The notes under the pieces were generated by a model that saw nothing but the letters and a program-made list of their open reading frames with translations, did no database searches and was not told where the DNA came from. A DNA stretch of 64,000 nucleotides from positions 248,001 to 312,000 of the forward strand of contig NC_010168.1 of assembly GCF_000018885.1 (NCBI RefSeq), read 5' to 3'. This stretch comes from Renibacterium salmoninarum ATCC 33209. Lineage in GTDB: Bacteria > Actinomycetota > Actinomycetes > Actinomycetales > Micrococcaceae. How positions within the stretch are numbered: the stretch's first letter is position 1; the number at the start of each line of letters is the position of its first letter. Both the position numbers and the translations under genes were made by a program. Of the stretch, positions 1 to 64,000 are shown in pieces.

Positions 1-1
1 T

Positions 2-364
2 GAGCAGCAGGGATTTTTGGTCACCCTGGAAGGCACTGCCGCGTTCCGTCCAGTATCGCCGGTGATCTACCTCAAAGTGGTTCAAGGCTTTGATGAGTGC
101 GTGCAGCTACACGAAGAGCTCCAGGCGGGACCTCTTGCCCGCGAGCTTGAATTCCCTTTCCATCCGCACGTCACTGTGGCCCACGATATTTCCGATCCCG
201 GCATGGACGAGGCCGAGCAACGCCTTAGATCCTATCGGGCAAGTTTTCAGGTCGATAGCATGGGGTTGTATGAACACGACGTCGACGGCGTCTGGCAGCT
301 TCAGGAGGAGTTCAGCTTTGGCGGATCTGAACAGAGTGAAAAGGAAGCCGGTAGCTCAGTCTGA
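2..364 (+). CDS. 2'-5' RNA ligase superfamily protein, 5' end outside window
   Basis: The frame is open to the left edge (it reads EQQGFLVTLEGT from base 2), so only the C-terminal part is visible. The HPHVTVAH segment is the second HxTx motif that defines the 2H phosphoesterase / 2'-5' RNA ligase superfamily, whose members hydrolyse or ligate 2'-5' or cyclic phosphate bonds in RNA or nucleotides. The first HxTx motif must lie upstream. The stop lies inside the next gene, whose TTG start at 318 overlaps this one by 47 bases, so the two were probably co-transcribed. The substrate cannot be told from this fragment. Confidence 0.75.
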   Translation, partial: EQQGFLVTLEGTAAFRPVSPVIYLKVVQGFDECVQLHEELQAGPLARELEFPFHPHVTVAHDISDPGMDEAEQRLRSYRASFQVDSMGLYEHDVDGVWQLQEEFSFGGSEQSEKEAGSSV

Positions 365-1349
365 GCAACCGGTACCCACCGATCGGAAAGAACTTGAACG
401 GCGGCTGATCCTGAAACGGATCGATCTGGGCAAGGCAAAACGAAAGGCGCCCGGCGCGCCTGCTCTGCTTCAAGCCAGAGTGCAATTTTGGTTAGCCAAA
501 CTGAATTTGCTGCGGCCTATGCGAGCTTTCCAAACATATTCTTTGCGGCATGGTCCACTGCTGGCCGCGGGCTCGGCCTACAACATGTTCTTCTCAGTCG
601 CCGCCATGCTGGTGGCAGGCTTCTCCATTTTGGGCCTGGTGGCGAATGGCAACAAAGCGCTGCAGGACGCCGTGGTTAAGGCGGTGGCGCAGGCAACTCC
701 AGGCCTCATCAAAATCGGCAGCGGCTTGGCCACGCCAGAGGAACTGTTCAAGTCAACTGAGGGGTTCGGCTGGGCACTGGTGATCTCATGAGTTGCTTTG
801 CTGCTCACTTCTTTGGGCTGGATTGGCGGGTTGCGGGAAGGGATTCGTGGCATTTTTGCTACCGGGCCGCTAGAAGCCAACCCCGTCTTACTGAAGCTCA
901 AAGATGCAGCTACCTTACTGGTGCTGGGTATTCTGTTGGTGGCGACCTCAGTAATAAGCGTTGGCGTGGTTACGGCGCTCGACGGCGTGATGGCGGCCTT
1001 ATCGCTCGATGTTGAGCTGGCGCGTCCAATCACTTACGTTGCGTCTTTTGTGGTGTTGCTACTTTTGGACCTTGCAGTGTGTATGGCGCTTTTCCGATCC
1101 GTCTCTGCTATTCAAATGCCCAGAGTGGCGCTTTGGCAGACTGCGCTGATCGCAGCAGTTGGTTCCACTGTGTTGCGGGCGCTTTCGAGCGTTTTACTGG
1201 CCAACGTCGCCGGGAAGAATCCGCTGTTAGCCCCGTTTTCGGTAATCTTGGGCTTGTTTGTCTGGTTTTACCTGCTGTCTCAGGTGTATTTGATCGCAGC
1301 CGGTTGGGGCACCGTAGCAAAGGCTGACGCCGAGCAACGAGCCAAATAG
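318..1349 (+). pseudogene. YihY/BrkB family membrane protein, interrupted by TGA
   Basis: The start is TTG at 318 (MADLNRVKRK), nine bases after AGGAGG at 303-308. The product would be a roughly 340-residue polytopic membrane protein of the YihY (UPF0761, formerly 'RNase BN') family: the typical N-terminal pattern GPLLAAGSAYNMFFS is followed by five or six hydrophobic segments. An in-frame TGA at 789-791 falls after about 157 codons. The same frame then continues without a shift (VALLLTSLGWIGGLREGIRG) to 1349, so a single nonsense change separates the halves. Family function is not firmly established. Readthrough cannot be excluded, but the many other broken genes here favour a pseudogene. 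Confidence 0.85.
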
Positions 1350-1372
1350 CCCGTTCCCATCCCCCCCCGTTG

Positions 1373-1433
1373 AACGCTGCACCACTTTTGGTTGTTATGA
1401 CGGGCTCATATCGACCAAAAGTGGTGCAGCGTT
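1373..1433. repeat. Long palindrome, family A copy 1
   Basis: Perfect 19-bp arms (1373-1391 and 1415-1433) enclose a 23-base loop. The arm begins AACGCTGCACCACTTTTGG. The same arm sequence recurs at 2240-2308 and, with changes, at 55757-55821. It lies between the end of yihY and the start of mgtC, so it may end yihY transcripts, but a shared arm sequence is not expected of ordinary terminators and suggests a dispersed repeat. Confidence 0.85.
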
Positions 1434-1502
1434 TCGAGAGGATTTGCTCGAGGGATTTTCCGCCCGGAGGCGTAGGTTAGAGCAGGTTTGAAAGGAAGCT
1501 CC

Positions 1503-2228
1503 ATGAACAATGAATTGCCCTACCTGATCAATATTGTGCTCGCGATGGTGCTGTCCTTAGTCATTGGCATCGAACGTGAATACAACCAAAAGCAAGCGGG
1601 TGTCCGCACGCATACTTTAGTGGGCCTTGGCTCAGCGTTGTTCATGGTGGTCTCCAAACACGGGTTTTACGACATTCTGGGACAAACAGGTATTGGTCTG
1701 GACCCGTCGCGCATTGCGGCGCAAATTGTCTCCGGAGTCGGTTTCCTCGGCGCCGGTCTGATCTTTGTCCGTCGCGATGTGGTGCGAGGGCTGACTACAG
1801 CTGCGAGCATTTGGCTGGTGGCCGCCGTCGGAATGGCAGCAGGGGCTGGCATGTTTATCATCGCGCCGGGAGTTGTTTTGGTCTATCTTTTGGTCACCTT
1901 GGGGATTAAACCGTTGACCCAGCGGATGCCACATGCCAAAGGAACTAGGCACAGTATTCGCCTGCGGTACCGTGACGGGCACGGCTTGCTGAGGGACATC
2001 ATTTCTGCGGTGGCCGCGCACGGCATGAAGGTGAGTAATCTTCAGATCCTCAAAAGCGAGCAAATCGAGCTTGACACGGTAGACCGCGTCGAGGATGCTG
2101 GCCGCTTTCAAGACATTGTGCTGGAAGTAGACGGGTCACCCAACGCGGTAGACAACTTGTTGATCGCATTGAGTTCGATCGACGGCGTTCGGCAGATTGC
2201 CTTGGACCGGGAAGACAGCGAAAGCTAA
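1503..2228 (+). CDS. MgtC/SapB family inner-membrane protein
   Basis: This 241-residue membrane protein starts at ATG 1503, preceded by AAGGAAG at 1492-1498. The N-terminal half has several transmembrane helices with the family hallmarks IGIEREY, GVRTHTLVGLGSALF and GVGFLGAGLIF. The C-terminal half, from about residue 135, is a soluble ACT-like domain (IRLRYRDGHGLLRDIISAV). MgtC proteins support growth in low magnesium and inside macrophages, partly by modulating the F1Fo ATPase or phosphate uptake in the species studied; which role applies here is unknown. The gene stands alone between two copies of the same long palindrome and is intact. No Mg2+ riboswitch was recognised upstream. Confidence 0.85.
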   Translation: MNNELPYLINIVLAMVLSLVIGIEREYNQKQAGVRTHTLVGLGSALFMVVSKHGFYDILGQTGIGLDPSRIAAQIVSGVGFLGAGLIFVRRDVVRGLTTAASIWLVAAVGMAAGAGMFIIAPGVVLVYLLVTLGIKPLTQRMPHAKGTRHSIRLRYRDGHGLLRDIISAVAAHGMKVSNLQILKSEQIELDTVDRVEDAGRFQDIVLEVDGSPNAVDNLLIALSSIDGVRQIALDREDSES

Positions 2229-2239
2229 CGAACCTTCCC

Positions 2240-2308
2240 CGAAACGCTGCACCACTTTTGGGCCTTAAAGCACCCTTGATTAAGGCCCAAAAGTGGTGCA
2301 GCGTTTCG
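2240..2308. repeat. Long palindrome, family A copy 2
   Basis: Perfect 29-bp arms (2240-2268 and 2280-2308) enclose an 11-base loop. The outer 19 bases of the arm (AAACGCTGCACCACTTTTGG type) match copy 1 at 1373-1433; the inner GGCCTTAA part is not in copy 1. The element begins 11 bases after the mgtC stop and ends 23 bases before the acetyltransferase start. Confidence 0.9.
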
Positions 2309-2331
2309 AAGGGGGAGCTAGATTTAGTGGG

Positions 2332-2778
2332 ATGGAATACTTCTCGCAACCGCTGAGTCAGATGGAACCTCAAACGCTGTACCGGGTGCTGTGTTTGCGA
2401 GTTGCGGTTTTCGTGGTGGAACAGGGTGCTGCCTATCCGGAGTTAGACGGACGCGATGACGAACCTGGTGCGTTGATGTTCTGGGCAATGCATGAGGGCA
2501 GTGTGCTGGCGACGCTGAGATTACTTGATGAAGGCTCGCAATTCAGAATTGGTCGAGTCGCCACCGCCCTGACTGCGCGTGGCAAAGGTATTGCCGCAGA
2601 ACTTATGCAGCGGGCGGTGGCGGTGGAGACGGCGGCCGGCGGAGAAATCGTTTTGGACGCGCAGACTGACAAGCAGGATTGGTATGCAAAATTTGGTTTT
2701 GCACCAGCCGGTGAAGTCTTTTACGAGGACAACATTGAACATATCCCGATGGCACGGCCCGGGCGCACTGCCAGTTGA
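2332..2778 (+). CDS. GNAT family N-acetyltransferase, ElaA type
   Basis: The product is a 148-residue single-domain acetyltransferase. YRVLCLRVAVFVVEQ near the N-terminus is the ElaA signature, and IGRVATALTARGKGIAAELM (residues about 75-95) holds the acetyl-CoA pyrophosphate-binding loop of GNAT enzymes, though the usual R/Q-x-x-G-x-G/A appears as ARGKGIA. The substrate is unknown. ATG 2332 is the only good start after the palindrome; the likely ribosome site GGGGGAG at 2311-2317 is rather far (14 bases). It is convergent with the patatin gene. Confidence 0.8.
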   Translation: MEYFSQPLSQMEPQTLYRVLCLRVAVFVVEQGAAYPELDGRDDEPGALMFWAMHEGSVLATLRLLDEGSQFRIGRVATALTARGKGIAAELMQRAVAVETAAGGEIVLDAQTDKQDWYAKFGFAPAGEVFYEDNIEHIPMARPGRTAS

Positions 2779-2802
2779 CCTACTATCGGATTTCCACCGG
2801 TA

Positions 2803-3771
2803 TCAGCGCCAGAATCCCTCGATACTTTTAGCGAGGACCTGCGCCTGCTCGTAACCGGCTTGGGCGGCGGCTGGACGCAGTGACAAATTCATTGCGTTTG
2901 TGCCGAACATATGCTCGGATTGACTGTCCGGATATATGGTTTCAACGCCACTGCCACCCACCCGTAACTCTTCGATCTGAGTTGCCAAATGCATGCCCCA
3001 CTCCACTGGAGTCCGGGACCTGCCGCCAAAGGGCGACAGCACCAGAACTCGTGCGTATCCGGTGGCTAGATCAGCATTCTCAGCATTGGTCCGGTAACCG
3101 CCGTCAATAAACCGGGTGTTACCGATTCGGTAGGCGAAACCACCAGCGCAACTTGCCGCGACGGCGTCGGCTAGATCCACGCCACTGTGACTGTCGAACG
3201 CTACCGGTTCGCCGGTATCCGCATCAACCGCCGTGATGAGCACCCTTTGTGCCGGCCATTGCTGCTGCGGCAATCGGGCTGCGACCGTAGCGCGCCATCG
3301 TGATTGGGTGGGGGCATCGGATGACGCGGCTAATGCAAGCGCAGATGCCCCCATTTGGCGCCGCATATCGGCTACATCGTGCGCAGCCGCTATCACCTCA
3401 CTAGTCCTGCGCATGTGATCCGGGACCGAGCTGAACACGCCGGGAGGCCCTTGCTCAGGTTTGGCGGCAACTGGCGCGGACTGTTGTGGCGTTGCGGCGG
3501 ATAAGATACTGGCGAAGAGTTGGCTCGGACTGACGCCGGTAATCTGAGCCGCCGCTGTTGATCCAGCCGAAGTACCGGCAATGAGATCGGCTTCAGTGAG
3601 GTCTATTCCGGCGTCAAACAGGCCAGCGATCATACCAATCAGCCACGCATTGCCTGTTGAGCCGCCGCCGAGAACTAATGCTCGCTGACGGTCCGGTTCA
3701 GCCGATATTTGCGCTGCTTTGCTGGACGCCGTGGACGTTGATGAGGGAGTAGAAAAAGATGTTGTTTTCAT
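2803..3771 (-). CDS. Patatin-like phospholipase family protein
   Basis: The product is 322 residues. After a Ser/Thr/Ala-rich N-terminal 25 residues come the patatin elements in order: the oxyanion-hole loop LVLGGGSTGNAW, the nucleophile elbow GTSAG, and the Asp of the Ser-Asp dyad in FIDGGYRTN. Patatin-like proteins are acyl hydrolases acting on phospholipids or other lipids; some are secreted effectors, but no signal peptide is evident here. ATG 3771 has AAAGG a few bases upstream. A very short ORF with a perfect ribosome site lies just upstream (3819-3878). The substrate is unknown. Confidence 0.85.
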   Translation of the reverse strand: MKTTSFSTPSSTSTASSKAAQISAEPDRQRALVLGGGSTGNAWLIGMIAGLFDAGIDLTEADLIAGTSAGSTAAAQITGVSPSQLFASILSAATPQQSAPVAAKPEQGPPGVFSSVPDHMRRTSEVIAAAHDVADMRRQMGASALALAASSDAPTQSRWRATVAARLPQQQWPAQRVLITAVDADTGEPVAFDSHSGVDLADAVAASCAGGFAYRIGNTRFIDGGYRTNAENADLATGYARVLVLSPFGGRSRTPVEWGMHLATQIEELRVGGSGVETIYPDSQSEHMFGTNAMNLSLRPAAAQAGYEQAQVLAKSIEGFWR

Positions 3772-3818
3772 GGGAGTCGCCTTTCGCGATGAGCCTATTC
3801 GGCGCTCCCAGTGGCGAC

Positions 3819-3878
3819 TTAGTTCAGCCGCGCGATCGTGGACTGCAGGGGAGCGCCCACTATGGATACTGCGTTCAT
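3819..3878 (-). CDS. Putative 19-codon leader ORF upstream of the patatin gene
   Basis: ATG at 3878 opens a 19-codon frame (MNAVSIVGAPLQSTIARLN, then TAA) preceded by CAGGAGGTGAGACCC, a nearly ideal match to the 16S anti-Shine-Dalgarno sequence at ideal spacing. It ends 47 bases before the patatin start. It could be a regulatory leader peptide, a real small protein, or the remnant of a larger gene that lost its body; no Trp, His or Leu codon run points to classical attenuation. Nothing recognisable in the peptide. Confidence 0.4.
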   Translation of the reverse strand: MNAVSIVGAPLQSTIARLN

Positions 3879-3948
3879 GGGTCTCACCTCCTGCCGATTG
3901 ATCACGATCACCGGAAAACTATCACGCGCACACCATAGTGCGCAAGCA

Positions 3949-3992
3949 CAAGGATGTCCCGCCGAGTTCATTGACTCAACGGGACATCCTTG
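3949..3992 (-). terminator. Hairpin after the sdh operon
   Basis: Arms of 13 bp (CAAGGATGTCCCG at 3949-3961 and its complement at 3980-3992) with an 18-base loop lie 15 bases beyond the sdhB stop, reading leftward. It probably terminates the sdh transcript, although no strong U-run follows. The ATGTCCC core is also present in the hairpin at 32288-32323. Confidence 0.6.
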
Positions 3993-4006
3993 GCGCTAAA
4001 AACGAA

Positions 4007-4819
4007 TTAGATCTGACGAGCCAAAATGGCCTGTTTAACCTCTGAGATTGCCTTCGTGACCTGAATGCCGCGTGGGCAAGCCTCCGAGCAGTTGAAGGTG
4101 GTTCGGCAGCGCCAAACGCCTTCTTTGTCATTGAGGATCTCTAAACGCATGTCGCCAGCATCATCGCGAGAATCGAAGATGAAGCGGTGCGCGTTGACAA
4201 TTGCGGCCGGGCCAAAGTACTGACCGTCAGTCCAAAATACGGGGCAGCTCGAGGTGCACGCCGCACACAAGATGCACTTGGTGGTGTCATCGAAGCGCTC
4301 GCGGTCCTCAGCAGACTGCAAACGCTCTTTGGTCGGCTCGTGGCCCTTGTTGATCAGGAACGGCATGATCTCGCGGTAAGACTGGAAGAACGGCTCCATG
4401 TCCACAATGAGATCTTTTTCCACCGGAAGGCCCTTAATCGGCTCAACCGTAATTGGCTTCTTGGTATCCAGATCTTTCAACAAGGTTTTGCAAGCCAAGC
4501 GGTTACGGCCGTTAATGCGCATTGCATCAGAACCGCAGACGCCGTGAGCGCAAGAGCGGCGGAAAGACAGGGTGCCGTCGTGCTCCCATTTGATCTTGTG
4601 CAAGGCATCTAGCACGCGGTCGGTGCCGTACATGGTGAGCTTCCACTCGTCCCAGTGCGCTTCTTCGCCGTCGGCGCCGCCAGCTTCCGGATTGTAGCGA
4701 CGCACCTTGAGCGTAATGTCGAAGGTGGGGATTTTGCCGCCGCCGCCAACACTTGCTGGGAGTTCAATTTTCGACGCCGGCTCCGGTGCGGTTTCAGCGG
4801 TTTCAATTGTGCTAGTCAT
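4007..4819 (-). CDS. sdhB: Succinate dehydrogenase iron-sulfur subunit
   Basis: The 270-residue protein carries electrons from SdhA to the membrane quinone. Visible are the plant-type [2Fe-2S] ligands (SCAHGVCGSDAM then NRLACKTL), the second-cluster motif CILCAACTSSCPVFW, and CSEACPRGI. The second Cys of the first motif (CGSC in many homologues) is CGSD here, a known variant in this subunit. ATG 4819 overlaps the sdhA stop by one base (TAATG), implying translational coupling. It is the last gene of sdhCDAB and is intact. Confidence 0.96.
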   Translation of the reverse strand: MTSTIETAETAPEPASKIELPASVGGGGKIPTFDITLKVRRYNPEAGGADGEEAHWDEWKLTMYGTDRVLDALHKIKWEHDGTLSFRRSCAHGVCGSDAMRINGRNRLACKTLLKDLDTKKPITVEPIKGLPVEKDLIVDMEPFFQSYREIMPFLINKGHEPTKERLQSAEDRERFDDTTKCILCAACTSSCPVFWTDGQYFGPAAIVNAHRFIFDSRDDAGDMRLEILNDKEGVWRCRTTFNCSEACPRGIQVTKAISEVKQAILARQI

Positions 4820-6585
4820 TAGTACTTCCTCACCATTGGCTCATAGCGGGTGAAAATAACCGGCTTAGTATCCAAACGAATGCCGGCGATGTGCTCAGTT
4901 TCGGCACCTTCGTCCAGATAAGCCATTGAGTGCTTCATGAATTTCTCGTCGTTGCGATCCGGGAAGTCTTCGCGGGAGTGGCCGCCACGAGATTCTTCGC
5001 GGTGTAGTGCCGCGACCGTCATAACTTTGGCCAGTTCGAGCAAGAAGCCCAGTTCAACAGCCTCAAGCAGATCCAGGTTGAATCGCTTGCCTTTGTCTTG
5101 AACGGTGATTCGTTGGTATCGCTCTTCGAGCTTTGCAATATCGCTCAATGCCAAGTTCAGCGTGTCTGCTGAACGGAATACCTGCATATTGGCATCCATC
5201 GAGTCCTGCAGATCTTTACGGATCAGCGCGACTTTCTCACCGCCGTCGGACGTACGAACGTGATCCAGCATGCCCAAGGTGCAGGCCTCAGGGTCTTCGG
5301 GTAGCTCCACAAAATCAGCGCCCTTGGCGTATTCTGCGGCCGAAATACCGGCGCGCTTACCGAAAACGTTGATGTCTAGCAGCGAGTTGGTGCCCAGACG
5401 GTTTGATCCGTGCACGGAAACGCAGGCAACCTCACCGGCGGCAAACAGCCCAGGGATCACAGTGTCGTTGTCCTGAAGAACTTCAGCCGAGATGTTGGTG
5501 GGAATGCCGCCCATGGCGTAGTGCGCGGTGGGGAAGACAGGCACCGGCTCGGTGAACGGTTCCACACCAAGGTAGGTGCGGGCGAACTCGGTAATGTCGG
5601 GGAGCTTGGCTTCGATGTGCGCCGGCTCCAAGTGAGTCAAGTCCAACAACACGTAGTCCTTGTTCGGGCCGCAGCCACGACCCTCGCGGACTTCGTTAGC
5701 CATTGATCGGGCAACGATGTCGCGGGGTGCCAAGTCCTTGATGGTTGGCGCATAGCGTTCCATGAACCGCTCGCCCTCGGAGTTACGCAAAATTGCGCCT
5801 TCACCACGGGCCGCCTCAGAAAGTAGGATTCCCAGTCCAGCCAAACCGGTCGGATGGAACTGGAAGAACTCCATGTCTTCTAACGGGATGCCGCGGCGGA
5901 AAGCGATTGCCATTCCGTCACCGGTCAGAGTGTGTGCGTTCGAGGTGGTCTTGAAGACCTTGCCGGTGCCGCCCGAGGCGAAAACTACGGATTTTGCTTG
6001 GAATACGTGTAGCTCGCCACTGGCTAGATCGTAGCTAACCACACCGGAAACACGTTTTTGGCCGGTTTCCTCATCGACTACTGTGAGCAGGTCCAAAACG
6101 TAGTACTCGTTGTAGAACTCCACGTTGTGCTTGACGCAGTTTTGATACAACGTCTGCAGAATCATGTGGCCCGTGCGGTCTGCTGCGTAACAGGCGCGGC
6201 GGACGGGTGCCTTGCCGTGATCGCGGGTGTGGCCGCCGAAACGGCGTTGGTCGATCCGGCCTTCGGGTGTGCGGTTGAACGGCAGCCCCATTTTTTCCAA
6301 GTCGAGCACTGCGTCAATGGCCTCTTTTGCCATGACCTCAGCAGCGTCCTGGTCAACTAGGTAGTCACCGCCTTTGACGGTGTCGAAGGTGTGCCATTCC
6401 CAGTTATCCTCTTCGACGTTCGCCAGTGCCGCGCACATACCGCCCTGAGCGGCACCAGTGTGCGAACGCGTCGGATACAACTTGGTCAGCACCGCGGTCC
6501 GTGCTCGTTGGCCGGACTCGATAGCTGCACGCATGCCAGCCCCGCCCGCACCGACGATCACTACGTCGTATTTGTGAACCTGCAT
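4819..6585 (-). CDS. sdhA: Succinate dehydrogenase flavoprotein subunit
   Basis: The 588-residue catalytic subunit oxidises succinate to fumarate in the TCA cycle with covalently bound FAD. The N-terminal dinucleotide fold VIVGAGGAGMRAAIE, the FAD-linking His region RSHTGAAQGGMCAAL, the substrate region HPTGLAG and the GRGCGPNKDYV capping-domain segment are all present, as is a complete C-terminal helical domain ending FTRYEPMVRKY. Length is normal. It follows sdhD after about 95 bases in the order C-D-A-B. Confidence 0.97.
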   Translation of the reverse strand: MQVHKYDVVIVGAGGAGMRAAIESGQRARTAVLTKLYPTRSHTGAAQGGMCAALANVEEDNWEWHTFDTVKGGDYLVDQDAAEVMAKEAIDAVLDLEKMGLPFNRTPEGRIDQRRFGGHTRDHGKAPVRRACYAADRTGHMILQTLYQNCVKHNVEFYNEYYVLDLLTVVDEETGQKRVSGVVSYDLASGELHVFQAKSVVFASGGTGKVFKTTSNAHTLTGDGMAIAFRRGIPLEDMEFFQFHPTGLAGLGILLSEAARGEGAILRNSEGERFMERYAPTIKDLAPRDIVARSMANEVREGRGCGPNKDYVLLDLTHLEPAHIEAKLPDITEFARTYLGVEPFTEPVPVFPTAHYAMGGIPTNISAEVLQDNDTVIPGLFAAGEVACVSVHGSNRLGTNSLLDINVFGKRAGISAAEYAKGADFVELPEDPEACTLGMLDHVRTSDGGEKVALIRKDLQDSMDANMQVFRSADTLNLALSDIAKLEERYQRITVQDKGKRFNLDLLEAVELGFLLELAKVMTVAALHREESRGGHSREDFPDRNDEKFMKHSMAYLDEGAETEHIAGIRLDTKPVIFTRYEPMVRKY

Positions 6586-6679
6586 ACTGTGAAACTCCTC
6601 TGTGGAACCGTACTTGGTGTGTAAGACCGAGTGAGGCCGAGCGAAAAACTAAGGGCCAAACAGCGAAAGCGATGGCCTA

Positions 6680-7156
6680 CTAAGGTACTGGGCAGAAGCT
6701 GCCAGGTAGCGGCAAGCCATCGGAACCAACGACGCAAGGATCAAAGGTGAAAATCACCAGGGTACCCAGGGTAATGATGACGACGGTAGCCACGTAGAGC
6801 ACGGTCTTCAAGGCAATTCGAGTACCGGTCTTTTCTGCGTAATCGTTGATGATGGTTCGCACGCCGTTAGTGCCGTGCAGCATCGCCAGCCAAAGCATCA
6901 GCAGATCCCAGATCTGCCAGAACGGGCTTGCCCATTTACCGGCAACGAAGCCGAAATCAATGGCGTGCACACCTTCGCCGACCATCAGGTTGACGAAGAG
7001 GTGACCGAAGATGAGGACGATCAAAATTACGCCGGACAAACGCATGAATAACCAGGCGAACATCTCAAACTTTGAGCCCGAGCCTTTATTCCGGTTGTAA
7101 TTGATTCCGGACTTTCCCGTGGCCTTTGCGCTACGTGGGGCTTCAATAGCAGTCAT
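6680..7156 (-). CDS. sdhD: Succinate dehydrogenase hydrophobic membrane anchor subunit
   Basis: The 158-residue protein has three transmembrane helices (about residues 35-58, 79-101 and 115-137) and helps bind haem b and the quinone. The start is ATG 7156 (MTAIEAPRSAK), one base after the sdhC stop and after GGGAGGTCA; a longer reading to 7189 would run back into sdhC and is not favoured. A His in the second helix region (LAMLHGTNGVRTI) is the expected haem ligand. A single membrane-anchor gene pair with one haem is typical of actinobacterial SDH. Confidence 0.9.
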   Translation of the reverse strand: MTAIEAPRSAKATGKSGINYNRNKGSGSKFEMFAWLFMRLSGVILIVLIFGHLFVNLMVGEGVHAIDFGFVAGKWASPFWQIWDLLMLWLAMLHGTNGVRTIINDYAEKTGTRIALKTVLYVATVVIITLGTLVIFTFDPCVVGSDGLPLPGSFCPVP

Positions 7157-7157
7157 A

Positions 7158-7550
7158 TTAGTGACCTCCCCACAGTGGTGGAAGAACAATACTCAATTGG
7201 CGAATTAAGAAGGGAACCATGGTGATGACCCAAAGCCCTAAGACGCCCCAAAGCAATTGCCGCTGGTATTTGGGGCCCTTTTTCCAGAAGTCGACCGCGA
7301 TGATTCGTAAGCCGTTGAAAGCATGGAACACAATGGCGGCGACCAACGCGGCTTCACCCAGGCCCATTAACGGATTCTTGTAGGTGCCGATCACGGCATC
7401 GTATGCTTCGGGTGATACCCGTACCAGGGACGTGTCCAACACGTGCACCAGCAGGAAAAAGAAAATCACCACGCCGGTGACTCGGTGCGCCACCCATGAC
7501 CACATGCCCTCACGGCCGCGGTACAGGGTGCTAGCTGGTTTCGTCGGCAC
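7158..7550 (-). CDS. sdhC: Succinate dehydrogenase cytochrome b556 subunit
   Basis: The start chosen is GTG 7550 (MPTKPASTLYRGREGMWSWV), seven bases after AGGAGGT; an upstream ATG at 7616 has no such site. The 130-residue product has three membrane helices and the SdhC features REGMWSWVAHRVTGV and a conserved His in VFHAFNGLRII that should ligate haem. It is the first gene of the operon. Confidence 0.92.
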   Translation of the reverse strand: MPTKPASTLYRGREGMWSWVAHRVTGVVIFFFLLVHVLDTSLVRVSPEAYDAVIGTYKNPLMGLGEAALVAAIVFHAFNGLRIIAVDFWKKGPKYQRQLLWGVLGLWVITMVPFLIRQLSIVLPPLWGGH

Positions 7551-7651
7551 TGAATAAACCTCCTGGTAGTGCAACTGCAGGCAACTATTGCTGAGCGGCG
7601 TATCGCGCTCGGACAAGATTCATTCCGCAGCCGCGCTAGTTCAGCTAACTC

Positions 7652-7696
7652 AAGCCTAAATCTAGGCTTCGCTCACAGCTTACTCAACTTAGGCTT
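7652..7696 (-). promoter_or_regulatory. Palindrome plus extra half-site upstream of sdhC
   Basis: AAGCCTA (7652-7658) and TAGGCTT (7663-7669) form an 18-bp palindrome, and TTAGGCTT recurs at 7689-7696, all about 100-145 bases upstream of sdhC in the divergent sdhC/manC region. The half-site resembles the TTAGG/AGCCTAA core of DtxR/IdeR iron-regulator boxes. Iron control of the iron-rich SDH complex would be plausible, but this is a resemblance only. The rest of 7551-7856 holds no gene that I can see. Confidence 0.35.
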
Positions 7697-7856
7697 CCCT
7701 TCCTTTTTGCAGCAGGTCACAATTACCGTGTCTGAGCCCGTAAAGCAGTGATCTGAGCAACAGAATTACTGCTTTTTCCGGTCAAATTTTTGGATTAGCT
7801 GTGCGACTGCCTGGAAATCGAGGGTATTTCCTCCGCGTCCGCTAAAGTGGTCCGCA

Positions 7857-9017
7857 ATGATTTCTTATAATTCGAACCACGACGACGTCGACTTAAACGC
7901 GGCGCAACAAGCGGCTTTGGCGTCCTTCCACGCAGTAATACCTGCGGGCGGCGTGGGAACCAGATTGTGGCCGCTCTCGCGCGCTGGCGCGCCCAAGTTT
8001 CTGCATGATCTGACTGGTTCTGGCAGTACTTTATTGCGAGCTACTTACGACAGGCTGACCCCGCTTGCGCAGGAGCGAATGATGGTGGTCACCGGTGCGG
8101 CGCACAAAGAAGCGGTTTGCGCACAGCTGCCGGAGGTGCCTGACTCCGAGCTAGTGCTTGAAAGCGAACCAAAAGATTCCGCTGCAGCCATTGGCTTAGC
8201 GGCAGCGATCTTGCATCGGCGGGATCCGGAAATCATTATGGGATCCTTTGCCGCTGATCATGTGATTAGTCCGGACTCGGTTTTTCAGGCAGCAGTCCAG
8301 GAAGCGATTTTGACTGCGGCGACCGGGAAGATCGTCACCATTGGCATAACACCAACGCACGCTTCGACGGGGTTCGGCTATATCCTCACCGGCGAGCCGC
8401 TCAACATTCCTGGTGCACCGAACGCGCACGCCGTGGCGGAATTCGTTGAAAAGCCGAATCAGGCGACGGCTGATAAGTACTTGGCCGAAGGCGGATACAA
8501 CTGGAACGCGGGAATGTTTGTTGCGCCGGTGAAGTTGATGCTCAAGCATTTGGCCGCGAATGAGCCTGAATTACATGCCGGTCTCATTGCAATTGCTGAC
8601 GCCTGGGACACCCCGGAGCGAGAAGAAGTAACGGGCCGTATTTGGCCCACGTTGCCGAAGATTGCCATTGACTATGCTGTCGCTGAACCTGCCGCAGTCG
8701 CAGGCGATGTTGCAGTGGTACCAGCATCCTTTAGATGGGATGACGTGGGTGACTTCGCCGCGATCGGCCGCCTCAACAGCGCTAAAGACGCAGATAACGT
8801 CACGGTGCTTGGCGAGGGCGCGCGACGGGTTTTCACTGAAAATGCCTCGGGCGTTGTGGTCACTGACACCAAACGTGTCATCGCACTGATTGGTATTGAC
8901 GACGTCGTCATCGTGGACACGCCCGACGCACTTTTGGTCACGACGACGGCGCATGCGCAACGTGTTAAAGCTGCGGTCGAGAGCCTCAAGGCTTCCGGCG
9001 ACGTCGATGTGCTCTGA
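7857..9017 (+). CDS. manC: Mannose-1-phosphate guanylyltransferase
   Basis: The 386-residue enzyme makes GDP-mannose from mannose 1-phosphate and GTP for glycan, glycolipid and protein mannosylation. The nucleotidyltransferase signature IPAGGVGTRLWPLSR sits near residue 30, with APKFLHDL after it, FAADHVI (metal and nucleotide site) and the FVEKP motif. There is no C-terminal phosphomannose isomerase domain, so it is the short monofunctional type. The gene is divergent from sdhC and is followed six bases later by the TPR gene. Symbol by family; manB is also used in actinobacteria. Confidence 0.88.
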   Translation: MISYNSNHDDVDLNAAQQAALASFHAVIPAGGVGTRLWPLSRAGAPKFLHDLTGSGSTLLRATYDRLTPLAQERMMVVTGAAHKEAVCAQLPEVPDSELVLESEPKDSAAAIGLAAAILHRRDPEIIMGSFAADHVISPDSVFQAAVQEAILTAATGKIVTIGITPTHASTGFGYILTGEPLNIPGAPNAHAVAEFVEKPNQATADKYLAEGGYNWNAGMFVAPVKLMLKHLAANEPELHAGLIAIADAWDTPEREEVTGRIWPTLPKIAIDYAVAEPAAVAGDVAVVPASFRWDDVGDFAAIGRLNSAKDADNVTVLGEGARRVFTENASGVVVTDTKRVIALIGIDDVVIVDTPDALLVTTTAHAQRVKAAVESLKASGDVDVL

Positions 9018-9023
9018 TCAGTC

Positions 9024-9515
9024 ATGCCAGCGAATCAAACTAATCAAGCCAGCATTGAGCAGCTTTGGCTCAGATTCGATGACTTTTCCGAAGCAGAATT
9101 CCGCGTTGAGCTAGAAGCGTTGCTGGCGCAGTTGCCGGCTGGCGATCCGCAGATCTCTTTTGCGCGCGGCGGGTTCTTTGATTCGACCGGACATCCGGAG
9201 CAAGCGATCCCGCTATATCGTCAAGCGTTAGCTGAAGGGCTCGCTGGAGCACAACGTCGCCAACTGACAGTGCAGTTGGCCAGTTCGTTGCGCAACTTGG
9301 GCGAGTTAGACGAGGCTGAAGCGCTGTTACGTGCCGAAGTCGCGAGGCCCCAGAACGAATACACCGCCGCGCTTCAAGGATTCTTAGCGCTGGTACTCAG
9401 CTCCCAAGGTAAAGAACGTGAAGCGTTGTCAATATCCCTGTTAGCGCTTGTTCCGCACTTGCCGAGGTATCAACGATCGATGACCAATTATGCGCAGGCG
9501 CTGCTCGAAGATTGA
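9024..9515 (+). CDS. Tetratricopeptide-repeat protein
   Basis: The 163-residue soluble protein is built of TPR-like helix pairs: SFARGGFFDSTGHPEQAIPLYRQAL, then LASSLRNLGELDEAEALLRAEV, then a third at GFLALVLSSQGKEREALS. Such proteins act as scaffolds; the partner is unknown. It lies six bases after manC, so is probably co-transcribed, but has no obvious part in mannose metabolism. It resembles the standalone TPR proteins annotated in Arthrobacter-type genomes. Confidence 0.75.
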   Translation: MPANQTNQASIEQLWLRFDDFSEAEFRVELEALLAQLPAGDPQISFARGGFFDSTGHPEQAIPLYRQALAEGLAGAQRRQLTVQLASSLRNLGELDEAEALLRAEVARPQNEYTAALQGFLALVLSSQGKEREALSISLLALVPHLPRYQRSMTNYAQALLED

Positions 9516-9580
9516 GCGCGAATCTCGCCGTATGACGCTCCAGTGAAGGCTAAACGGCGCTAAGTCGTTAGAGTTTCTTT

Positions 9581-10783
9581 GTGCGTAATTACACTCAAGA
9601 TGCCGAGCCCACTGAGGCAATCGGGCCGTGGTTGGAGCCGCTACTGGCGGAGCTCACCGAATTTCGTCGCGATTTGCACCAGCATCCTGAACTTTCACGG
9701 CAAGAATTTCGCACCACCGACAAGATCGTGGAACGACTAAGCGCTGCCGGGCTGCAGCCGCGTCGGTTGGCTGGTACTGGGGTTATTGTCGACGTCGGCG
9801 CTGGACCGGTAGCTACCGCGTTACGCGGCGATATTGACGCGCTTCCGGTGATCGAAGAAACCGGGCTACCTTTTGCCTCGGTCAATCACGGCGTGACTCA
9901 TGCCTGCGGGCACGACGTGCACACCACCACGATGCTTGGTATCGCCTTGGTGTTGCAAGCCATCCACAGCCAGAAGCCGCTGGGCGGCACCATTCGAATC
10001 ATTTTCCAGCCGGCCGAAGAAATCATGCCCGGTGGGGCTCTGGACTGTATAGCGCAAGAGGCTCTCACCGGCGTGCCGAGGATCATGGCGCTGCACTGTG
10101 ACCCGCGCATCGAAGTGGGTAAAATTGGCACCCGAATCGGTGCGATAACTTCGGCCTCAGATACGATTCGGATCGAACTCAGCGGTCGTGGCGGCCATAC
10201 TTCCCGGCCGCACCTGACCGAGGATCTGGTCTTCGCGTTAGCGCAGATTGCGATCAACGTCCCCGCGGTACTTTCGCGCAGAGTTGATGTGCGTAGTGGG
10301 GTTTCAGTGGTCTGGGGACAGATTCAGGCTGGCGCTGCACCGAACGCCATTCCGGCCAACGGGTTCATGTCCGGAACTATGCGCTGCCTTGATCGGGACG
10401 CTTGGCATTCCGCTGGCGAGTTGCTCGACGACGTCGTTCAGCAAGTCGCCGCGCCATACGGCGTTGATGTGCACCTGGAACACACGCGTGGCGTGCCGCC
10501 GGTAGCCAACTCGGAACATGAAACGGTAATTATCGAAGCCGCAGCCCGCGCTGAACTGGGCGAAGACGCGGTGGTACTCACACCACAATCCATGGGTGGT
10601 GAGGATTTCGCCTGGTTCCTCCAGGACATCCCTGGCGCGATGATGAGGTTAGGCACGCACACGCCGGGTGGCGAGGTTTACGATTTGCACCGTGGTGACT
10701 ACGCCCTCAACGAAGCTGCACTAGCAAATGGCATCCGGGTGCTCGCCGCTACCGCATTGCGCACTATCCGTGACCTGCCCTAA
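9581..10783 (+). CDS. M20 family metallo-amidohydrolase
   Basis: The 400-residue cytosolic enzyme of the M20D (IAA-amino acid / N-acyl-amino acid amidohydrolase) type starts at GTG 9581. Metal-site motifs are visible: CGHDVHT, the PAEEIMPGG Glu pair and GGEDFAWF near the C-terminus. A dimerisation domain lies between (RIELSGRGGHTSRPH). Family members remove acyl groups from amino acids or peptides; the specific substrate cannot be deduced. It is convergent with the broken oxidoreductase at 10809. Confidence 0.85.
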   Translation: MRNYTQDAEPTEAIGPWLEPLLAELTEFRRDLHQHPELSRQEFRTTDKIVERLSAAGLQPRRLAGTGVIVDVGAGPVATALRGDIDALPVIEETGLPFASVNHGVTHACGHDVHTTTMLGIALVLQAIHSQKPLGGTIRIIFQPAEEIMPGGALDCIAQEALTGVPRIMALHCDPRIEVGKIGTRIGAITSASDTIRIELSGRGGHTSRPHLTEDLVFALAQIAINVPAVLSRRVDVRSGVSVVWGQIQAGAAPNAIPANGFMSGTMRCLDRDAWHSAGELLDDVVQQVAAPYGVDVHLEHTRGVPPVANSEHETVIIEAAARAELGEDAVVLTPQSMGGEDFAWFLQDIPGAMMRLGTHTPGGEVYDLHRGDYALNEAALANGIRVLAATALRTIRDLP

Positions 10784-10808
10784 CTGGGCTGTCGAATGGG
10801 CAGTTAGC

Positions 10809-11792
10809 TCAGTCAGTGATGACGACTAACTTGCCAGCGGCACTACCAGATTCCATCGCGGTGTGCGCTTCAACGATTTGATCGAATGCGTAAATCTTTC
10901 CGATGGGCACCGTTGCAGTTCCGCTGGCAACCGCATCAAGAAATCCCTGCAATACCGCCGGGGAAAGATCCTCAGAGCCGCCACCATATGCGCTGAGTCG
11001 CACACCGCGCGGTAGGTACTCAATCGGATAGAAGTCTTTGACTGTCCACTCGTTGGAGAGCATCCCAGTAAAGCAAGCGGTACCCAAAACCTTGACCGAG
11101 GCCAGGGTGCCCGGCAGGGTATGCGTGCCAATGAGCTCAAGGGCTGCATCGACGCCGTCGGGCAGTATCTGCCGAACCTGCGCGGCGATCTGGCCATCGT
11201 CGATCAATACATGATCTACGCCTAGCGCTCGCAGAGCTTAGGTTTTTGCTTCACTGCGAGTGGTAGACAGTAGGGTCATGTTTTTAAGCTTGGCCAACAC
11301 TGCGGTCGCCATGCCAATTGAGGAGGTGCCGCCACGAATCAGGATCGATTGCCCAGCTTGGGCGTTCAGGCCAATCGAAAGTGAACCGTTGGCGGTTTGC
11401 AGCATTTCGGGAACCGCACCTAATACCGACCAGTCGAGCTCGCTGCGAAAGGCAATCACCTGGCCGGCCGGTACGCAGGTGTATTCGGCGTATCCGCCGT
11501 CGAAAGTTCTACCCATTCCGCCCATCATGGTGACAACCTGCTGACCAGGCTCAAATTCTCCGCCAGGGCATTCGGCAACAACGCCAGTCGCTTCGATGCC
11601 GAGGACCCTGGGGAACGTGACCCCTTCGGCTAGACCCAATCTGGTATGCAGTTCGGATCGATTAAGCCCAAAGGCTTTTACTCGAATCAATACCTGCCCG
11701 GTGGCGGGAACGGGAATCGGCAGGGAACGGATGGTGAGAGCCCCGGGTGCTCCCGGGCCATCGAGGAAAATAGCTTGCATAGTTCCGGTCAT
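10809..11792 (-). pseudogene. Quinone oxidoreductase / zinc-type alcohol dehydrogenase family, interrupted by TAA
   Basis: The N-terminal GroES-like half (MQAIFLDGPGAPGALTIRS, ending SEAKT) is followed by an in-frame TAA at 11238-11240. The same frame then continues ALRALGVDHVLIDDGQ into the remaining nucleotide-binding half and ends GKLVVITD. The Rossmann loop is GGTSSIGMA. No zinc-ligand cluster is seen, pointing to the NADPH:quinone reductase branch. The likely start is ATG 11792 or 11780. It is divergent from ohrR across a shared operator, so it may have belonged to the peroxide regulon. Confidence 0.85.
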
Positions 11793-11875
11793 TGCATCGA
11801 CTCGTTTCCAAGGGGGATTCGTTACTGCAACGATCATATGACTGCCAGAGATTCTGGAAAAGGTATCGGATTTTG

Positions 11876-11901
11876 CAATTAGGTTGTGCACAATCTAATT
11901 G
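11876..11901. promoter_or_regulatory. OhrR-type operator palindrome
   Basis: A 26-bp near-perfect palindrome reads CAATTAGGTTGTG / CACAATCTAATTG, with one mismatched pair. It sits 18 bases upstream of the ohrR ATG and between the divergent oxidoreductase and ohrR. The arrangement and the CAATTxxATTG elements resemble the operators known for OhrR/MarR peroxide sensors. The site is preserved although both flanking genes are broken. Confidence 0.7.
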
Positions 11902-11918
11902 TGTACAACAGTAAAAGT

Positions 11919-12354
11919 ATGGGTGAACGGCAAGCCCTCAAATCGCAAGTTTGTTTTGCGCTGTATTCCACTTCCCGATCGTTTACCGCGGCCTACCGCC
12001 CCATGTTGGAATCGGTTGGACTGACCTAGCCCGCAATACTTGGTGTTGTTGCTGTTATGGGAACAAGACGGCGCTACCGTGCACGAATTAGGCGAGGCAT
12101 TGCAGCTGGATTCTGGCACGCTCTCGCCGCTGTTGAAGCGGATGGAGGTGGCAGGACTGATTCGCCGCCGGCGCGCCGTCGATGACGAGCGTCGGGTGGA
12201 GGTCGAGCTAACTGACGAAGGCGTCGCGCTCCGCGAACGTGCTGGTGCAGTGCCACACGACCTGGCCGAAAAGGCCGGTATTAGCGCGGAAGAAGTTCAA
12301 CAACTGTGCTCAATTCTAGCAAAACTCAACACTTCACTCCGCCAGACTGTTTAG
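11919..12354 (+). pseudogene. ohrR: MarR-family organic-peroxide sensor OhrR, frameshifted
   Basis: The frame opens at ATG 11919 (MGERQALKSQVCFALYSTSR), contains the QVCFALY segment with the reactive Cys of OhrR, and runs to LESVGLT, then hits TAG at 12027. Removing one G near 12028 restores the expected TYPQYLVLLLLWEQDG and leads into the downstream frame with the winged-helix domain (LSPLLKRMEVAGLIRRRR). OhrR represses ohr until its Cys is oxidised by organic hydroperoxides. A one-base insertion therefore kills the regulator, removing the DNA-binding domain. Confidence 0.88.
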
Positions 12355-12403
12355 CTTTCCCACAGATTTTGACCACTAAATTTCACAAATTAGAAGGAGC
12401 ATC

Positions 12404-12832
12404 ATGAACATCGTTTACACCGCAGAAGCCCTTGCTACCGGCGATGGCCGCAATGGCCACGGCCGCAGCTCAGACGGCCAGTTGGACGTTACGCTAGCTA
12501 GCCCGGTTGAAATGGGTGGCAGCGGCGAAGGTACCAATCCGGAGCAACTCTTTGCTGTTGGATATGCGGGATGTTTCCACTCGGCCCTGCGCGTGGTGGC
12601 TCGTCGGTAAAAGGCCGATGTTACTGATTCCACCGTCACGGCAAAGGTTGGCATGGGCGCCAACGGTGAAGGTGGTTACGGCCTGGCAGTGGAGCTCGAA
12701 GTGAGCCTGCCCGCAGTAGATGCCGCCACCGCGCAAGCCCTTGTTGAAGCAGCACATCAGGTTTGCCCGTATTCCAACGCCACTCGCGGCAACATCGAGG
12801 TCAAGCTCTCACCCGCAGGAGTCGCAGCATGA
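12404..12832 (+). pseudogene. ohr: Organic hydroperoxide resistance protein Ohr, interrupted by TAA
   Basis: ATG 12404 follows AGAAGGAG. The frame encodes the N-terminal half of Ohr with the catalytic Cys in GYAGCFHSAL, then TAA at 12608-12610. The same frame continues KADVTDSTVTAKVG and includes the second catalytic Cys (VCPYSNATRGN), ending GVAA at 12832. Both cysteines are preserved, so one nonsense mutation separates the two redox residues. Ohr is a thiol peroxidase that reduces lipid and organic hydroperoxides. The end overlaps the next start (ATGA). Confidence 0.9.
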
Positions 12833-13845
12833 GCTTGCCGGTCTCAACACGTCAATTTGAACTGGCGTCGCGCCCGAACGGGGTACCGACGCTGGAGAAC
12901 TTCCGCTTCACCGAGGCAGATTTGCCCGAACTGGCTGACGGCCAGATTCTGGTCAAAAACGTCGCCGTCTCGGTGGACCTCTATATGCGTGGCCGGATGA
13001 ACGACGTCAAGTCGTATGTGCCGCCATTTCAACTTGATAAGCCGCTGGACGGCGGCGCGGTGGGCGAAGTTATCGCCAGCCGTAGTGACAGCGTTCAGGT
13101 GGGCGACGCCGTCGTCCATGACCGGGGCTGGCGCGATTACTTGATTGCCGACGCTGCTCGAGTGCAGAAGATTGACCTTTCCCTTGCGCCGGCGAGCGCG
13201 TACTTGGGCGTGCTAGGCATGACCGGTCTGACCGCTTATATTGGCCTGACTAAGATCGCTGAGTCCAAAGCTGGCGACGTGGTTTTCGTCTCCGGTGCGG
13301 CCGGAGCTGTTGGCTCGTTGGTGGGGAAAATTGCCAAGCAACTCGGCGCCGCTCGGGTCATTGGTAGCGCAGGCTCTGCCGAGAAGGTTGCCCAGCTGCT
13401 TGAGTTGGGCTTTGACGCAGCATTCAACTACAACGACGGTCCGGTCAAGGATCAGCTCAAAGCTGCTTTGGGTGATTTTGACGGCATCGACGTGTATTTC
13501 GACAACGTTGGCGGCGAGCATCTTGAAGCGGCAATTTGGCATTTGAACAAGTTTGGTCGAGTTGCCCTTTGCGGTGCGATCAGCCAGTACAACTCCACAG
13601 AAGCTCCGGTCGGGCCGCGCAACTTTGCGTTAGCAATCGGCAAAGAGCTCAATTTCCATGGCTTCATTGTGAGCTCGTATGCGAAGTTTGCCGGTGAATA
13701 CGCCCAGCTTGTTGGCCCTTTGGTTGCGAGCGGGAAGATTCAGTACAAGGAAACCGTTGTCCGAGGTATAGAGAACACGGCACAAGCTTTCATCGACATG
13801 CTGGGCGGTGCCAATACTGGAAAGATGGTCATCACCGTTGACTGA
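12829..13845 (+). CDS. NADP-dependent oxidoreductase (MDR family, prostaglandin/alkenal reductase type)
   Basis: This 338-residue member of the medium-chain reductase superfamily starts at ATG 12829, overlapping the ohr stop. The N-terminal VSVDLYMRGRMND and the GLTAYIGL ... VFVSGAAGAVGSLVGKIAKQLG segments are those of the leukotriene B4 12-hydroxydehydrogenase / curcumin reductase CurA branch, which reduces alpha,beta-unsaturated carbonyls with NADPH. Position behind ohr suggests removal of reactive aldehydes from lipid peroxidation. It is intact, but its promoter probably lies upstream of broken ohr. Confidence 0.85.
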   Translation: MSLPVSTRQFELASRPNGVPTLENFRFTEADLPELADGQILVKNVAVSVDLYMRGRMNDVKSYVPPFQLDKPLDGGAVGEVIASRSDSVQVGDAVVHDRGWRDYLIADAARVQKIDLSLAPASAYLGVLGMTGLTAYIGLTKIAESKAGDVVFVSGAAGAVGSLVGKIAKQLGAARVIGSAGSAEKVAQLLELGFDAAFNYNDGPVKDQLKAALGDFDGIDVYFDNVGGEHLEAAIWHLNKFGRVALCGAISQYNSTEAPVGPRNFALAIGKELNFHGFIVSSYAKFAGEYAQLVGPLVASGKIQYKETVVRGIENTAQAFIDMLGGANTGKMVITVD

Positions 13846-14893
13846 TGTAACTGCGCCCCAATCCCACGCTGATCAGAGTGCGGATCAAAAGATTCAACTG
13901 TCCGTTCTGGATCTAGCCAGTGTGGGGGTGGGGCGTAGCTCTACGCAAGCGCTAGCGGACTCCACCACTTTGGTGCAGGCGGCAGACCGGCTTGGCTACG
14001 CACGCTACTGGGTGGCGGAGCACCACAATATGCCGGCGGTCGCTTCGACGAACCCGCCAGTTTTGATGGCGCATCTGGCTGGGGCAAGCGAACGGATCAA
14101 ACTCGGATCCGGTGGGGTGATGTTGCCTAATCACGCACCGCTGGTGGTAGCCGAGCAATTCGCCTTACTGGAAGCTCTGCACCCGGGGCGGATTGACCTC
14201 GGCATCGGCCGGGCACCCGGAACCGACGGAGCCACTGCGCAGGCATTGCGTCGGCATACTGATGCAATGTCGGTGGAGGACTTTCCGCTGCATGTCTTGG
14301 AGACGATGGCGATGCTGGGCGATGTGCGGCCAGAACTGATCGAGGCATTGGGCACTCGGAAGCCGCTCGCGGCGACGCCAAACGCGCAGTCGTACCCGGA
14401 GGTCTGGCTATTAGGCTCCTCGGGCTACAGCGCCCAGATGGCTGGCATGCTTGGACTCCGGTACAGCTATGCGCATCATTTCGCGCCCGACGCGCTTGCC
14501 GCCGTCGAACTTTACCGAAGCTCTTTCAAGCCCTCACCCGCGCTGGAAAAGCCGCACGTGATGATTGCGACGTCTGCTTTGATTGCAGAGTCTGCTGAAA
14601 GGGCTGAGTTCCTCGCTGGCCCGAGCCGAGTGCAGGCGCTCGCCTTGCGGACCGGAATGCTGGGGCCGATTGTGACTCCTGAGCAAGCTGCCGAGCGCGT
14701 TTTCAGCGAAGCTGAGCTTGCTGCGATGAAACACCTGCCGGCGATTAAAACCGTGGGCACGGTGGAAACGGTGCTTCCAGAGTTGCGCGCCTTGGTTGAG
14801 GCAACTGGGGCAGATGAGCTGATGGTCACGGGCTACACGTATAACGTGCAGCACCGAATCGACACCTTGGAAGCGCTCGCCGCCAACTGGTGA
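13838..14893 (+). CDS. LLM-class (luciferase-like) flavin-dependent oxidoreductase
   Basis: The 351-residue TIM-barrel flavin enzyme has SVLDLASVGVG at the N-terminus, RYWVAEHHNMPAVAS, and the conserved LGSGGVMLPNHAPL and IDLGIGRAPGTD segments of the MsnO8-like subgroup. It uses FMN and reduced flavin or F420 on an unknown substrate. The start is probably TTG 13838, overlapping the previous stop by eight bases; an in-frame ATG at 13808 would overlap more. It is probably in one transcript with the preceding reductase and ends just before a long palindrome. Confidence 0.82.
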   Translation: MTDVTAPQSHADQSADQKIQLSVLDLASVGVGRSSTQALADSTTLVQAADRLGYARYWVAEHHNMPAVASTNPPVLMAHLAGASERIKLGSGGVMLPNHAPLVVAEQFALLEALHPGRIDLGIGRAPGTDGATAQALRRHTDAMSVEDFPLHVLETMAMLGDVRPELIEALGTRKPLAATPNAQSYPEVWLLGSSGYSAQMAGMLGLRYSYAHHFAPDALAAVELYRSSFKPSPALEKPHVMIATSALIAESAERAEFLAGPSRVQALALRTGMLGPIVTPEQAAERVFSEAELAAMKHLPAIKTVGTVETVLPELRALVEATGADELMVTGYTYNVQHRIDTLEALAANW

Positions 14894-14899
14894 CGCCCA

Positions 14900-14977
14900 C
14901 TACGGATGCATTTTCGGCATAGGGATTCCCTATCAAGGCGTTGTTGGTGCATCCCTATGCCGAAAATGCATCCGTAG
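14900..14977. repeat. Long palindrome, family B copy 1
   Basis: Perfect 27-bp arms (14900-14926 and 14951-14977), starting CTACGGATGCATTTTCGGCA, enclose a 24-base loop, seven bases after the LLM gene stop. The right-arm core GAAAATGCATCCG recurs in the palindrome at 57791-57867. It may serve as terminator for the oxidoreductase transcript. Confidence 0.88.
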
Positions 14978-15278
14978 AGTGTTAGGGGGGCGAGGCGATT
15001 TTGCGACAGTCGATTGATAACAACTTCCCAACGATGCGGCAAGAGTGACGCTGTGGATTTCTTCAGTGATCTATGTCGCACTACGATAAGGTGATGATTG
15101 CGCTGGCGGGCTCTTAACTCGATGAGGAGCCTACGGCGCAGCACCACGACGATATCAGTGAAAACAGAGTTGAGGGACATGGTGTGTCACACCATGACGG
15201 ACGGACACTCATTGAAGCATCCAGTGGAACTCGCATCGTTATCTGCCCTGTGAAAATCAGGATTGTCTGGAGGAACGC
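14978..15278 (+). other. Non-coding stretch ending in an orphan ribosome site at an IS edge
   Basis: No convincing gene is seen in these 301 bases. A weak frame from ATG 15073 (MSHYDKVMIALAGS) stops after 14 codons. The last bases contain GGAGGAA at 15269-15275, a good ribosome-binding site only three bases from the IS left end, with no start codon left. I infer that this is the leader of a gene lost at the IS junction, possibly the first gene of the nucleoside transporter operon whose tail starts at 16799. Confidence 0.4.
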
Positions 15279-16621
15279 TGAACCGTTACCGGTTTCTTGC
15301 CGCTTTTATGCGAGCCCCTGCACCGGTTGGGCCGGGATGGTTTCTTTAGCGTAATACACTACTTCGTGTTCTGTCGGTGGGATGTCTCCGATGCTGGTGT
15401 GTAGGCGGTCGTTGTTGTACCAATCGATCCAGGCCAAGCTGGCCCATTCAACCTCATCGATGGTTTTCAACGGCCCGTTGCGGAAGGGAGAATCTTCTCG
15501 GACGGCTTCAGTCTTGAACAGGCCGATGGTGGACTCGGCCAAGGCGTTATCGTAGGCGTCCCCGACAGAGCCGATTGATGCTGCGATGCCCTCCAGAGTC
15601 AGGGTTTCCCCGAAATGCAAGGAAGTGTACTGGGACCCGGCGGCGGAATGATGGATCAGCCCTTCTGCGACCGGATGCCTGGTGCGTGTCCGCTGCCATA
15701 AGCCCATCCTGAGTGCTGTGCTCACCAGGGCGGTGTCCTTGATCGTGGAGATGTTCCAGCCCACGATGTACTTGGAGAAACAATCAATGATGAACGCGAC
15801 ATAGACGAAACCTGCCCAGGTGCGCACATAGGTGAAGTCCGCAACCCAGCGCTGATTTGGGCCAGCTGCGGTGAAGCACCGATCCAATAAATCCGGGGCA
15901 CGGTCATGGTTTCGGTCCGGCACCGTGGTGCGCACACCTTTGCCCCGTACCCGGCCTTTCAAACTCAACAAGCTCATGAGCCGGTTCACCTGCCGGTAAG
16001 AGACCTCGAATCCTTTCCGACGCAGCCAAGCCGTCATTTTCCTCCTCCCGTACATTCCCTCCGGTGTCCCTACCGTTCCTAGCAACGCATCCATAACCGA
16101 AGCCTCTGCCATGTCCCGGACCGAAGCGGTGGAGACCTTCCAACTACGGTAGGTCCGGGCAGTGACCGTTAAGCCCTGGCCACGCAGGACCTTGCAGATC
16201 ACCTCGACTGCCCAGCCAAGGAAGCGTTGTTCATCGATGAATCCCCTGATCAATGCTTCGCGGGGGTCGAGTTCCCCCGCGAAGAAAACCGACGCAGCCT
16301 TCACAATCTCTAACGACTCACGCAGCTCACGATTCTCACGTTTGAGCGCACGTACCTGCTCCGATTCCGTCGTGGACATCCCTACCCTGGTCCCGGCATC
16401 AATTTAGGCCTGCCTCACCCAACGACGTAGGGATTCCTTCCCAACCCCGACTTTGCCGCCCACAGCAGCACAAGCAGCCATCAACGATGGATACTCCTGG
16501 AGATGATCCAAAACCAGCCGCACCGACCTGTCCCGAACCTCCCGCGAAAACTTCCGATTCATAACCATCAATACTTCCTTCCAAACTCAAAAGGAAGCGG
16601 CATAAAACCGGTAACGGTTCA
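15279..16621 (-). mobile_element. IS3-family insertion sequence, copy 1 (1343 bp)
   Basis: The ends are perfect 17-bp inverted repeats: TGAACCGTTACCGGTTT at 15279 and its complement ending at 16621. A second copy of identical length is at 34436-35778 with only a few base differences. No 3-4 bp target duplication is visible: the left flank ends CGC and the right begins GTC. The right flank is a piece of another IS (16622-16798), so this element entered, or recombined with, an older IS. Confidence 0.92.
15306..16562 (-). pseudogene. IS3-family transposase with internal TAA and mutated catalytic Asp
   Basis: ATG 16562 opens a 52-codon frame with a helix-turn-helix (KESLRRWVRQA) ending in TAA at 16404-16406. 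The same frame continues IDAGTRVG and MSTTESEQVRALKR (coiled coil) into a full integrase core ending at 15306. DDE residues: Asp in WVADFTYV and Glu in DNALAES are present. The second Asp, normally in an HSDxGSQY motif, is Ala here (HHSAAGSQY). In most IS3 elements orfB lies in the -1 frame; here everything is in one frame broken by a stop. Probably inactive. Confidence 0.8.
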
Positions 16622-16798
16622 GTCGAAATCGGCACCGCTGAATGGGCCGATTGGTACAACCACCGAAGGCTCTACCAGTACTGCGGAGACATCCCACCAG
16701 TAGAGCTAGAAAACCACTACTACAATCACTACCAGAGCACGGCAGCCGCCGACAGGCTCATCGTCTGAGAAACCCTCCGGACACACCGGGGCGATTCA
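16622..16798 (+). mobile_element. Remnant of an IS6110-like element (3' end)
   Basis: These 177 bases encode VEIGTAEWADWYNHRRLYQY to DRLIV and end in the inverted repeat CTCCGGACACACC..GATTCA, matching the transposase C-terminus and end of the complete element at 59905-61235. The rest is missing, cut at the IS3-family element on its left. Its right end directly abuts codon GAC of the transporter ATPase gene. Confidence 0.9.
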
Positions 16799-17356
16799 GA
16801 CCGCAAGATAGACGGCCTGGTCGGCAGTTTCAGCATCGCGGAAAACATGATTTTGGATCTTTATGACCAAGCGCCCTTCGCAAAGGGGTTGGGCATGACG
16901 CCCGCAGTGATTTCGAAGAATGCCGAAGCGAAAGTCACCGAGTTTGACGTGCGCACCCCGTCGGTGACGACGTCGGTCGGCACCCTTTCCGGCGGTAACC
17001 AGAAGAAGGTAGTTCTGGCCCGCGAGCTTTCCCGGCCACTGCAACTTTTTATTGCTTCGCAGCCAACTCGCGGCCTCGACGTTGGCTCAATTTAGTTTGT
17101 GCATAAAAGGGTCATCGCCGAACGTGATCACGGTACGCCCGTAATGATCGTTTCCACCGAGCTTGACGAGGTTGTGGAACTAGCGGATCGGATTGCGGTG
17201 CTCTACCGCGGCAAACTGATCGGCATTGTGCCGGCAAACACCCCACGAGACGTGCTTGGCCTGATGATGGCTGGCGTCTCTGCCGAAGAAGCTCAGCAGC
17301 AGGCAACCGAGACTTCAGATGCTCACCATGCCAACGGAGGCGAAGCCGATGTCTGA
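16799..17356 (+). pseudogene. ABC transporter ATP-binding protein (nucleoside/simple-sugar type), 5'-truncated, TAG inside
   Basis: Only the C-terminal third remains, starting DRKIDGLVGSFSIAENM right at the IS end. It has the ABC signature TLSGGNQKKVVLAREL and a Walker B-like segment LFIASQPTRGLDVGS. An in-frame TAG at 17093-17095 follows (GSI*FVHKRVI), then the frame continues to DAHHANGGEADV. The glycine-asparagine signature (SGGNQ) is typical of the duplicated ATPase of carbohydrate/nucleoside importers (RbsA, NupA/YufO). The end overlaps the next start. Confidence 0.88.
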
Positions 17357-18577
17357 GACCACAACCGTGCAGACGGAGCCGCAAAAAGACTCCGTTCTGC
17401 GCCAAATATTCGCTGGAAATGCCCTGGTATCGGTGCTGTCGATTCTGTTGGCCGTGGTGATCGGCGGCATCTTGATGGCGGTCACCAACCCTAAAGTCAG
17501 CGCCGCAGCAGGCTATTTCTTCTCGCGGCCCGGCGACTTGATCTCTGAAGTACTCAAGCCCTATAGCACGCTGATCCAGGGCAGTATTTTCAATTGGGCT
17601 GGCGTCGACTTCAACGCAAAAATTTACCCGCTCACCGAAACACTGACGGTAGCAACGCCGCTGATCTGTGCTGGCCTGGGTGTGGCGCTCGCGTTCCGTG
17701 CGGGTCTGTTCAACATCGGTGCGCAGGGTCAGATTATCTTGGGTGCCCTCTTCGGCGCTTACGTTGGTTTTAGCTGGCATTTGCCGTGGGGCTTGCACTT
17801 GCTCTTGGTGATCGCGGCTGGCCTGGTCGGCGGCGCGGTGTGGGGCGGCGTCGTCGGGCTTTTGAAAGCTAGGACTGGCGCACATGAGGTCATTGTGACC
17901 ATCATGCTCAACTACATTGCAAACTTCTTGCTGATGTATTTGCTCACGCTGCCAGCGTTCCAACGGCCAGGGTCAACCAACCCGATTTCGCCGTTTTTGG
18001 ACGAAACCGCATTGTTCCCGTTGTTGCTTGGCCCGCAATTCCGATTGCATGCAGGCTTCATTCTGGCGATTATCGTCACGATTTTCGTTTGGTGGCTGCT
18101 CAATCGCTCCACCATCGGTTTCGAGTTTCGCGCCGTCGGTGCCAATCCGAAGGCAGCTAGCACAGCTGGCATTAGTGTCTCGCGTCGCGTCATCCTGGTG
18201 ATGGCGATTGCCGGTGCGCTTTCCGGACTCGCCGGTATTTCGCAGGTATCTGGTACCGAGAAATACATCTCAGGCGGGGTGGCAGCGTCGATTGGCTTTG
18301 ATGCGATCACAGTAGCCTTGCTGGGCCGCTCGACGCCGGGGGCACTTTCTTCGCTGGCTTGTTATTTTGGGCTTTCCGGGCCGGTGGTGTGGTGATGCAG
18401 GCGCAGACCGGCACACCTATCGACATCGTTTTGGTCATTCAGTCACTCATCGTGCTATTCATCGCGGCCCCGCCGTTAGTTCGTGCGGTATTTGGGATGA
18501 ACGCTAGAAAGAAGCAACGTAAGAAGCCAGACGAGACTACCTCTGATACCTCGTTGACGAGCGGAGCAAACGTATGA
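17349..18577 (+). pseudogene. Nucleoside ABC transporter permease 1, frameshifted
   Basis: ATG 17349 (MSETTTVQTEPQ) starts a BPD_transp_2 permease with about eight to ten membrane segments and the family motif RAGLFNIGAQGQIILGAL. At 18338-18342 a run of five Gs replaces the expected six: the upstream frame degenerates (LSSLACYFGLSG) while the next frame resumes GLLFWAFRAGGVVMQAQTGTPIDIV to 18577. A single-base deletion thus cuts off the last two helices. It overlaps the next gene by four bases (ATGA). Confidence 0.88.
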
Positions 18578-20083
18578 GCGCCGTGACGCAATCACCTCGC
18601 AATGACAACCCGGCTAACCCAGATAATTCGGTCAATGCGGGCAAGGATTCGAAGAAGACCATCGATCCAGAGTTGGTGAGCTGGAAGGCCGGAGTTGGCC
18701 TTGGCTTGCTGGCATTGGTGGGGCTTGTTCTCTTCGGCTTCATGTCGAATGAGAAGAAGGCCGGCTTCCGCATTACCGAATCGTCCGACGGCGGAGCCTC
18801 CGCAGTCGCAGCGGTCACCTTCTTTGCCGCAATAGTTTTGATTCTGGCGCTTGGCGCTTTGGTCTATAGCAAAAGACGAAATAAGTTACCGACCCCGCGT
18901 TGGTTCTGGCCGCTTTTCGCCACGTTATTAGTACTTGCCGTCGTCGGCTTGCTTGGCATGGCCAAGGTCGAAGTAATCAGTGTTCCTAGTGGCATCGTTG
19001 GTTGGATTGCCGCGATACTTTTGTGTCTGTTGGCGGCGTATGCAATCTGGCTGACTTCGTAAAAACGGCGGACTCCGGCTTGGCTCGGGGCTACTTTTGC
19101 CGTCGTCTTCGTCCTGGGGTTCATGGTCTGGATCGTTGGCGGTGGCCGGGATGAGATGCCTTCTATCTCGCTCTCTGGTCTCCTCGGTGGCGCAGTGACA
19201 CTTGCCGTGCCGCTCGTCTTCGGTTCGCTCTCCGGAGTGTTGAGCGAACGAGTGGGCGTGGTAAATATTGCGATTGAAGGCCAGCTACTGTTCGGTGCTT
19301 TCAGCGCAGCGGTGGTCGGCACGATCACCGGCAATCCCTTTGTTGGACTGGTAGCCGCTGCCGTGGCTGGTGCTCTGGTTTCGCTAGTGCTGGCAGTAGT
19401 GAGCATCAAATATCTGGTCAATTAGATCATTGTTGGCGTAGTGCTCAACGTGTTGGTCTCTGGGCTGACCAGCTTCCTCTTTTCTACCGTGCTCACGACG
19501 GACCCAGATAAATTCAATAAGCCGCCGCGACTTGGGCCAGTGGCCATTCCGTTCCTATCGGATATTCCGGTGATTGGACCGAATTCTTTTCCGCCAGTCG
19601 ATTGTTGGTTACTTGATGTATATCGCGGTTATCGTGGTCTACGTCGGGCTGTATCACACCAAATGGGGCTTGCGCGTGCGGGCAGTTGATGAGCATCCAC
19701 AAGCTGCCGATACCGTGGGCATCAACGTCAATCGGACCCGATTTTGGAATGTTTTGCTGGGCGGCGCGGTAGCCGGCGTTGGTGGTTCATTTTTTACCTT
19801 GGTGGCCGTTGATTCCTTCAGCAAGGACATGTCTGGCGGTCGCGGTTACATCGCGTTGGCGGCGCTGATCTTTGGCCGCTGGAACCCCATCGGTGCGTTT
19901 CTGGCCGCGCTGCTCTTCGGTTTTACCGATAACTTGCAACAGATCATCACCATTATTGGCTCACCCGTTCCGGGCCAGTTCATGGCAATGCTGCCGTACT
20001 TGTTGACCATCATTGCGGTGGCTGGTTTGGTGGGCAGATCTAGACCACCGGCAGCCAGCGGCGAACCATACGTGAAAGGCTAG
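18574..20083 (+). pseudogene. Nucleoside ABC transporter permease 2, two stops and a frameshift
   Basis: ATG 18574 begins a permease with an N-terminal extension. TAA at 19060-19062 interrupts after YAIWLTS, the frame continues KRRTPAWLGATFAVV, and TAG at 19423-19425 interrupts after VVSIKYLVN. The frame continues IIVGVVLNVLVSGLTS, and one extra base near 19581 shifts it to the frame with QSIVGYLMYIAVIVVY to the end (GRSRPPAASGEPYVKG). The hallmark ERVGVVNIAIEGQLLFGA identifies the same permease family as its neighbour. Three independent lesions show long-standing loss of function. Confidence 0.9.
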
Positions 20084-20088
20084 CCGCT

Positions 20089-20496
20089 GTGAATAGCAGC
20101 ATCGATTGGCCCGAACTTGCCGCCCAGGCTACTGCCGCGATGCGGCGAGCCTATGTGCCCTATTCGAAGTTCCCGGTGGGTGCGGCAGCACTCACCAAGG
20201 ACGGTCGAATTGTTGTCGGTTGCAATGTGGAGAACGCCTCCTATGGACTCACCTTGTGCGCCGAGTGCACCTTGGTTGGTGCGCTACAGATGAGCGGTGG
20301 CGGCAAGATCGCTGCCTTTTATCGTGTAGACGGCGAGGGCAAAGTGCTGATGCCCTGCGGCCGCTGCCGGCAGCTACTTTACGAACATCGAGGTAGCGAT
20401 ATGCAGCTGATGACGGTGTCCGGAATTAAAACCATGGACCAAGTTTTGCCAGATGCTTTCGGTCCGGAAAATCTATTCAGAATAGCGAGTGAACTC
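20089..20496 (+). CDS. cdd: Cytidine deaminase domain, fused in frame to the deoA remnant
   Basis: GTG 20089 begins a zinc-dependent cytidine deaminase: NVENASYGLTLCAECTL carries the first Zn Cys and catalytic Glu (CAE), and PCGRCRQ supplies the other two Cys ligands. The domain of about 130 residues looks complete. No stop follows: the frame reads PENLFRIASELMTES straight into thymidine phosphorylase, and the combined ORF ends at 21105. A TGA exists in the next frame (AGCGAGTGA), so a small indel probably removed the original cdd ending. It deaminates (deoxy)cytidine for pyrimidine salvage; activity of the fusion is doubtful. Confidence 0.75.
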
Positions 20497-21821
20497 ATGA
20501 CTGAATCCTTTGATGCCGTTGATGTGATCCGCACCAAGCTTGATCACGGAATCTTGAGCCAAGCGCAAATTGCTTGGACTATTGACGCTTACACCCGAGG
20601 TGTCATCGCGGAAGAGCAGATGGCCGCTTTGAACATGGCGATCTTGCTCAATGGCATGAACCGGGAAGAAATCGCACAATGGACTGCTGCGATGATCGCC
20701 TCCGGCGAGCGAATGGAATTTTCTAGTCTCAGGGCAGTCAACGGCGGCCCGGTTAACGCTCAGGGCAGCAAGCCGACGTCGGACAAGCACTCGACCGGCG
20801 GTGTGGGGGACAAGATCACCTTGCCGCTGGCTCCGCTGGTGGCAGTCTTTGGCGTTGCGGTGCCGAAGCTTTCTGGCCGTGGACTTGGTCACACTGGCGG
20901 CACTTTGGACAAGCTCGAAGCGATTCCTGGCTGGCGGGCTGCGCTCTCAAATGAGGAGATGATGCAGCAACTTCAAGACGTCGGCGCAGTAATTTGTGCC
21001 ACAGGTTCTGGCTTGGCGCCGGCTGATAAAAAGATCTATGCCTTGCGTGATGTTACGGGAACCGTTGAGGCTATCCCGCTGATTGCTTCCTCAATCATTG
21101 AGTAAGAAGATCGCCGAGGGTACCGGGTCTCTGGTCCTTGACGTCAAAGTCGGTTAGGGTGCATTCATGAAGGATCTGGCTCAGGCGCGCGAATTGGCTA
21201 AAACTATGGTGGAGCTGGGCACCGATGCAGGTGTCAAAACAGTGGCGCTGCTCACCGATATGTCGACGCAGCTGGGCCTTACCGCAGGAAATGCAATTGA
21301 AGTTGAAGAGTCAGTTGAAGTACTTGCTGGCGGGGGACCGCAGGACGTTATTGAGCTAACAGTTCGGCTTGCCGAAGAGATGTTGAGCGCCGCGGGCCTG
21401 CACGGAGCTGACCCAGCGGCAGCGCTAAAAGATGGTCGAGCCATGGACGTTTAGCGGCGGATGATCAAGGCCCAGGGCGGCGATCCGGAGGCAGCCCTTC
21501 CGGTAGCCAAAGAGTCTGAGGTGATTTATGCCCCGGCGGACGGCGTCTTGGTTGGCTTGGATGCACTCAGTGTTGGCATTGCGGCCTGGCGGCTTGGTGC
21601 TGGCCGGGCGCGAAAAGAATGATGTAGTGCAAGCTGGTGCGGGGGTCCGAATGTATGCCAAGCCGGGGGCTGTGGTTCGCGCTGGTGAACCGCTGATGCC
21701 CTTACTGACCGATACTCCAGAGCGATTTGAACGAGCCAAAGAAGCGCTGGCGGACGCTGTGACCATCGCGCCGGAGGGATCGCGGCCGGCAAATCAACTG
21801 ATCATGGACCGAATCGCCTGA
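20497..21821 (+). pseudogene. deoA: Thymidine phosphorylase, multiple frameshifts and stops
   Basis: ATG 20497 (MTESFDAVDVIRTKLDHG) opens the reading of a pyrimidine-nucleoside phosphorylase, with the phosphate-binding segment KHSTGGVGDKI. An extra T near 21100 shifts the frame (expected ASSIMSKKIAEGTGSLVLDVKVG), TAG at 21155-21157 replaces a codon in KVG*GAFMKD, another TAG at 21452-21454 follows RAMDV, and an extra base near 21620 shifts again to the frame ending QLIMDRIA. The enzyme would split thymidine or deoxyuridine into base and deoxyribose 1-phosphate. Confidence 0.9.
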
Positions 21822-21937
21822 ACTCATACCGTGGGGTGACATGCTGCAGCAAGGTTCACCCTTAGGAGCGATAGCTTCTGCAAATGCTGCGTGGGACGAT
21901 TAATGCAACCTCGCACTAGTACAAGGAGCCGTCCTTC

Positions 21938-22675
21938 GTGGACTTAATAGAATTGTTCCGCGGTCTCAATGAGATGATCGCGCACTCTGCAAGCCAGTGG
22001 TGGATTGTTCCGCTAGTGACGCTGTTCTGTCTGATCGATGGTTTCTTTATCTTTCTGCCTAGCGAGACGGCGATTGTGGCGTTGGCTGCAGTTTCGTTGA
22101 GCACGGGGGAGCCGAACGTTTGGCTCTTGATGGCCGGTGGTGCGATCGGTGCGATCATCGGTGACAACATTGCGTATCAGCTGGGCCGAAGAATTGGCAC
22201 TGCTGGCTTCAAATGGATGCGGCGGCCTAAGGTTGCCAAAGCGTTTGACTGGGCCAGAATGGAGCTGGATAAACGCGGTGCCGTATTGATTCTGACCGCG
22301 CGTTACATTCCCGTTGGTCGAGTTGCGGTGAACTTTACCGCTGGAGCCACCCAGTACCCCTGGCGAAAGTTTGCCGCCGTCGACGCTGTTGCTTGTGTGA
22401 CATGGGCTGCCTACAGCGTAGGTATTGGCACCTTTGCCGGCAGCTGGATCAAGAACAATCACTTGTTGGGTGTTGGAATTGCGATCGTCTTTGCCATCAT
22501 CATCGGATTCCTCGTCGATCATCTGATGAAGATGTTTCACAAATGGCTTGAAAAGCGTTCGCAAAAACAAGCAGCTAGTGTGGAAAGCGATCTCGTTGCC
22601 GAGCCGAGCGAAGCCAACACCAAGGTAAGCAAAACGACGGTCCCCAGCGTCGAACCTGGTTCTAACATTCCATAA
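21938..22675 (+). CDS. DedA family membrane protein (VTT domain)
   Basis: The 245-residue protein begins at GTG 21938 after CAAGGAG. It has the DedA pattern: FLPSETAIV re-entrant loop, GDNIAYQLGRRIG, and ARYIPVGRVAVNFTAG with the conserved Arg/Pro/Gly-Arg. Four to five hydrophobic segments are followed by a charged C-terminal tail of about 45 residues. DedA proteins are thought to flip lipid carriers or phospholipids across the membrane, aided by proton motive force. The gene stands between broken deoA and intact add. Confidence 0.87.
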   Translation: MDLIELFRGLNEMIAHSASQWWIVPLVTLFCLIDGFFIFLPSETAIVALAAVSLSTGEPNVWLLMAGGAIGAIIGDNIAYQLGRRIGTAGFKWMRRPKVAKAFDWARMELDKRGAVLILTARYIPVGRVAVNFTAGATQYPWRKFAAVDAVACVTWAAYSVGIGTFAGSWIKNNHLLGVGIAIVFAIIIGFLVDHLMKMFHKWLEKRSQKQAASVESDLVAEPSEANTKVSKTTVPSVEPGSNIP

Positions 22676-22699
22676 GCCAAATTCCAGTAGAGTTGAGCC

Positions 22700-23833
22700 G
22701 TGACTACCGAAGCCCAGATTTCATCAGACGTGCCCTTCGATATCCGTAGCTTGCCGAAAGTCTCGCTACATGATCATTTGGACGGCGGCTTGCGCCCGGC
22801 CACGATCATCGAGCTCGCAGCGCAGATCGGCCACACGCTACCTTCAACTGATCCCGCGGCGCTCGGAGCCTGGTTCCGTGAGTCCGCAGATTCCGGATCA
22901 TTGGTCCGTTACTTAGAGACCTTCGAGCACACGGTTGCCGTGATGCAAACTCGCGAAGGCTTGCAGCGGGTGGCGCGCGAATTCGTCGAGGATCTAGCCG
23001 ACGACGGCGTGGTCTACGGTGAGGTGCGCTGGGCGCCGGAGCAGCACTTGACTAAGGGGTTGAGCTTGGATGAGGCTGTCGAAGCCGTCCAAGCTGGGAT
23101 CGAAGAAGGCACCGAAGCGATCGAAGAAGCCGGCGGACACATTCAAGTTGGTCAGCTCATCACCGCAATGCGCCATGCAGACAGAGGTCAAGAAATCGCG
23201 GAATTGGCGGTCAAATTCCGCGATCGCGGTGCGGTCGGATTTGATATTGCTGGCGCGGAAGACGGCTTTTTGCCGTCCCGTTTTGCAGACGCTTTCCGCT
23301 ATCTTGCTGAGCAGAATTTCCCGGCTACGGTGCACGCCGGTGAGGCCGCTGGGCTGGAAAGCATTCAGTCTGCGTTAGTTGATGGCCGTGCTCTTCGGCT
23401 TGGGCATGGCGTCCGAATCGCTGAAGACATTGAGGTTGATTTCACCACGGACGAAGCGAACGAAGCCGATCTGGGCATGGTGACGCTCGGGTCGTTGGCC
23501 TCCTGGGTTCGGGACCGTGGCATCACGCTGGAACTGTGCCCGTCGTCGAACTTGCAGACCGGTGCTATCGCGGCCTGGGGTAACACTATTGATCAGCACC
23601 CCTTTGATTTGCTGTACCAAACCGGCTTCCGGGTCAGCGTGAACACCGATAATCGTTTGATGTCTGGTGTGACCTTGACGAGTGAGCTTGAGCTGCTGGT
23701 TGAGACTTTCGACTACGACCTCGACGACTTGCTGGCGATTACTTTGAACGCTGCAGAGGCGGCATTCCTGCCTTTGGAAGAACGCGAAGCTTTAGCCGAA
23801 TACATCACCGAGGCTTACGCCGGCTTGCGCTAA
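22700..23833 (+). CDS. add: Adenosine deaminase
   Basis: The 377-residue zinc enzyme converts adenosine or deoxyadenosine to inosine. Zinc and catalytic motifs are in place: SLHDHLDGG at the N-terminus, TVHAGEA (His plus catalytic Glu), LGHGVRI and VNTDNRLMS. GTG 22700 is the start. The gene is nine bases upstream of mazG. It is the only intact nucleoside-salvage gene in this region, while the importer and cdd/deoA are broken. Confidence 0.92.
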   Translation: MTTEAQISSDVPFDIRSLPKVSLHDHLDGGLRPATIIELAAQIGHTLPSTDPAALGAWFRESADSGSLVRYLETFEHTVAVMQTREGLQRVAREFVEDLADDGVVYGEVRWAPEQHLTKGLSLDEAVEAVQAGIEEGTEAIEEAGGHIQVGQLITAMRHADRGQEIAELAVKFRDRGAVGFDIAGAEDGFLPSRFADAFRYLAEQNFPATVHAGEAAGLESIQSALVDGRALRLGHGVRIAEDIEVDFTTDEANEADLGMVTLGSLASWVRDRGITLELCPSSNLQTGAIAAWGNTIDQHPFDLLYQTGFRVSVNTDNRLMSGVTLTSELELLVETFDYDLDDLLAITLNAAEAAFLPLEEREALAEYITEAYAGLR

Positions 23834-23841
23834 ACCTAGTT

Positions 23842-24447
23842 ATGTCTGCCGATTTCGACCGGCTGGTCTGGACAATTGCTGCCCTACGGGAGCATTGTCC
23901 ATGGATGCGGCAGCTCAGCCACGAATCCTTGATCGAGTATTTGATCGAGGAGTCCTATGAAGTGGTTGAGGCCATTGAAGCCGGGAAGACGCCAGCGGAG
24001 CTGCGTGGCGAACTTGGCGATGTGTTGCTTCAGGTGGTTCTACACGCGCGAATTGCTGAAGAATCAGGCCAGTTTGTCATCGATGATGTGGTGCGCGGCC
24101 TCACCGAAAAAATGACGCGGCGTAATGCGCATGTTTTCAAGCCGGATGGGAGTTTGCAGGAGCATTTTCCGGCATCCATCGATGAAATCATCACGAAGTG
24201 GAACCAGGCCAAGGCGCTGGAGAATCCGCAGCGAAGTCGCTTTGAAGGCATTCCAGCCTCATTGCCCGCGCTGGCTTTAGCGCAGAAGACGTTGCGTCGG
24301 GACAAGGTGGCTAGGTCGCCGTCGCAATTGGCTGAAGAAGAGCTTGGCGAGCAGCTCCTAGAGCTGGTCAGGTCCAATCCGGACGTGGACGCCGAGCGGG
24401 CCTTGCGGATGGCGGTTCGCAGATTTCAAGGTGAACACGATGGCTGA
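23842..24447 (+). CDS. mazG: MazG family nucleoside-triphosphate pyrophosphohydrolase
   Basis: The 201-residue protein has one complete MazG domain: CPWMRQLSHESLIEYLIEE, EESYEVVEAIE and ELGDVLLQVVLHA give the EExxE...ExxD metal site. It hydrolyses (d)NTPs to monophosphates and PPi, clearing aberrant nucleotides. In the Arthrobacter group mazG commonly sits near eno, as here. The usual CPWD motif reads CPWM, a small deviation. The stop overlaps the next start. Confidence 0.88.
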   Translation: MSADFDRLVWTIAALREHCPWMRQLSHESLIEYLIEESYEVVEAIEAGKTPAELRGELGDVLLQVVLHARIAEESGQFVIDDVVRGLTEKMTRRNAHVFKPDGSLQEHFPASIDEIITKWNQAKALENPQRSRFEGIPASLPALALAQKTLRRDKVARSPSQLAEEELGEQLLELVRSNPDVDAERALRMAVRRFQGEHDG

Positions 24448-24907
24448 ACTATTTAGCGCGGCCGACGTGAGCTTCCGGCAAGCTGTTGCGGAGGACGTCG
24501 TCGAAATTGTTGCGCTGTTGACTGATGACGCGCTCGGCGTCGGTCGTGAGGGAACGGATCTCGCGCCGTATTACGCGGCATTTGCTGCAATTCAAGCCGA
24601 CGCTGGGTAACTCTTGCTTGTTGGCGCCCGTGCTGCGGAACTGGTGGCCACTTTTCAGCTGAGTTTTATTCCGGGCATGTCTCGGGGTGGTGCACTCCGG
24701 GCGCAGATTGAATCGGTGCGCGTGGCCGAGTCATTGCGCGGTAGTGGTGTCGGCTCTTTGATGATTCAGTGGGCTATCGAAGAGGCCAAGTGTCGCGGTT
24801 GTGCGATAGTGCAACTGAGTACGGATAAATCGAGGGTAGACGCGCATCGCTTCTACGAGAAGCTTGGATTTGTCGCTAGCCACGAGGGTATGAAGCTTGT
24901 TTTCTAG
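24440..24907 (+). pseudogene. GNAT acetyltransferase, interrupted by TAA
   Basis: ATG 24440 (MAELFSAADVSFRQAVAEDV) overlaps mazG. TAA at 24608-24610 follows AAIQADAG, and the same frame continues LLLVGARAAELVATFQLSF and the acetyl-CoA motif ESLRGSGVGSLMI, ending GMKLVF. One nonsense mutation in the first third breaks an otherwise complete enzyme of about 155 residues. A downstream TTG at 24614 could start a truncated product lacking the first strand and helix. Confidence 0.83.
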
Positions 24908-24921
24908 ATTGAGTTCCGCGC

Positions 24922-24997
24922 GGTTCACCACTTTCTAGTGATTCTGAGTTCTAGTAAAGGCCAGAATCAGCTGAAATGCGGCTAGAAAGTGGTGAAC
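24922..24997. repeat. Long palindrome between convergent genes, family C
   Basis: Arms GTTCACCACTTTCTAG (24922-24937) and its exact complement (24982-24997) enclose an interior second stem TGATTCTG/CAGAATCA. It lies between the ends of the acetyltransferase pseudogene and padR, where it can act as a bidirectional terminator. CACCACTTT is shared with the family A arms. Confidence 0.8.
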
Positions 24998-25015
24998 AGT
25001 GCTGGTGCGGACGCA

Positions 25016-25669
25016 TCAGTCTGAAAGTAGTTTGTAGATCGTTCGGCGGGCCTCATCGAGCGAGGCAGTTACGGTGCGCAGCTGCTCTTCGGTACCGTCC
25101 ATCGTAATTTGTTGAACAGCTCCCATGAGCTTGCCAATGCTGAGACGCAAGTCGTGTGCTGCGCCAGTTTCTTCACGAACTTCGGCCCAAACTGCAGCCA
25201 GTTCGTCTTTGTGTTCAGCCACGTAGCTGCGGCCTTCTTCGCTGAGCTCAAATTCGGTGCGTCGGCCTTCGCCGATCGATACGATGAGCCCTTCAGCTTG
25301 TAGCCCCGAAAGTGCAGGGTATACCGAGCCGGGGCTTGGCCGCCAGGCGCCATCTGAATGCAAGGCGATGGCTTTCATTAGGCCGTAGCCGTTGTAGTTC
25401 GAATCGCTCAACCGGGAAAGGATCGCGTTGCGGACGTCGCCTTTTTGTGCGCGTCCGCCGCCAAATGGGCTGGGACCGAATCCTGGACCAAAGCCACGTC
25501 CACGACCGCGGTGGGGGCCGCCGCGGTCAGCGCCGCGGTCTTCGCCGAAGCGATCGTCCCGCCGGTTGCGGCGGTCTTCTCGAAAGCCATCCGCACCCAT
25601 CCGAAGCGGATCGCCATGGTGGCTATGCCGTGTTGAGTCATCGTCATGTTTGAATTCCTTGTTTTTCAT
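25016..25669 (-). CDS. PadR family transcriptional regulator with an Arg/Gly-rich N-terminal tail
   Basis: The 217-residue protein has a PadR winged helix from about residue 75 (KGDVRNAILSRLSDSNYNGYGL, PSPGSVYPALSGLQAEGLI, FELSEEGRSYV) and a C-terminal dimerisation helix. The first 75 residues are highly charged, rich in Asp, Arg, His and Gly (DRGGPHRGRGRGFGPGFG), and probably disordered. PadR proteins usually repress transporters or detoxification genes, often their own neighbour. No obvious target lies adjacent except itself, divergent from eno. Confidence 0.85.
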   Translation of the reverse strand: MKNKEFKHDDDSTRHSHHGDPLRMGADGFREDRRNRRDDRFGEDRGADRGGPHRGRGRGFGPGFGPSPFGGGRAQKGDVRNAILSRLSDSNYNGYGLMKAIALHSDGAWRPSPGSVYPALSGLQAEGLIVSIGEGRRTEFELSEEGRSYVAEHKDELAAVWAEVREETGAAHDLRLSIGKLMGAVQQITMDGTEEQLRTVTASLDEARRTIYKLLSD

Positions 25670-25674
25670 GAGTT

Positions 25675-27110
<1,436 letters not shown>

Positions 27111-27141
27111 TCAACATAGCTTGATCAACGCGAAGTAACAC

Positions 27142-27181
27142 CTGGTTCTGGCTAAGCTGAAGAGAGCTTAGCCAGAACCAG
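27142..27181 (+). terminator. Strong hairpin terminator after eno
   Basis: Perfect 17-bp arms (CTGGTTCTGGCTAAGCT at 27142-27158; complement 27165-27181) with a six-base loop are followed by TCAGTTTT. It should end most eno transcripts, giving divIC its own promoter or readthrough expression. Confidence 0.85.
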
Positions 27182-27203
27182 TCAGTTTTAGGAAGGTTTT
27201 ATC

Positions 27204-27785
27204 ATGGCCACTCGACGGCCCAAAGTGCCGCAGGCATCGCGCCCGAGTAGCAGTGCGCCAGATAGCACCGATTCAGTAGCTAACGGCGAAAGCAACGCCG
27301 AACCGCGTCTTTCCAAGGTGACTAAGTCAGCAGCACCCTCAAATAAACCTACGAGCGCCTCGGCCCGTAATGCTGAACGGAATTCGGATGCTGCCAATGC
27401 TCCGGTAGCGGCTCGGGCGTTTTCGGGTCGCTTAGTGGCTTTGGTCGCGGTGCTTATTGCCGTTGCGCTTTTGCTGACTCCTTCGCTCAATACTTTTTTG
27501 CAGCAGCGAGCAGATATCGCGTCGCTTAAAGCAGATATTGCCGCCAAAGAGAAGCAACAGAAGGACCTTGAGAATCAGCTCACTCGTTGGTCGGACCCGG
27601 CCTATGTCAAGCAGCAGGCCCGCGACCGGTTAAATATGATTCAGCCAGGGGAAACTGGATACTGGGTTTATGGCGGCGATCAAGCGCCAGCTACCCCAGA
27701 CCAACCTGGAACTAGCGCCAATCCGGAGGGTCTGCCCTGGGTGGACGGTCTATGGAAATCGATCATTCGCTCCGCAACCGAGTAG
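27204..27785 (+). CDS. Septum formation initiator family protein (DivIC/FtsB)
   Basis: This 193-residue bitopic membrane protein has a long Ser/Ala/Pro-rich cytoplasmic tail (residues 1-75), one transmembrane helix (about 77-94, LVALVAVLIAVALLL) and an external coiled coil (IASLKADIAAKEKQQKDLENQL). Next comes the conserved DPAYVKQQARDRLNMIQPGETGYWVY. It joins FtsL and FtsQ in the divisome. Location directly after eno is standard in actinobacteria. Confidence 0.9.
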   Translation: MATRRPKVPQASRPSSSAPDSTDSVANGESNAEPRLSKVTKSAAPSNKPTSASARNAERNSDAANAPVAARAFSGRLVALVAVLIAVALLLTPSLNTFLQQRADIASLKADIAAKEKQQKDLENQLTRWSDPAYVKQQARDRLNMIQPGETGYWVYGGDQAPATPDQPGTSANPEGLPWVDGLWKSIIRSATE

Positions 27786-27835
27786 TCTGCACTGAGGCAA
27801 TCTGCGTCTAGGCAATCTGCACCGAATGAGAAGTT

Positions 27836-28501
27836 ATGAATGACAACACCCCAGTGGGGCGCAACGTGAAGTATGAATCGACTCCAACTCCAGCCGACTT
27901 GGACACCCTAAGTTTGCAACTGGGCCGACCGGTGCGAGACGTGGTTTCGATCCCGGCGCGCTGCGTATGTGGCAATCCCTTAGCGGCGGCCACAGCGCCT
28001 CGGCTGAGCAACGGAATTCCGTTTCCGACAACGTTTTATCTGACGCACCCAGTGATTACTGCAGCGGTTTCCCGGCTTGAAGCCGACGGTGAAATGAATC
28101 GGATGAATGATCGACTGCTTCAGGATGCGAACCTCGCGTTAGCCTACCGTGCTGCGCATGAGGCTTATTTGGTCGCTCGGGACCACATTGGCCAGGCCGC
28201 TGAGGTGGGCGAAGTTCCCGAGATCGCCGGTATTTCCGCCGGTGGCATGCCAGAGCGGGTCAAATGTTTACATGTCCTGGTGGGTCATGCGTTGGCTTCC
28301 GGTCACGGAGTCAACCCGCTGGGGGATGAAGCGATTGAACTCACCGCGCCCTGGTGGACAGCTGATCGTTGCTATTGTGCTGGCGCTTGGGATGCTGCGG
28401 CGGAGATTCCCGAACAAGATCTCAGCCGGCACGTGCGACGGCAAAACCAAGGGTATGCATTGCAGCGAAAACTTGAAGCGGCAGACGAGGAAAAATCATG
28501 A
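27836..28501 (+). CDS. DUF501 domain-containing protein
   Basis: The 221-residue protein has the DUF501 features LGRPVRDVVSIPARCVCGNPLA and PFPTTFYLTHP at the front and a helical remainder with HVLVGHALASGHGVNPLGDEA. Function is unknown. The gene is nearly always between divIC and ppx in actinobacteria, and overlaps the ppx start by four bases here (ATGA). Cys residues in CVCGNP and YCAGAW might bind a metal, but that is speculation. Confidence 0.87.
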   Translation: MNDNTPVGRNVKYESTPTPADLDTLSLQLGRPVRDVVSIPARCVCGNPLAAATAPRLSNGIPFPTTFYLTHPVITAAVSRLEADGEMNRMNDRLLQDANLALAYRAAHEAYLVARDHIGQAAEVGEVPEIAGISAGGMPERVKCLHVLVGHALASGHGVNPLGDEAIELTAPWWTADRCYCAGAWDAAAEIPEQDLSRHVRRQNQGYALQRKLEAADEEKS

Positions 28502-29433
28502 GTGTGGTGGCGGCGATTGACTGTGGCACCAACTCCATCCGGCTTCTGATTGCCGAGGTGGTGGACGGCAAACTGCGGGATTTACACCGCGTAATGCGCA
28601 TCGTCCGACTCGGCGAGGGCGTAGATTCGCGCGGCGAATTTTCCGCGGCTGCGCTGGAGCGGACGTTTGCCGCCGTCGACGAGTATGCCGAACTGATTAG
28701 GGCAGCCGGGGTCGATCGAATTCGCTTCGTTGCGACCTCGGCGACTAGGGATGCCCAAAATCGGCAGCTGTTCATCGATGGAGTCCAAGCCCGCTTAGGT
28801 GTCCTTCCCGACATCGTACCCGGTACGGAGGAGGCGGCGTTGTCTTTCGCCGGAGCAGCTAGTGTGCTGCCAGAGCTGGGCGAGGAGCCGGTGCTTGTGG
28901 TTGATCTTGGCGGCGGAAGTACCGAATTTTTCGTTGGCAATGCTCACGGGGTGCTGGCCGCTCAGAGCGTCGATATGGGTTGCGTCCGATTCACGGAACG
29001 TTATTTGCGCTCCGACCCGCCCAGCCCGGTGGAAATTGCCGCGGCACAGCGTGAAGCTGAAAGAATTATCGCTACTGTTGCGGCAGAGGTGCCGCTAGAT
29101 CAAGTGGTAAAAGTCATTGGCGTGGCCGGCACGGTAACCACCATAATGGCGCATGCGCTGGATCTGCCCAGCTATCAATCGGAAGCAATTGATGGCGCCG
29201 AGTTAAGCATCGGCGAAATCCAAGGTGCCGCGGACGCGTTGTTGGCAATGCGCAACGAAGAACGCGCTGCACTTCCCTATATGCATCCGGGTCGAGTCGA
29301 CGTTATCGGTGCGGGTGCGCTGTTGTGGCGGACGATCTTGGCCGAGATGGCCAGGCTCACAGCTGGGCGAATAAGCCACGCACAAAGCAGCGAACACGAT
29401 ATTCTTGATGGAATTGCGCTGAGCATCCCGTAA
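28498..29433 (+). CDS. ppx: Ppx/GppA family phosphatase (exopolyphosphatase)
   Basis: The 311-residue protein carries the actin-like ATPase-fold phosphate loops AIDCGTNSIRLLIAE and VVDLGGGSTEFF, a TSATRDAQN segment, and PGTEEAALSFAGA. It matches the short actinobacterial Ppx1-type enzymes that release phosphate from polyphosphate or act on pppGpp. It overlaps DUF501 and is probably co-translated. No C-terminal HD domain is present, as usual for this group. Confidence 0.9.
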   Translation: MSVVAAIDCGTNSIRLLIAEVVDGKLRDLHRVMRIVRLGEGVDSRGEFSAAALERTFAAVDEYAELIRAAGVDRIRFVATSATRDAQNRQLFIDGVQARLGVLPDIVPGTEEAALSFAGAASVLPELGEEPVLVVDLGGGSTEFFVGNAHGVLAAQSVDMGCVRFTERYLRSDPPSPVEIAAAQREAERIIATVAAEVPLDQVVKVIGVAGTVTTIMAHALDLPSYQSEAIDGAELSIGEIQGAADALLAMRNEERAALPYMHPGRVDVIGAGALLWRTILAEMARLTAGRISHAQSSEHDILDGIALSIP

Positions 29434-29477
29434 CAGCGTCCGCCCACAATAGCTCCAGGGAAAGGTTCCCGGACCCG

Positions 29478-30800
29478 ATGGCCAGCATGAAACGAAGGAC
29501 CGCAGCGCGCGTCGCCTTGGCGATTCTGCTGCCTGTAATCAGTGTGGCCACCATGCTTCCCGCCGCCCTGCCCGCTTCTGCGGATGACATTCGAAATCGC
29601 GAATATTGGCTCGATGACTACGGAGTGACTACTGCGTGGCAATCCAGCAAAGGTGCTGGCGTGAAAGTGGCCGTCATAGACAGCGGCGTTGACGGAACTC
29701 ACCCCGACTTGGCAGGCGCTGTTGTCGGTGGCACTGATGTCTCTGGTGCCGGTTCAGCTGACGGTCTGAAGGGGATCGGTGCCAAACCAGAGCACGGAAC
29801 ATTGGTCGCATCATTGCTTGCTGGTCGCTGGCACGGCGGCAAGCCGGAAGATAGCCCTAAGCCAGACGGAGTTGTTGGCGTAGCGCCGGAAGCGCAATTG
29901 TTAGCCGTTTCCACCTGGTTGGGCAGTGCGAACCCGGCGGGGAAGGGCATCGATGAGCAAATTCCGGCGGCGGTGCGCTGGGCTGTTGACGCTGGAGCTC
30001 GGGTGATCAATATGTCGCTCAGCAGTAGTTCAGTGGAATGGCCGCAGAGTTGGGATGATGCCTTTCTGTATGCGGAACAACACGACGTCGTGATCGTTGC
30101 GGCGGCGGGCAATAATGGCTCTGGTCAAATTCAAGTCGGCGCGCCAGCGACCATCCCAGGTGTACTGACAGTGGCAGGACTAGACCGCACGGGCGCCGTG
30201 AGCTTGTCCTCATCCACCGCCGGTATCAGTATTGCGGTTGCCGCTGCGGCCGAGAAGTTAGTCGGCGCACTTCCCGGCAATAATTATGCTGATTGGGACG
30301 GCAGCAGTGGCGCGGCCCCGATTGTCTCCGGTATTGCGGCGCTCATTCGGTCCAAGTACCCCGGGATGTCGGCAGCTCAAGTGATCAACCGGATCATCAA
30401 GACCGCCAAGCCAAAAGGGGAAGGCCAGCCCAATAACTTGTACGGCTGGGGCGTGGTTGACGCGAATGCTGCGCTGAATGGCGATGTGCCACTTGTGACA
30501 GTTAATCCGCTCACGCTCGACGGCGGCACCTTGGAACAATGGATCAAAATCCACCGCCGCGGCGACACTCCGCCGCCGAGTACTAAGCCGCCAGCGCCGC
30601 CCACCACAGCCGCGCCGACGCTGCCGGAGGCCGCTACACCAGCCGCCGCACCGCCGTCGCAATTGGACGCTGGATTACCTGCGGCACTGGTGCTTGGATT
30701 TGGCGGTTTATTGGTGCTGATAATTATTGGCGCCGTGGTTCATCTGCTGGTTTTGCGACGGAAGTTATTAGCCAAAAGCGGGCCAAGTAATACTTCGTGA
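29478..30800 (+). CDS. S8 family serine peptidase (mycosin-like), membrane-anchored
   Basis: The 440-residue subtilase has a signal peptide (ARVALAILLPVISVATML, cleavage near ASADD), catalytic Asp in VAVIDSGVDGTHPDL, His in EHGTLVASLLAG, Asn in AAAGNNGSG and Ser in WDGSSGAAPIVSG. The nucleophile box is GSSGAAP rather than the usual GTSxAxP, still with Ser in place. A Pro/Thr-rich linker precedes a C-terminal membrane helix (LVLGFGGLLVLIIIGAVV), so the domain faces outward. It resembles mycosins, but no type VII secretion genes are nearby. Confidence 0.88.
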   Translation: MASMKRRTAARVALAILLPVISVATMLPAALPASADDIRNREYWLDDYGVTTAWQSSKGAGVKVAVIDSGVDGTHPDLAGAVVGGTDVSGAGSADGLKGIGAKPEHGTLVASLLAGRWHGGKPEDSPKPDGVVGVAPEAQLLAVSTWLGSANPAGKGIDEQIPAAVRWAVDAGARVINMSLSSSSVEWPQSWDDAFLYAEQHDVVIVAAAGNNGSGQIQVGAPATIPGVLTVAGLDRTGAVSLSSSTAGISIAVAAAAEKLVGALPGNNYADWDGSSGAAPIVSGIAALIRSKYPGMSAAQVINRIIKTAKPKGEGQPNNLYGWGVVDANAALNGDVPLVTVNPLTLDGGTLEQWIKIHRRGDTPPPSTKPPAPPTTAAPTLPEAATPAAAPPSQLDAGLPAALVLGFGGLLVLIIIGAVVHLLVLRRKLLAKSGPSNTS

Positions 30801-30831
30801 ATATTTTCACAAAGTGGGTTAGAATGGAACT

Positions 30832-32262
30832 ATGGCTACCACACCAGCACTCCAGGATCGTCCTCGCGTTCTCGTCGTCGGCGGCGGATACGTCGGCCTA
30901 TACGTCGCATTTAAGCTGCAGAAGAAGATTGCCAATTCCTGTGGCATTGTCACCTTGGTAGATCCACTGCCATACATGACCTACCAGCCGTTCTTGCCTG
31001 AAGTGGCTAGCGGCAGCATTGAACCGCGGCATACCGTGGTGTCCTTCCGGAAGCACCTGCCGCAGGCTGAATTCATTCAGGGCAAAGTCACCAAGGTTGA
31101 TCACGAGAACCGTAAAGCGGTAGTAGAGCCAGCAGATGGTGGCGCAGCCTTCGAAATCCCGTATTTCGACGTCGTGATGGCCGCCGGTGCGATTACTCGG
31201 GCCTTCCCGATCAACGGACTTGCTGAGCAGGGTATTGGTCTGAAGACCATCGAAGAAGCTGTTGCGCTGCGTAACCAGTTGGTTGAGCGCATTGAGCTGG
31301 CTTCCACCATGACGGATCCGGCTAAGCGCAAGCGTGCCTTGACCTTCGTCGTCGTCGGCGGTGGCTTTGCCGGTGTTGAGACCATTGGTGAACTTGAGGA
31401 CCTGGCCCGCAACTTGGCCGGCAAAAACTCTAGGATTGACGTCAAGGAACTGCGGTTCGTGCTCGTTGAAGCCATGGGCCGAATCATGCCTGAGGTTACT
31501 GAGCAGCAGGCACTTTTGGTTGTTGAGCACTTGCGCTCGCGCAATATCGAGGTGTTGCTGAACACTTCGCTTGCTGATGCAACTGACGGCCACCTGAAGC
31601 TGATCAACATGCCAGACAAGTCGGCTGCTGATGAGTTTGAAACCGATACTTTGATCTGGACCGCTGGCGTGCAGGCTAACCCGGCGGCAAAGAACACCGA
31701 CTTCCCGATTGATGAGCGTGGCCGAGTCAAAGCTGGCGCAGATTTGCGGATCACTGGTGAGTTTGGCGCGATTGAGAACGCCTGGACCGCTGGCGACGTA
31801 GCTGCGGTTCCGGATCTGACCGGCGGTGGCGTGGGCGGATTCTGTGTACCTAACGCTCAGCACGCGCTTCGCCAAGCGAAACTCCTGGCGAAGAACCTCT
31901 GGGCTTCGCGTTGGGATAAGCCGCTGAAAGATTACAAGCACAAGACGCTGGGCGCAGTCGCCGGTCTGGGTCTTTGGAAGGGTGTTGCCAAGGTTGGTAA
32001 AGTCGGCTTCCGCGGACCGATCGCTTGGCTCATGCACCGTGGCTACCACGGTCTCGCAATGCCGACCTTCGAGCGTAAAGTCCGAGTCATCTGGAACTGG
32101 ATTCTCAGTGTCTTCATGGGCCGTGACATTGCTGAACTGATGGACTTGGAACGGCCACGTGCCGCCTTCCAAGCTTCCGCCACTCCGGCGCCCAGAGCTG
32201 CAGCAGCCGCTCCCGCTGCGCCGAAGTCCGAAGAGACTAAGGTCCCTGAACCAGCTAAATAG
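30832..32262 (+). CDS. ndh: Type II NADH dehydrogenase
   Basis: The 476-residue non-proton-pumping NADH:quinone oxidoreductase has two Rossmann motifs: FAD site VLVVGGGYVGLYVAFKLQ and NADH site FVVVGGGFAGVETIGEL. The quinone-site region is NAQHALRQA with WTAGDVAAVPD preceding it. A C-terminal region (ERKVRVIWNWILSVFMGRD) likely binds the membrane, and the tail is Ala/Pro-rich. It passes electrons from NADH to menaquinone. The gene is intact. A short hairpin follows the stop. Confidence 0.93.
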   Translation: MATTPALQDRPRVLVVGGGYVGLYVAFKLQKKIANSCGIVTLVDPLPYMTYQPFLPEVASGSIEPRHTVVSFRKHLPQAEFIQGKVTKVDHENRKAVVEPADGGAAFEIPYFDVVMAAGAITRAFPINGLAEQGIGLKTIEEAVALRNQLVERIELASTMTDPAKRKRALTFVVVGGGFAGVETIGELEDLARNLAGKNSRIDVKELRFVLVEAMGRIMPEVTEQQALLVVEHLRSRNIEVLLNTSLADATDGHLKLINMPDKSAADEFETDTLIWTAGVQANPAAKNTDFPIDERGRVKAGADLRITGEFGAIENAWTAGDVAAVPDLTGGGVGGFCVPNAQHALRQAKLLAKNLWASRWDKPLKDYKHKTLGAVAGLGLWKGVAKVGKVGFRGPIAWLMHRGYHGLAMPTFERKVRVIWNWILSVFMGRDIAELMDLERPRAAFQASATPAPRAAAAAPAAPKSEETKVPEPAK

Positions 32263-32287
32263 CCAGTAGCTCCACTAGGTTCGCAAC

Positions 32288-32323
32288 TTATGTCCCCGGC
32301 TCAGCGCTAAAGGTGGGACATAA
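32288..32323. repeat. Hairpin at the ndh 3' end
   Basis: Nine-bp arms TTATGTCCC (32288-32296) and GGGACATAA (32315-32323) flank an 18-base loop. The hairpin lies between ndh and the convergent HEAT-repeat pseudogene, so it may terminate both. The ATGTCCC core is shared with the sdh terminator at 3949-3992. Confidence 0.55.
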
Positions 32324-32690
32324 ATTTAGAGCGCGCGATCAAGTCGTGGTCCAAAACAAGCAGAGCTTGTTCGGACTCCTGGCTAACTTGAGCTGTGTCA
32401 GTGTGTAGTTTTTTGAGTTCGACGGCGTGCTCGGCCTCGCCTATTTGGCCCAAGGCTCGTGCGGCGGCGGCGGCGGCGCGGCCGCGGCACGCACGTGAGG
32501 AACTGGGTCGGTCAGAAGCGCCCCGGGAGGGCAGTCAAGAGGATTTCCAGCCCGGGGTGCCACCAAAGCGCTGTAGCCCGATTTCAGGGACCTTGCCCTG
32601 CAGCAGGTCTCCCGTGGCATTAATGACAGCTTGATAGCCGTAGCGATGAACGGCTTCCTCGATCAAAATCGCTGGCTGTGTCTTGCGTCC
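32307..32690 (-). pseudogene. HEAT-repeat protein remnant
   Basis: Read leftward, pieces in different frames line up as one HEAT-repeat protein: PAILIEEAVHRYGYQAV to RFGGTPGW, then ALLTDPVPHVRAAAA, then RALGQIGEAEHAVELKK to RSKFMSHL with a stop at 32307-32309. The switch between the last two pieces falls in a GCC/CCG run at about 32461-32477, a likely slippage site. At least two frame changes and a missing start show it is dead. It accounts for most of the 460-base gap between ndh and the tRNA. Confidence 0.55.
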
Positions 32691-32727
32691 ATTTTAGCTA
32701 GCCAAATATTGTTAGACTATAGGCTGC

Positions 32728-32804
32728 GCCCCAGTAGCCCAATCGGCAGAGGCACCAGACTTAAAATCTGTTCAGTGTGGGTTCGAGTCCCACCTGGGGT
32801 ACCA
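32728..32804 (+). tRNA. tRNA-Leu(UAA), class I fold
   Basis: A full cloverleaf fits: acceptor GCCCCAG/CTGGGGT (G1:U72), D stem GCC/GGC, anticodon stem CCAGA/TCTGT (outer pair mismatched) with loop CTTAAAA giving anticodon UAA, variable region TCAGT, T stem GTGGG/CCCAC, discriminator A and encoded CCA. UAA reads leucine UUA. Leucine tRNAs normally have a long variable arm; this one has only five bases. Charging by LeuRS is therefore not assured. Confidence 0.88.
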
Positions 32805-32813
32805 ATTAATGAC

Positions 32814-32847
32814 AATGCAGCGGGTCCATAACCGGACCCGCTGCATT
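32814..32847. terminator. Bidirectional terminator between tRNA and hydrolase
   Basis: Fourteen-bp perfect arms (AATGCAGCGGGTCC at 32814-32827; complement 32834-32847) with a six-base loop sit 9 bases after the tRNA and 14 bases beyond the stop of the convergent hydrolase gene. Confidence 0.8.
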
Positions 32848-32861
32848 CTCAGACTGGAAGA

Positions 32862-33593
32862 CTAGCTCAAGCTTGACGCTGCTTCGTCAATCAAATCGGA
32901 GACTTCTTTCGGCAGTGATGCCAACGATGCGTGACCCGATGCCAGCTCGATGAGTTTGGTGGGGTTCATCCGCTGGGCCATCATCCGCTCGGCGTCCGGG
33001 TTGATCATCCGGTCGTCTTCGGAAACCTGGTACCAGGTCGGCTTGTGCTTCCCGGCCGGTTCGGTGACATTGTCACCGAAGGTTGAGGCGAGCGGAGCCT
33101 TCTGCGTCACGGCCATAACGCGCGAATCGTCGTCGTTGAGGTCTTGGCAGAAGTTGGTCTGGTACTGATCCTGCGCAATCCCGAGATAACCGTCTGAATC
33201 GACGGAGAGACTGCCATCTTCAGCGGTAACCGAAGGCTGTGCTTGGCTGATGCTACCGGGACTTTCGCCGCTGTCCGGCGCGAACGCCGCGATGTAGACC
33301 AGGCCGACGACGTTGGGCAGGTTACCGGCTTCCGTAATCACCGCGCCGCCGTAGGAATGGCCAAAAAGTAATACCGGTCCGTCAATTTGCTTCACCATTT
33401 GTTGCGTGCGAGCGGCATCATCTGCAAGGGAGGTCAGTGGATTTTCAACGGCATGGATGTTGGTGTAGCCGCGTGCAGTAAGGTCCAAAATGACCTTGCC
33501 CCAATGCGCGCCACCGCCCCAGAACCCGTGGACAAGTACGATGGCCGGTTTGCTGATGATGGTCTTCCTCTGTTCAAACGAACTTGAATGCAC
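32862..33593 (-). CDS. Alpha/beta hydrolase family protein
   Basis: Up to 243 residues: oxyanion loop VLVHGFWGGGAHW, nucleophile elbow GHSYGGAV and a C-terminal SGHASLASLP region with the catalytic His. It resembles EstC/salicylate-esterase-like hydrolases; the substrate is unknown. Start choice is uncertain. The longest frame begins at GTG 33593, which lies inside a strong hairpin and lacks a ribosome site. A clear AGAGGAAG site precedes the codon ATC at 33557 (reading ISKPAIVLVHG), where relatives would be expected to have ATG. The gene may have lost its start codon. Confidence 0.75.
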   Translation of the reverse strand: MHSSSFEQRKTIISKPAIVLVHGFWGGGAHWGKVILDLTARGYTNIHAVENPLTSLADDAARTQQMVKQIDGPVLLFGHSYGGAVITEAGNLPNVVGLVYIAAFAPDSGESPGSISQAQPSVTAEDGSLSVDSDGYLGIAQDQYQTNFCQDLNDDDSRVMAVTQKAPLASTFGDNVTEPAGKHKPTWYQVSEDDRMINPDAERMMAQRMNPTKLIELASGHASLASLPKEVSDLIDEAASSLS

Positions 33594-33636
33594 CCGGGCG
33601 ATTGCCCTTATTTTCGAGGGTAATCGCCCGGGTGCA
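33589..33636 (-). terminator. Hairpin downstream of the serine protease gene
   Basis: Twenty-bp arms with one mismatch (33589-33608 and 33617-33636; arm core CACCCGGGCGATT) and an eight-base loop containing TTATTTTC. It probably ends the protease transcript before the hydrolase. The ~110 bases between it and the protease stop hold nothing recognisable. Confidence 0.7.
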
Positions 33637-33748
33637 CTTCAGGGAAGACAAATGTTGTTTACTCCCAGCGCTCTGCCAGCAAACAACTTGCGGGCGCTTA
33701 GAGCCCGGTGGTGTCCTTGATCCAAGAGCTGTGCGTGCTTAGCTTAGT

Positions 33749-34429
33749 TTACCAAGTTTGCGAGTTGATATCGCGGTCTCCGGACGGTCCGCCGGAGCTC
33801 GTGCCAACAATCACGCCGTCGACAAACAGCGGGCCACCGGAATCGCCGCTCCAGGAGATTCCCGTGATGGCTTTCAGTAAAATTCCGGGGCCGCCACGCT
33901 GATCTTCGTGCGTCCCGACGACCTTGACGTCGGCCGCGTAGAGGTGATCAGCCTTCACGTAATCAGCCCGGCGACCATAGCCGTAAATAGTGCCTTCATC
34001 TCCGACTGAGGCCGTGTAGCTGCTGCTAAAGCTGTGGTAAAAGCTCAGTGCGCGTTTTGTCGACAGTTTGACCAAGGCCACGTCGCCCTTTGGCAACTGG
34101 TAGAAACTGTCCGAGGTAATAGCTTTGCCTCGGTTCTGCGTGTCGTTGCTGTAGTACACATTCATCGACTCGGCAGAGTCGACGCAGTGCTTTGCGGTCA
34201 AGACCCAGGTATCGGAGAGTGCGGTGCCGGTACAGCCGTGGCCGCAGCCGTCGCTGTCTAGGAAAACTAACTGCACAATGCCTTGGTCGTTGGCTTGGGT
34301 TCCGCCAATGATGTCTGGAGTCGCGCTACCGGAGCCGACCGGTGCCGCGTTGGCCGGCGCAATCGAGGCACCCAAAAGTAACCCGGCTGCTATTGCCGTC
34401 GTGGCAAGAATTTTGAACGGAGTTTTCAA
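33749..34429 (-). CDS. Secreted trypsin-like serine protease, cut at its 5' end by an IS
   Basis: The 226-residue chymotrypsin-fold protease has a signal peptide (ILATTAIAAGLLLGASIAPANA), catalytic His in LTAKHCVD, Asp in GDVALVKL, and Ser in SWSGDSGGPLF; Cys pairs surround the His. The only available start is TTG 34429, just six bases from the IS inverted repeat at 34436, with no ribosome site. A few N-terminal codons and the native promoter were probably lost, so expression would depend on the IS. Catalytic domain intact. Confidence 0.82.
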   Translation of the reverse strand: MKTPFKILATTAIAAGLLLGASIAPANAAPVGSGSATPDIIGGTQANDQGIVQLVFLDSDGCGHGCTGTALSDTWVLTAKHCVDSAESMNVYYSNDTQNRGKAITSDSFYQLPKGDVALVKLSTKRALSFYHSFSSSYTASVGDEGTIYGYGRRADYVKADHLYAADVKVVGTHEDQRGGPGILLKAITGISWSGDSGGPLFVDGVIVGTSSGGPSGDRDINSQTW

Positions 34430-34435
34430 GGAGAG

Positions 34436-35778
34436 TGAACCGTTACCGGTTTCTTGCCGCTTTTATGCGAGTCCCTGCACCGGTTGGGCCGGGATGGTTT
34501 CTTTAGCGTAATACGCTACTTCGTGTTCTGTCGGTGGGATGTCTCCGATGCTGGTGTGTAGGCGGTCGTTGTTGTACCAATCGATCCAGGCCAAGCTGGC
34601 CCATTCAACCTCATCGATGGTTTTCAACGGCCCGTTGCGGAAGGGAGAATCTTCTCGGACGGCTTCAGTCTTGAACAGGCCGATGGTGGACTCGGCCAAG
34701 GCGTTATCGTAGGCGTCCCCGACAGAGCCGATTGATGCTGCGATGCCCTCCAGAGTCAGGGTTTCCCCGAAATGCAAGGAAGTGTACTGGGACCCGGCGG
34801 CGGAATGATGGATCAGCCCTTCTGCGACCGGATGCCTGGTGCGTGTCCGCTGCCATAAGCCCATCCTGAGTGCTGTGCTCACCAGGGCGGTGTCCTTGAT
34901 CGTGGAGATGTTCCAGCCCACGATGTACTTGGAGAAACAATCAATGATGAACGCGACATAGACGAAACCTGCCCAGGTGCGCACATAGGTGAAGTCCGCA
35001 ACCCAGCGCTGATTTGGGCCAGCTGCGGTGAAGCACCGATCCAATAAATCCGGGGCACGGTCATGGTTTCGGTCCGGCACCGTGGTGCGCACACCTTTGC
35101 CCCGTACCCGGCCTTTCAAACTCAACAAGCTCATGAGCCGGTTCACCTGCCGGTAAGAGACCTCGAATCCTTTCCGACGCAGCCAAGCCGTCATTTTCCT
35201 CCTCCCGTACATTCCCTCCGGTGTCCCTACCGTTCCTAGCAACGCATCCATAACCGAAGCCTCTGCCATGTCCCGGACCGAAGCGGTGGAGACCTTCCAA
35301 CTACGGTAGGTCCGGGCAGTGACCGTTAAGCCCTGGCCACGCAGGACCTTGCAGATCACCTCGACTGCCCAGCCAAGGAAGCGTTGTTCATCGATGAATC
35401 CCCTGATCAATGCTTCGCGGGGGTCGAGTTCCCCCGCGAAGAAAACCGACGCAGCCTTCACAATCTCTAACGACTCACGCAGCTCACGATTCTCACGTTT
35501 GAGCGCACGTACCTGCTCCGATTCCGTCGTGGACATCCCTACCCTGGTCCCGGCATCAATTTAGGCCTGCCTCACCCAACGACGTAGGGATTCCTTCCCA
35601 ACCCCGACTTTGCCGCCCACAGCAGCACAAGCAGCCATCAACGATGGATACTCCTGGAGATGATCCAAAACCAGCCGCACCGACCTGTCCCGAACCTCCC
35701 GCGAAAACTTCCGATTCATAACCATCAATGCTTCCTTCCAAACTCAAAAGGAAGCGGCATAAAACCGGTAACGGTTCA
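34436..35778 (-). mobile_element. IS3-family insertion sequence, copy 2 (1343 bp)
   Basis: Same length, orientation and 17-bp terminal repeats (TGAACCGTTACCGGTTT) as the copy at 15279-16621, with about three single-base differences noticed. Flanks GAG (left) and TCG (right) do not form a target duplication. The left neighbour is a protease missing its upstream region; the right neighbour is a DUF998 gene missing its start. Confidence 0.92.
34463..35719 (-). pseudogene. IS3-family transposase (copy 2), internal TAA and mutated catalytic Asp
   Basis: Identical in layout to copy 1: a 52-codon helix-turn-helix frame from 35719 ends at TAA 35561-35563, and the same frame continues to the integrase core (ATG 35536 to 34463). 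HHSAAGSQY again replaces the expected Asp motif. One residue differs from copy 1 near the C-terminus (EVAYYAKE versus EVVYYAKE). Confidence 0.8.
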
Positions 35779-36261
35779 TCGTTTGTGCTTCAAGGGCTGG
35801 CGCTGGTCCTTGGCGGAATGTTGCTCAGTAGCATGATGCTAGGCGTAGCAGCACGTGTTCAGCGGGCTGAGCCGCCACAGTTGCAGCTTGCGAATTGGGC
35901 CAAGGCGTTGCTGATTTGTTCCGGTGTTGGCGTAGGTCTGGTCGGCATTTTTCCCGAAGACACTATTCCTGGCTTGCATTATCTTGGCGCTGCTTTGTTC
36001 TTCGTTGCTGGTTCGGTAGCGCAATTCCTGCTGTGGCAGATTTGGCGTGGTCGAAGCCGTACCGCCTGGCTGTTGCTAGTTTGTGGCATCATCTCAGCGC
36101 TAGCGACCGTGATATTTACGGTATTTGATCTCTGGCTTAAAACTTCGGGGTTTGCCGGCGGCTTTTTCGAGCGGCTCATCGTCTACCCGGTGGTGCTGGG
36201 TCTATCCGTCATTGGATTTACCGTGGCGAAGGGCATCCGGGCGCAACGGAAGATCCAGTGA
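35779..36261 (+). pseudogene. DUF998 family membrane protein, 5'-truncated by the IS
   Basis: The frame enters directly from the IS end (SFVLQGLALVLGGMLLSSMM). It keeps the DUF998 hallmark VGIFPEDTIPGLHYLGAAL and about five membrane helices, ending IRAQRKIQ. The start codon and first helix or so are missing, replaced by IS sequence; a fusion ORF through the IS end begins at ATG 35728 without a clear ribosome site. Function of DUF998 proteins is unknown. Confidence 0.82.
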
Positions 36262-36280
36262 GGTCGAGATCAGGTCGAGA

Positions 36281-36919
36281 TCAATTAGCGGCACTCTGAA
36301 TACGGCGGCGATTCCGGCCAAGCAGTGCAATTGCTGCGCAAATTAATGACAAGACTAAGAGCGTCCAGGAAGCGATGACCGAAGCGCTGGCCCAGGCAAC
36401 CTGGGCGGCGTCGGGCGCCGAGTTGGCCAACATCGCGTCGATCAAAACATTCGAGACTAACTGCACCACCGCAAACAGTACGGGCGGAGCGCAAAGTGCC
36501 CAACGCAGTGAGCGTTTAGCCGTATTGAGGCCGATGAGCAGTAGCCAGCTAAAGCCGAAGATCAGCGGGAATAACGTGCCAGCGGTTTTGTGAACGTATT
36601 GGAGCTGGCCAAGCCCGTCAGCGTTCAGTAGCCCTTTGAGCTTCTCCACGTATCCGAGATCAAAACCGAACAGCATCGAATCCGGCATCGCAAGGCCGTC
36701 GGTCAGCTGGGTCATTTGATTGAGAGTCAGCAAATGAAAGTACCAAAACATAAATCCCGAAGCGACAACGCCGGCAATAACAATCAGATGACCATTGCTC
36801 TTCGCTTTTTGCGGGCTGCGCGGAGCTGAGGGATTTGTTGGCTGGTTGGCTGCCTGCGTAGCGCCGGGGCTCGCTTTGCTGCCGTGTTTCTTCGCGCGCT
36901 GTGCAGGTTTTTTGGCCAT
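36281..36919 (-). CDS. Hypothetical four-helix membrane protein
   Basis: The start is probably ATG 36919 (MAKKPAQRAKKHG); the frame extends further back without support. The 212-residue product has a basic, Pro/Ala-rich N-terminal 50 residues and four hydrophobic segments (about 52-72, 115-137, 144-166 and 180-203). I recognise no family. It is convergent with the truncated DUF998 gene and divergent from the DsbA-like gene. No lesion is seen. Confidence 0.65.
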   Translation of the reverse strand: MAKKPAQRAKKHGSKASPGATQAANQPTNPSAPRSPQKAKSNGHLIVIAGVVASGFMFWYFHLLTLNQMTQLTDGLAMPDSMLFGFDLGYVEKLKGLLNADGLGQLQYVHKTAGTLFPLIFGFSWLLLIGLNTAKRSLRWALCAPPVLFAVVQLVSNVLIDAMLANSAPDAAQVAWASASVIASWTLLVLSLICAAIALLGRNRRRIQSAAN

Positions 36920-37051
36920 GCAATACATTCTGGCATCTCTAACTGTGTCAGCTGTGCGCGATGTTAGACCAATCACGAAATATGGGTTCGGCAAGGCCGC
37001 TCACCTAGGCTAAATAGTGTTTGGGAATGAGTTGCATAAGGGGACTTACGA

Positions 37052-37759
37052 ATGTTAAAACGAAAAACACTATGTCTAGCTGGGCTGAGCGCAGCCTTGC
37101 TGATTGCGTCCGTGGCTTCCTGTGCCAGCCCTGAGGCTGCATCGCCAGACGTAAACACCGGTGCGACTAGTTCAACCGGTATCACTAGCGCGCCTATTGG
37201 TCCGAATGCATCGGCTACCGCGTTGCCCTTGGTCAGGGCGGATTCTCGCATCGTCAACAATCCCGCCGAAGCCAAGGCAACGCTAGTCCTGTTCACCGAC
37301 TACCAATGCCCCTACTGCGCCAAGATGGATACCTTAATCAATAAGGCCAGAGACGAATATTCGGGCCAACTGAAAATAGTGGTGCGCAACTTCCCCTTAG
37401 CAATGCACCCGAACGCCCCGATCGCAGCGCGCGCGGTGGAAGCAGCAGCGGAACAGAATGCGTTGACCACGATGGCCGAGGCGGTCTTCAAAGGCCAAAC
37501 AACTTGGGCCAAGGCCACCGACGGCCAAGCTCAACTACTTGCCAAATACGCACGTGGACTCGGCTTGGACATGACCAAATTCGAGCAAGATTTCACGTCG
37601 GCGAAAATTGGCGATCGGGTTGAACGGGACCTACAAGACGCGACTGCGCTGGGGTTGCGCGGTACGCCGTCCGTGGTGCTGAACGGCAAGTTGCTTTCAG
37701 TAGATTCGACCGATTACAGCACGCTCAAAACTCCCATAGACCGAGTGCTCGCGGGCTAG
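37052..37759 (+). CDS. DsbA-family thiol-disulfide oxidoreductase lipoprotein
   Basis: The 235-residue protein has a lipoprotein signal peptide with lipobox ASVASC (Cys about 26), a Ser/Thr/Ala-rich linker, then a thioredoxin fold with the active site DYQCPYCAKM and cis-Pro loop LRGTPSVVLNG. It belongs to the DsbA/MtmB-like Thioredoxin_4 group that forms disulfides in exported proteins. The stop TAG (37757-37759) shares the palindrome CTAG with the stop of the convergent pseudogene. Confidence 0.88.
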   Translation: MLKRKTLCLAGLSAALLIASVASCASPEAASPDVNTGATSSTGITSAPIGPNASATALPLVRADSRIVNNPAEAKATLVLFTDYQCPYCAKMDTLINKARDEYSGQLKIVVRNFPLAMHPNAPIAARAVEAAAEQNALTTMAEAVFKGQTTWAKATDGQAQLLAKYARGLGLDMTKFEQDFTSAKIGDRVERDLQDATALGLRGTPSVVLNGKLLSVDSTDYSTLKTPIDRVLAG

Positions 37760-38654
37760 GGTGCGGGGTAAATCGAACCGCCGGTTCCCCGACGGGGCGC
37801 TTCGAGGAAAGTCTTGCCCCGGGCTAAAGCATCGTTGAATTCGGTGGCGACGTAGCCAAAGCCGACTGCGATAAGTGCTGGCTCAATATCACCATTTCTG
37901 GTTAGCCGGTCTTCAAAGCTGAAAGTTGCCCATTAGCCACACTCCAACGGCCTGCCCAGTGCAAAGACTCTCCGTCGCTGGCGCGCAAAACCTCTACCCT
38001 AATTCGCAGGTTTGCCGACTCTTGGTGAACGGTCGCGGCTAAGTCCGCAGGCAGATCCAACAAGCTACTAAGCGCCTCTGCGGTGCTCCAATGTGGATGG
38101 GCAACGATGGCTGAAGCCAGGGCGGCGTGCAACTGGGACACCGGCGTAATTCGTTCGACGATCGGTAGATAGCTTTCCTTGGTTGCGGTCAGCGCTTCCT
38201 CCACTGGTAGCAGCGGCTGTAAGACGTTCCAGAGCAGCTGAGTTTGAAACTGAACAAAGCGGATTTCGCGATCAAAACTCATTGGCTTAGTCGAACCACT
38301 TTGGGCCGCTAATGAACCGTCTGCACCATCGAGGCCGAGCTGAATACGACTGCAAGCTTTGCCTTGGTTGCCGCTAATCAGCACTCGTACCGCGGCTGAG
38401 GCCGAGCGAAGTATTCCCGTTGCCCAATCTGGATCTAGTTTGCCAAAGATAGATGACATGCCAAGATCTTCGATCTCGGCCCAGGTTGCCTTAATCTCAG
38501 CGGGATCTAGCCGGCTGAGCACGGTTTCTACTCTGGCACCAAAACCTTCTAAAGCCTCTTCCGGAGCACTGCTTAACTCGGTGGATGCCGCGGCGGCAAC
38601 GGCGCAGAGGCGCTCGTCAAAGCTGGACCAGTCTGCCGCGTACCGTCCAAACAT
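37756..38654 (-). pseudogene. Hypothetical protein, frameshifted near its 3' end
   Basis: The frame from ATG 38654 (MFGRYAADWSSFDERLCA) runs 250 codons to TAA 37902-37904. The bases just before read better in another frame as SFEDRLTRNGDIEPALIAVGFGY, which continues FNDALARGKTFLEAPRRG to a stop at 37756-37758. A one-base indel near 37915 would join them into a protein of about 300 residues. The family is not recognised; it looks soluble and mostly helical. The downstream segment's clean coding character and position up to the convergent stop support the frameshift. Confidence 0.65.
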
Positions 38655-38756
38655 CGGAGGCTCATTTCCTTAGTTCAAGATTAAAAAAATAATAACCGGT
38701 GGAACTCCCGCAGGGCTATGGGTCAGTTATCTGCTGTTGATAACTAAGCTGGAGTC

Positions 38757-39569
38757 ATGCCACTTCCAGAAAACCTCAGTCCTGACCTTGATGACGCCCA
38801 ACTAGCCTCCGCCTTGGTTCGAAACGCAGGCCGATTGGCATTGGCAATGCGAGCCGAAGGACTTCAGGGGGAACGGAAGACCTCAGTTTCTGACGTCGTT
38901 ACCGCGGCGGATAAGGCGGCCGAAAAGTACGTCATGAGTCAGTTGCGGACGGTGCGCCCTGACGATGGCATCTTGGGCGAAGAAGGTGCCAGATATCTCG
39001 GTAATAGTGGTCGAACTTGGGTCATTGATCCGGTAGATGGCACCTATAACTTTCTGTCTGGCTCAACCTATTGGTGCTCGGCGATTGCGCTGCAGATCGA
39101 TGGCGCGGATGCTCTGGATCCTGAGGTTGCGCTCGGGGCGGTTTACCAACCTCAGGAAGAGAAGCTTTGGTTGGGTGGCAAAGACATCCCGGCGACGCTT
39201 AACGGTGAACCTTTGCAGCCGCCGTCGCAAGCGGGGTTGGACCAACTCAGCGCCGGAACCTATTTGCACCCAACGTGGCTAGGCCGACCGGAGGCTGCGA
39301 CGCCGTGGCTCGCTGCGGCAAGCCGGCTAGCGACTTTCCGCCTGCTCGGTTCCGGATCGTGCGATTTATCCCGAGTGGCTCAAGGCGAACTTGGCTGTTG
39401 GTTTCAGCATTCGACGGCGTTGTGGGACTGGCTGCCGGGCAAGGCGATTGTGTTGGCGGCTGGCGGCAGTACCGCTGTCGTTCAAGTCAACGGGCTGAAT
39501 TGGTTTTTGGCCGGTGGCTCAACCGCCGTCGCAGAGCTCGCTGAAGCGCTCGGAGTCCCGGCGAGTTAA
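38757..39569 (+). CDS. Inositol monophosphatase family protein
   Basis: The 270-residue Mg2+-dependent sugar phosphatase has the metal sites GILGEEGARY and WVIDPVDGTYNF and the C-terminal motif WDWLPGKAIVLAAG. DVVTAADKAAE near the N-terminus is typical. Members hydrolyse inositol phosphates, histidinol phosphate, fructose-1,6-bisphosphate or PAP; the exact substrate is uncertain. It may feed inositol or phosphatidylinositol metabolism. It starts at ATG 38757 and lies 53 bases before pcrA. Confidence 0.85.
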   Translation: MPLPENLSPDLDDAQLASALVRNAGRLALAMRAEGLQGERKTSVSDVVTAADKAAEKYVMSQLRTVRPDDGILGEEGARYLGNSGRTWVIDPVDGTYNFLSGSTYWCSAIALQIDGADALDPEVALGAVYQPQEEKLWLGGKDIPATLNGEPLQPPSQAGLDQLSAGTYLHPTWLGRPEAATPWLAAASRLATFRLLGSGSCDLSRVAQGELGCWFQHSTALWDWLPGKAIVLAAGGSTAVVQVNGLNWFLAGGSTAVAELAEALGVPAS

Positions 39570-39622
39570 CGCTCGAATTCTGAGTACCGGTCCAGAATGT
39601 CGGTTGGGACACCTAGACTTGA

Positions 39623-42016
39623 ATGATCATGGATATGCTCTTCGACCCGCGTGCGCCGCAAAATTCGTCTGGCCAGGAACCCGCTCGCCCGCAGGCTGAT
39701 GCGAAAGAGTTGCTGCACGGCCTTAACCCGGAGCAAGAAGCAGCGGTAACACACGCTGGATCGCCGCTGCTGATTGTTGCGGGCGCTGGTTCGGGCAAGA
39801 CCCGGGTACTCAGTCATCGAATTGCCTATTTGCTGGCAACCGGACGCGCTCATCCCGGGCAAATTCTCGCGATCACTTTTACCAACAAAGCCGCAGCAGA
39901 GATGCGGGAGCGAATTGCTGCCCTCATCGGCGATGCCGCAAAGAACATGTGGATCTCCACGTTCCACTCTTCGTGTGTGCGAATTCTGCGTCGTGAAGCT
40001 AGCACCGTGGGGCTTAACTCAAGTTTTTCAATCTACGATTCCGCGGACAGCTTGCGCTTAATCACCCTGATCGCTCGCGGACTTGATTTGGATCCGAAGC
40101 GGTTTGCCCCAAAGGCGATGCAACACAAGATTTCCGCGCTAAAAAACGAACTTATCGACGATGACGCTTTTGCTGCTACCGCTACTGATCCTTTTGAGCA
40201 AGGCGTTGCCGAGGTATACCGGGGCTATACGCAACGGCTACGCCAAGCAAACGCCCTCGATTTTGACGATCTAATCGCCCAGACTGTTTGGCTGTTCCGG
40301 GCCTTCCCCGGAGTGGCCGATTATTATCGACGTCGCTTCCGGCACGTCATGGTTGATGAGTATCAGGACACCAACCACGCGCAATATGCATTGGTCAAGG
40401 AGATCGTCGGTCCGGCCGAGGGCTCAGGCGACGAACCCGCGGAGCTAACTGTTGTTGGCGACTCCGACCAATCAATTTATGCTTTCCGCGGCGCAGACAT
40501 TCGAAACATCGTGGAATTCGAAAAAGATTACCCCAATGCGCGAACCATCAAACTTGAGCAGAATTACCGCTCCACGCAAACCATTTTGAGCGCGGCAAAT
40601 GCCGTGATCGAAAAAAACCCCGATCGCCCGGTGAAGCGGCTTTGGACGGCCGAGGGCGACGGCGAAAAGATCATCGGTTACGTCGCGGAAAATGAGCACG
40701 AAGAGGCTCGTTTCATCGCCGAAGAAATTGACAGACTCCAGGATGAAGCAGACTTTCGGCCCGGTGACGTCGCAATTTTTTACCGAACAAACGCGCAGTC
40801 TCGCTCCATCGAAGAAATCCTGATGCGGGTTGGTCTGCCGTACCGAGTGGTTGGCGGCACCAGATTCTATGAGCGCAAAGAGATCAAGGATGCGCTGGCG
40901 TACTTGCGGGTATTGGTTAATCCGGAGGATGACGTCAATCTGCGCCGCATCTTGAATGAACCCAAACGCGGAATTGGTGATCGAGCCGAGGGAGCGGTTG
41001 CGGCGCTCGCAGAGCGGGAGCGTAGCTCGTTTATGGCCGCCCTGCGTCATGCCGAGGACGCGCCAGCAATAGCTACCCGCAGTCTGAATGCGGTGAACGG
41101 CTTCGTGAAGCTCATCGATGACCTCACCGAAGTAGCGAGTACCTCGGGTGCGGCAACGGCGCTGGAAGCAGTACTCGAGCAAACTGGCTATTTAGAGACC
41201 TTGCGCGCAAGCAGCGACCCGCAAGACGAGTCTCGGGTGGAAAACTTGGCCGAGCTGGTCGCTGTCGTGCGTGAATATGAGCGAGATAAGCCAGAAGGCT
41301 CGCTCACCGACTTCCTCGAAGGCGTGGCGCTGGTAGCGGATGCGGATCAGATCCCGGATGCGCCAGGTAGCGACACCGAAGCTGCGGTTGCTGAAGCTCG
41401 GCGGCTTGGCGTGGTCACCTTGATGACGTTGCACACCGCGAAGGGCTTGGAATTCCCGGCGGTATTTCTGACCGGTATGGAGCATGGAATCTTCCCACAA
41501 GCTCGCTCCGCTACCGATGCAAAGGAACTGGCGGAAGAGCGTCGACTAGCTTATGTGGGGCTAACTCGAGCGCGAAAGCGCCTGTATCTGACGCGCGCCG
41601 AAGTGCGAAGCCTCTGGGGTCAGAGCCAATACAACCCGGCAAGCCCGTTCATTGATGAGGTACCCGCGAATCTCATTGAATGGAAGCGCGAGGGGATGTC
41701 CAGGGCGATTCCGTCAATCGGCTCCTCCGGCTTTGGTCGTGACCGTTATTCGGGTTCGCACTGGGGTGCTGGCTCAGCGGTCGGTGGCCGCGATGCTGGC
41801 CAATTGCCGCCCAGCCTGGCAACTCGCTCGGCAAGGGTTCAGCCGCAAAAGGAAATTCCGCAGCTTTCGGTGGGTGACAAAGTTGAACACACCAGTTTTG
41901 GTGCTGGAACAGTTGTGGCGCTGGAAGGATCCGGGGACAAGACCGTGGCTAAAGTCCGTTTTGCTGCCGAAGAGAAGCGGTTGCTCTTGCGCTATGCGCC
42001 CTTGACGAAGGCCTAG
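39623..42016 (+). CDS. pcrA: ATP-dependent 3'-5' DNA helicase PcrA/UvrD
   Basis: The 797-residue superfamily 1 helicase has all motifs: Q motif LNPEQEAAVTHA, Walker A GAGSGKTRV, ITFTNKAAAEM, Walker B VDEYQDTN, GDSDQSIYAFRGAD, QNYRST, FYRTNAQSRS, TLHTAKGLEFP and VGLTRARKRLYL. The C-terminal PcrA tail ends in a Tudor-like module (VGDKVEHTSFGAGTVVALEG). It removes RecA or stalled RNA polymerase and works in excision repair and plasmid replication. Start ATG 39623 (MIMDMLF) has nearby alternatives. Intact and of normal length. Confidence 0.94.
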   Translation: MIMDMLFDPRAPQNSSGQEPARPQADAKELLHGLNPEQEAAVTHAGSPLLIVAGAGSGKTRVLSHRIAYLLATGRAHPGQILAITFTNKAAAEMRERIAALIGDAAKNMWISTFHSSCVRILRREASTVGLNSSFSIYDSADSLRLITLIARGLDLDPKRFAPKAMQHKISALKNELIDDDAFAATATDPFEQGVAEVYRGYTQRLRQANALDFDDLIAQTVWLFRAFPGVADYYRRRFRHVMVDEYQDTNHAQYALVKEIVGPAEGSGDEPAELTVVGDSDQSIYAFRGADIRNIVEFEKDYPNARTIKLEQNYRSTQTILSAANAVIEKNPDRPVKRLWTAEGDGEKIIGYVAENEHEEARFIAEEIDRLQDEADFRPGDVAIFYRTNAQSRSIEEILMRVGLPYRVVGGTRFYERKEIKDALAYLRVLVNPEDDVNLRRILNEPKRGIGDRAEGAVAALAERERSSFMAALRHAEDAPAIATRSLNAVNGFVKLIDDLTEVASTSGAATALEAVLEQTGYLETLRASSDPQDESRVENLAELVAVVREYERDKPEGSLTDFLEGVALVADADQIPDAPGSDTEAAVAEARRLGVVTLMTLHTAKGLEFPAVFLTGMEHGIFPQARSATDAKELAEERRLAYVGLTRARKRLYLTRAEVRSLWGQSQYNPASPFIDEVPANLIEWKREGMSRAIPSIGSSGFGRDRYSGSHWGAGSAVGGRDAGQLPPSLATRSARVQPQKEIPQLSVGDKVEHTSFGAGTVVALEGSGDKTVAKVRFAAEEKRLLLRYAPLTKA

Positions 42017-42106
42017 CCAAGCCGCACAGCATTACTTATGGTGATTGAAATATCCATGTTTCAATCTCTAAAATTCAGTCTTTGCTGACGCGAAATCGAG
42101 GTCGCC

Positions 42107-43630
42107 ATGAAATCCGCTTTTCTAGGTACGCTCTGCACGGTCCTTATCGGCGCTAGCTTTCTCGCTGTTGGCGCACCAGCAATTACCGATTCAGTGGCAA
42201 AAACTTATTACCTCGACTGCGCGAGCGGCAACGACCAAGCCGATGGGACCGCCGTCGAGAGTCCGTGGAAGTCACTCGCGAAGATTAGTGGGACAACATT
42301 CCAGCCCGGCGACGCGATCAAGATCAAAAGTGGCACTTCCTGCGTTGGCACATTGGCGCCGCAAGGCTCAGGAACTGCTGAGGCACCCATCACGATTGAC
42401 GCATACGGCGCCGGGGCTGCTCCACAGATTCAGGGCGCCGGTGCCTCGCGCGCGATCAAACTTTACAACCAGCAAGGCTGGGAAATTCGCAACCTTGATG
42501 TGAGTAATAAGGGCGCCTCGGTGGGCAATCGTCGCGCGGTCTCGGTAGAACTCAAAGACTTTGGCACCGCGAGCCATATTGTGCTGGAGAACCTCAGCAT
42601 TCACGACGTTAACGGCGACGACACCAAAGACACTGGTGGTAGCGGTGGCATTTACTTCTCGATTACGGGCACCGCGGTGCAGACGGCATTCGAGGACCTT
42701 CTGGTCAAGAACAACAGCATCCGTTCGGTAGATCGCGAAGGCATCTTCATGGTGTCTACCTGGAACCGATCCGGGTTTGAAGTGCAAAGCGCGGGCACGT
42801 TCTTGCCGTGGGCCAATGTGGTGATCAGTGGCAATCAACTTGCCGATCTTGGCGGCGACGGCATTGTGCCGGGCAACACTACCGGCGCTTTGGTGGAGCA
42901 CAACAAAGTGGACGGTTTTCAGAAACGATCGGCTGGCTATAACGCCGGTATGTGGACGTATGATTCGGACAATACGGTCTTTCGATACAACGAAGCTACT
43001 GGCGGTACGACCACTCGTGACGGAATGGCGTACGACGTAGATCAAGGCACCGACGGCGTGATTTTTCAATACAACTACAGTCATCACAACGCTGGCGGAT
43101 TCTTGTTACTTTGCAATGCCAACGGAATACTCAAAAATGCAGTAGTTCGCTACAACATCAGCATCGACGATTCCTATCGTGGCGTGGAAAATTGCAGCGG
43201 AACCATCGAATCCGCGGCCGTCTATAACAACTCGATCTATATTGGCCCAGGGATCAGCCAGTCGGTGATTCAAGAGAACAACACCACCAAACGTAACGTC
43301 AGTTTCCGGAACAACATCGTGGTCAAACGTGGCTCTGGCGCAGCGTCGATCAATCTCGCCAGCGGTGGGTACCAGTTATCAAACAACGACTTTGTCAATG
43401 TCAAAAAAGCGCCAGCTGGTGAGGGCATCAGCTCCGAGCCAAAGTTTGTCTCTGAGGCAATGGGCCCTGCTGGCTTCAAGTTGTGTTCTGGTTCGCCGGC
43501 GCTTGCCGCGGGCAGCACGATTGCGGATAACGGCGGGCAAGACTACTTCGGCAATTCAATCCCAGAATCCGGCGCACCGAACATCGGTGCTTATGCAGGT
43601 GCTGCGGTGAGTTGCCCAGTCGCCAAATAA
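42107..43630 (+). CDS. Secreted right-handed parallel beta-helix protein
   Basis: The 507-residue protein has a signal peptide (FLGTLCTVLIGASFLAVGAPA). YYLDCASGNDQADGT with PWKSLAKI and FQPGDAIKIKSG is the start typical of exported polysaccharide-lyase-like or DUF1565 proteins. The body carries repeated N/V-rich coils (VVISGNQLADLGGDGIVPGN, ALVEHNKVDG, TVFRYNEA). Such folds degrade or bind acidic polysaccharides, but catalytic residues cannot be assigned. It stands alone after pcrA and could act on a host or biofilm glycan. Confidence 0.8.
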   Translation: MKSAFLGTLCTVLIGASFLAVGAPAITDSVAKTYYLDCASGNDQADGTAVESPWKSLAKISGTTFQPGDAIKIKSGTSCVGTLAPQGSGTAEAPITIDAYGAGAAPQIQGAGASRAIKLYNQQGWEIRNLDVSNKGASVGNRRAVSVELKDFGTASHIVLENLSIHDVNGDDTKDTGGSGGIYFSITGTAVQTAFEDLLVKNNSIRSVDREGIFMVSTWNRSGFEVQSAGTFLPWANVVISGNQLADLGGDGIVPGNTTGALVEHNKVDGFQKRSAGYNAGMWTYDSDNTVFRYNEATGGTTTRDGMAYDVDQGTDGVIFQYNYSHHNAGGFLLLCNANGILKNAVVRYNISIDDSYRGVENCSGTIESAAVYNNSIYIGPGISQSVIQENNTTKRNVSFRNNIVVKRGSGAASINLASGGYQLSNNDFVNVKKAPAGEGISSEPKFVSEAMGPAGFKLCSGSPALAAGSTIADNGGQDYFGNSIPESGAPNIGAYAGAAVSCPVAK

Positions 43631-43676
43631 CTCTCATCGGTTGATCAACGCCCTAAGCTTGCGGCAAGCTAAGGGA

Positions 43677-44359
43677 ATGATTCGCAACCAGGCACGCCGC
43701 TATGCCGCCGTACTCGGGGTTCTGTCAGTCCTCCTAGCGTGTTCTGGCTGCATCTCAGTCAGCAGCCCGACCCCAGCGCGTCTACCGGGCCGCCGCCGTC
43801 GTACCTGGAGCGAATCAAAACAGCGAAGCTCGTCGAACCGACATCGACAGCGGCAAAAACCTTGTCCGACGGCGTGCGAGGCTTCGTGGTCGGCGGCAAA
43901 GACATTGCCTGTGTGCTGGCTGGTTCGCGCAATGGCCAGATCAATTCGCCTTTGGAGCCAAATAACTTCACCGACTCGGTCAATCAACCGCAGCCGCTTG
44001 TCCCGGTTTTGCAATGCGAGTTGGCAGCGTATCCGGCGCCAAATCCTCAAGATGTTAAAGACAATTGCGGTGGCACCGGGGTGGGCTACTTGGGTGGGGT
44101 TGCGTTACTTAAACCCGATCAAGTGAGTTACGGAAGCTGCCGTACCGGGCTAACCGGGATGGAAGCGGGCAGTGACGACAGCAGCAATATCAAGAAAGTC
44201 TTAGCCCAATTTCCGGTATTAGATGAGGGGAAAGCGCTGGATTCTCAGGGTTACCGCTGCGTACCGATGGAATCGGGTGTGGCCTGCGCGAACCTCTCGA
44301 ATGGTGTCGGTTTTTTCATCGCAAAAGACAAATATGAGCTTTTTGGTGCCAAGCAATAA
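43677..44359 (+). pseudogene. Lipoprotein of unknown function, frameshifted after the signal peptide
   Basis: ATG 43677 gives MIRNQARRYAAVLGVLSVLL with lipobox ACSGC, then SVSSPTPA in one frame. The remainder (STGPPPSYLERIKTAKLVEPTS to KYELFGAKQ, stop 44359) is in another frame. The indel lies near 43775-43785, where GCGCG may hold the extra bases. The mature domain has paired Cys (CVLAG, VLQCEL, DNCGG, YGSC, YRCVP, VACAN) that would form disulfides outside the cell. Not assigned to a family. Confidence 0.72.
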
Positions 44360-44522
44360 AGAACCGCTCGACTGTGGGGTTACTCACTAAACAGGTACTC
44401 TGGAGGCGAGCCACCCGGGTACTGGACTAAAGTTCCCCGTGGGGCATTGGGCTGTTCTCAGTGCCAATGCAGCAATCACCAGATTGAAAAGAAAACTACT
44501 TCGACGTAGAAGGACTTAGCCC

Positions 44523-45692
44523 GTGGACCTGTTTGAATACCAGGCGCGCGACATGTTTGAAGCACACGGCGTTCCCGTGCTTGCAGGCATTGTCGCCAAC
44601 ACCGCAGAAGAAGCCAAGGCCGCAGCCGAGAAAATCGGTGGCGTGACCGTTGTCAAAGCACAGGTAAAGGTGGGCGGCCGCGGTAAGGCCGGTGGTGTTA
44701 AAGTCGCCAAGACCGCGGATGAGGCGTTCGAATACGCCGGCAACATCCTCGGGATGGATATCAAGGGCCATACCGTGCACAAAGTCATGATCGCCCAGGG
44801 TGCAGATATTGCTGAGGAATACTACTTCTCGGTGCTGCTCGACCGAGCGAACCGCAACTACCTGGCCATGTGCTCGGTTGAAGGCGGCGTGGAGATCGAA
44901 GTTCTCGCGGTTGAACGCCCCGAGGCACTTGCACGCATTGCCGTTGACCCCGCTGTGGGCATCGACCAGGCGAAGGCTGAAGAGATCGTCGACGCTGCTG
45001 GCTTTGCCGCAGACGTGCTTGATGGCGTGATCGAAACCATCAAGAAGCTTTGGGATGTTTTCCAGAAGGAAGACGCGACTTTGGTCGAGGTCAATCCACT
45101 GGTGAAGACCGGCGACGGTCGCATCCTTGCCCTTGACGGCAAGGTCACCCTGGATGCTAACGCTGACTTCCGTCACCCTGATCACGAAGCTCTTGAGGAC
45201 AAAGACTCGGCCGACCCGCTTGAGGCTAAAGCCAAAGAGAACGACCTCAACTACGTCAAGCTCGACGGCGAAGTTGGCATTATCGGTAATGGTGCAGGTT
45301 TGGTGATGTCCACTTTGGACGTCGTCGCTTACGCCGGCGAGAGCCACGGCAACGTGAAGCCAGCCAACTTCCTGGACATCGGTGGTGGAGCTTCCGCCGA
45401 GGTGATGGCAGCCGGTCTGGACGTCATTCTCAACGACGCGCAGGTCAAGAGCGTTTTCGTGAACGTCTTCGGCGGCATCACTGCGTGTGACGCAGTCGCA
45501 AACGGAATCGTGAAGGCGCTGGAAATCTTGGGCACGTCGGCGAACAAGCCGCTCGTGGTCCGTCTCGACGGTAACAACGTCGAAGAAGGCCGCCGCATTC
45601 TGACCGAAGCCAATCACCCGCTGGTGACTCAGGCCGCCACCATGGACGAGGGCGCCGATAAGGCTGCCGAGCTCGCTCACGCTGCGAAGTAA
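44523..45692 (+). CDS. sucC: Succinyl-CoA synthetase subunit beta
   Basis: The 389-residue ATP-grasp subunit begins at GTG 44523 ([19 protein letters not shown]) after [26 protein letters not shown] binds the nucleotide, and the C-terminal domain contains [18 protein letters not shown] and [18 protein letters not shown]. With SucD it makes ATP or GTP from succinyl-CoA in the TCA cycle. It is 12 bases upstream of sucD. Intact. Confidence 0.96.
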
Positions 45693-45704
45693 GGACGAGA
45701 AAAA

Positions 45705-46622
45705 ATGTCTATTTACCTCAACAAAGACTCCAAGGTCATCGTCCAGGGCATCACCGGCGGCGAAGGCACTAAGCATACGGCCCTGATACTCAAGGCTGGT
45801 ACCCAGGTAGTTGGCGGCGTGAACGCACGCAAGGCCGGCACCACGGTAAGCCACACGGATGCCGCTGGTAACGCCGTGGAGCTGCCGGTTTTCGGTGGCG
45901 TCACCGAGGCAATCGAAAAGACCGGCGCTGATGTGTCAATCATTTTCGTGCCGCCGGCATTCACCAAAGACGCTGTAGTTGAAGCGATTGAAGCTGGCAT
46001 CGGCCTCGTCGTCATCATTACCGAAGGCGTTCCGGTTCAGGACTCGGCTGAGTTCTGGGCACTGGCTCAGTCTAAGGTCGATGCTGATGGCAAGCAGGTC
46101 ACCCGGATCATCGGGCCGAACTGCCCTGGCATCATCACCCCTGGCGAGTCCTTGGTTGGCATCACGCCAAACAACATCACCAGCAAGGGCCCGATCGGAT
46201 TGGTCTCCAAGTCCGGTACCCTGACCTACCAAATGATGTATGAGCTGCGCGACTTGGGCTTCTCTACCGCAATTGGCATTGGTGGTGACCCGGTTATCGG
46301 TACCACGCACATCGATGCGCTGGCCGCTTTCGAAGCTGATCCAGAGACCAAAGCGATCGTGATGATCGGTGAAATTGGTGGCGACGCTGAAGAGCGTGCT
46401 GCTGACTTCATCAAGGCGAACGTGACCAAGCCGGTTGTTGGCTACGTTGCTGGTTTCACTGCGCCGGAAGGTAAGACCATGGGCCACGCTGGCGCCATCG
46501 TCTCCGGCTCAGCCGGTACCGCCCAGGCTAAGAAAGAAGCTCTTGAAGCAGCTGGCGTAAAGGTTGGCAAAACGCCGTCCGAAAGCGCAAAACTGCTGCG
46601 CGAGGTTTTCGCAGCGCTCTAA
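45705..46622 (+). CDS. sucD: Succinyl-CoA synthetase subunit alpha
   Basis: The 305-residue subunit binds CoA ([22 protein letters not shown]) and carries the phospho-His in [23 protein letters not shown] is also present. ATG 45705 follows AAGGACGAGAAAAA. It forms the CoA-binding half of the SucCD heterodimer and is followed by a clear terminator. Intact. Confidence 0.96.
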
Positions 46623-46644
46623 AGTTTGCCGCATTTGCGTTAGG

Positions 46645-46706
46645 CAGGCTCAAATTCACTAACAGGTTGCACATTGCGCCTGTTAGTGGGTTTGGGCCTG
46701 TTTTTT
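46645..46706 (+). terminator. Rho-independent terminator after sucCD
   Basis: Imperfect 22-bp arms (46645-46666 and 46679-46700, ends CAGGCTCAAA / TTTGGGCCTG) with a 12-base loop are followed by TTTTTT at 46701-46706, a classic terminator 22 bases after the sucD stop. Confidence 0.9.
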
Positions 46707-46791
46707 ATTTAACTGACAAACTGTCGGTGGGTTCGACTACGATTTTGGTAGAAAAACTTGAGTAAAAACACGCGCCGAGGGGAAACTCAGC

Positions 46792-48522
46792 ATGCTCATC
46801 AAGCTTTTACGACAATATGGCAGACCGTATATTCCATACATCATTGCGGTTTTCGTCTTTCAACTCGCTTCGACGATTGCCGCGCTCTACTTGCCCAGCT
46901 TGAATGCGCAGATCATTGATCAAGGTGTTGCCAAAGCTGATACTGACTTCATTTGGCGCGTTGGCGGTGTGATGCTGATCGTGGCCTTGGTTCAGGTCAT
47001 TGCGGCAATAGCTGGCGTCTATTACGGCTCAAAAGCCGCGATGGCGGTCGGTCGAGATTTGCGCCGCGGCGTGTTCCGAAAGGTCACCGCCTTTTCGGCC
47101 CAGGAATTAGGTAGCTTTGGTGCCCCGACGTTGATCACTCGCGGCACGAACGATATTCAGCAAGTCCAAATGGTGCTGCTGGTCGGTTTGAACTTCATGG
47201 TCACGACGCCGATCATGTGCATTGGCGGCATTATTATGGCGCTTCGTGAAGACCTCAGCTTGTCCTGGTTGGTTTGGGTTTCGGTGCCGTTATTGGTCGT
47301 GGTAGTCGGGTATCTTGTCTACTTACTGATGCCGCTGTTCAAATCAATGCAGGCAAAAATCGACAAGATCAACGGGGTACTGCGCGAACAAATCGTGGGT
47401 ATTCGGGTAGTCCGAGCCTTCGTTCGCGAACCGTACGAGACCAAGCGCTTTGATGCTGCAAACGATGATTTAACGAAGGTCTCGCTGAAGGTTGGCGCAA
47501 TTTTCGTACTGATGTTCCCACTCATCACCATGATTCTGCACATCGCGACTTCTGCGGTGTTGTGGTTTGGTGGGCAACGTGTTGACGCTGGGCAAATGCA
47601 GATCGGTTCCTTGACCGCGTTCCTGCAATACCTTCTGCAGATTCTTACCGCGGTGATGATGGGCACCTTAATGGCGATGATGATTCCGCGTGCCGTGGTC
47701 TGTGCCGAGCGCATCGGTGAGGTGCTCGACGTCGAACCGACGATCCATATGGCACCGACGCCTACCGAGCCAGCAGCAAAGCGGGGCGAAGTCGAATACC
47801 GCAATGTCAGCTTCAGCTATCCAGGAGCTGAGGCGCCCGTGCTGAAAGACATTTCCTTTACCGCGAGCCCCGGCCAGACAGTGGCGATTATCGGCGCCAC
47901 CGGGGTAGGGAAGACCACGCTGCTTTCGCTACTGCCCAGGCTTTATAATGTGGCCTCCGGTGAAGTGCTGCTGGACGGCGTTCCTGTTACCGAACTAAGC
48001 CGGAAAGCAATTACTTCTCGGGTGTCAATGGTGCCGCAGAAGCCGTACCTGGTCTCAGGCACGATCGAATCGAATCTGCGGTTTGGTAAGCCAAATGCGG
48101 ACGACGCCGAGCTCTGGGATGCTTTGACCGTTGCGCAGGGTGCGGATTTCGTCCGGGAGAAGAGCAAAGGCTTGGAATCTCGGGTCGCCCAAGGTGGCAC
48201 GAATGTCTCCGGCGGGCAGCGGCAACGCTTATGCATCGCCCGTACGCTCGTGGCGGAGCCTAAGGTGTACCTTTTCGACGATTCATTCTCTGCGTTGGAT
48301 GTGGCCACCGATGCACGCCTGCGCAAGGCGCCCAAGGAAAAGACAGCCGATGCCACGGTAATAATTGTGGCGCAGCGCGTCACGACGATCACTGAGGCAG
48401 ATCAAATCTTGGTTTTGGATGACGGTGCGATCGTTGATCGCGGCACTCATGATGAGCTTTTGGCTTCATCAGAGACTTATCAGGAAATCGTAGCTTCCTA
48501 CGATCAGCGCGGAGGATGCAGC
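46792..48522 (+). CDS. ABC exporter half-transporter 1 (no stop; reads into its partner)
   Basis: The first half of a heterodimeric type IV ABC exporter: six membrane helices (residues about 15-310), then an ATPase domain with Walker A GATGVGKTTLL, signature NVSGGQRQRLCIAR and Walker B VYLFDDSFSALD. The catalytic Glu is Asp, and the H-loop is Gln (IVAQRV), as usual in the degenerate half of such pairs. It lacks its own stop: after SYDQRGGCS it reads straight into MSEQPKDKRK of the partner, so a 914-residue fusion ORF runs to 49536. Relatives have two separate genes. Confidence 0.82.
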
Positions 48523-50507
48523 ATGAGCGAGCAACCGAAAGACAAACGAAAGTCGCGACGGCGCGGCAAAGAGGTTGAAGCGCCGCAGGCTTCGGCCGAG
48601 ACGGCAGTGCTCGAAGACGACGATGATTTTGTCGAAGAAGAATATAAGCCCACCGAGGCTGATGGCGACATGTTTGGTGGCGCTCCGGCCAAAAAAGCCA
48701 AAGCATTCTGGCCTTCCGCTAAACGGTTAGTTGGCTTGCTCCGGCACGAGTGGCTTGCGCTGGTGGCAATCTTTGCGGCCGTGGCGATCTCCGTGGTTTT
48801 GACCGTAATCGGTCCAAAGATCTTGGGCAAAGCCATGGACGTGATTTTCAATGGCGTGATTGGTACTGGGTTACCGGCCAACCCGACCAAAGAGCAGGTT
48901 ATTGCCGGGGCCCGAGCGCAAGGCAATAACAATTTCGCGGACATGCTCGCGACTTCGGAGGTGGTGCCCGGGCATGGCATCGACTTCAATGCGTTGTCTT
49001 ATCTCATTCTGGTTGTACTCTCGATTTATTTCATTGCTTCAGTATTCAACTGGTTCCAGGGCTATCTACTGAACCGGATTGTCATGAAGGCGATTCGGAA
49101 ACTACGCAGCGATGTTGAAGCGAAGCTCAACAGGCTGCCGCTGAACTACTTTGATACCGGTCAGCGCGGTGACGTGCTTTCCCGGGTGACTAACGACGTC
49201 GACAATGTTCAGCAAGGCCTACAGCAAGCATTCTCCCAATTGGTCAGCTCGATTCTGCTGCTGGTTGGATTCACGGTGATGATGTTCTTGGTCTCTTGGC
49301 AGCTGGCGTTGATCGCGCTGATTGCCATCCCACTCTCAGGTGTAGTTGCTGGCGTTATTGGTAGCAGAAGCCAGAAACTCTTCGCTGCGCAGTGGAAGAC
49401 CACTGGAGCGTTTAACGGCCAGATTGAGGAGTCCTTTTCTGGACATACTTTGGTCACGCTCTTCGGTCACGAAGAAGACATGTTGGAACGCTTCGACGAA
49501 CGCAACGAGGAGCTGTACAAGGCGAGCTTCGGGTAGCCTCAGGCCAGATGACGCTCGGTGATGCAACAGCGTTCATCCAGTACTCGCGTGAGTTCAACCA
49601 ACCGCTGACCCAAATTGCGGGCATGGCTAACATGCTGCAATCGGGTGTCGCTTCTGCCGAGCGGGTCTTCGAGTTCCTTGATTCGGAAGAGCACGAGCCT
49701 GAAGATGCTACGAGCCATCTGCCGGCGAAAACCGACGGGCACGTTGAGTTCCAGGATGTGAGCTTTAGCTACACCGAAGATAAGCCGCTTATTGAGAACC
49801 TGTCATTTGCGGCAAAGCCAGGATCTACTGTGGCGATTGTTGGCCCAACCGGCGCGGGCAAGACTACCTTGGTCAATCTCGTGATGCGGTTCTACGAGCT
49901 CAATAGTGGCCAAATTACGCTCGACGGCGTGGATATTACCGAACTGAGTCGCGCCGAGTTGCGTTCCAAGGTGGGTATGGTGCTGCAGGATGCTTGGCTG
50001 TTTGGCGGCACCATTTATGACAACATCAAGTACGGCAATTTGGATGCTACTGAGGAGCAAGTTATCAGTGCGGCAAAGGCCACTTATGTGGATCGATTTG
50101 TTCGGGCGCTTCCTGATGGCTATCAAACGATCTTGGATGATGAGGGAGCGAACGTCAGCACCGGTGAGATGCAGCTCATTACGATTGCCCGGGCATTCGT
50201 TACTAACCCGTCGCTGCTGATCCTGGATGAAGCGACCAGCTCCGTTGACACCCGCACCGAAGTTTTGGTGCAAAAAGCGATGGCCGCACTGCGAACTGAT
50301 CGGACAAGTTTCGTCATTGCGTACCGCCTTTCAACCATCCGGGATGCAGACACGATTCTGTTCATGGAAGCCGGTCGAATCGTAGAACAGGGCAACCATC
50401 GAGATTTGCTCGCCGCCCAGGGTGCTTATTACCGGCTCTACCAGTCCCAGTTTGCTGGCGAAACCGATATTGAAGATGAGGAAGCTCAAAGTAAAGCTTC
50501 GCTCTAG
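48523..50507 (+). pseudogene. ABC exporter half-transporter 2, out-of-frame internal deletion
   Basis: ATG 48523 begins a charged tail and the membrane domain, which stops at EELYKASFG* (49536). The coding continues in another frame as [16 protein letters not shown] from about 49531. Relatives have some 30-40 residues between these points, so an out-of-frame deletion removed part of transmembrane helices 5-6. The ATPase domain follows to 50507: Walker [12 protein letters not shown], signature [13 protein letters not shown], Walker [12 protein letters not shown]. The H-loop His of IAHRLSTI is Tyr here (IAYRLSTI), a further damaging change. Confidence 0.85.
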
Positions 50508-50521
50508 CTGAGTTTCGCTAG

Positions 50522-50567
50522 AAATAGCAAGGTGCGCCGAGCGTCAGCTCAGCGCACCTTGCTATTT
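50522..50567. terminator. Bidirectional terminator between ABC exporter and chitinase
   Basis: Perfect 16-bp arms (AAATAGCAAGGTGCGC at 50522-50537; complement 50552-50567) with a 14-base loop and flanking A/T runs on either side, between two convergent genes. Confidence 0.88.
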
Positions 50568-50578
50568 TTCGTTACGGA

Positions 50579-51685
50579 CTAGCAGCTAAGGTTTCCGCCA
50601 GGATCAACGCCAAGAACACCAGCGATGTTCTTGTAGTAATTGATCCGGGCATTACGTGAATCTGCGCCATTTCCGTTGCACTCCAAGCCGCCATTGATTG
50701 AACGAATGGTTTCACCGAAGCCGCGATTTTGTACAATCGAGTCGTGGCTGGAGGTACTAGCGCCGCCACTTTGCGTATTCCAGTACCACAGGCCAGTTCC
50801 CCAAGCGAGGGTTGGGTTGGTAGCTACCTGATCCGGGTTATTCAACAGATCGAAGCCCAGTGAGTCTCCGGCAGCCTTGTAGTTGTAGTTCCAGCTCAGT
50901 TGCAACGATCCGCGACCGTAATACTGATCGCCGCCGGCTGGGCAGCCGTAAGGCTGGCTGCGATCACAGTAGTGCGGGTAGTTAGCGGTGTTCAGTTCGC
51001 GGAGGTACTGCAAGCTGCCGGTCTCGTGTTGCACGTTAGCCAGGAACGCAGCGACCTCGCGTTTCTTGGTTGCGTCGTCGCCAGTGGTGGCGAACGCTGG
51101 GTACTTCTTTGCGCCGCTCACCAAGCCTTGGTAAGAGTAGGTCGAATTCCGGTTCGGGAAGAGCTGATTGAACTGTGCTTCGGAGATTGGGAACTCAGAG
51201 TTCGACGGCGGGTTTCCGCTGGGGTGCACGGTCCACTTTTGGTTGGGGTTTCCGGTGCAATCCCAGATCATCAGCCGGGTACCGTTATCTGATTTCTGAC
51301 CCTCGGCGTCGAGACAGCGGTTGGCCGCCGGGTTGACGATTTCGCTGGCATTCGAGAAGGCCCATTTTTGGTTGGCGCTATTGGCGCAGTCCCAGAGTTG
51401 GACCTTGCCTCCGTTGCTGGTGGACCGATCGACAATGTCTAGGCACTTGCCCAGCATACGAATCGACTGGTCATCTCCGATAGTGATCTGCTGGGCGTTG
51501 GTGCCATTGCAGTCATAGATCTGAACAGCAGTACCGTTATCTGATTTGCCAGCGGCTGCATCAATGCATTTGCCGCCGATGCCAGTGATGGTGCCGGTTG
51601 TAGCGGCCTGGGCTGCGCCGGGCGCGGCTACCAGGAGAAGGGCTGCGGCCGCGGAAGCCGTCAGCAGGGCGAGAAGTTTTTTCAC
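50579..51685 (-). CDS. Secreted ricin-B-lectin (CBM13) / GH19 chitinase
   Basis: The start is probably GTG 51685 (MKKLLALLTASAAAALLLV) after AAAGGATC; an upstream ATG at 51715 is less likely. The 368-residue product has a signal peptide, a ricin-type beta-trefoil (residues about 30-155, QxW motifs in NQKWAF and NQKWTV), a short Pro-Asn linker and a GH19 catalytic domain. The catalytic Glu is expected in NVQHETGSL, with YYGRGSLQLSWNYNY also typical. It should cut chitin, or perhaps peptidoglycan-like glycans. It is intact and divergent from the iol locus. Confidence 0.92.
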   Translation of the reverse strand: MKKLLALLTASAAAALLLVAAPGAAQAATTGTITGIGGKCIDAAAGKSDNGTAVQIYDCNGTNAQQITIGDDQSIRMLGKCLDIVDRSTSNGGKVQLWDCANSANQKWAFSNASEIVNPAANRCLDAEGQKSDNGTRLMIWDCTGNPNQKWTVHPSGNPPSNSEFPISEAQFNQLFPNRNSTYSYQGLVSGAKKYPAFATTGDDATKKREVAAFLANVQHETGSLQYLRELNTANYPHYCDRSQPYGCPAGGDQYYGRGSLQLSWNYNYKAAGDSLGFDLLNNPDQVATNPTLAWGTGLWYWNTQSGGASTSSHDSIVQNRGFGETIRSINGGLECNGNGADSRNARINYYKNIAGVLGVDPGGNLSC

Positions 51686-51878
51686 TGCAGGGTGATCCTT
51701 TCGAGCTGTGAACACGAGATCAAATGGGGGGTACCTGAAGTGCGAGCGATTGCAGGAAGAGTCTTTCGCCCGCTGTTATTGATTACAAGGGCTAATGAAA
51801 GATTTCCACTGATTACCGCAATTTTTGTGGAAAGTACGTACGTAGCGAATTGCTGCGAAAAATTTGGTTAATGTAAAT

Positions 51879-51906
51879 ATGTCCTGACAAAGCTTTGACA
51901 GGACAT
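51879..51906 (+). promoter_or_regulatory. Candidate IolR operator upstream of iolC
   Basis: A 28-bp near-palindrome has outer arms ATGTCCTG and CAGGACAT and an AAAGCTTT centre, with one mismatched pair in each half-turn. It ends 25 bases before the iolC start. The decamer TGTCCTGACA recurs in inverse orientation upstream of the GntR gene (59578-59587), which points to a common regulator. The rest of 51686-51930 shows no gene. Confidence 0.6.
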
Positions 51907-51930
51907 AACTTCTGCGGCAAAGTATGTGAT

Positions 51931-52925
51931 GTGCCACATGAAATCCTGACCATGGGTCGAATCAGCGTTGACATCTACCCCAATGACATCGGGGTAGATC
52001 TTGAAGAGGTGTCTAGTTTCGGTAAGTATCTGGGTGGCTCACCCAGCAACGTTGCGGTCGCAGCCGCTAGGCACGGTCGCGCGAGTGCGGTAATCACCGG
52101 CACCGGCAATGATCCGTTCGGAAACTATACTGCATCAGCAGCTGAAAAAATTTGGTGTGGCTGACGAATTCGTTTTCACCGATCCCAGCTGGCCTACGCC
52201 GGTAACCTTCTGTGCGATCAAACCGCCGGATGATTTCCCGCTCTATTTCTATCGACAACCCACGGCACCAGATCTACAGCTGGAACGTCACAATATTCCG
52301 GTAAGCGCAACAAAAGAAGCCCAGATTTTCTGGTTCACCATCACAGGCCTCTGCCAAGAACCCAGCCGAGATTCGCATCTTTACGCGCTCGAAGCACGGC
52401 CGAAGTCGGGCCTTGCCGAAGGCCAACACACCATCGTGGACCTAGATTATCGGCCGATGTTTTGGGGTTCAGCGGCCCAAGCGAGGGAGCAAATTGAGCT
52501 AATTTTGCCGCAGGTGACCGTGGCTATCGGCAACGCCGAGGAGTGCGCAGTGGCCGTCGGAACGGGCACTCCCGATGAGCAAGCTGACCGGCTGCTCGCC
52601 GCGGGCGTGCAGATCGCCGTCGTGAAGCTTGGTGCTAGCGGTGCGTTAGCCAAAACAGCGACCGAAAGAGTTATTTCCGCCCCCCGTTCCGGTGCAGACG
52701 CTTAATGGCTTGGGTGCCGGTGACTCTTTTTGTGGCGTGTTTTGTCACGGATTGCTCGCTGGTTGGCCACTGGCGCGAAGCTTAGATTTTGCCAATGCGG
52801 CCGGCGCAATTGTCGCCTCCCGGCTCTCTTGTGCGGATGCGATGCCAACGTCAGCAGAAGAGATCGAGCTACTCACTGAGCGCGGTCGTTTCCCGGCGTT
52901 AGAAGGGCCCACAAGCAATGACTGA
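51931..52925 (+). pseudogene. iolC: 5-dehydro-2-deoxygluconokinase, two frameshifts
   Basis: GTG 51931 (MPHEILTMGRISVDIYPNDIGVD) begins a PfkB-family kinase. An extra A near 52129 shifts the frame after GNDPFGNY (expected LHQQLKKFGVADEF). The second frame runs to a run of six Cs at 52680-52685, one too many, after which the third frame gives VQTLNGLGAGDSFCGVF, containing the PfkB catalytic GAGD motif, to 52925. The kinase phosphorylates 2-deoxy-5-keto-gluconate in inositol catabolism. It overlaps the next gene by eight bases. Confidence 0.9.
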
Positions 52926-53802
52926 TTATCAAGAACTCAGCCGGATTCGTCTAGAAGACCCGGCCGCAGTAGCCCGAGCCGCGGTTAGCCGTCGAAAACA
53001 TCCTGGCGTCAAAGCCGGGCAACAGAACTTCATTGTGGCGGCAGACCATCCAGCCCGGGGAGCGCTCGCCGTCGGCAGCCAACCCGTCGCAATGGCGGAT
53101 CGGCGTGAATTATTGGCTCGGTTGCAGACCGCGCTAGCGAATCCCGCGGTGGACGGCGTGTTGGCTTCACCAGATATTTTGGATGACTTGCTGCTACTGG
53201 GTGCACTTGAAGGAAAGCTGATCTTTGGCTCGATGAACCGCGGCGGCCTATCCGGTTTGGTCAATGAAATTGACGATCGATTTACCGCACATACCGCGGT
53301 CGCGCTGAAGAAGATCGGCGCCAATGGCGGCAAAATGCTCACCCGAATCTGTTTTGATGATCCCAATACCGCCTCGGCGCTGGAAGCTTGCGCGCACGCC
53401 GTCGATTCGTTGGCTGAGCAGGAACTCATCGCGATGATCGAGCCGTTTATCTCGGTTCGAAACGCGGACGGAAAGATCAGCAACGATTTGAGTTCGGACG
53501 CGGTGATCAAATCGATGGTAATTGCTTCGGGTCTAGGCTCAACCAGCGCCTATAGCTGGCTCAAGATTCCAGTGGTCGCGGAGATGGAACGAGTCGTGGC
53601 GGCGACCACGCTGCCAATAGTGTTGCTGGGCGGCGATCCGGATGGCGATCCGGATGATACTTTCGCAAGCTGGCGTGAGGCGCTCGCATTGCCTCAGGTG
53701 CAAGGGCTGACAGTTGGCCGAAGTCTGCTCTACCCGCCCGACGGCGACGTCGCGGCCGCCGTCGCAATCGCCGCGTCGCTCTTGCAGCAGACAGGACACT
53801 GA
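52918..53802 (+). CDS. Cgl0158-type (beta/alpha)8-barrel protein, aldolase-like, of the iol cluster
   Basis: The 294-residue protein (MTDYQELSRIRLEDPAAVARA) is open throughout. FIVAADHPARGALAVG and ANGGKMLTRICFDD with MIEPFIS fit the class I aldolase-like barrel that accompanies iolC in actinobacteria and is often annotated as a deoxyribose-phosphate aldolase relative. It is plausibly the aldolase step producing malonate semialdehyde and dihydroxyacetone phosphate, but this is an inference from position. Upstream and downstream genes are both broken. Confidence 0.75.
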   Translation: MTDYQELSRIRLEDPAAVARAAVSRRKHPGVKAGQQNFIVAADHPARGALAVGSQPVAMADRRELLARLQTALANPAVDGVLASPDILDDLLLLGALEGKLIFGSMNRGGLSGLVNEIDDRFTAHTAVALKKIGANGGKMLTRICFDDPNTASALEACAHAVDSLAEQELIAMIEPFISVRNADGKISNDLSSDAVIKSMVIASGLGSTSAYSWLKIPVVAEMERVVAATTLPIVLLGGDPDGDPDDTFASWREALALPQVQGLTVGRSLLYPPDGDVAAAVAIAASLLQQTGH

Positions 53803-55736
53803 CCACAGCGCAGGCCCTTGTTGCCTTCCTAGCTAATCAATTCACCGTTGATCGAATCGACGGGCAGGAATATCGGAAACGACTCATTCCGGGCACTTTC
53901 GGTATCTTCGGGCACGGCAATGTGGCCGGGGTGGGCCAGGCGTTCAAACAAGCTCAAGTGCATGATCCGACGATGATGCCTTACTACCCGGGACGAAACG
54001 AACAAGCCCAAGTGCATCAGGCAGTTGGCTACGCCCGGCACACTCGGCGCCGCGCCACTTTCGCGGTAAGCACTTCGATCGGTCCCGGCTCCACAAATAT
54101 GGTGACCGGCGCTGCCTTGGCCACCACAAACCGATTGCCAGCCTTGCTGCTACCTTCAGATATTTTTGCCACCAGGGTTGCCGACCCGGTTTTGCAGCAA
54201 CTCGAGCGGTACGACGCTGGCGACGTCTCGGTAAACGACGCTTTCCGCCCGGTTTCCAAGTACTTTGACCGAGTGTCTCGCCCAGAGCAATTATTTTCCG
54301 CCTTACTCAACGGCTTGCGCGTGCTCACCGACCCGGCTGAGACCGGCGCCGTGACCATCAGCTTGCCGCAAGACGTTCAGGCCGAAGCCTTTGATTTTCC
54401 CGATGAGTTCCTGGCAGAGCGCGATTGGCGGATCCGTCGGCCTGATGCCGAACGCGAAGATATTGCCGAAGCTGCCCGTCGTATCCGCGCAGCGAAATGT
54501 CCCCTCATCATCGCCGGTGGCGGAGTGCTCTAAGCCTTTGCTGATGAGCAATTGGCTGCGCTCGCAGCCGAGACCGGAATCCCGGTAAGCAACACGCAGG
54601 CCGGCGTTGGCGTGCTGCCTTGGGATCATCCGCAAGCCCTGGGCGCGATTGGTTCCACTGGCACTACTGCGGCTAATGCAATAGCAGCCCAAGCAGATCT
54701 GATTATTGGCATTGATACCCCGTGTGAAGACTTCACCACGGCATCCCGAACTGCTTTTCAGAACCCTGCCGCGCGCTTTATCAACATCAATGTGGTGGCC
54801 TTCGACGCCTATAAGCTGGGCACATCGCTGCCAATAGTTGCTGATGCCAGGAAGGCGCTTGCCGCGCTTCGCGGAGCGCTTTCCGGATTCCAGGTTGCTG
54901 CCAGGCTGACTGCTGAAATCGGAGCGCAAAAAGCTCGTTGGAACGCCATTTCAGATGCGGCTTTTGCCGAGCATTCTAGCACCGGAAATAGCCAAAATGC
55001 AATCATCGGTGCGGTAAATAATTCGCTGGATGCTCGTGATGTACTGGTCTGCGCGGCGGGGTCCTTGCCGGGCGACCTGCATAAACTCTGGCGAGTGCAA
55101 GATCCGTTCGGTTACCACGTGGAGTACGCCTACTCGTGCATGGGTTACGAAATTCCTGGTGGTCTGGGTGTGAAGCGAGCGGTGCTTGCCGAGCATGCAG
55201 AGGCCGGAACTCCGCTGCGCGACGTCGTCGTGATGGTGGGGGATGGCTCCTATCTGATGATGCACACTGAGCTGGTCACGGCAGTAGCTGAAGGTATCAA
55301 GCTCATCGTCGTGCTGATCCAAAATCATGGTTATGCCTCAATCGGCGCGTTGTCCGCCTCGCTTGGTTCGCAAAGATTCTGCACCCAATATCGCGCATTG
55401 GAATCGGCGCAGCACAGTTTTGACGACGGCCCTGTGCTGCCGGTCGATTTGGCCGCTAATGCTGCTTCGCTCGGCGTTCGGGTAGTCAAAGCGGCCGACG
55501 TCGAAGAGCTTTCCGCTGCACTGGGCGAAGCCAAAGCGCTTCCAGAAGGTAGCGGCCCGATCTTGATTTATCTCGAGTCGGATCCATTATTAGATGGACC
55601 AAGCTCGGAGTCCTGGTGGGATGTTCCGGTCGCGTCAACCTCAGAATTGGCGAGTAAGCAGGAGGCGTACCGGACGTACATTGAGCACAAGACTAAGCAA
55701 AGACCGCTTCTGGGCGATCCGGAGCAGTCTTCATGA
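53799..55736 (+). pseudogene. iolD: Trihydroxycyclohexane-dione hydrolase, interrupted by TAA
   Basis: Coding begins LTTAQALVAFLANQFTVDRID at CTG 53799, which overlaps the previous stop as CTGA where ATGA would be expected, so the start codon also seems altered. The thiamine-diphosphate enzyme fold follows (FGIFGHGNVAGVGQAF, PYYPGRNEQAQVH). In-frame TAA at 54531-54533 follows AGGGVL, then the frame resumes AFADEQLAALAAETG and runs through the ThDP-binding VMVGDGSYLMMHTEL to 55736. The enzyme hydrolyses the ring of the diketo-inositol intermediate. Confidence 0.9.
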
Positions 55737-55756
55737 GCAATCAGCTCGCCATTCCC

Positions 55757-55821
55757 GAAACTCTGCACCACATTTCGGGCTTAAAACCGCAGAATAAGGC
55801 CGAAATGTGGTGCAGCGTTTC
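55757..55821. repeat. Long palindrome, family A copy 3
   Basis: Arms of about 27 bp with two mismatches (55757-55783 and 55795-55821) read GAAAC-TCTGCACCACATTTCGG and complement. They are clearly related to the palindromes at 1373-1433 and 2240-2308 (CTGCACCACTTTTGG). It sits between iolD and iolE within one operon, so it cannot simply be the operon end; it may be an inserted repeat or an mRNA-processing site. Confidence 0.8.
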
Positions 55822-55839
55822 AGGGGTTGGGAAGATGGG

Positions 55840-56757
55840 ATGGATATGAAGGAGAACAAGTTGATCATTGGAACTGCGCCAGATTCTTGGGGCGTCTGGT
55901 TTGCCGACGATTCGAAACAAACGCCCTGGCCACGTTTTCTCGACGAAGTGGCCGAGTCCGGCTACAAATGGATCGAACTAGGCCCGTACGGTTACCTGCC
56001 TACCGATCCCGCCAGGCTTGCCGAGGAGCTTGCAGAACGCGATCTGAAAATCACCGCCGGCACAGTATTTACCGCATTCCACCGTGGTGCCCGTGAGGGT
56101 GAAGCCGCCTGGGAATCAGCACGAAGAGTTGCCGAACTCACGGCCGCAATGGGCGGTGAAAACATCGTGGTGATTCCGGCGATGTGGCGCGACGATGTCA
56201 CTGGCGAGGCCGTCGAAAGCGGCGAGCTCTCGAGCTCGCAGTGGCAAGACCTCTTTGCCGGGCACAACGAACTTGGCAGAGTTCTGCGCTCGGACTACGG
56301 CCTGCAACAACAATTCCACTCGCATGCTGATTCGCATGTCTGTGCCCAGCCAGACATTGAACACTTTTTGCAAAACACCGACGCTGATCTGGTTACTTTG
56401 TGCTTAGATACTGGGCACGCAGAGTATGGTGGCGCATCCAGTCTGGCATTGATCAATAAATATCCGGAGCGAATCGGCTATTTACATCTCAAACAGATCG
56501 ATCCGTAGATCCTAGCGACCGTTCGCGAGCAAAACCTCACCTGGGCCGCAGCGAATTTGGCTGGTGTGATGACTGAGCCACCCTCGGGGCTGCCAGATCT
56601 TTCCGCCGTGATCGACGCTGTCGAACGCCTTGACCGGCCGATCTTCGGCGTAGTGGAACAAGATATGTACCCCTGCGATTTCGCGAAGCCAATGCCCATT
56701 GCGAAGCGCACCAAAGACTATTTACTCTCGTGTGGTTCTCGCACGCGGATTGTTTGA
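55840..56757 (+). pseudogene. iolE: Inosose dehydratase, interrupted by TAG
   Basis: ATG 55840 (MDMKENKLIIGTAPDSWGVWF) starts a xylose-isomerase-fold enzyme with the family motifs WIELGPYGYLP and CLDTGHAEYGG. TAG at 56506-56508 follows LHLKQIDP. The same frame continues ILATVREQNLTWAAANLAG to 56757. One nonsense change (probably from a Glu GAG) removes the last quarter. The enzyme dehydrates 2-keto-myo-inositol. Confidence 0.9.
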
Positions 56758-56765
56758 GAGGACTT

Positions 56766-57767
56766 GTGAGCTTGAACGTAGCGGTCATTGGAGCTGGCCG
56801 AATGGGCGCGGATCATGTTCGCCGCTTACACGAGAGCATCAATAACGCCACGGTTGCCGCCGTCGTCGATATTGATCTGGACCGAGCTAAAGCAGCTACT
56901 GAAGGTACTGGTGCCTTGGCCGTCGCCAGCCTCGCTGAGGCTTTCGCCGTCGAAGGTGTCAATGCGGTTTTGATTGCCACGCCCGGCTTCTTGCACGAGG
57001 AGGCGCTGTACCAAGCCCTGCAGCGCGACGTGCCGATCCTATGTGAAAAGCCGATGACGCCGGATGCTGCCTCCGCTTGGCGGGTGGTGCAGGCCGAGGT
57101 TGCTCTGGGTCGTCAACGAATCCAAGTGGGCTTCATGCGTCAGTTCGACGCTGGCTACCAATCGCTCAAATCTGAAATCGAGGCTGGCGCAGCTGGCAGC
57201 CTGTTGATGTTGCATTGCGCGAATCGTAATGCCTCAACGCTGGCAGATTTCACCGAGCCAATGCTGATCAATGACTCGGTAGTGCACGAGTTCGACGCAA
57301 TTCGATTCTTTACCGGCGAGGAAATAACGTCGGTCCAGGTCCAGGTCCAGGTCCAGGTCCAGGTCCAGGTCCAGGTCCAGCGCGGTAAGCGCTCCTCGCT
57401 TGCCCCTGAGGGAATCAGCGACCCGCAACACGTGCTGATCGAGACCGAATCAGGAATCCTGGCCGATGTGGAAATCTTCGTCAATGCTCGTTACGGCTAT
57501 GAAGTGGCCACTCAAGCGGTTTTCGAAAACGGCGTGCGCAGTATTGGTGCTGGCGAAGTCACGCCAAGCTTCATCGAACGATTTGCTGCCGCTTACGATG
57601 CCGAAGTGCAGGCTTGGGTTGACGCTGCGTTGCACGGTGAAATCGGCGGGCCGTCCGCTTGGGATGGCTACGCCACTGCCGCTTGTTGCGAAGCGGGAGT
57701 GGCGGCCCAGCGCTCGGGGCAGCGGACCGCCGTCGTACTGGCAGCGAAGCCGGAGCTCTATCGCTGA
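56766..57767 (+). CDS. iolG: myo-Inositol 2-dehydrogenase (Gfo/Idh/MocA family), with a Val-Gln repeat
   Basis: GTG 56766 (MSLNVAVIGAGRMGADHV) follows GAGAGGA. The 333-residue NAD-dependent enzyme has the Rossmann motif, the EKP motif (LCEKPMTPD) and the active-site region NDSVVHEFDAIRFF. It oxidises myo-inositol to 2-keto-myo-inositol, the first step of the pathway. Residues 190-205 are eight Val-Gln dipeptides encoded by eight perfect GTCCAG repeats, in a beta-strand where homologues normally have one or two. The frame remains open, but folding may be altered. It is 8 bases after iolE. Confidence 0.9.
   Translation: MSLNVAVIGAGRMGADHVRRLHESINNATVAAVVDIDLDRAKAATEGTGALAVASLAEAFAVEGVNAVLIATPGFLHEEALYQALQRDVPILCEKPMTPDAASAWRVVQAEVALGRQRIQVGFMRQFDAGYQSLKSEIEAGAAGSLLMLHCANRNASTLADFTEPMLINDSVVHEFDAIRFFTGEEITSVQVQVQVQVQVQVQVQRGKRSSLAPEGISDPQHVLIETESGILADVEIFVNARYGYEVATQAVFENGVRSIGAGEVTPSFIERFAAAYDAEVQAWVDAALHGEIGGPSAWDGYATAACCEAGVAAQRSGQRTAVVLAAKPELYR
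57333..57380 (+). repeat. (GTCCAG)8 hexanucleotide microsatellite inside iolG
   Basis: Eight uninterrupted, identical GTCCAG units (48 bases), encoding (Val-Gln)8. Unit length is a multiple of three, so gain or loss of units changes length without a frameshift. It is a natural candidate for strain-to-strain length variation. Confidence 0.97.
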
Positions 57768-57790
57768 GTTGTCGGACCGCGATCCGCAGT

Positions 57791-57867
57791 CCACCCCCAC
57801 TTCGGATGCCGTACCAGCTAGTCGGCACGGCATCCGAATGCTGAAAATGCATCCGAAGTGGGGGTGG
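57791..57867. repeat. Nested palindrome between convergent iolG and iolB, family B copy 2
   Basis: Outer perfect 18-bp arms (CCACCCCCACTTCGGATG at 57791-57808; complement 57850-57867) surround a second inverted repeat (GGATGCCGT..ACGGCATCC). The right part GAAAATGCATCCG is also found in the family B palindrome at 14900-14977. It may terminate both iolG and iolB transcripts. Confidence 0.85.
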
Positions 57868-57882
57868 AGTCGCTAGCAACCG

Positions 57883-58782
57883 TTAGGAGCCGAACGGCAG
57901 TCTGGGATCTAGTTCTTGAGTGGCCCAGCTGGAACGCAGCCAGCCATGATGGGGGTCGTCGCTGATAAGCCACTCGCGCTTTGCCCCTGGACCCGCCATT
58001 ACGTTTAGGTAGTACAGGTCATAACCGGGTGCCGCCATCGCTGGTCCATGCCAGCCGTAAGGAACCAGGACGACGTCGCCGCTGCGCACTTCGGCGGTAA
58101 CGTCGATCGGCCGTTCGTCTGAGGCATAGACTCGCTGATAGCCGATGGCGTCCGTCCCGGCGGGCGCACCCGGGGTTGGCTGAGATTCAAAGTAGTAGAT
58201 TTCCTCCAGCGAGCTTTCGCCGGCCTTTTCCTCATCGTGTTTATGGGGCGGATAAGAGGACCAGTTTCCAGCGGGGGTGAGTACTTCACAAACAATGAAG
58301 CGGTCCGCGCTCAGCGTCGCTGGCGTGCCAAAATTATGAACTTGGCGGGAGCAATTGCCGGCGCCTCGCAGTTCAACCGGGATGTCCTCGGCAGCGAGGT
58401 ATGCGGCGGGAAAGGTTTCAGTTGCGGGCGCGCTCGCAATGGCAACTCGGCCGCCGTCATCGCTGCTGATGGTAAGCGTGGTCCAGATTCCGGCATAGAC
58501 CACGTCAGTGCGTCCCGCGAAGACCGAATCTCGGCCAGTCAGATCGAACTTTTGCACGCCGTCGCCGCCCGCTAGCTGAACGGTAAACGAGCCGGCTAGC
58601 TGGATGACCAATCGCTCTTCCGATGCGCCAGGAATCTGTACCGCATCGCCAGCGGTCAACGTGGCTACTTTGAGCCCGGTGTGTTGCCAGCCGGGCGCTT
58701 TGGTTTGTGAGTCAAAGCCGCCCAGCGAGATGTCCCATTCGCCTTGCTGTGCGCTTCCCTTGGGGGATACCCATTCAGTCAT
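57883..58782 (-). CDS. iolB: 5-deoxy-glucuronate isomerase
   Basis: The 299-residue double-cupin protein is open throughout. Cupin metal motifs are visible in YPPHKHDEEKAGESSLEEIYYFE and later VPYGWHGPAMAAPGYDLYYLNVMAG. It isomerises 5-deoxy-glucuronate to 2-deoxy-5-keto-gluconate, the substrate of the (broken) IolC kinase. It lies seven bases downstream of the gntR-type gene on the same strand, so the two form one transcript, convergent to the main iol operon. Confidence 0.9.
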   Translation of the reverse strand: MTEWVSPKGSAQQGEWDISLGGFDSQTKAPGWQHTGLKVATLTAGDAVQIPGASEERLVIQLAGSFTVQLAGGDGVQKFDLTGRDSVFAGRTDVVYAGIWTTLTISSDDGGRVAIASAPATETFPAAYLAAEDIPVELRGAGNCSRQVHNFGTPATLSADRFIVCEVLTPAGNWSSYPPHKHDEEKAGESSLEEIYYFESQPTPGAPAGTDAIGYQRVYASDERPIDVTAEVRSGDVVLVPYGWHGPAMAAPGYDLYYLNVMAGPGAKREWLISDDPHHGWLRSSWATQELDPRLPFGS

Positions 58783-58789
58783 GCCGCAG

Positions 58790-59524
58790 TCACCTTTGCA
58801 CCAGGGTTAGTTCAAAACTGTATGAATCTGCTCGGTAGACGTGCCGACCAGTTTCGATCGTTCGGCCAGTGTCATCGACGGCGGTGCGCTCCATGGTCAC
58901 TAGCGCTGCACCGGGATCAGTGCCCAGCTGAGTTGCCTGATACTTATTGGCTATCGTGGCGCCGATGCGTTGATGGGCAAGCGAAAAATTAATACCGGCT
59001 TCGCGTAGCAGCGCGTAAAGTCCGTTCGCTTTCAAAGCGGCTTCATCGAGATCGGCGACGTCGTCGCGCACCCAGTTTTCCATGAGCGCTAACGGCTTGC
59101 GCCCTACTTTGCGGAGCCTACTGAAGTGAAATACCTTCGCTTCTGCGGCTAGTTCCAATTTTTCTCGGATCGGTGCGGCGGCTTCGATATGAGCAAAGCC
59201 CAGCACTTGAGTGCTAGGTTTTCCACCGTCACGAATCAAATCATCGTAGAGGCTGGAAAGCTCAAGGGGCCTACGCACTTGGCGGGATACCACTTGGGTG
59301 CCTACGCCGCGTTTGCGCACCAAAAGTCCAGCTCGAACCAACTCATCCATTGCCTTACGCATCGTAGGGCGGGATAGTTTTAGCTGCGCGGCGAGTTCAA
59401 TCTCGTTATCGATTCGGCTGCCCGGCGGAAGCTTTCCGGCGTGTACTTCAGCTTCAATTCCTTGGACCACTTGATGGTAGAGCGGTACTGGCGAGGATCT
59501 GTCGATCGGGATGTTCAGTGGCAC
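58790..59524 (-). CDS. GntR/HutC family regulator of the iol locus
   Basis: The 244-residue protein has an N-terminal winged helix (PLYHQVVQGIEAEVHAGKLPPGSRI, LSRPTMRKAMDELVRAGLLVRKRGVGTQVV) and a C-terminal UTRA ligand-binding domain (KLELAAEAKVFHFSRLRKV to RHVYRADSYSFELTLVQR). The start is GTG 59524. Neighbouring iolB and a shared TGTCCTGACA motif upstream of both this gene and iolC suggest it is the local inositol regulator. The signal ligand is unknown. Confidence 0.85.
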   Translation of the reverse strand: MPLNIPIDRSSPVPLYHQVVQGIEAEVHAGKLPPGSRIDNEIELAAQLKLSRPTMRKAMDELVRAGLLVRKRGVGTQVVSRQVRRPLELSSLYDDLIRDGGKPSTQVLGFAHIEAAAPIREKLELAAEAKVFHFSRLRKVGRKPLALMENWVRDDVADLDEAALKANGLYALLREAGINFSLAHQRIGATIANKYQATQLGTDPGAALVTMERTAVDDTGRTIETGRHVYRADSYSFELTLVQR

Positions 59525-59570
59525 AGTAAGCTCCTCATCAGTTCAGCTGATCAGAGCCTAACAAGAAGTA

Positions 59571-59587
59571 GTCCTATTGTCAGGACA
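59571..59587 (-). promoter_or_regulatory. Candidate operator upstream of the GntR gene
   Basis: GTCCTATTGTCAGGACA is a partial palindrome (GTCCT..AGGAC) containing TGTCAGGACA, the exact complement of the TGTCCTGACA found in the iolC operator. It lies about 50 bases upstream of the regulator start, suggesting autoregulation. Confidence 0.5.
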
Positions 59588-59619
59588 AGGTGACAAGCGG
59601 GTGCTAAGCAGAGCACGGT

Positions 59620-59904
59620 TCATCTCTGGCAGTTGAGCTGCACAGATTCAGTATTTTTCCCGGTTTCCATAGTGGGTTGCTCTACCTGTAGAAAGACATC
59701 AACAGTGCTCGCTTTGTCTGGGCTGACTAGCACTGCAGATTTAGGGAAGTAACGCTGAACTGCTGCCGCGGCTGCCAGATTGTCTTTTGAGACAGCAATC
59801 AGGATTTGCGGTTTTTCTGCAAACTTTGCGGGCACCTTTCCTCGCGTTTGGTTCGCAGTCTTATTACCAATAATGCCAATGGTTAGACCCTCAGTTTTGA
59901 GTTG
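59620..59904 (-). pseudogene. C-terminal gene fragment, possibly a LytR_C-type domain, cut by the IS
   Basis: From the IS edge the minus strand reads QLKTEGLTIGIIGNKTANQT through PQILIAVSKDNLAAAAAVQR to SVQLNCQR and a stop. Alternating strands and the VDVFLQVEQ ending resemble the C-terminal domain of LytR-CpsA-Psr cell-wall ligases, but this is a weak match by eye. The upstream part is absent at the IS junction, so the gene is dead. Confidence 0.45.
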
Positions 59905-59934
59905 TGAATCGCTCCGGTGTGTCCGGAGGGTTTC

Positions 59935-60881
59935 TCAGACGATGAGCCTGTCGGCGGCTGCCGTGCTCTGGTAGTGATTGTAGTAGTGGTTTTCTAGCTC
60001 TACTGGTGGGATGTCTCCGCAGTACTGGTAGAGCCTTCGGTGGTTGTACCAATCTGCCCATTCAGCGGTGCCGATTTCGACTTCTTCTAGAGTCCGCCAG
60101 GGCTTGCCGGGTTTGATCAGCTCGGTCTTATAAAGCCCGTTGATGGTTTCCGCCAAGGCGTTGTCGTAACTATCACCCACAGAACCGATCGAGGGGCGGA
60201 TACCGGCCTGGGCCAGGCGTTCGGTGAAGGCCAAGGAGGCGTATTGAGCCCCGGCATCGTGATGATGAATCACCCCGGAAATCTCAGCCCCGGCCCGTTC
60301 ACGACTCCAGATTGCCTGATTAACTGCGTTGAGCACTAGCACGGTGTTCATAGAAGCACTCGCTGACCAGCCCAGGATCCTCCGAGAGTAAGCATCGATC
60401 ACGAAGGCAACATAGACCCACCCGGACCAGGTCGAAACATAGGTGAAATCAGCTACCCATAGCCGATCCGGTGCCGTTGGTGTGAAATCACGGCGGACCA
60501 AGTCCTTCGCTCGGGCCGCCTTCGAGTCTTTGATCGTGGTGCGTTTGACCTTGCCACGGACCGCACCCTGTATGCCAAGTAACCCCATGAGCCGTTCTAC
60601 CGTGCACCTGGCCACCGGCACACCTTCACGGTTCATCGCCAACCAGACTTTCCTGGTGCCGTGCACCCCGTAATTAGCGGCATACACCTTCTGGATCACG
60701 GGCTTGAGCACCTCATCACGTTGTTCTCGGTGAGATCGTGTTTTATCCACCCATTCGTAGTACGTGGACGGGGTGGTCTTCACCCCGTCCCAGTAAGCAC
60801 CTGGCAGATCGACTCGACACCCCACCGCAATCCATTATTCTCGCGGTGACCGGCATGGTCCTTGATGTATTTCACGATCAG
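59935..60881 (-). pseudogene. IS6110-like transposase OrfB, frame-disturbed
   Basis: The catalytic core is in one frame from about 60785 (GVKTTPSTYYEWVDKTRS) to DRLIV at 59935. DDE residues are present: Asp in WVADFTYV, Asp in HHHDAGAQY and Glu in DNALAET. Its N-terminal segment (LIVKYIKDHAGHRENNGLRW, QVLTG) is in a different frame, from about 60881 to 60785, and is offset +1 rather than -1 from OrfA. Two small indels therefore separate OrfA, the OrfB start and the OrfB core; this copy is probably inactive by itself. Confidence 0.65.
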
Positions 60882-61185
60882 TGTTGTGGCGGTCGAGTTC
60901 GACCGCGAAAAAAGCTGAAGCACTCCGAAGGATCGCGTTCGCCCGTTTCAGCTCAGCGTTCTCACGCCGTAACCGTTTCAGCTCGGCCGATTCCGTGCTC
61001 GTTGTTCCAGTTCTAGTACCAACATCGATCTCGGCTTGCCGGACCCATTTACGCACCGTTTCCGGCACACCCACACCCAAAAGCTGGGCAACTTTTTGCA
61101 TCGCCGCCCACTCCGAAGACGCACCCTCCATCTCCGCACGATCCTTCAACTCCTGCGGATACCGTGTCGTAGTTTTCCCTGCCAT
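60835..61185 (-). CDS. IS6110-like transposase OrfA
   Basis: The frame encodes 116 residues: helix-turn-helix (RYPQELKDRAEMEG, VAQLLGVGVPETVRKWVRQAE) and leucine-zipper-like STESAELKRLRRENAELKRAN, then ASAFFAVELDRHN. About 14 extra residues (TDREIHQGPCRSPRE) follow the point where OrfA normally ends, because of two apparent extra bases (ACAC). GCTTTTTTCG just before could be the frameshift window. Confidence 0.75.
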   Translation of the reverse strand: MAGKTTTRYPQELKDRAEMEGASSEWAAMQKVAQLLGVGVPETVRKWVRQAEIDVGTRTGTTSTESAELKRLRRENAELKRANAILRSASAFFAVELDRHNTDREIHQGPCRSPRE

Positions 61186-61235
61186 GTCCTGATCCTCTCA
61201 AACAAGAAAGTCTCCGGACACACCGGGGCGATTCA

Positions 61236-62288
61236 CCGTAGGAGAAGCCCAAGTAATTGATCCTTGAATCGCCACCAACGCTTCGCAGTACATCGAGGTC
61301 CTTCACGACATTATTTAGTGCCGACATTCGAAATGAAATCATCACCGCTGATGCCGAAACCTTTGCCCGTGTTGTTATAGCAAGCCTGGGTGTTCCGTTC
61401 GGCTGCCTTGGTCAGCTCTGCCGAACTGAGCAGATCGCTGCCTTGATGTTGTGCATCGAGGAATTTATCGGAGGCACACTGAATGGCCGGTGCCGATGAG
61501 CCAACACCACGCGGATCGAAGCCGATCAAGTCGTAGTTGCCCAGTAGCTTTGCCTGGTTGAAATAGACGCCGATGCCGTTGGCCAAGCTCATACCGGGGA
61601 ATCCGGGGCCACCGGGGTCCATGAAGAGATTTTGCTTCTTCGCGTTCCCGCCTGGCAGGTGCACGCGCAACATAGCTACCGCAATGGTCGTGCCAGCAGG
61701 TTTGCTGTAATCCAGCGGCACAATCGCGTAACCACAGGTAAAGGCGGCGCCGGTGAAGTAGTCCCCTGTGCCGTAATCCTGGCAAGATTCCCAGTTGATT
61801 TTCTGGCTGTAGTAGCTCTCTAAGCCTTGCGGCACTACGCCGCTGCTGGCGCAACCGGCCACCGGGGCACCAATTTTGTATGTGCCACTACCAGTTCCGA
61901 AGTTGTTAGCTACGCTCTTTGAGATGCCTTGCCCGGCAGGGTTGCTGGAGTTGTAGATGGCCGGATCCGCCGGATCTAGTGGTCCGGGAACCCCTGGTGG
62001 CAGATCTGCTGGGTTTGCTGCCGGAGCGGTGGTTGTTGTCACCGGCGGCGCTTGTTTCTTGACTACCGGCGGTGCAGTTTCACCGGGAACCGTCACGGGC
62101 TGAGGCGTACCCAGACCAGGTACTGGTCCCGGTGCCGGATTTTGCGTCGAGGACGAAATCAACGGAGCGTGGATTGTGCTTGCGTTGGCAGGATCTGCAT
62201 TTGCCGTAGCCATGGTGCCAGTCAAACTGACCAGGCCCGTGCTTACCGCGATAGTCGCGGCTAAGCCGATTCTCACTGTTTTCTTCAT
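61236..62288 (-). pseudogene. Secreted alpha/beta hydrolase (tripeptidyl-aminopeptidase type), frameshifted and cut by the IS
   Basis: ATG 62288 begins a signal peptide (VRIGLAATIAVSTGLVSLTG), a long Pro/Thr/Ala-rich linker (residues about 40-105), then the SCO7095/TAP-like hydrolase N-terminal half (GYAIVPLDYSKPAGTTIAVAML, LFMDPGGPGFPG, LIGFDPRGVGSSAPAI). The frame ends after FISNVGTK at 61311. A neighbouring frame continues NNVVKDLDVLRSVGGDSRINYLGFSYG and runs into the IS exactly at the nucleophile motif. The Ser is present, but the rest of the catalytic domain is lost. Confidence 0.88.
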
Positions 62289-62575
62289 GAATATCCAGTC
62301 TGGGAGAGTGCAATGTCATGGACCTGCCGACATGGAAGGACCAGGCAGAGCGGAGATGAGTGGTTGCGATCTCAAACAGCATTTGACATTGCACATCAGT
62401 TGGTAAAGGTTGCGTGTAAAGCGAATGCTTCGCTCAATAGTAGTCAAGATTCCCAAAAATGAGACATAGAACACTTTTTATGGCTTTTGAACTGGTCTCG
62501 CGAGTTCTTGGCCTGCGGCGGTAATTCACCTAGTGAGTTCACAGCTTTTCTCAAGGATGAGTAAGAGGAGTAAAA

Positions 62576-64000
62576 ATGGCGCGGCACAGCGGCCCAGGCG
62601 ATACGTTGGCGCAAGACCCGAAGCTTCCGCCGGTCGCGGTTGCCGAGGCACAACTTGAGCGCGAAGACCGAAGATGGACACCTGCGAAGATCGCGCTCTG
62701 GGTGCTTATCGCCTTGCTGGGCGGCGTGGCTTGGGTGGTGATCGCCTTCGTTCGCGGCGAAACAGTCAATGCCATTTGGTTTGTTTTCGCTGCGGTATGC
62801 ACCTATCTTCATCGCCTACCGTTTTTACTCGAAATACATCGAAAAATATCTGCTTCGGCCCAATGACCGCAGGGCGACGCCTGCCGAATACAAGGCCGAC
62901 GGAAAAGACTACGCCGCAACGGACCGGCGAATTCTCTTTGGTCATCACTTTGCCGCGATCGCTGGCGCTGGGGCTTTGGCCGGGCCGGTGCTTGCCGCGC
63001 AAATGGGCTTCTTGCCCGGCACCTTGTGGATTATTGTCGGCGTCGTCGCGGCCGGCGCGGTGCAGGACTATTTGGTGATGTTCTTCTCGATGCGCCGTGG
63101 CGGCCGGTCGCTGGGCCAAATGGCGCGGGACGAGCTCGGCGTTATCGGCGGTACCGCGGCCCTGGTCGCCACGATCGTGATCATGGTGATCATCGTCGCG
63201 ATTCTGGCACTCGTGGTGGTCAATGCGCTGGCAGAAAGCCCCTGGGGCGTCTTCTCAGTATCGATGACTATTCCGATCGCGCTCTTCATGGGCTGCTACT
63301 TACGCTTCATCAGGCCCGGCAAAGTCACCGAAGTTTCGATCATCGGATTTATCTTGCTAATGCTCGCCATTATTGGCGGCGGCTGGGTCAGCCATAGCGA
63401 ATGGGGCGCTGCGTTTTTCCACCTGGACAAGGTGACCATCGCGTGGGGCATCATCATTTACGGCTTTATTGCGGCGATTCTGCCGGTATGGCTTCTGCTG
63501 GCGCCACGAGACTATCTCTCCACCTTTATGAAGGTTGGCGTGATCGTGATGCTCGCGTTGGCAATCATTGTGGTGCGGCCAGAAATTAAAGTGCCAGCGT
63601 TCAGCGAATTTGCTGGCCGAGACAACGGCTCAGTCTTTACCGGATCGATCTTCCCCTTCCTTTTCGTCACAATAGCCTGCGGCGCGTTATCGGGCTTTCA
63701 CGCCCTGATCTCCTCCGGAACAACACCCAAGTTGAGTGAAAAGGAGCGCCAAACTCGTTTCATTGGCTACGGCGGTATGTTGATGGAGGCATTTGTCGCG
63801 ATTATGGCATTGGTGGCCGCACTATCTATTGATCGCGGCATCTATTTTGCGATGAACTCCTCGGTAGCGGCGACCGGCGGGACTATTGAAGGCGCTGTTG
63901 CCTTTGTGAATTCGCTTGGTCTCTCCGGCGTCAACCTCACGCCAGACATGCTGGCGCAGACCGCGCAAAACGTTGGCGAGCAATCGATAGTTTCCCGCAC
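62576..64000 (+). pseudogene. cstA: Carbon starvation protein CstA family, frameshifted; 3' end outside window
   Basis: ATG 62576 (MARHSGPGDTLAQDPKLPP) gives a cytoplasmic tail and first helix, then one extra T near 62808 breaks the frame after FAAVCTYL. The next frame reads IAYRFYSKYIEKYLLRPNDRRATPAEYKADGKDY and FGHHFAAIAGAGALAGPVLAAQ, continuing open to the window edge with many helices and the family segment LAPRDYLSTFMK. CstA proteins import peptides or pyruvate under carbon limitation. The long clean downstream frame suggests the lesion is recent. Confidence 0.85.

Follow-up and report, generated by a model that had tools for sequence, protein, structure and literature searches.

BKD305, a typing marker of Renibacterium salmoninarum, is an in-frame GTCCAG tract within an iolG-like gene

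The iol locus and the iolG-like gene

The window, i.e. the whole stretch of 64,000 nucleotides that was analysed (G+C content 56.7%), covers bases 248001-312000 of the genome and contains an iol locus. On the plus strand, a remnant of iolC (5-dehydro-2-deoxygluconokinase; 51871..52892), with homology spread across three frames, is followed by an open Cgl0159-like aldolase gene (52918..53802), iolD (53799..55736), iolE (55807..56757), and the iolG-like gene (56769..57767). Single in-frame stops interrupt iolD at 54531-54533 and iolE at 56506-56508. The earlier note on this DNA had described iolC, iolD, and iolE as broken, in agreement with these observations. On the minus strand, convergent with iolG, are iolB (5-deoxy-glucuronate isomerase; 57883..58782), which is open and exceeds the curated cut-off, and the adjoining open gene of a GntR-family regulator with a UTRA domain (58790..59524), found next to iolB also in three same-genus relatives. 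The order iolC, aldolase, iolD, iolE, iolG, with convergent iolB and GntR gene, is kept in the relatives L105, L106, and L107. In the same-genus relatives L105 and L106, the gap between iolG and iolB is about 2.2-2.3 kb.

Between the convergent iolG and iolB, positions 57790-57868 hold a 29-nt inverted repeat with 86% complementarity and a second, nested hairpin of 15 nt. No other copy of the repeat arm is found in the genome at up to two mismatches. The element is a putative shared terminator, probably acting in both directions for iolG and iolB.

The iolG-like gene is open over 332 codons plus stop, with candidate start codons at GTG 56766, TTG 56772, or further upstream. The product combines a Rossmann domain with a C-terminal alpha/beta domain and scores above the Pfam cut-offs for the Gfo/Idh/MocA oxidoreductase family (PF01408, 87.8 bits; PF22725, 50.1; PF02894, 45), while staying below the NCBIfam equivalog cut-offs for IolG (NF052679, 245.1 of 540; TIGR04380, 166.7 of 355). 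The closest solved relatives are inositol 2-dehydrogenases, with residues 1-332 aligning to 2-337 of PDB 3mz0 at an E value of 1.2e-61. The name IolG is thus given on the basis of these relatives and the iol gene order rather than of an equivalog score, and the product is best described as an IolG-like oxidoreductase, predicted to be an inositol dehydrogenase. It shares full-length homology with the bacterial IolG inositol 2-dehydrogenase/D-chiro-inositol 3-dehydrogenase (PDB 3mz0, 3nt2). In contrast to these enzymes, it carries a 12-residue insert at the end of one strand of the C-terminal domain, and it falls below the NCBIfam cut-offs.

The alignment also shows a 13-column block (the DxGPYxRxAGRWG region) after residue 260 that is absent from the window IolG and from the same-genus relatives L008, L009, and L010. 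The block is present in the eight other rows, including a fourth same-genus relative, L015.

The GTCCAG tract and its identity with BKD305

Eight perfect GTCCAG units occupy positions 57333-57380 of the plus strand, corresponding to genome positions 305,333-305,380 of R. salmoninarum ATCC 33209. TRF calls the array at 57332-57380 with a period of 6, 8.2 copies, and 100% match, the top score among the seven rows returned for the window. Read in frame, the tract encodes (VQ)8, residues 189-204 of IolG when numbered from 56769. The reading frame stays open across the tract and both flanks can be aligned to relatives. The earlier note was therefore exact in its account of a perfect (GTCCAG)8 array, and its placing of the array in frame within an otherwise normal iolG is borne out by the open 332-codon frame and the alignable flanks.

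The exact period-6 run at the tract measures 49 nt and is the longest in the window; elsewhere (beyond 57301-57420) such runs reach at most 18 nt, a length that is also the maximum among 100 sequences of 64 kb generated by a first-order Markov model. A pattern of three GTCCAG units with up to three mismatches gives six matches against 0.01 expected, all six within the tract, and the exact three-unit pattern has no match beyond the tract in the whole genome. A chance origin is ruled out by the six matches against 0.01 expected and by the run of 49 nt against a Markov maximum of 18 nt.

Table 1 of Matejusova et al. 2013 (PMC4029610) lists a VNTR locus, BKD305, with five alleles of 2.2-8.2 repeats spanning 15-51 bp in 41 isolates. 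According to that paper, the loci are named by their genome position in ATCC 33209, were amplified and sequenced in the isolates of the study, and include BKD305 as one of six in a minimal typing panel. The tract is the only TRF array with a score of at least 24 between 304.5 and 306.5 kb. Its period of 6 corresponds to the 6-bp unit implied by the table, and its 8.2 copies lie at the upper end of the published range, so that the reference genome carries the longest published allele length. Since the 305 kb position, the 6-bp unit, and the 8.2 copies all agree, the tract is identified as BKD305. The published span of 15-51 bp is about 2 bp above the product of unit and copies.

For all 16 polymorphic VNTR loci of PMC4029610, the surrounding 2 kb of sequence was retrieved and scanned with TRF. 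Most of these stretches hold other short arrays too, and the array fitting the unit of the table was chosen. All 16 loci have an array at the named kilobase with a unit within one base of the table-implied one. Copy number lies inside the published range in 14 of the 16, the outliers being BKD143 (8.2 copies vs a published 9-14) and BKD1023 (2.1 vs 1-2); counting conventions differ between TRF and the table.

Length variation at the tract and its use as a marker are thus already known since 2013. The earlier note had expected protein length to vary between strains with the frame kept, and the five BKD305 alleles of 2.2-8.2 repeats among 41 isolates (PMC4029610, Table 1) agree with this; it had also proposed the tract as a strain-typing marker, rightly, although as BKD305 it was already in print. 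Relative to that publication, the present analysis adds the gene context, the reading frame, and the ancestral state. A search of the main text of PMC4029610 for GTCCAG, CTGGAC, inositol, and RSal33209, with the unit in these two forms only, gave no match, and no description of the tract as part of iolG was found among the listed titles and abstract openings of papers on R. salmoninarum. An anonymous typing marker is now tied to a gene, with BKD305 alleles being protein-length alleles of an IolG-like enzyme.

Ancestral state and predicted structure of the insert

Two overlapping sets of homologues were compared with the window IolG. In the first, 59 genomes were searched and 18, including that of the window itself, matched at an E value of 1e-40 or better. 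The insert is absent in all 17 other homologues, and 11 of them, which are all the same-family members of the set, read V-Q-V-R at the site of the tract. The second set comprises the best 80 of at least 591 confirmed candidates; by alignment count the insert is absent in 80 of these best 80, and the stretch from VHEFD to DP measures 36 residues in 79 of them and 37 in one, compared with 48 in the window. A long VQ stretch conserved among homologues is ruled out by its absence in both sets (17/17 and 80/80, overlapping). The alignment of IolG with relatives that the earlier note had proposed as a check, counting ancestral VQ units, thus yields V-Q-V-R and no insert, and in-frame expansion confined to the Renibacterium lineage among the homologues seen is supported by these alignments.

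Match lengths point the same way. The iolG match covers 960 bp in the two closest relatives and 996 bp here, and the two lengths differ by exactly six units. In L010, a third relative, the length is 957 bp counted from residue 2, and in L015, the fourth same-genus relative, it is 999 bp because another block, without counterpart in the first three and in the window, is kept. As the relatives already read V-Q-V-R, the alignments put the net gain at six units (12 amino acids), not eight. The earlier note's statement that the tract adds (VQ)8 therefore holds for what is encoded and not for what was gained. Because the closest relatives are shorter by exactly six units, the shortest published allele, with 2.2 repeats, would be predicted to encode a protein as long as theirs. 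The marker's gene, the extra units absent from the relatives examined, and this match in length are what is new here. Knowledge of the ancestral state may help to polarise BKD305 when typing bacterial kidney disease strains; it changes little biology.

At least four GTNCAR units occur somewhere in the genome of 25 of 294 other members of the family. One such place per genome was inspected in 20 of the 25, and no iolG homologue is close to any of them, giving no sign of recurrent VQ expansion in iolG at these places; the remaining five genomes, and second places in three of the 20, were left out of this reading.

An AlphaFold2 model built with 37 aligned sequences has a mean pLDDT of 93.2 and a pTM of 0.91. 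The first two VQ pairs are taken up by a strand (186-192), and residues 193-219 form a loop whose blocks have average pLDDT values of 65 (191-200) and 64 (201-210), with values below 50 at 201-204. In the relative L026, the corresponding two strands are linked by a 14-residue loop, 195-208. The aligned sequences carry no information on the insert itself. According to the model, the fold is kept and the greater part of the insert falls in a loop of low confidence, and the predicted IolG fold plausibly tolerates the insert.

Origin of the tract

We regard the tract as a simple-sequence VNTR, BKD305, in an otherwise normal iolG, lengthened by slippage from two units, with a probability of about 95%. 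In the Renibacterium lineage, an ancestral strand end reading Val-Gln-Val-Arg would have become two GTCCAG units, presumably through change of the arginine codon to a glutamine codon, which created the second unit. Only afterwards, in the order that we infer, would replication slippage, the ordinary explanation for a perfect tandem repeat, have added further units. Each such step would add or remove one Val-Gln pair without shifting the frame, and for this reason length changes at the end of the C-terminal-domain strand would be tolerated and may be nearly neutral.

Decay of the iol pathway may have lifted constraint on iolG, and this alone may have let the tract expand, much as the earlier note had suggested. 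This idea is compatible with slippage, and we hold it tentatively as the less probable course. It is in line with the broken iolC, iolD, and iolE and with an expansion confined to the Renibacterium lineage among the homologues seen, but iolG itself is open and its amino-acid change is not raised: over 315 codons without the tract, dN is 0.053 on the Renibacterium branch vs 0.063 on the sister branch. The Renibacterium-branch values for iolD (0.054), iolE (0.046), the aldolase (0.060), iolB (0.061), and the regulator (0.089), obtained with iolC and the stretch 50582-51712 left out, show no difference between broken and open genes that dates the decay. As the broken iolD and iolE are equally unremarkable, the test has little power for a recent release, and dS is mostly saturated, so that branch dN/dS is not interpretable. 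Other published VNTRs of the same genome also lie within long open frames (stop-to-stop frames, not annotated genes), and three of them, in frames of 292-401 codons, have a unit length that is no multiple of 3; by TRF, the unit is divisible by 3 in 10 of the 16 published polymorphic loci. Decay of the iol locus is therefore not needed to explain a VNTR within a gene, and a causal link between the broken iolC, iolD, and iolE and release of the tract is possible but unsupported.

It is very unlikely that the number of VQ pairs acts as a tuning knob, in which a (VQ)n extension of the strand, specific to the lineage and varying rapidly, would alter the stability, assembly, or activity of a catabolic enzyme and selection would keep the variability. 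The in-frame 6-bp unit, the alternation of hydrophobic and polar residues, the start of the tract in a predicted strand of the C-terminal domain, and the five alleles carried by 41 isolates (PMC4029610, Table 1) would fit such a role, and if (VQ)n length had an effect, strains of this fish pathogen would differ from one another in a graded way. However, downstream inositol genes are broken, which makes a role of pathway flux improbable, and in the model the fold is kept and the insert lies for the most part in a loop of low confidence. An artefact of the reference assembly, to which short perfect repeats are in general open, is scarcely credible given that the 2013 study reports loci amplified and sequenced in isolates and a range up to 8.2 repeats (PMC4029610).

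Phase-variable contingency loci are simple repeats whose change in length switches a frame or a promoter. The tract resembles them as a simple coding-region repeat of changing length, but its 6-bp unit lies in frame within the coding region and a change in length switches no frame.

Two further observations concern VNTRs in coding frames. The 30-bp repeat that makes up BKD494 and BKD526 also occurs in the window, where a putative transposase-like orfA on the minus strand (60835-61185) contains about 1.5 units of it (ELKRLRRENAELKR). These two loci sit in two other copies of the orfA frame, as seen on comparing the window copy with L133 and L134, which places two published markers inside a multicopy element. 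The window copy is without five residues (VRMVA) found in the BKD494 and BKD526 copies. Near the start of a putative lipase/esterase-like open frame, BKD23 (L128) forms an in-frame Ile-Ala-Ala run, which parallels the iolG tract as a short repeat within coding sequence.
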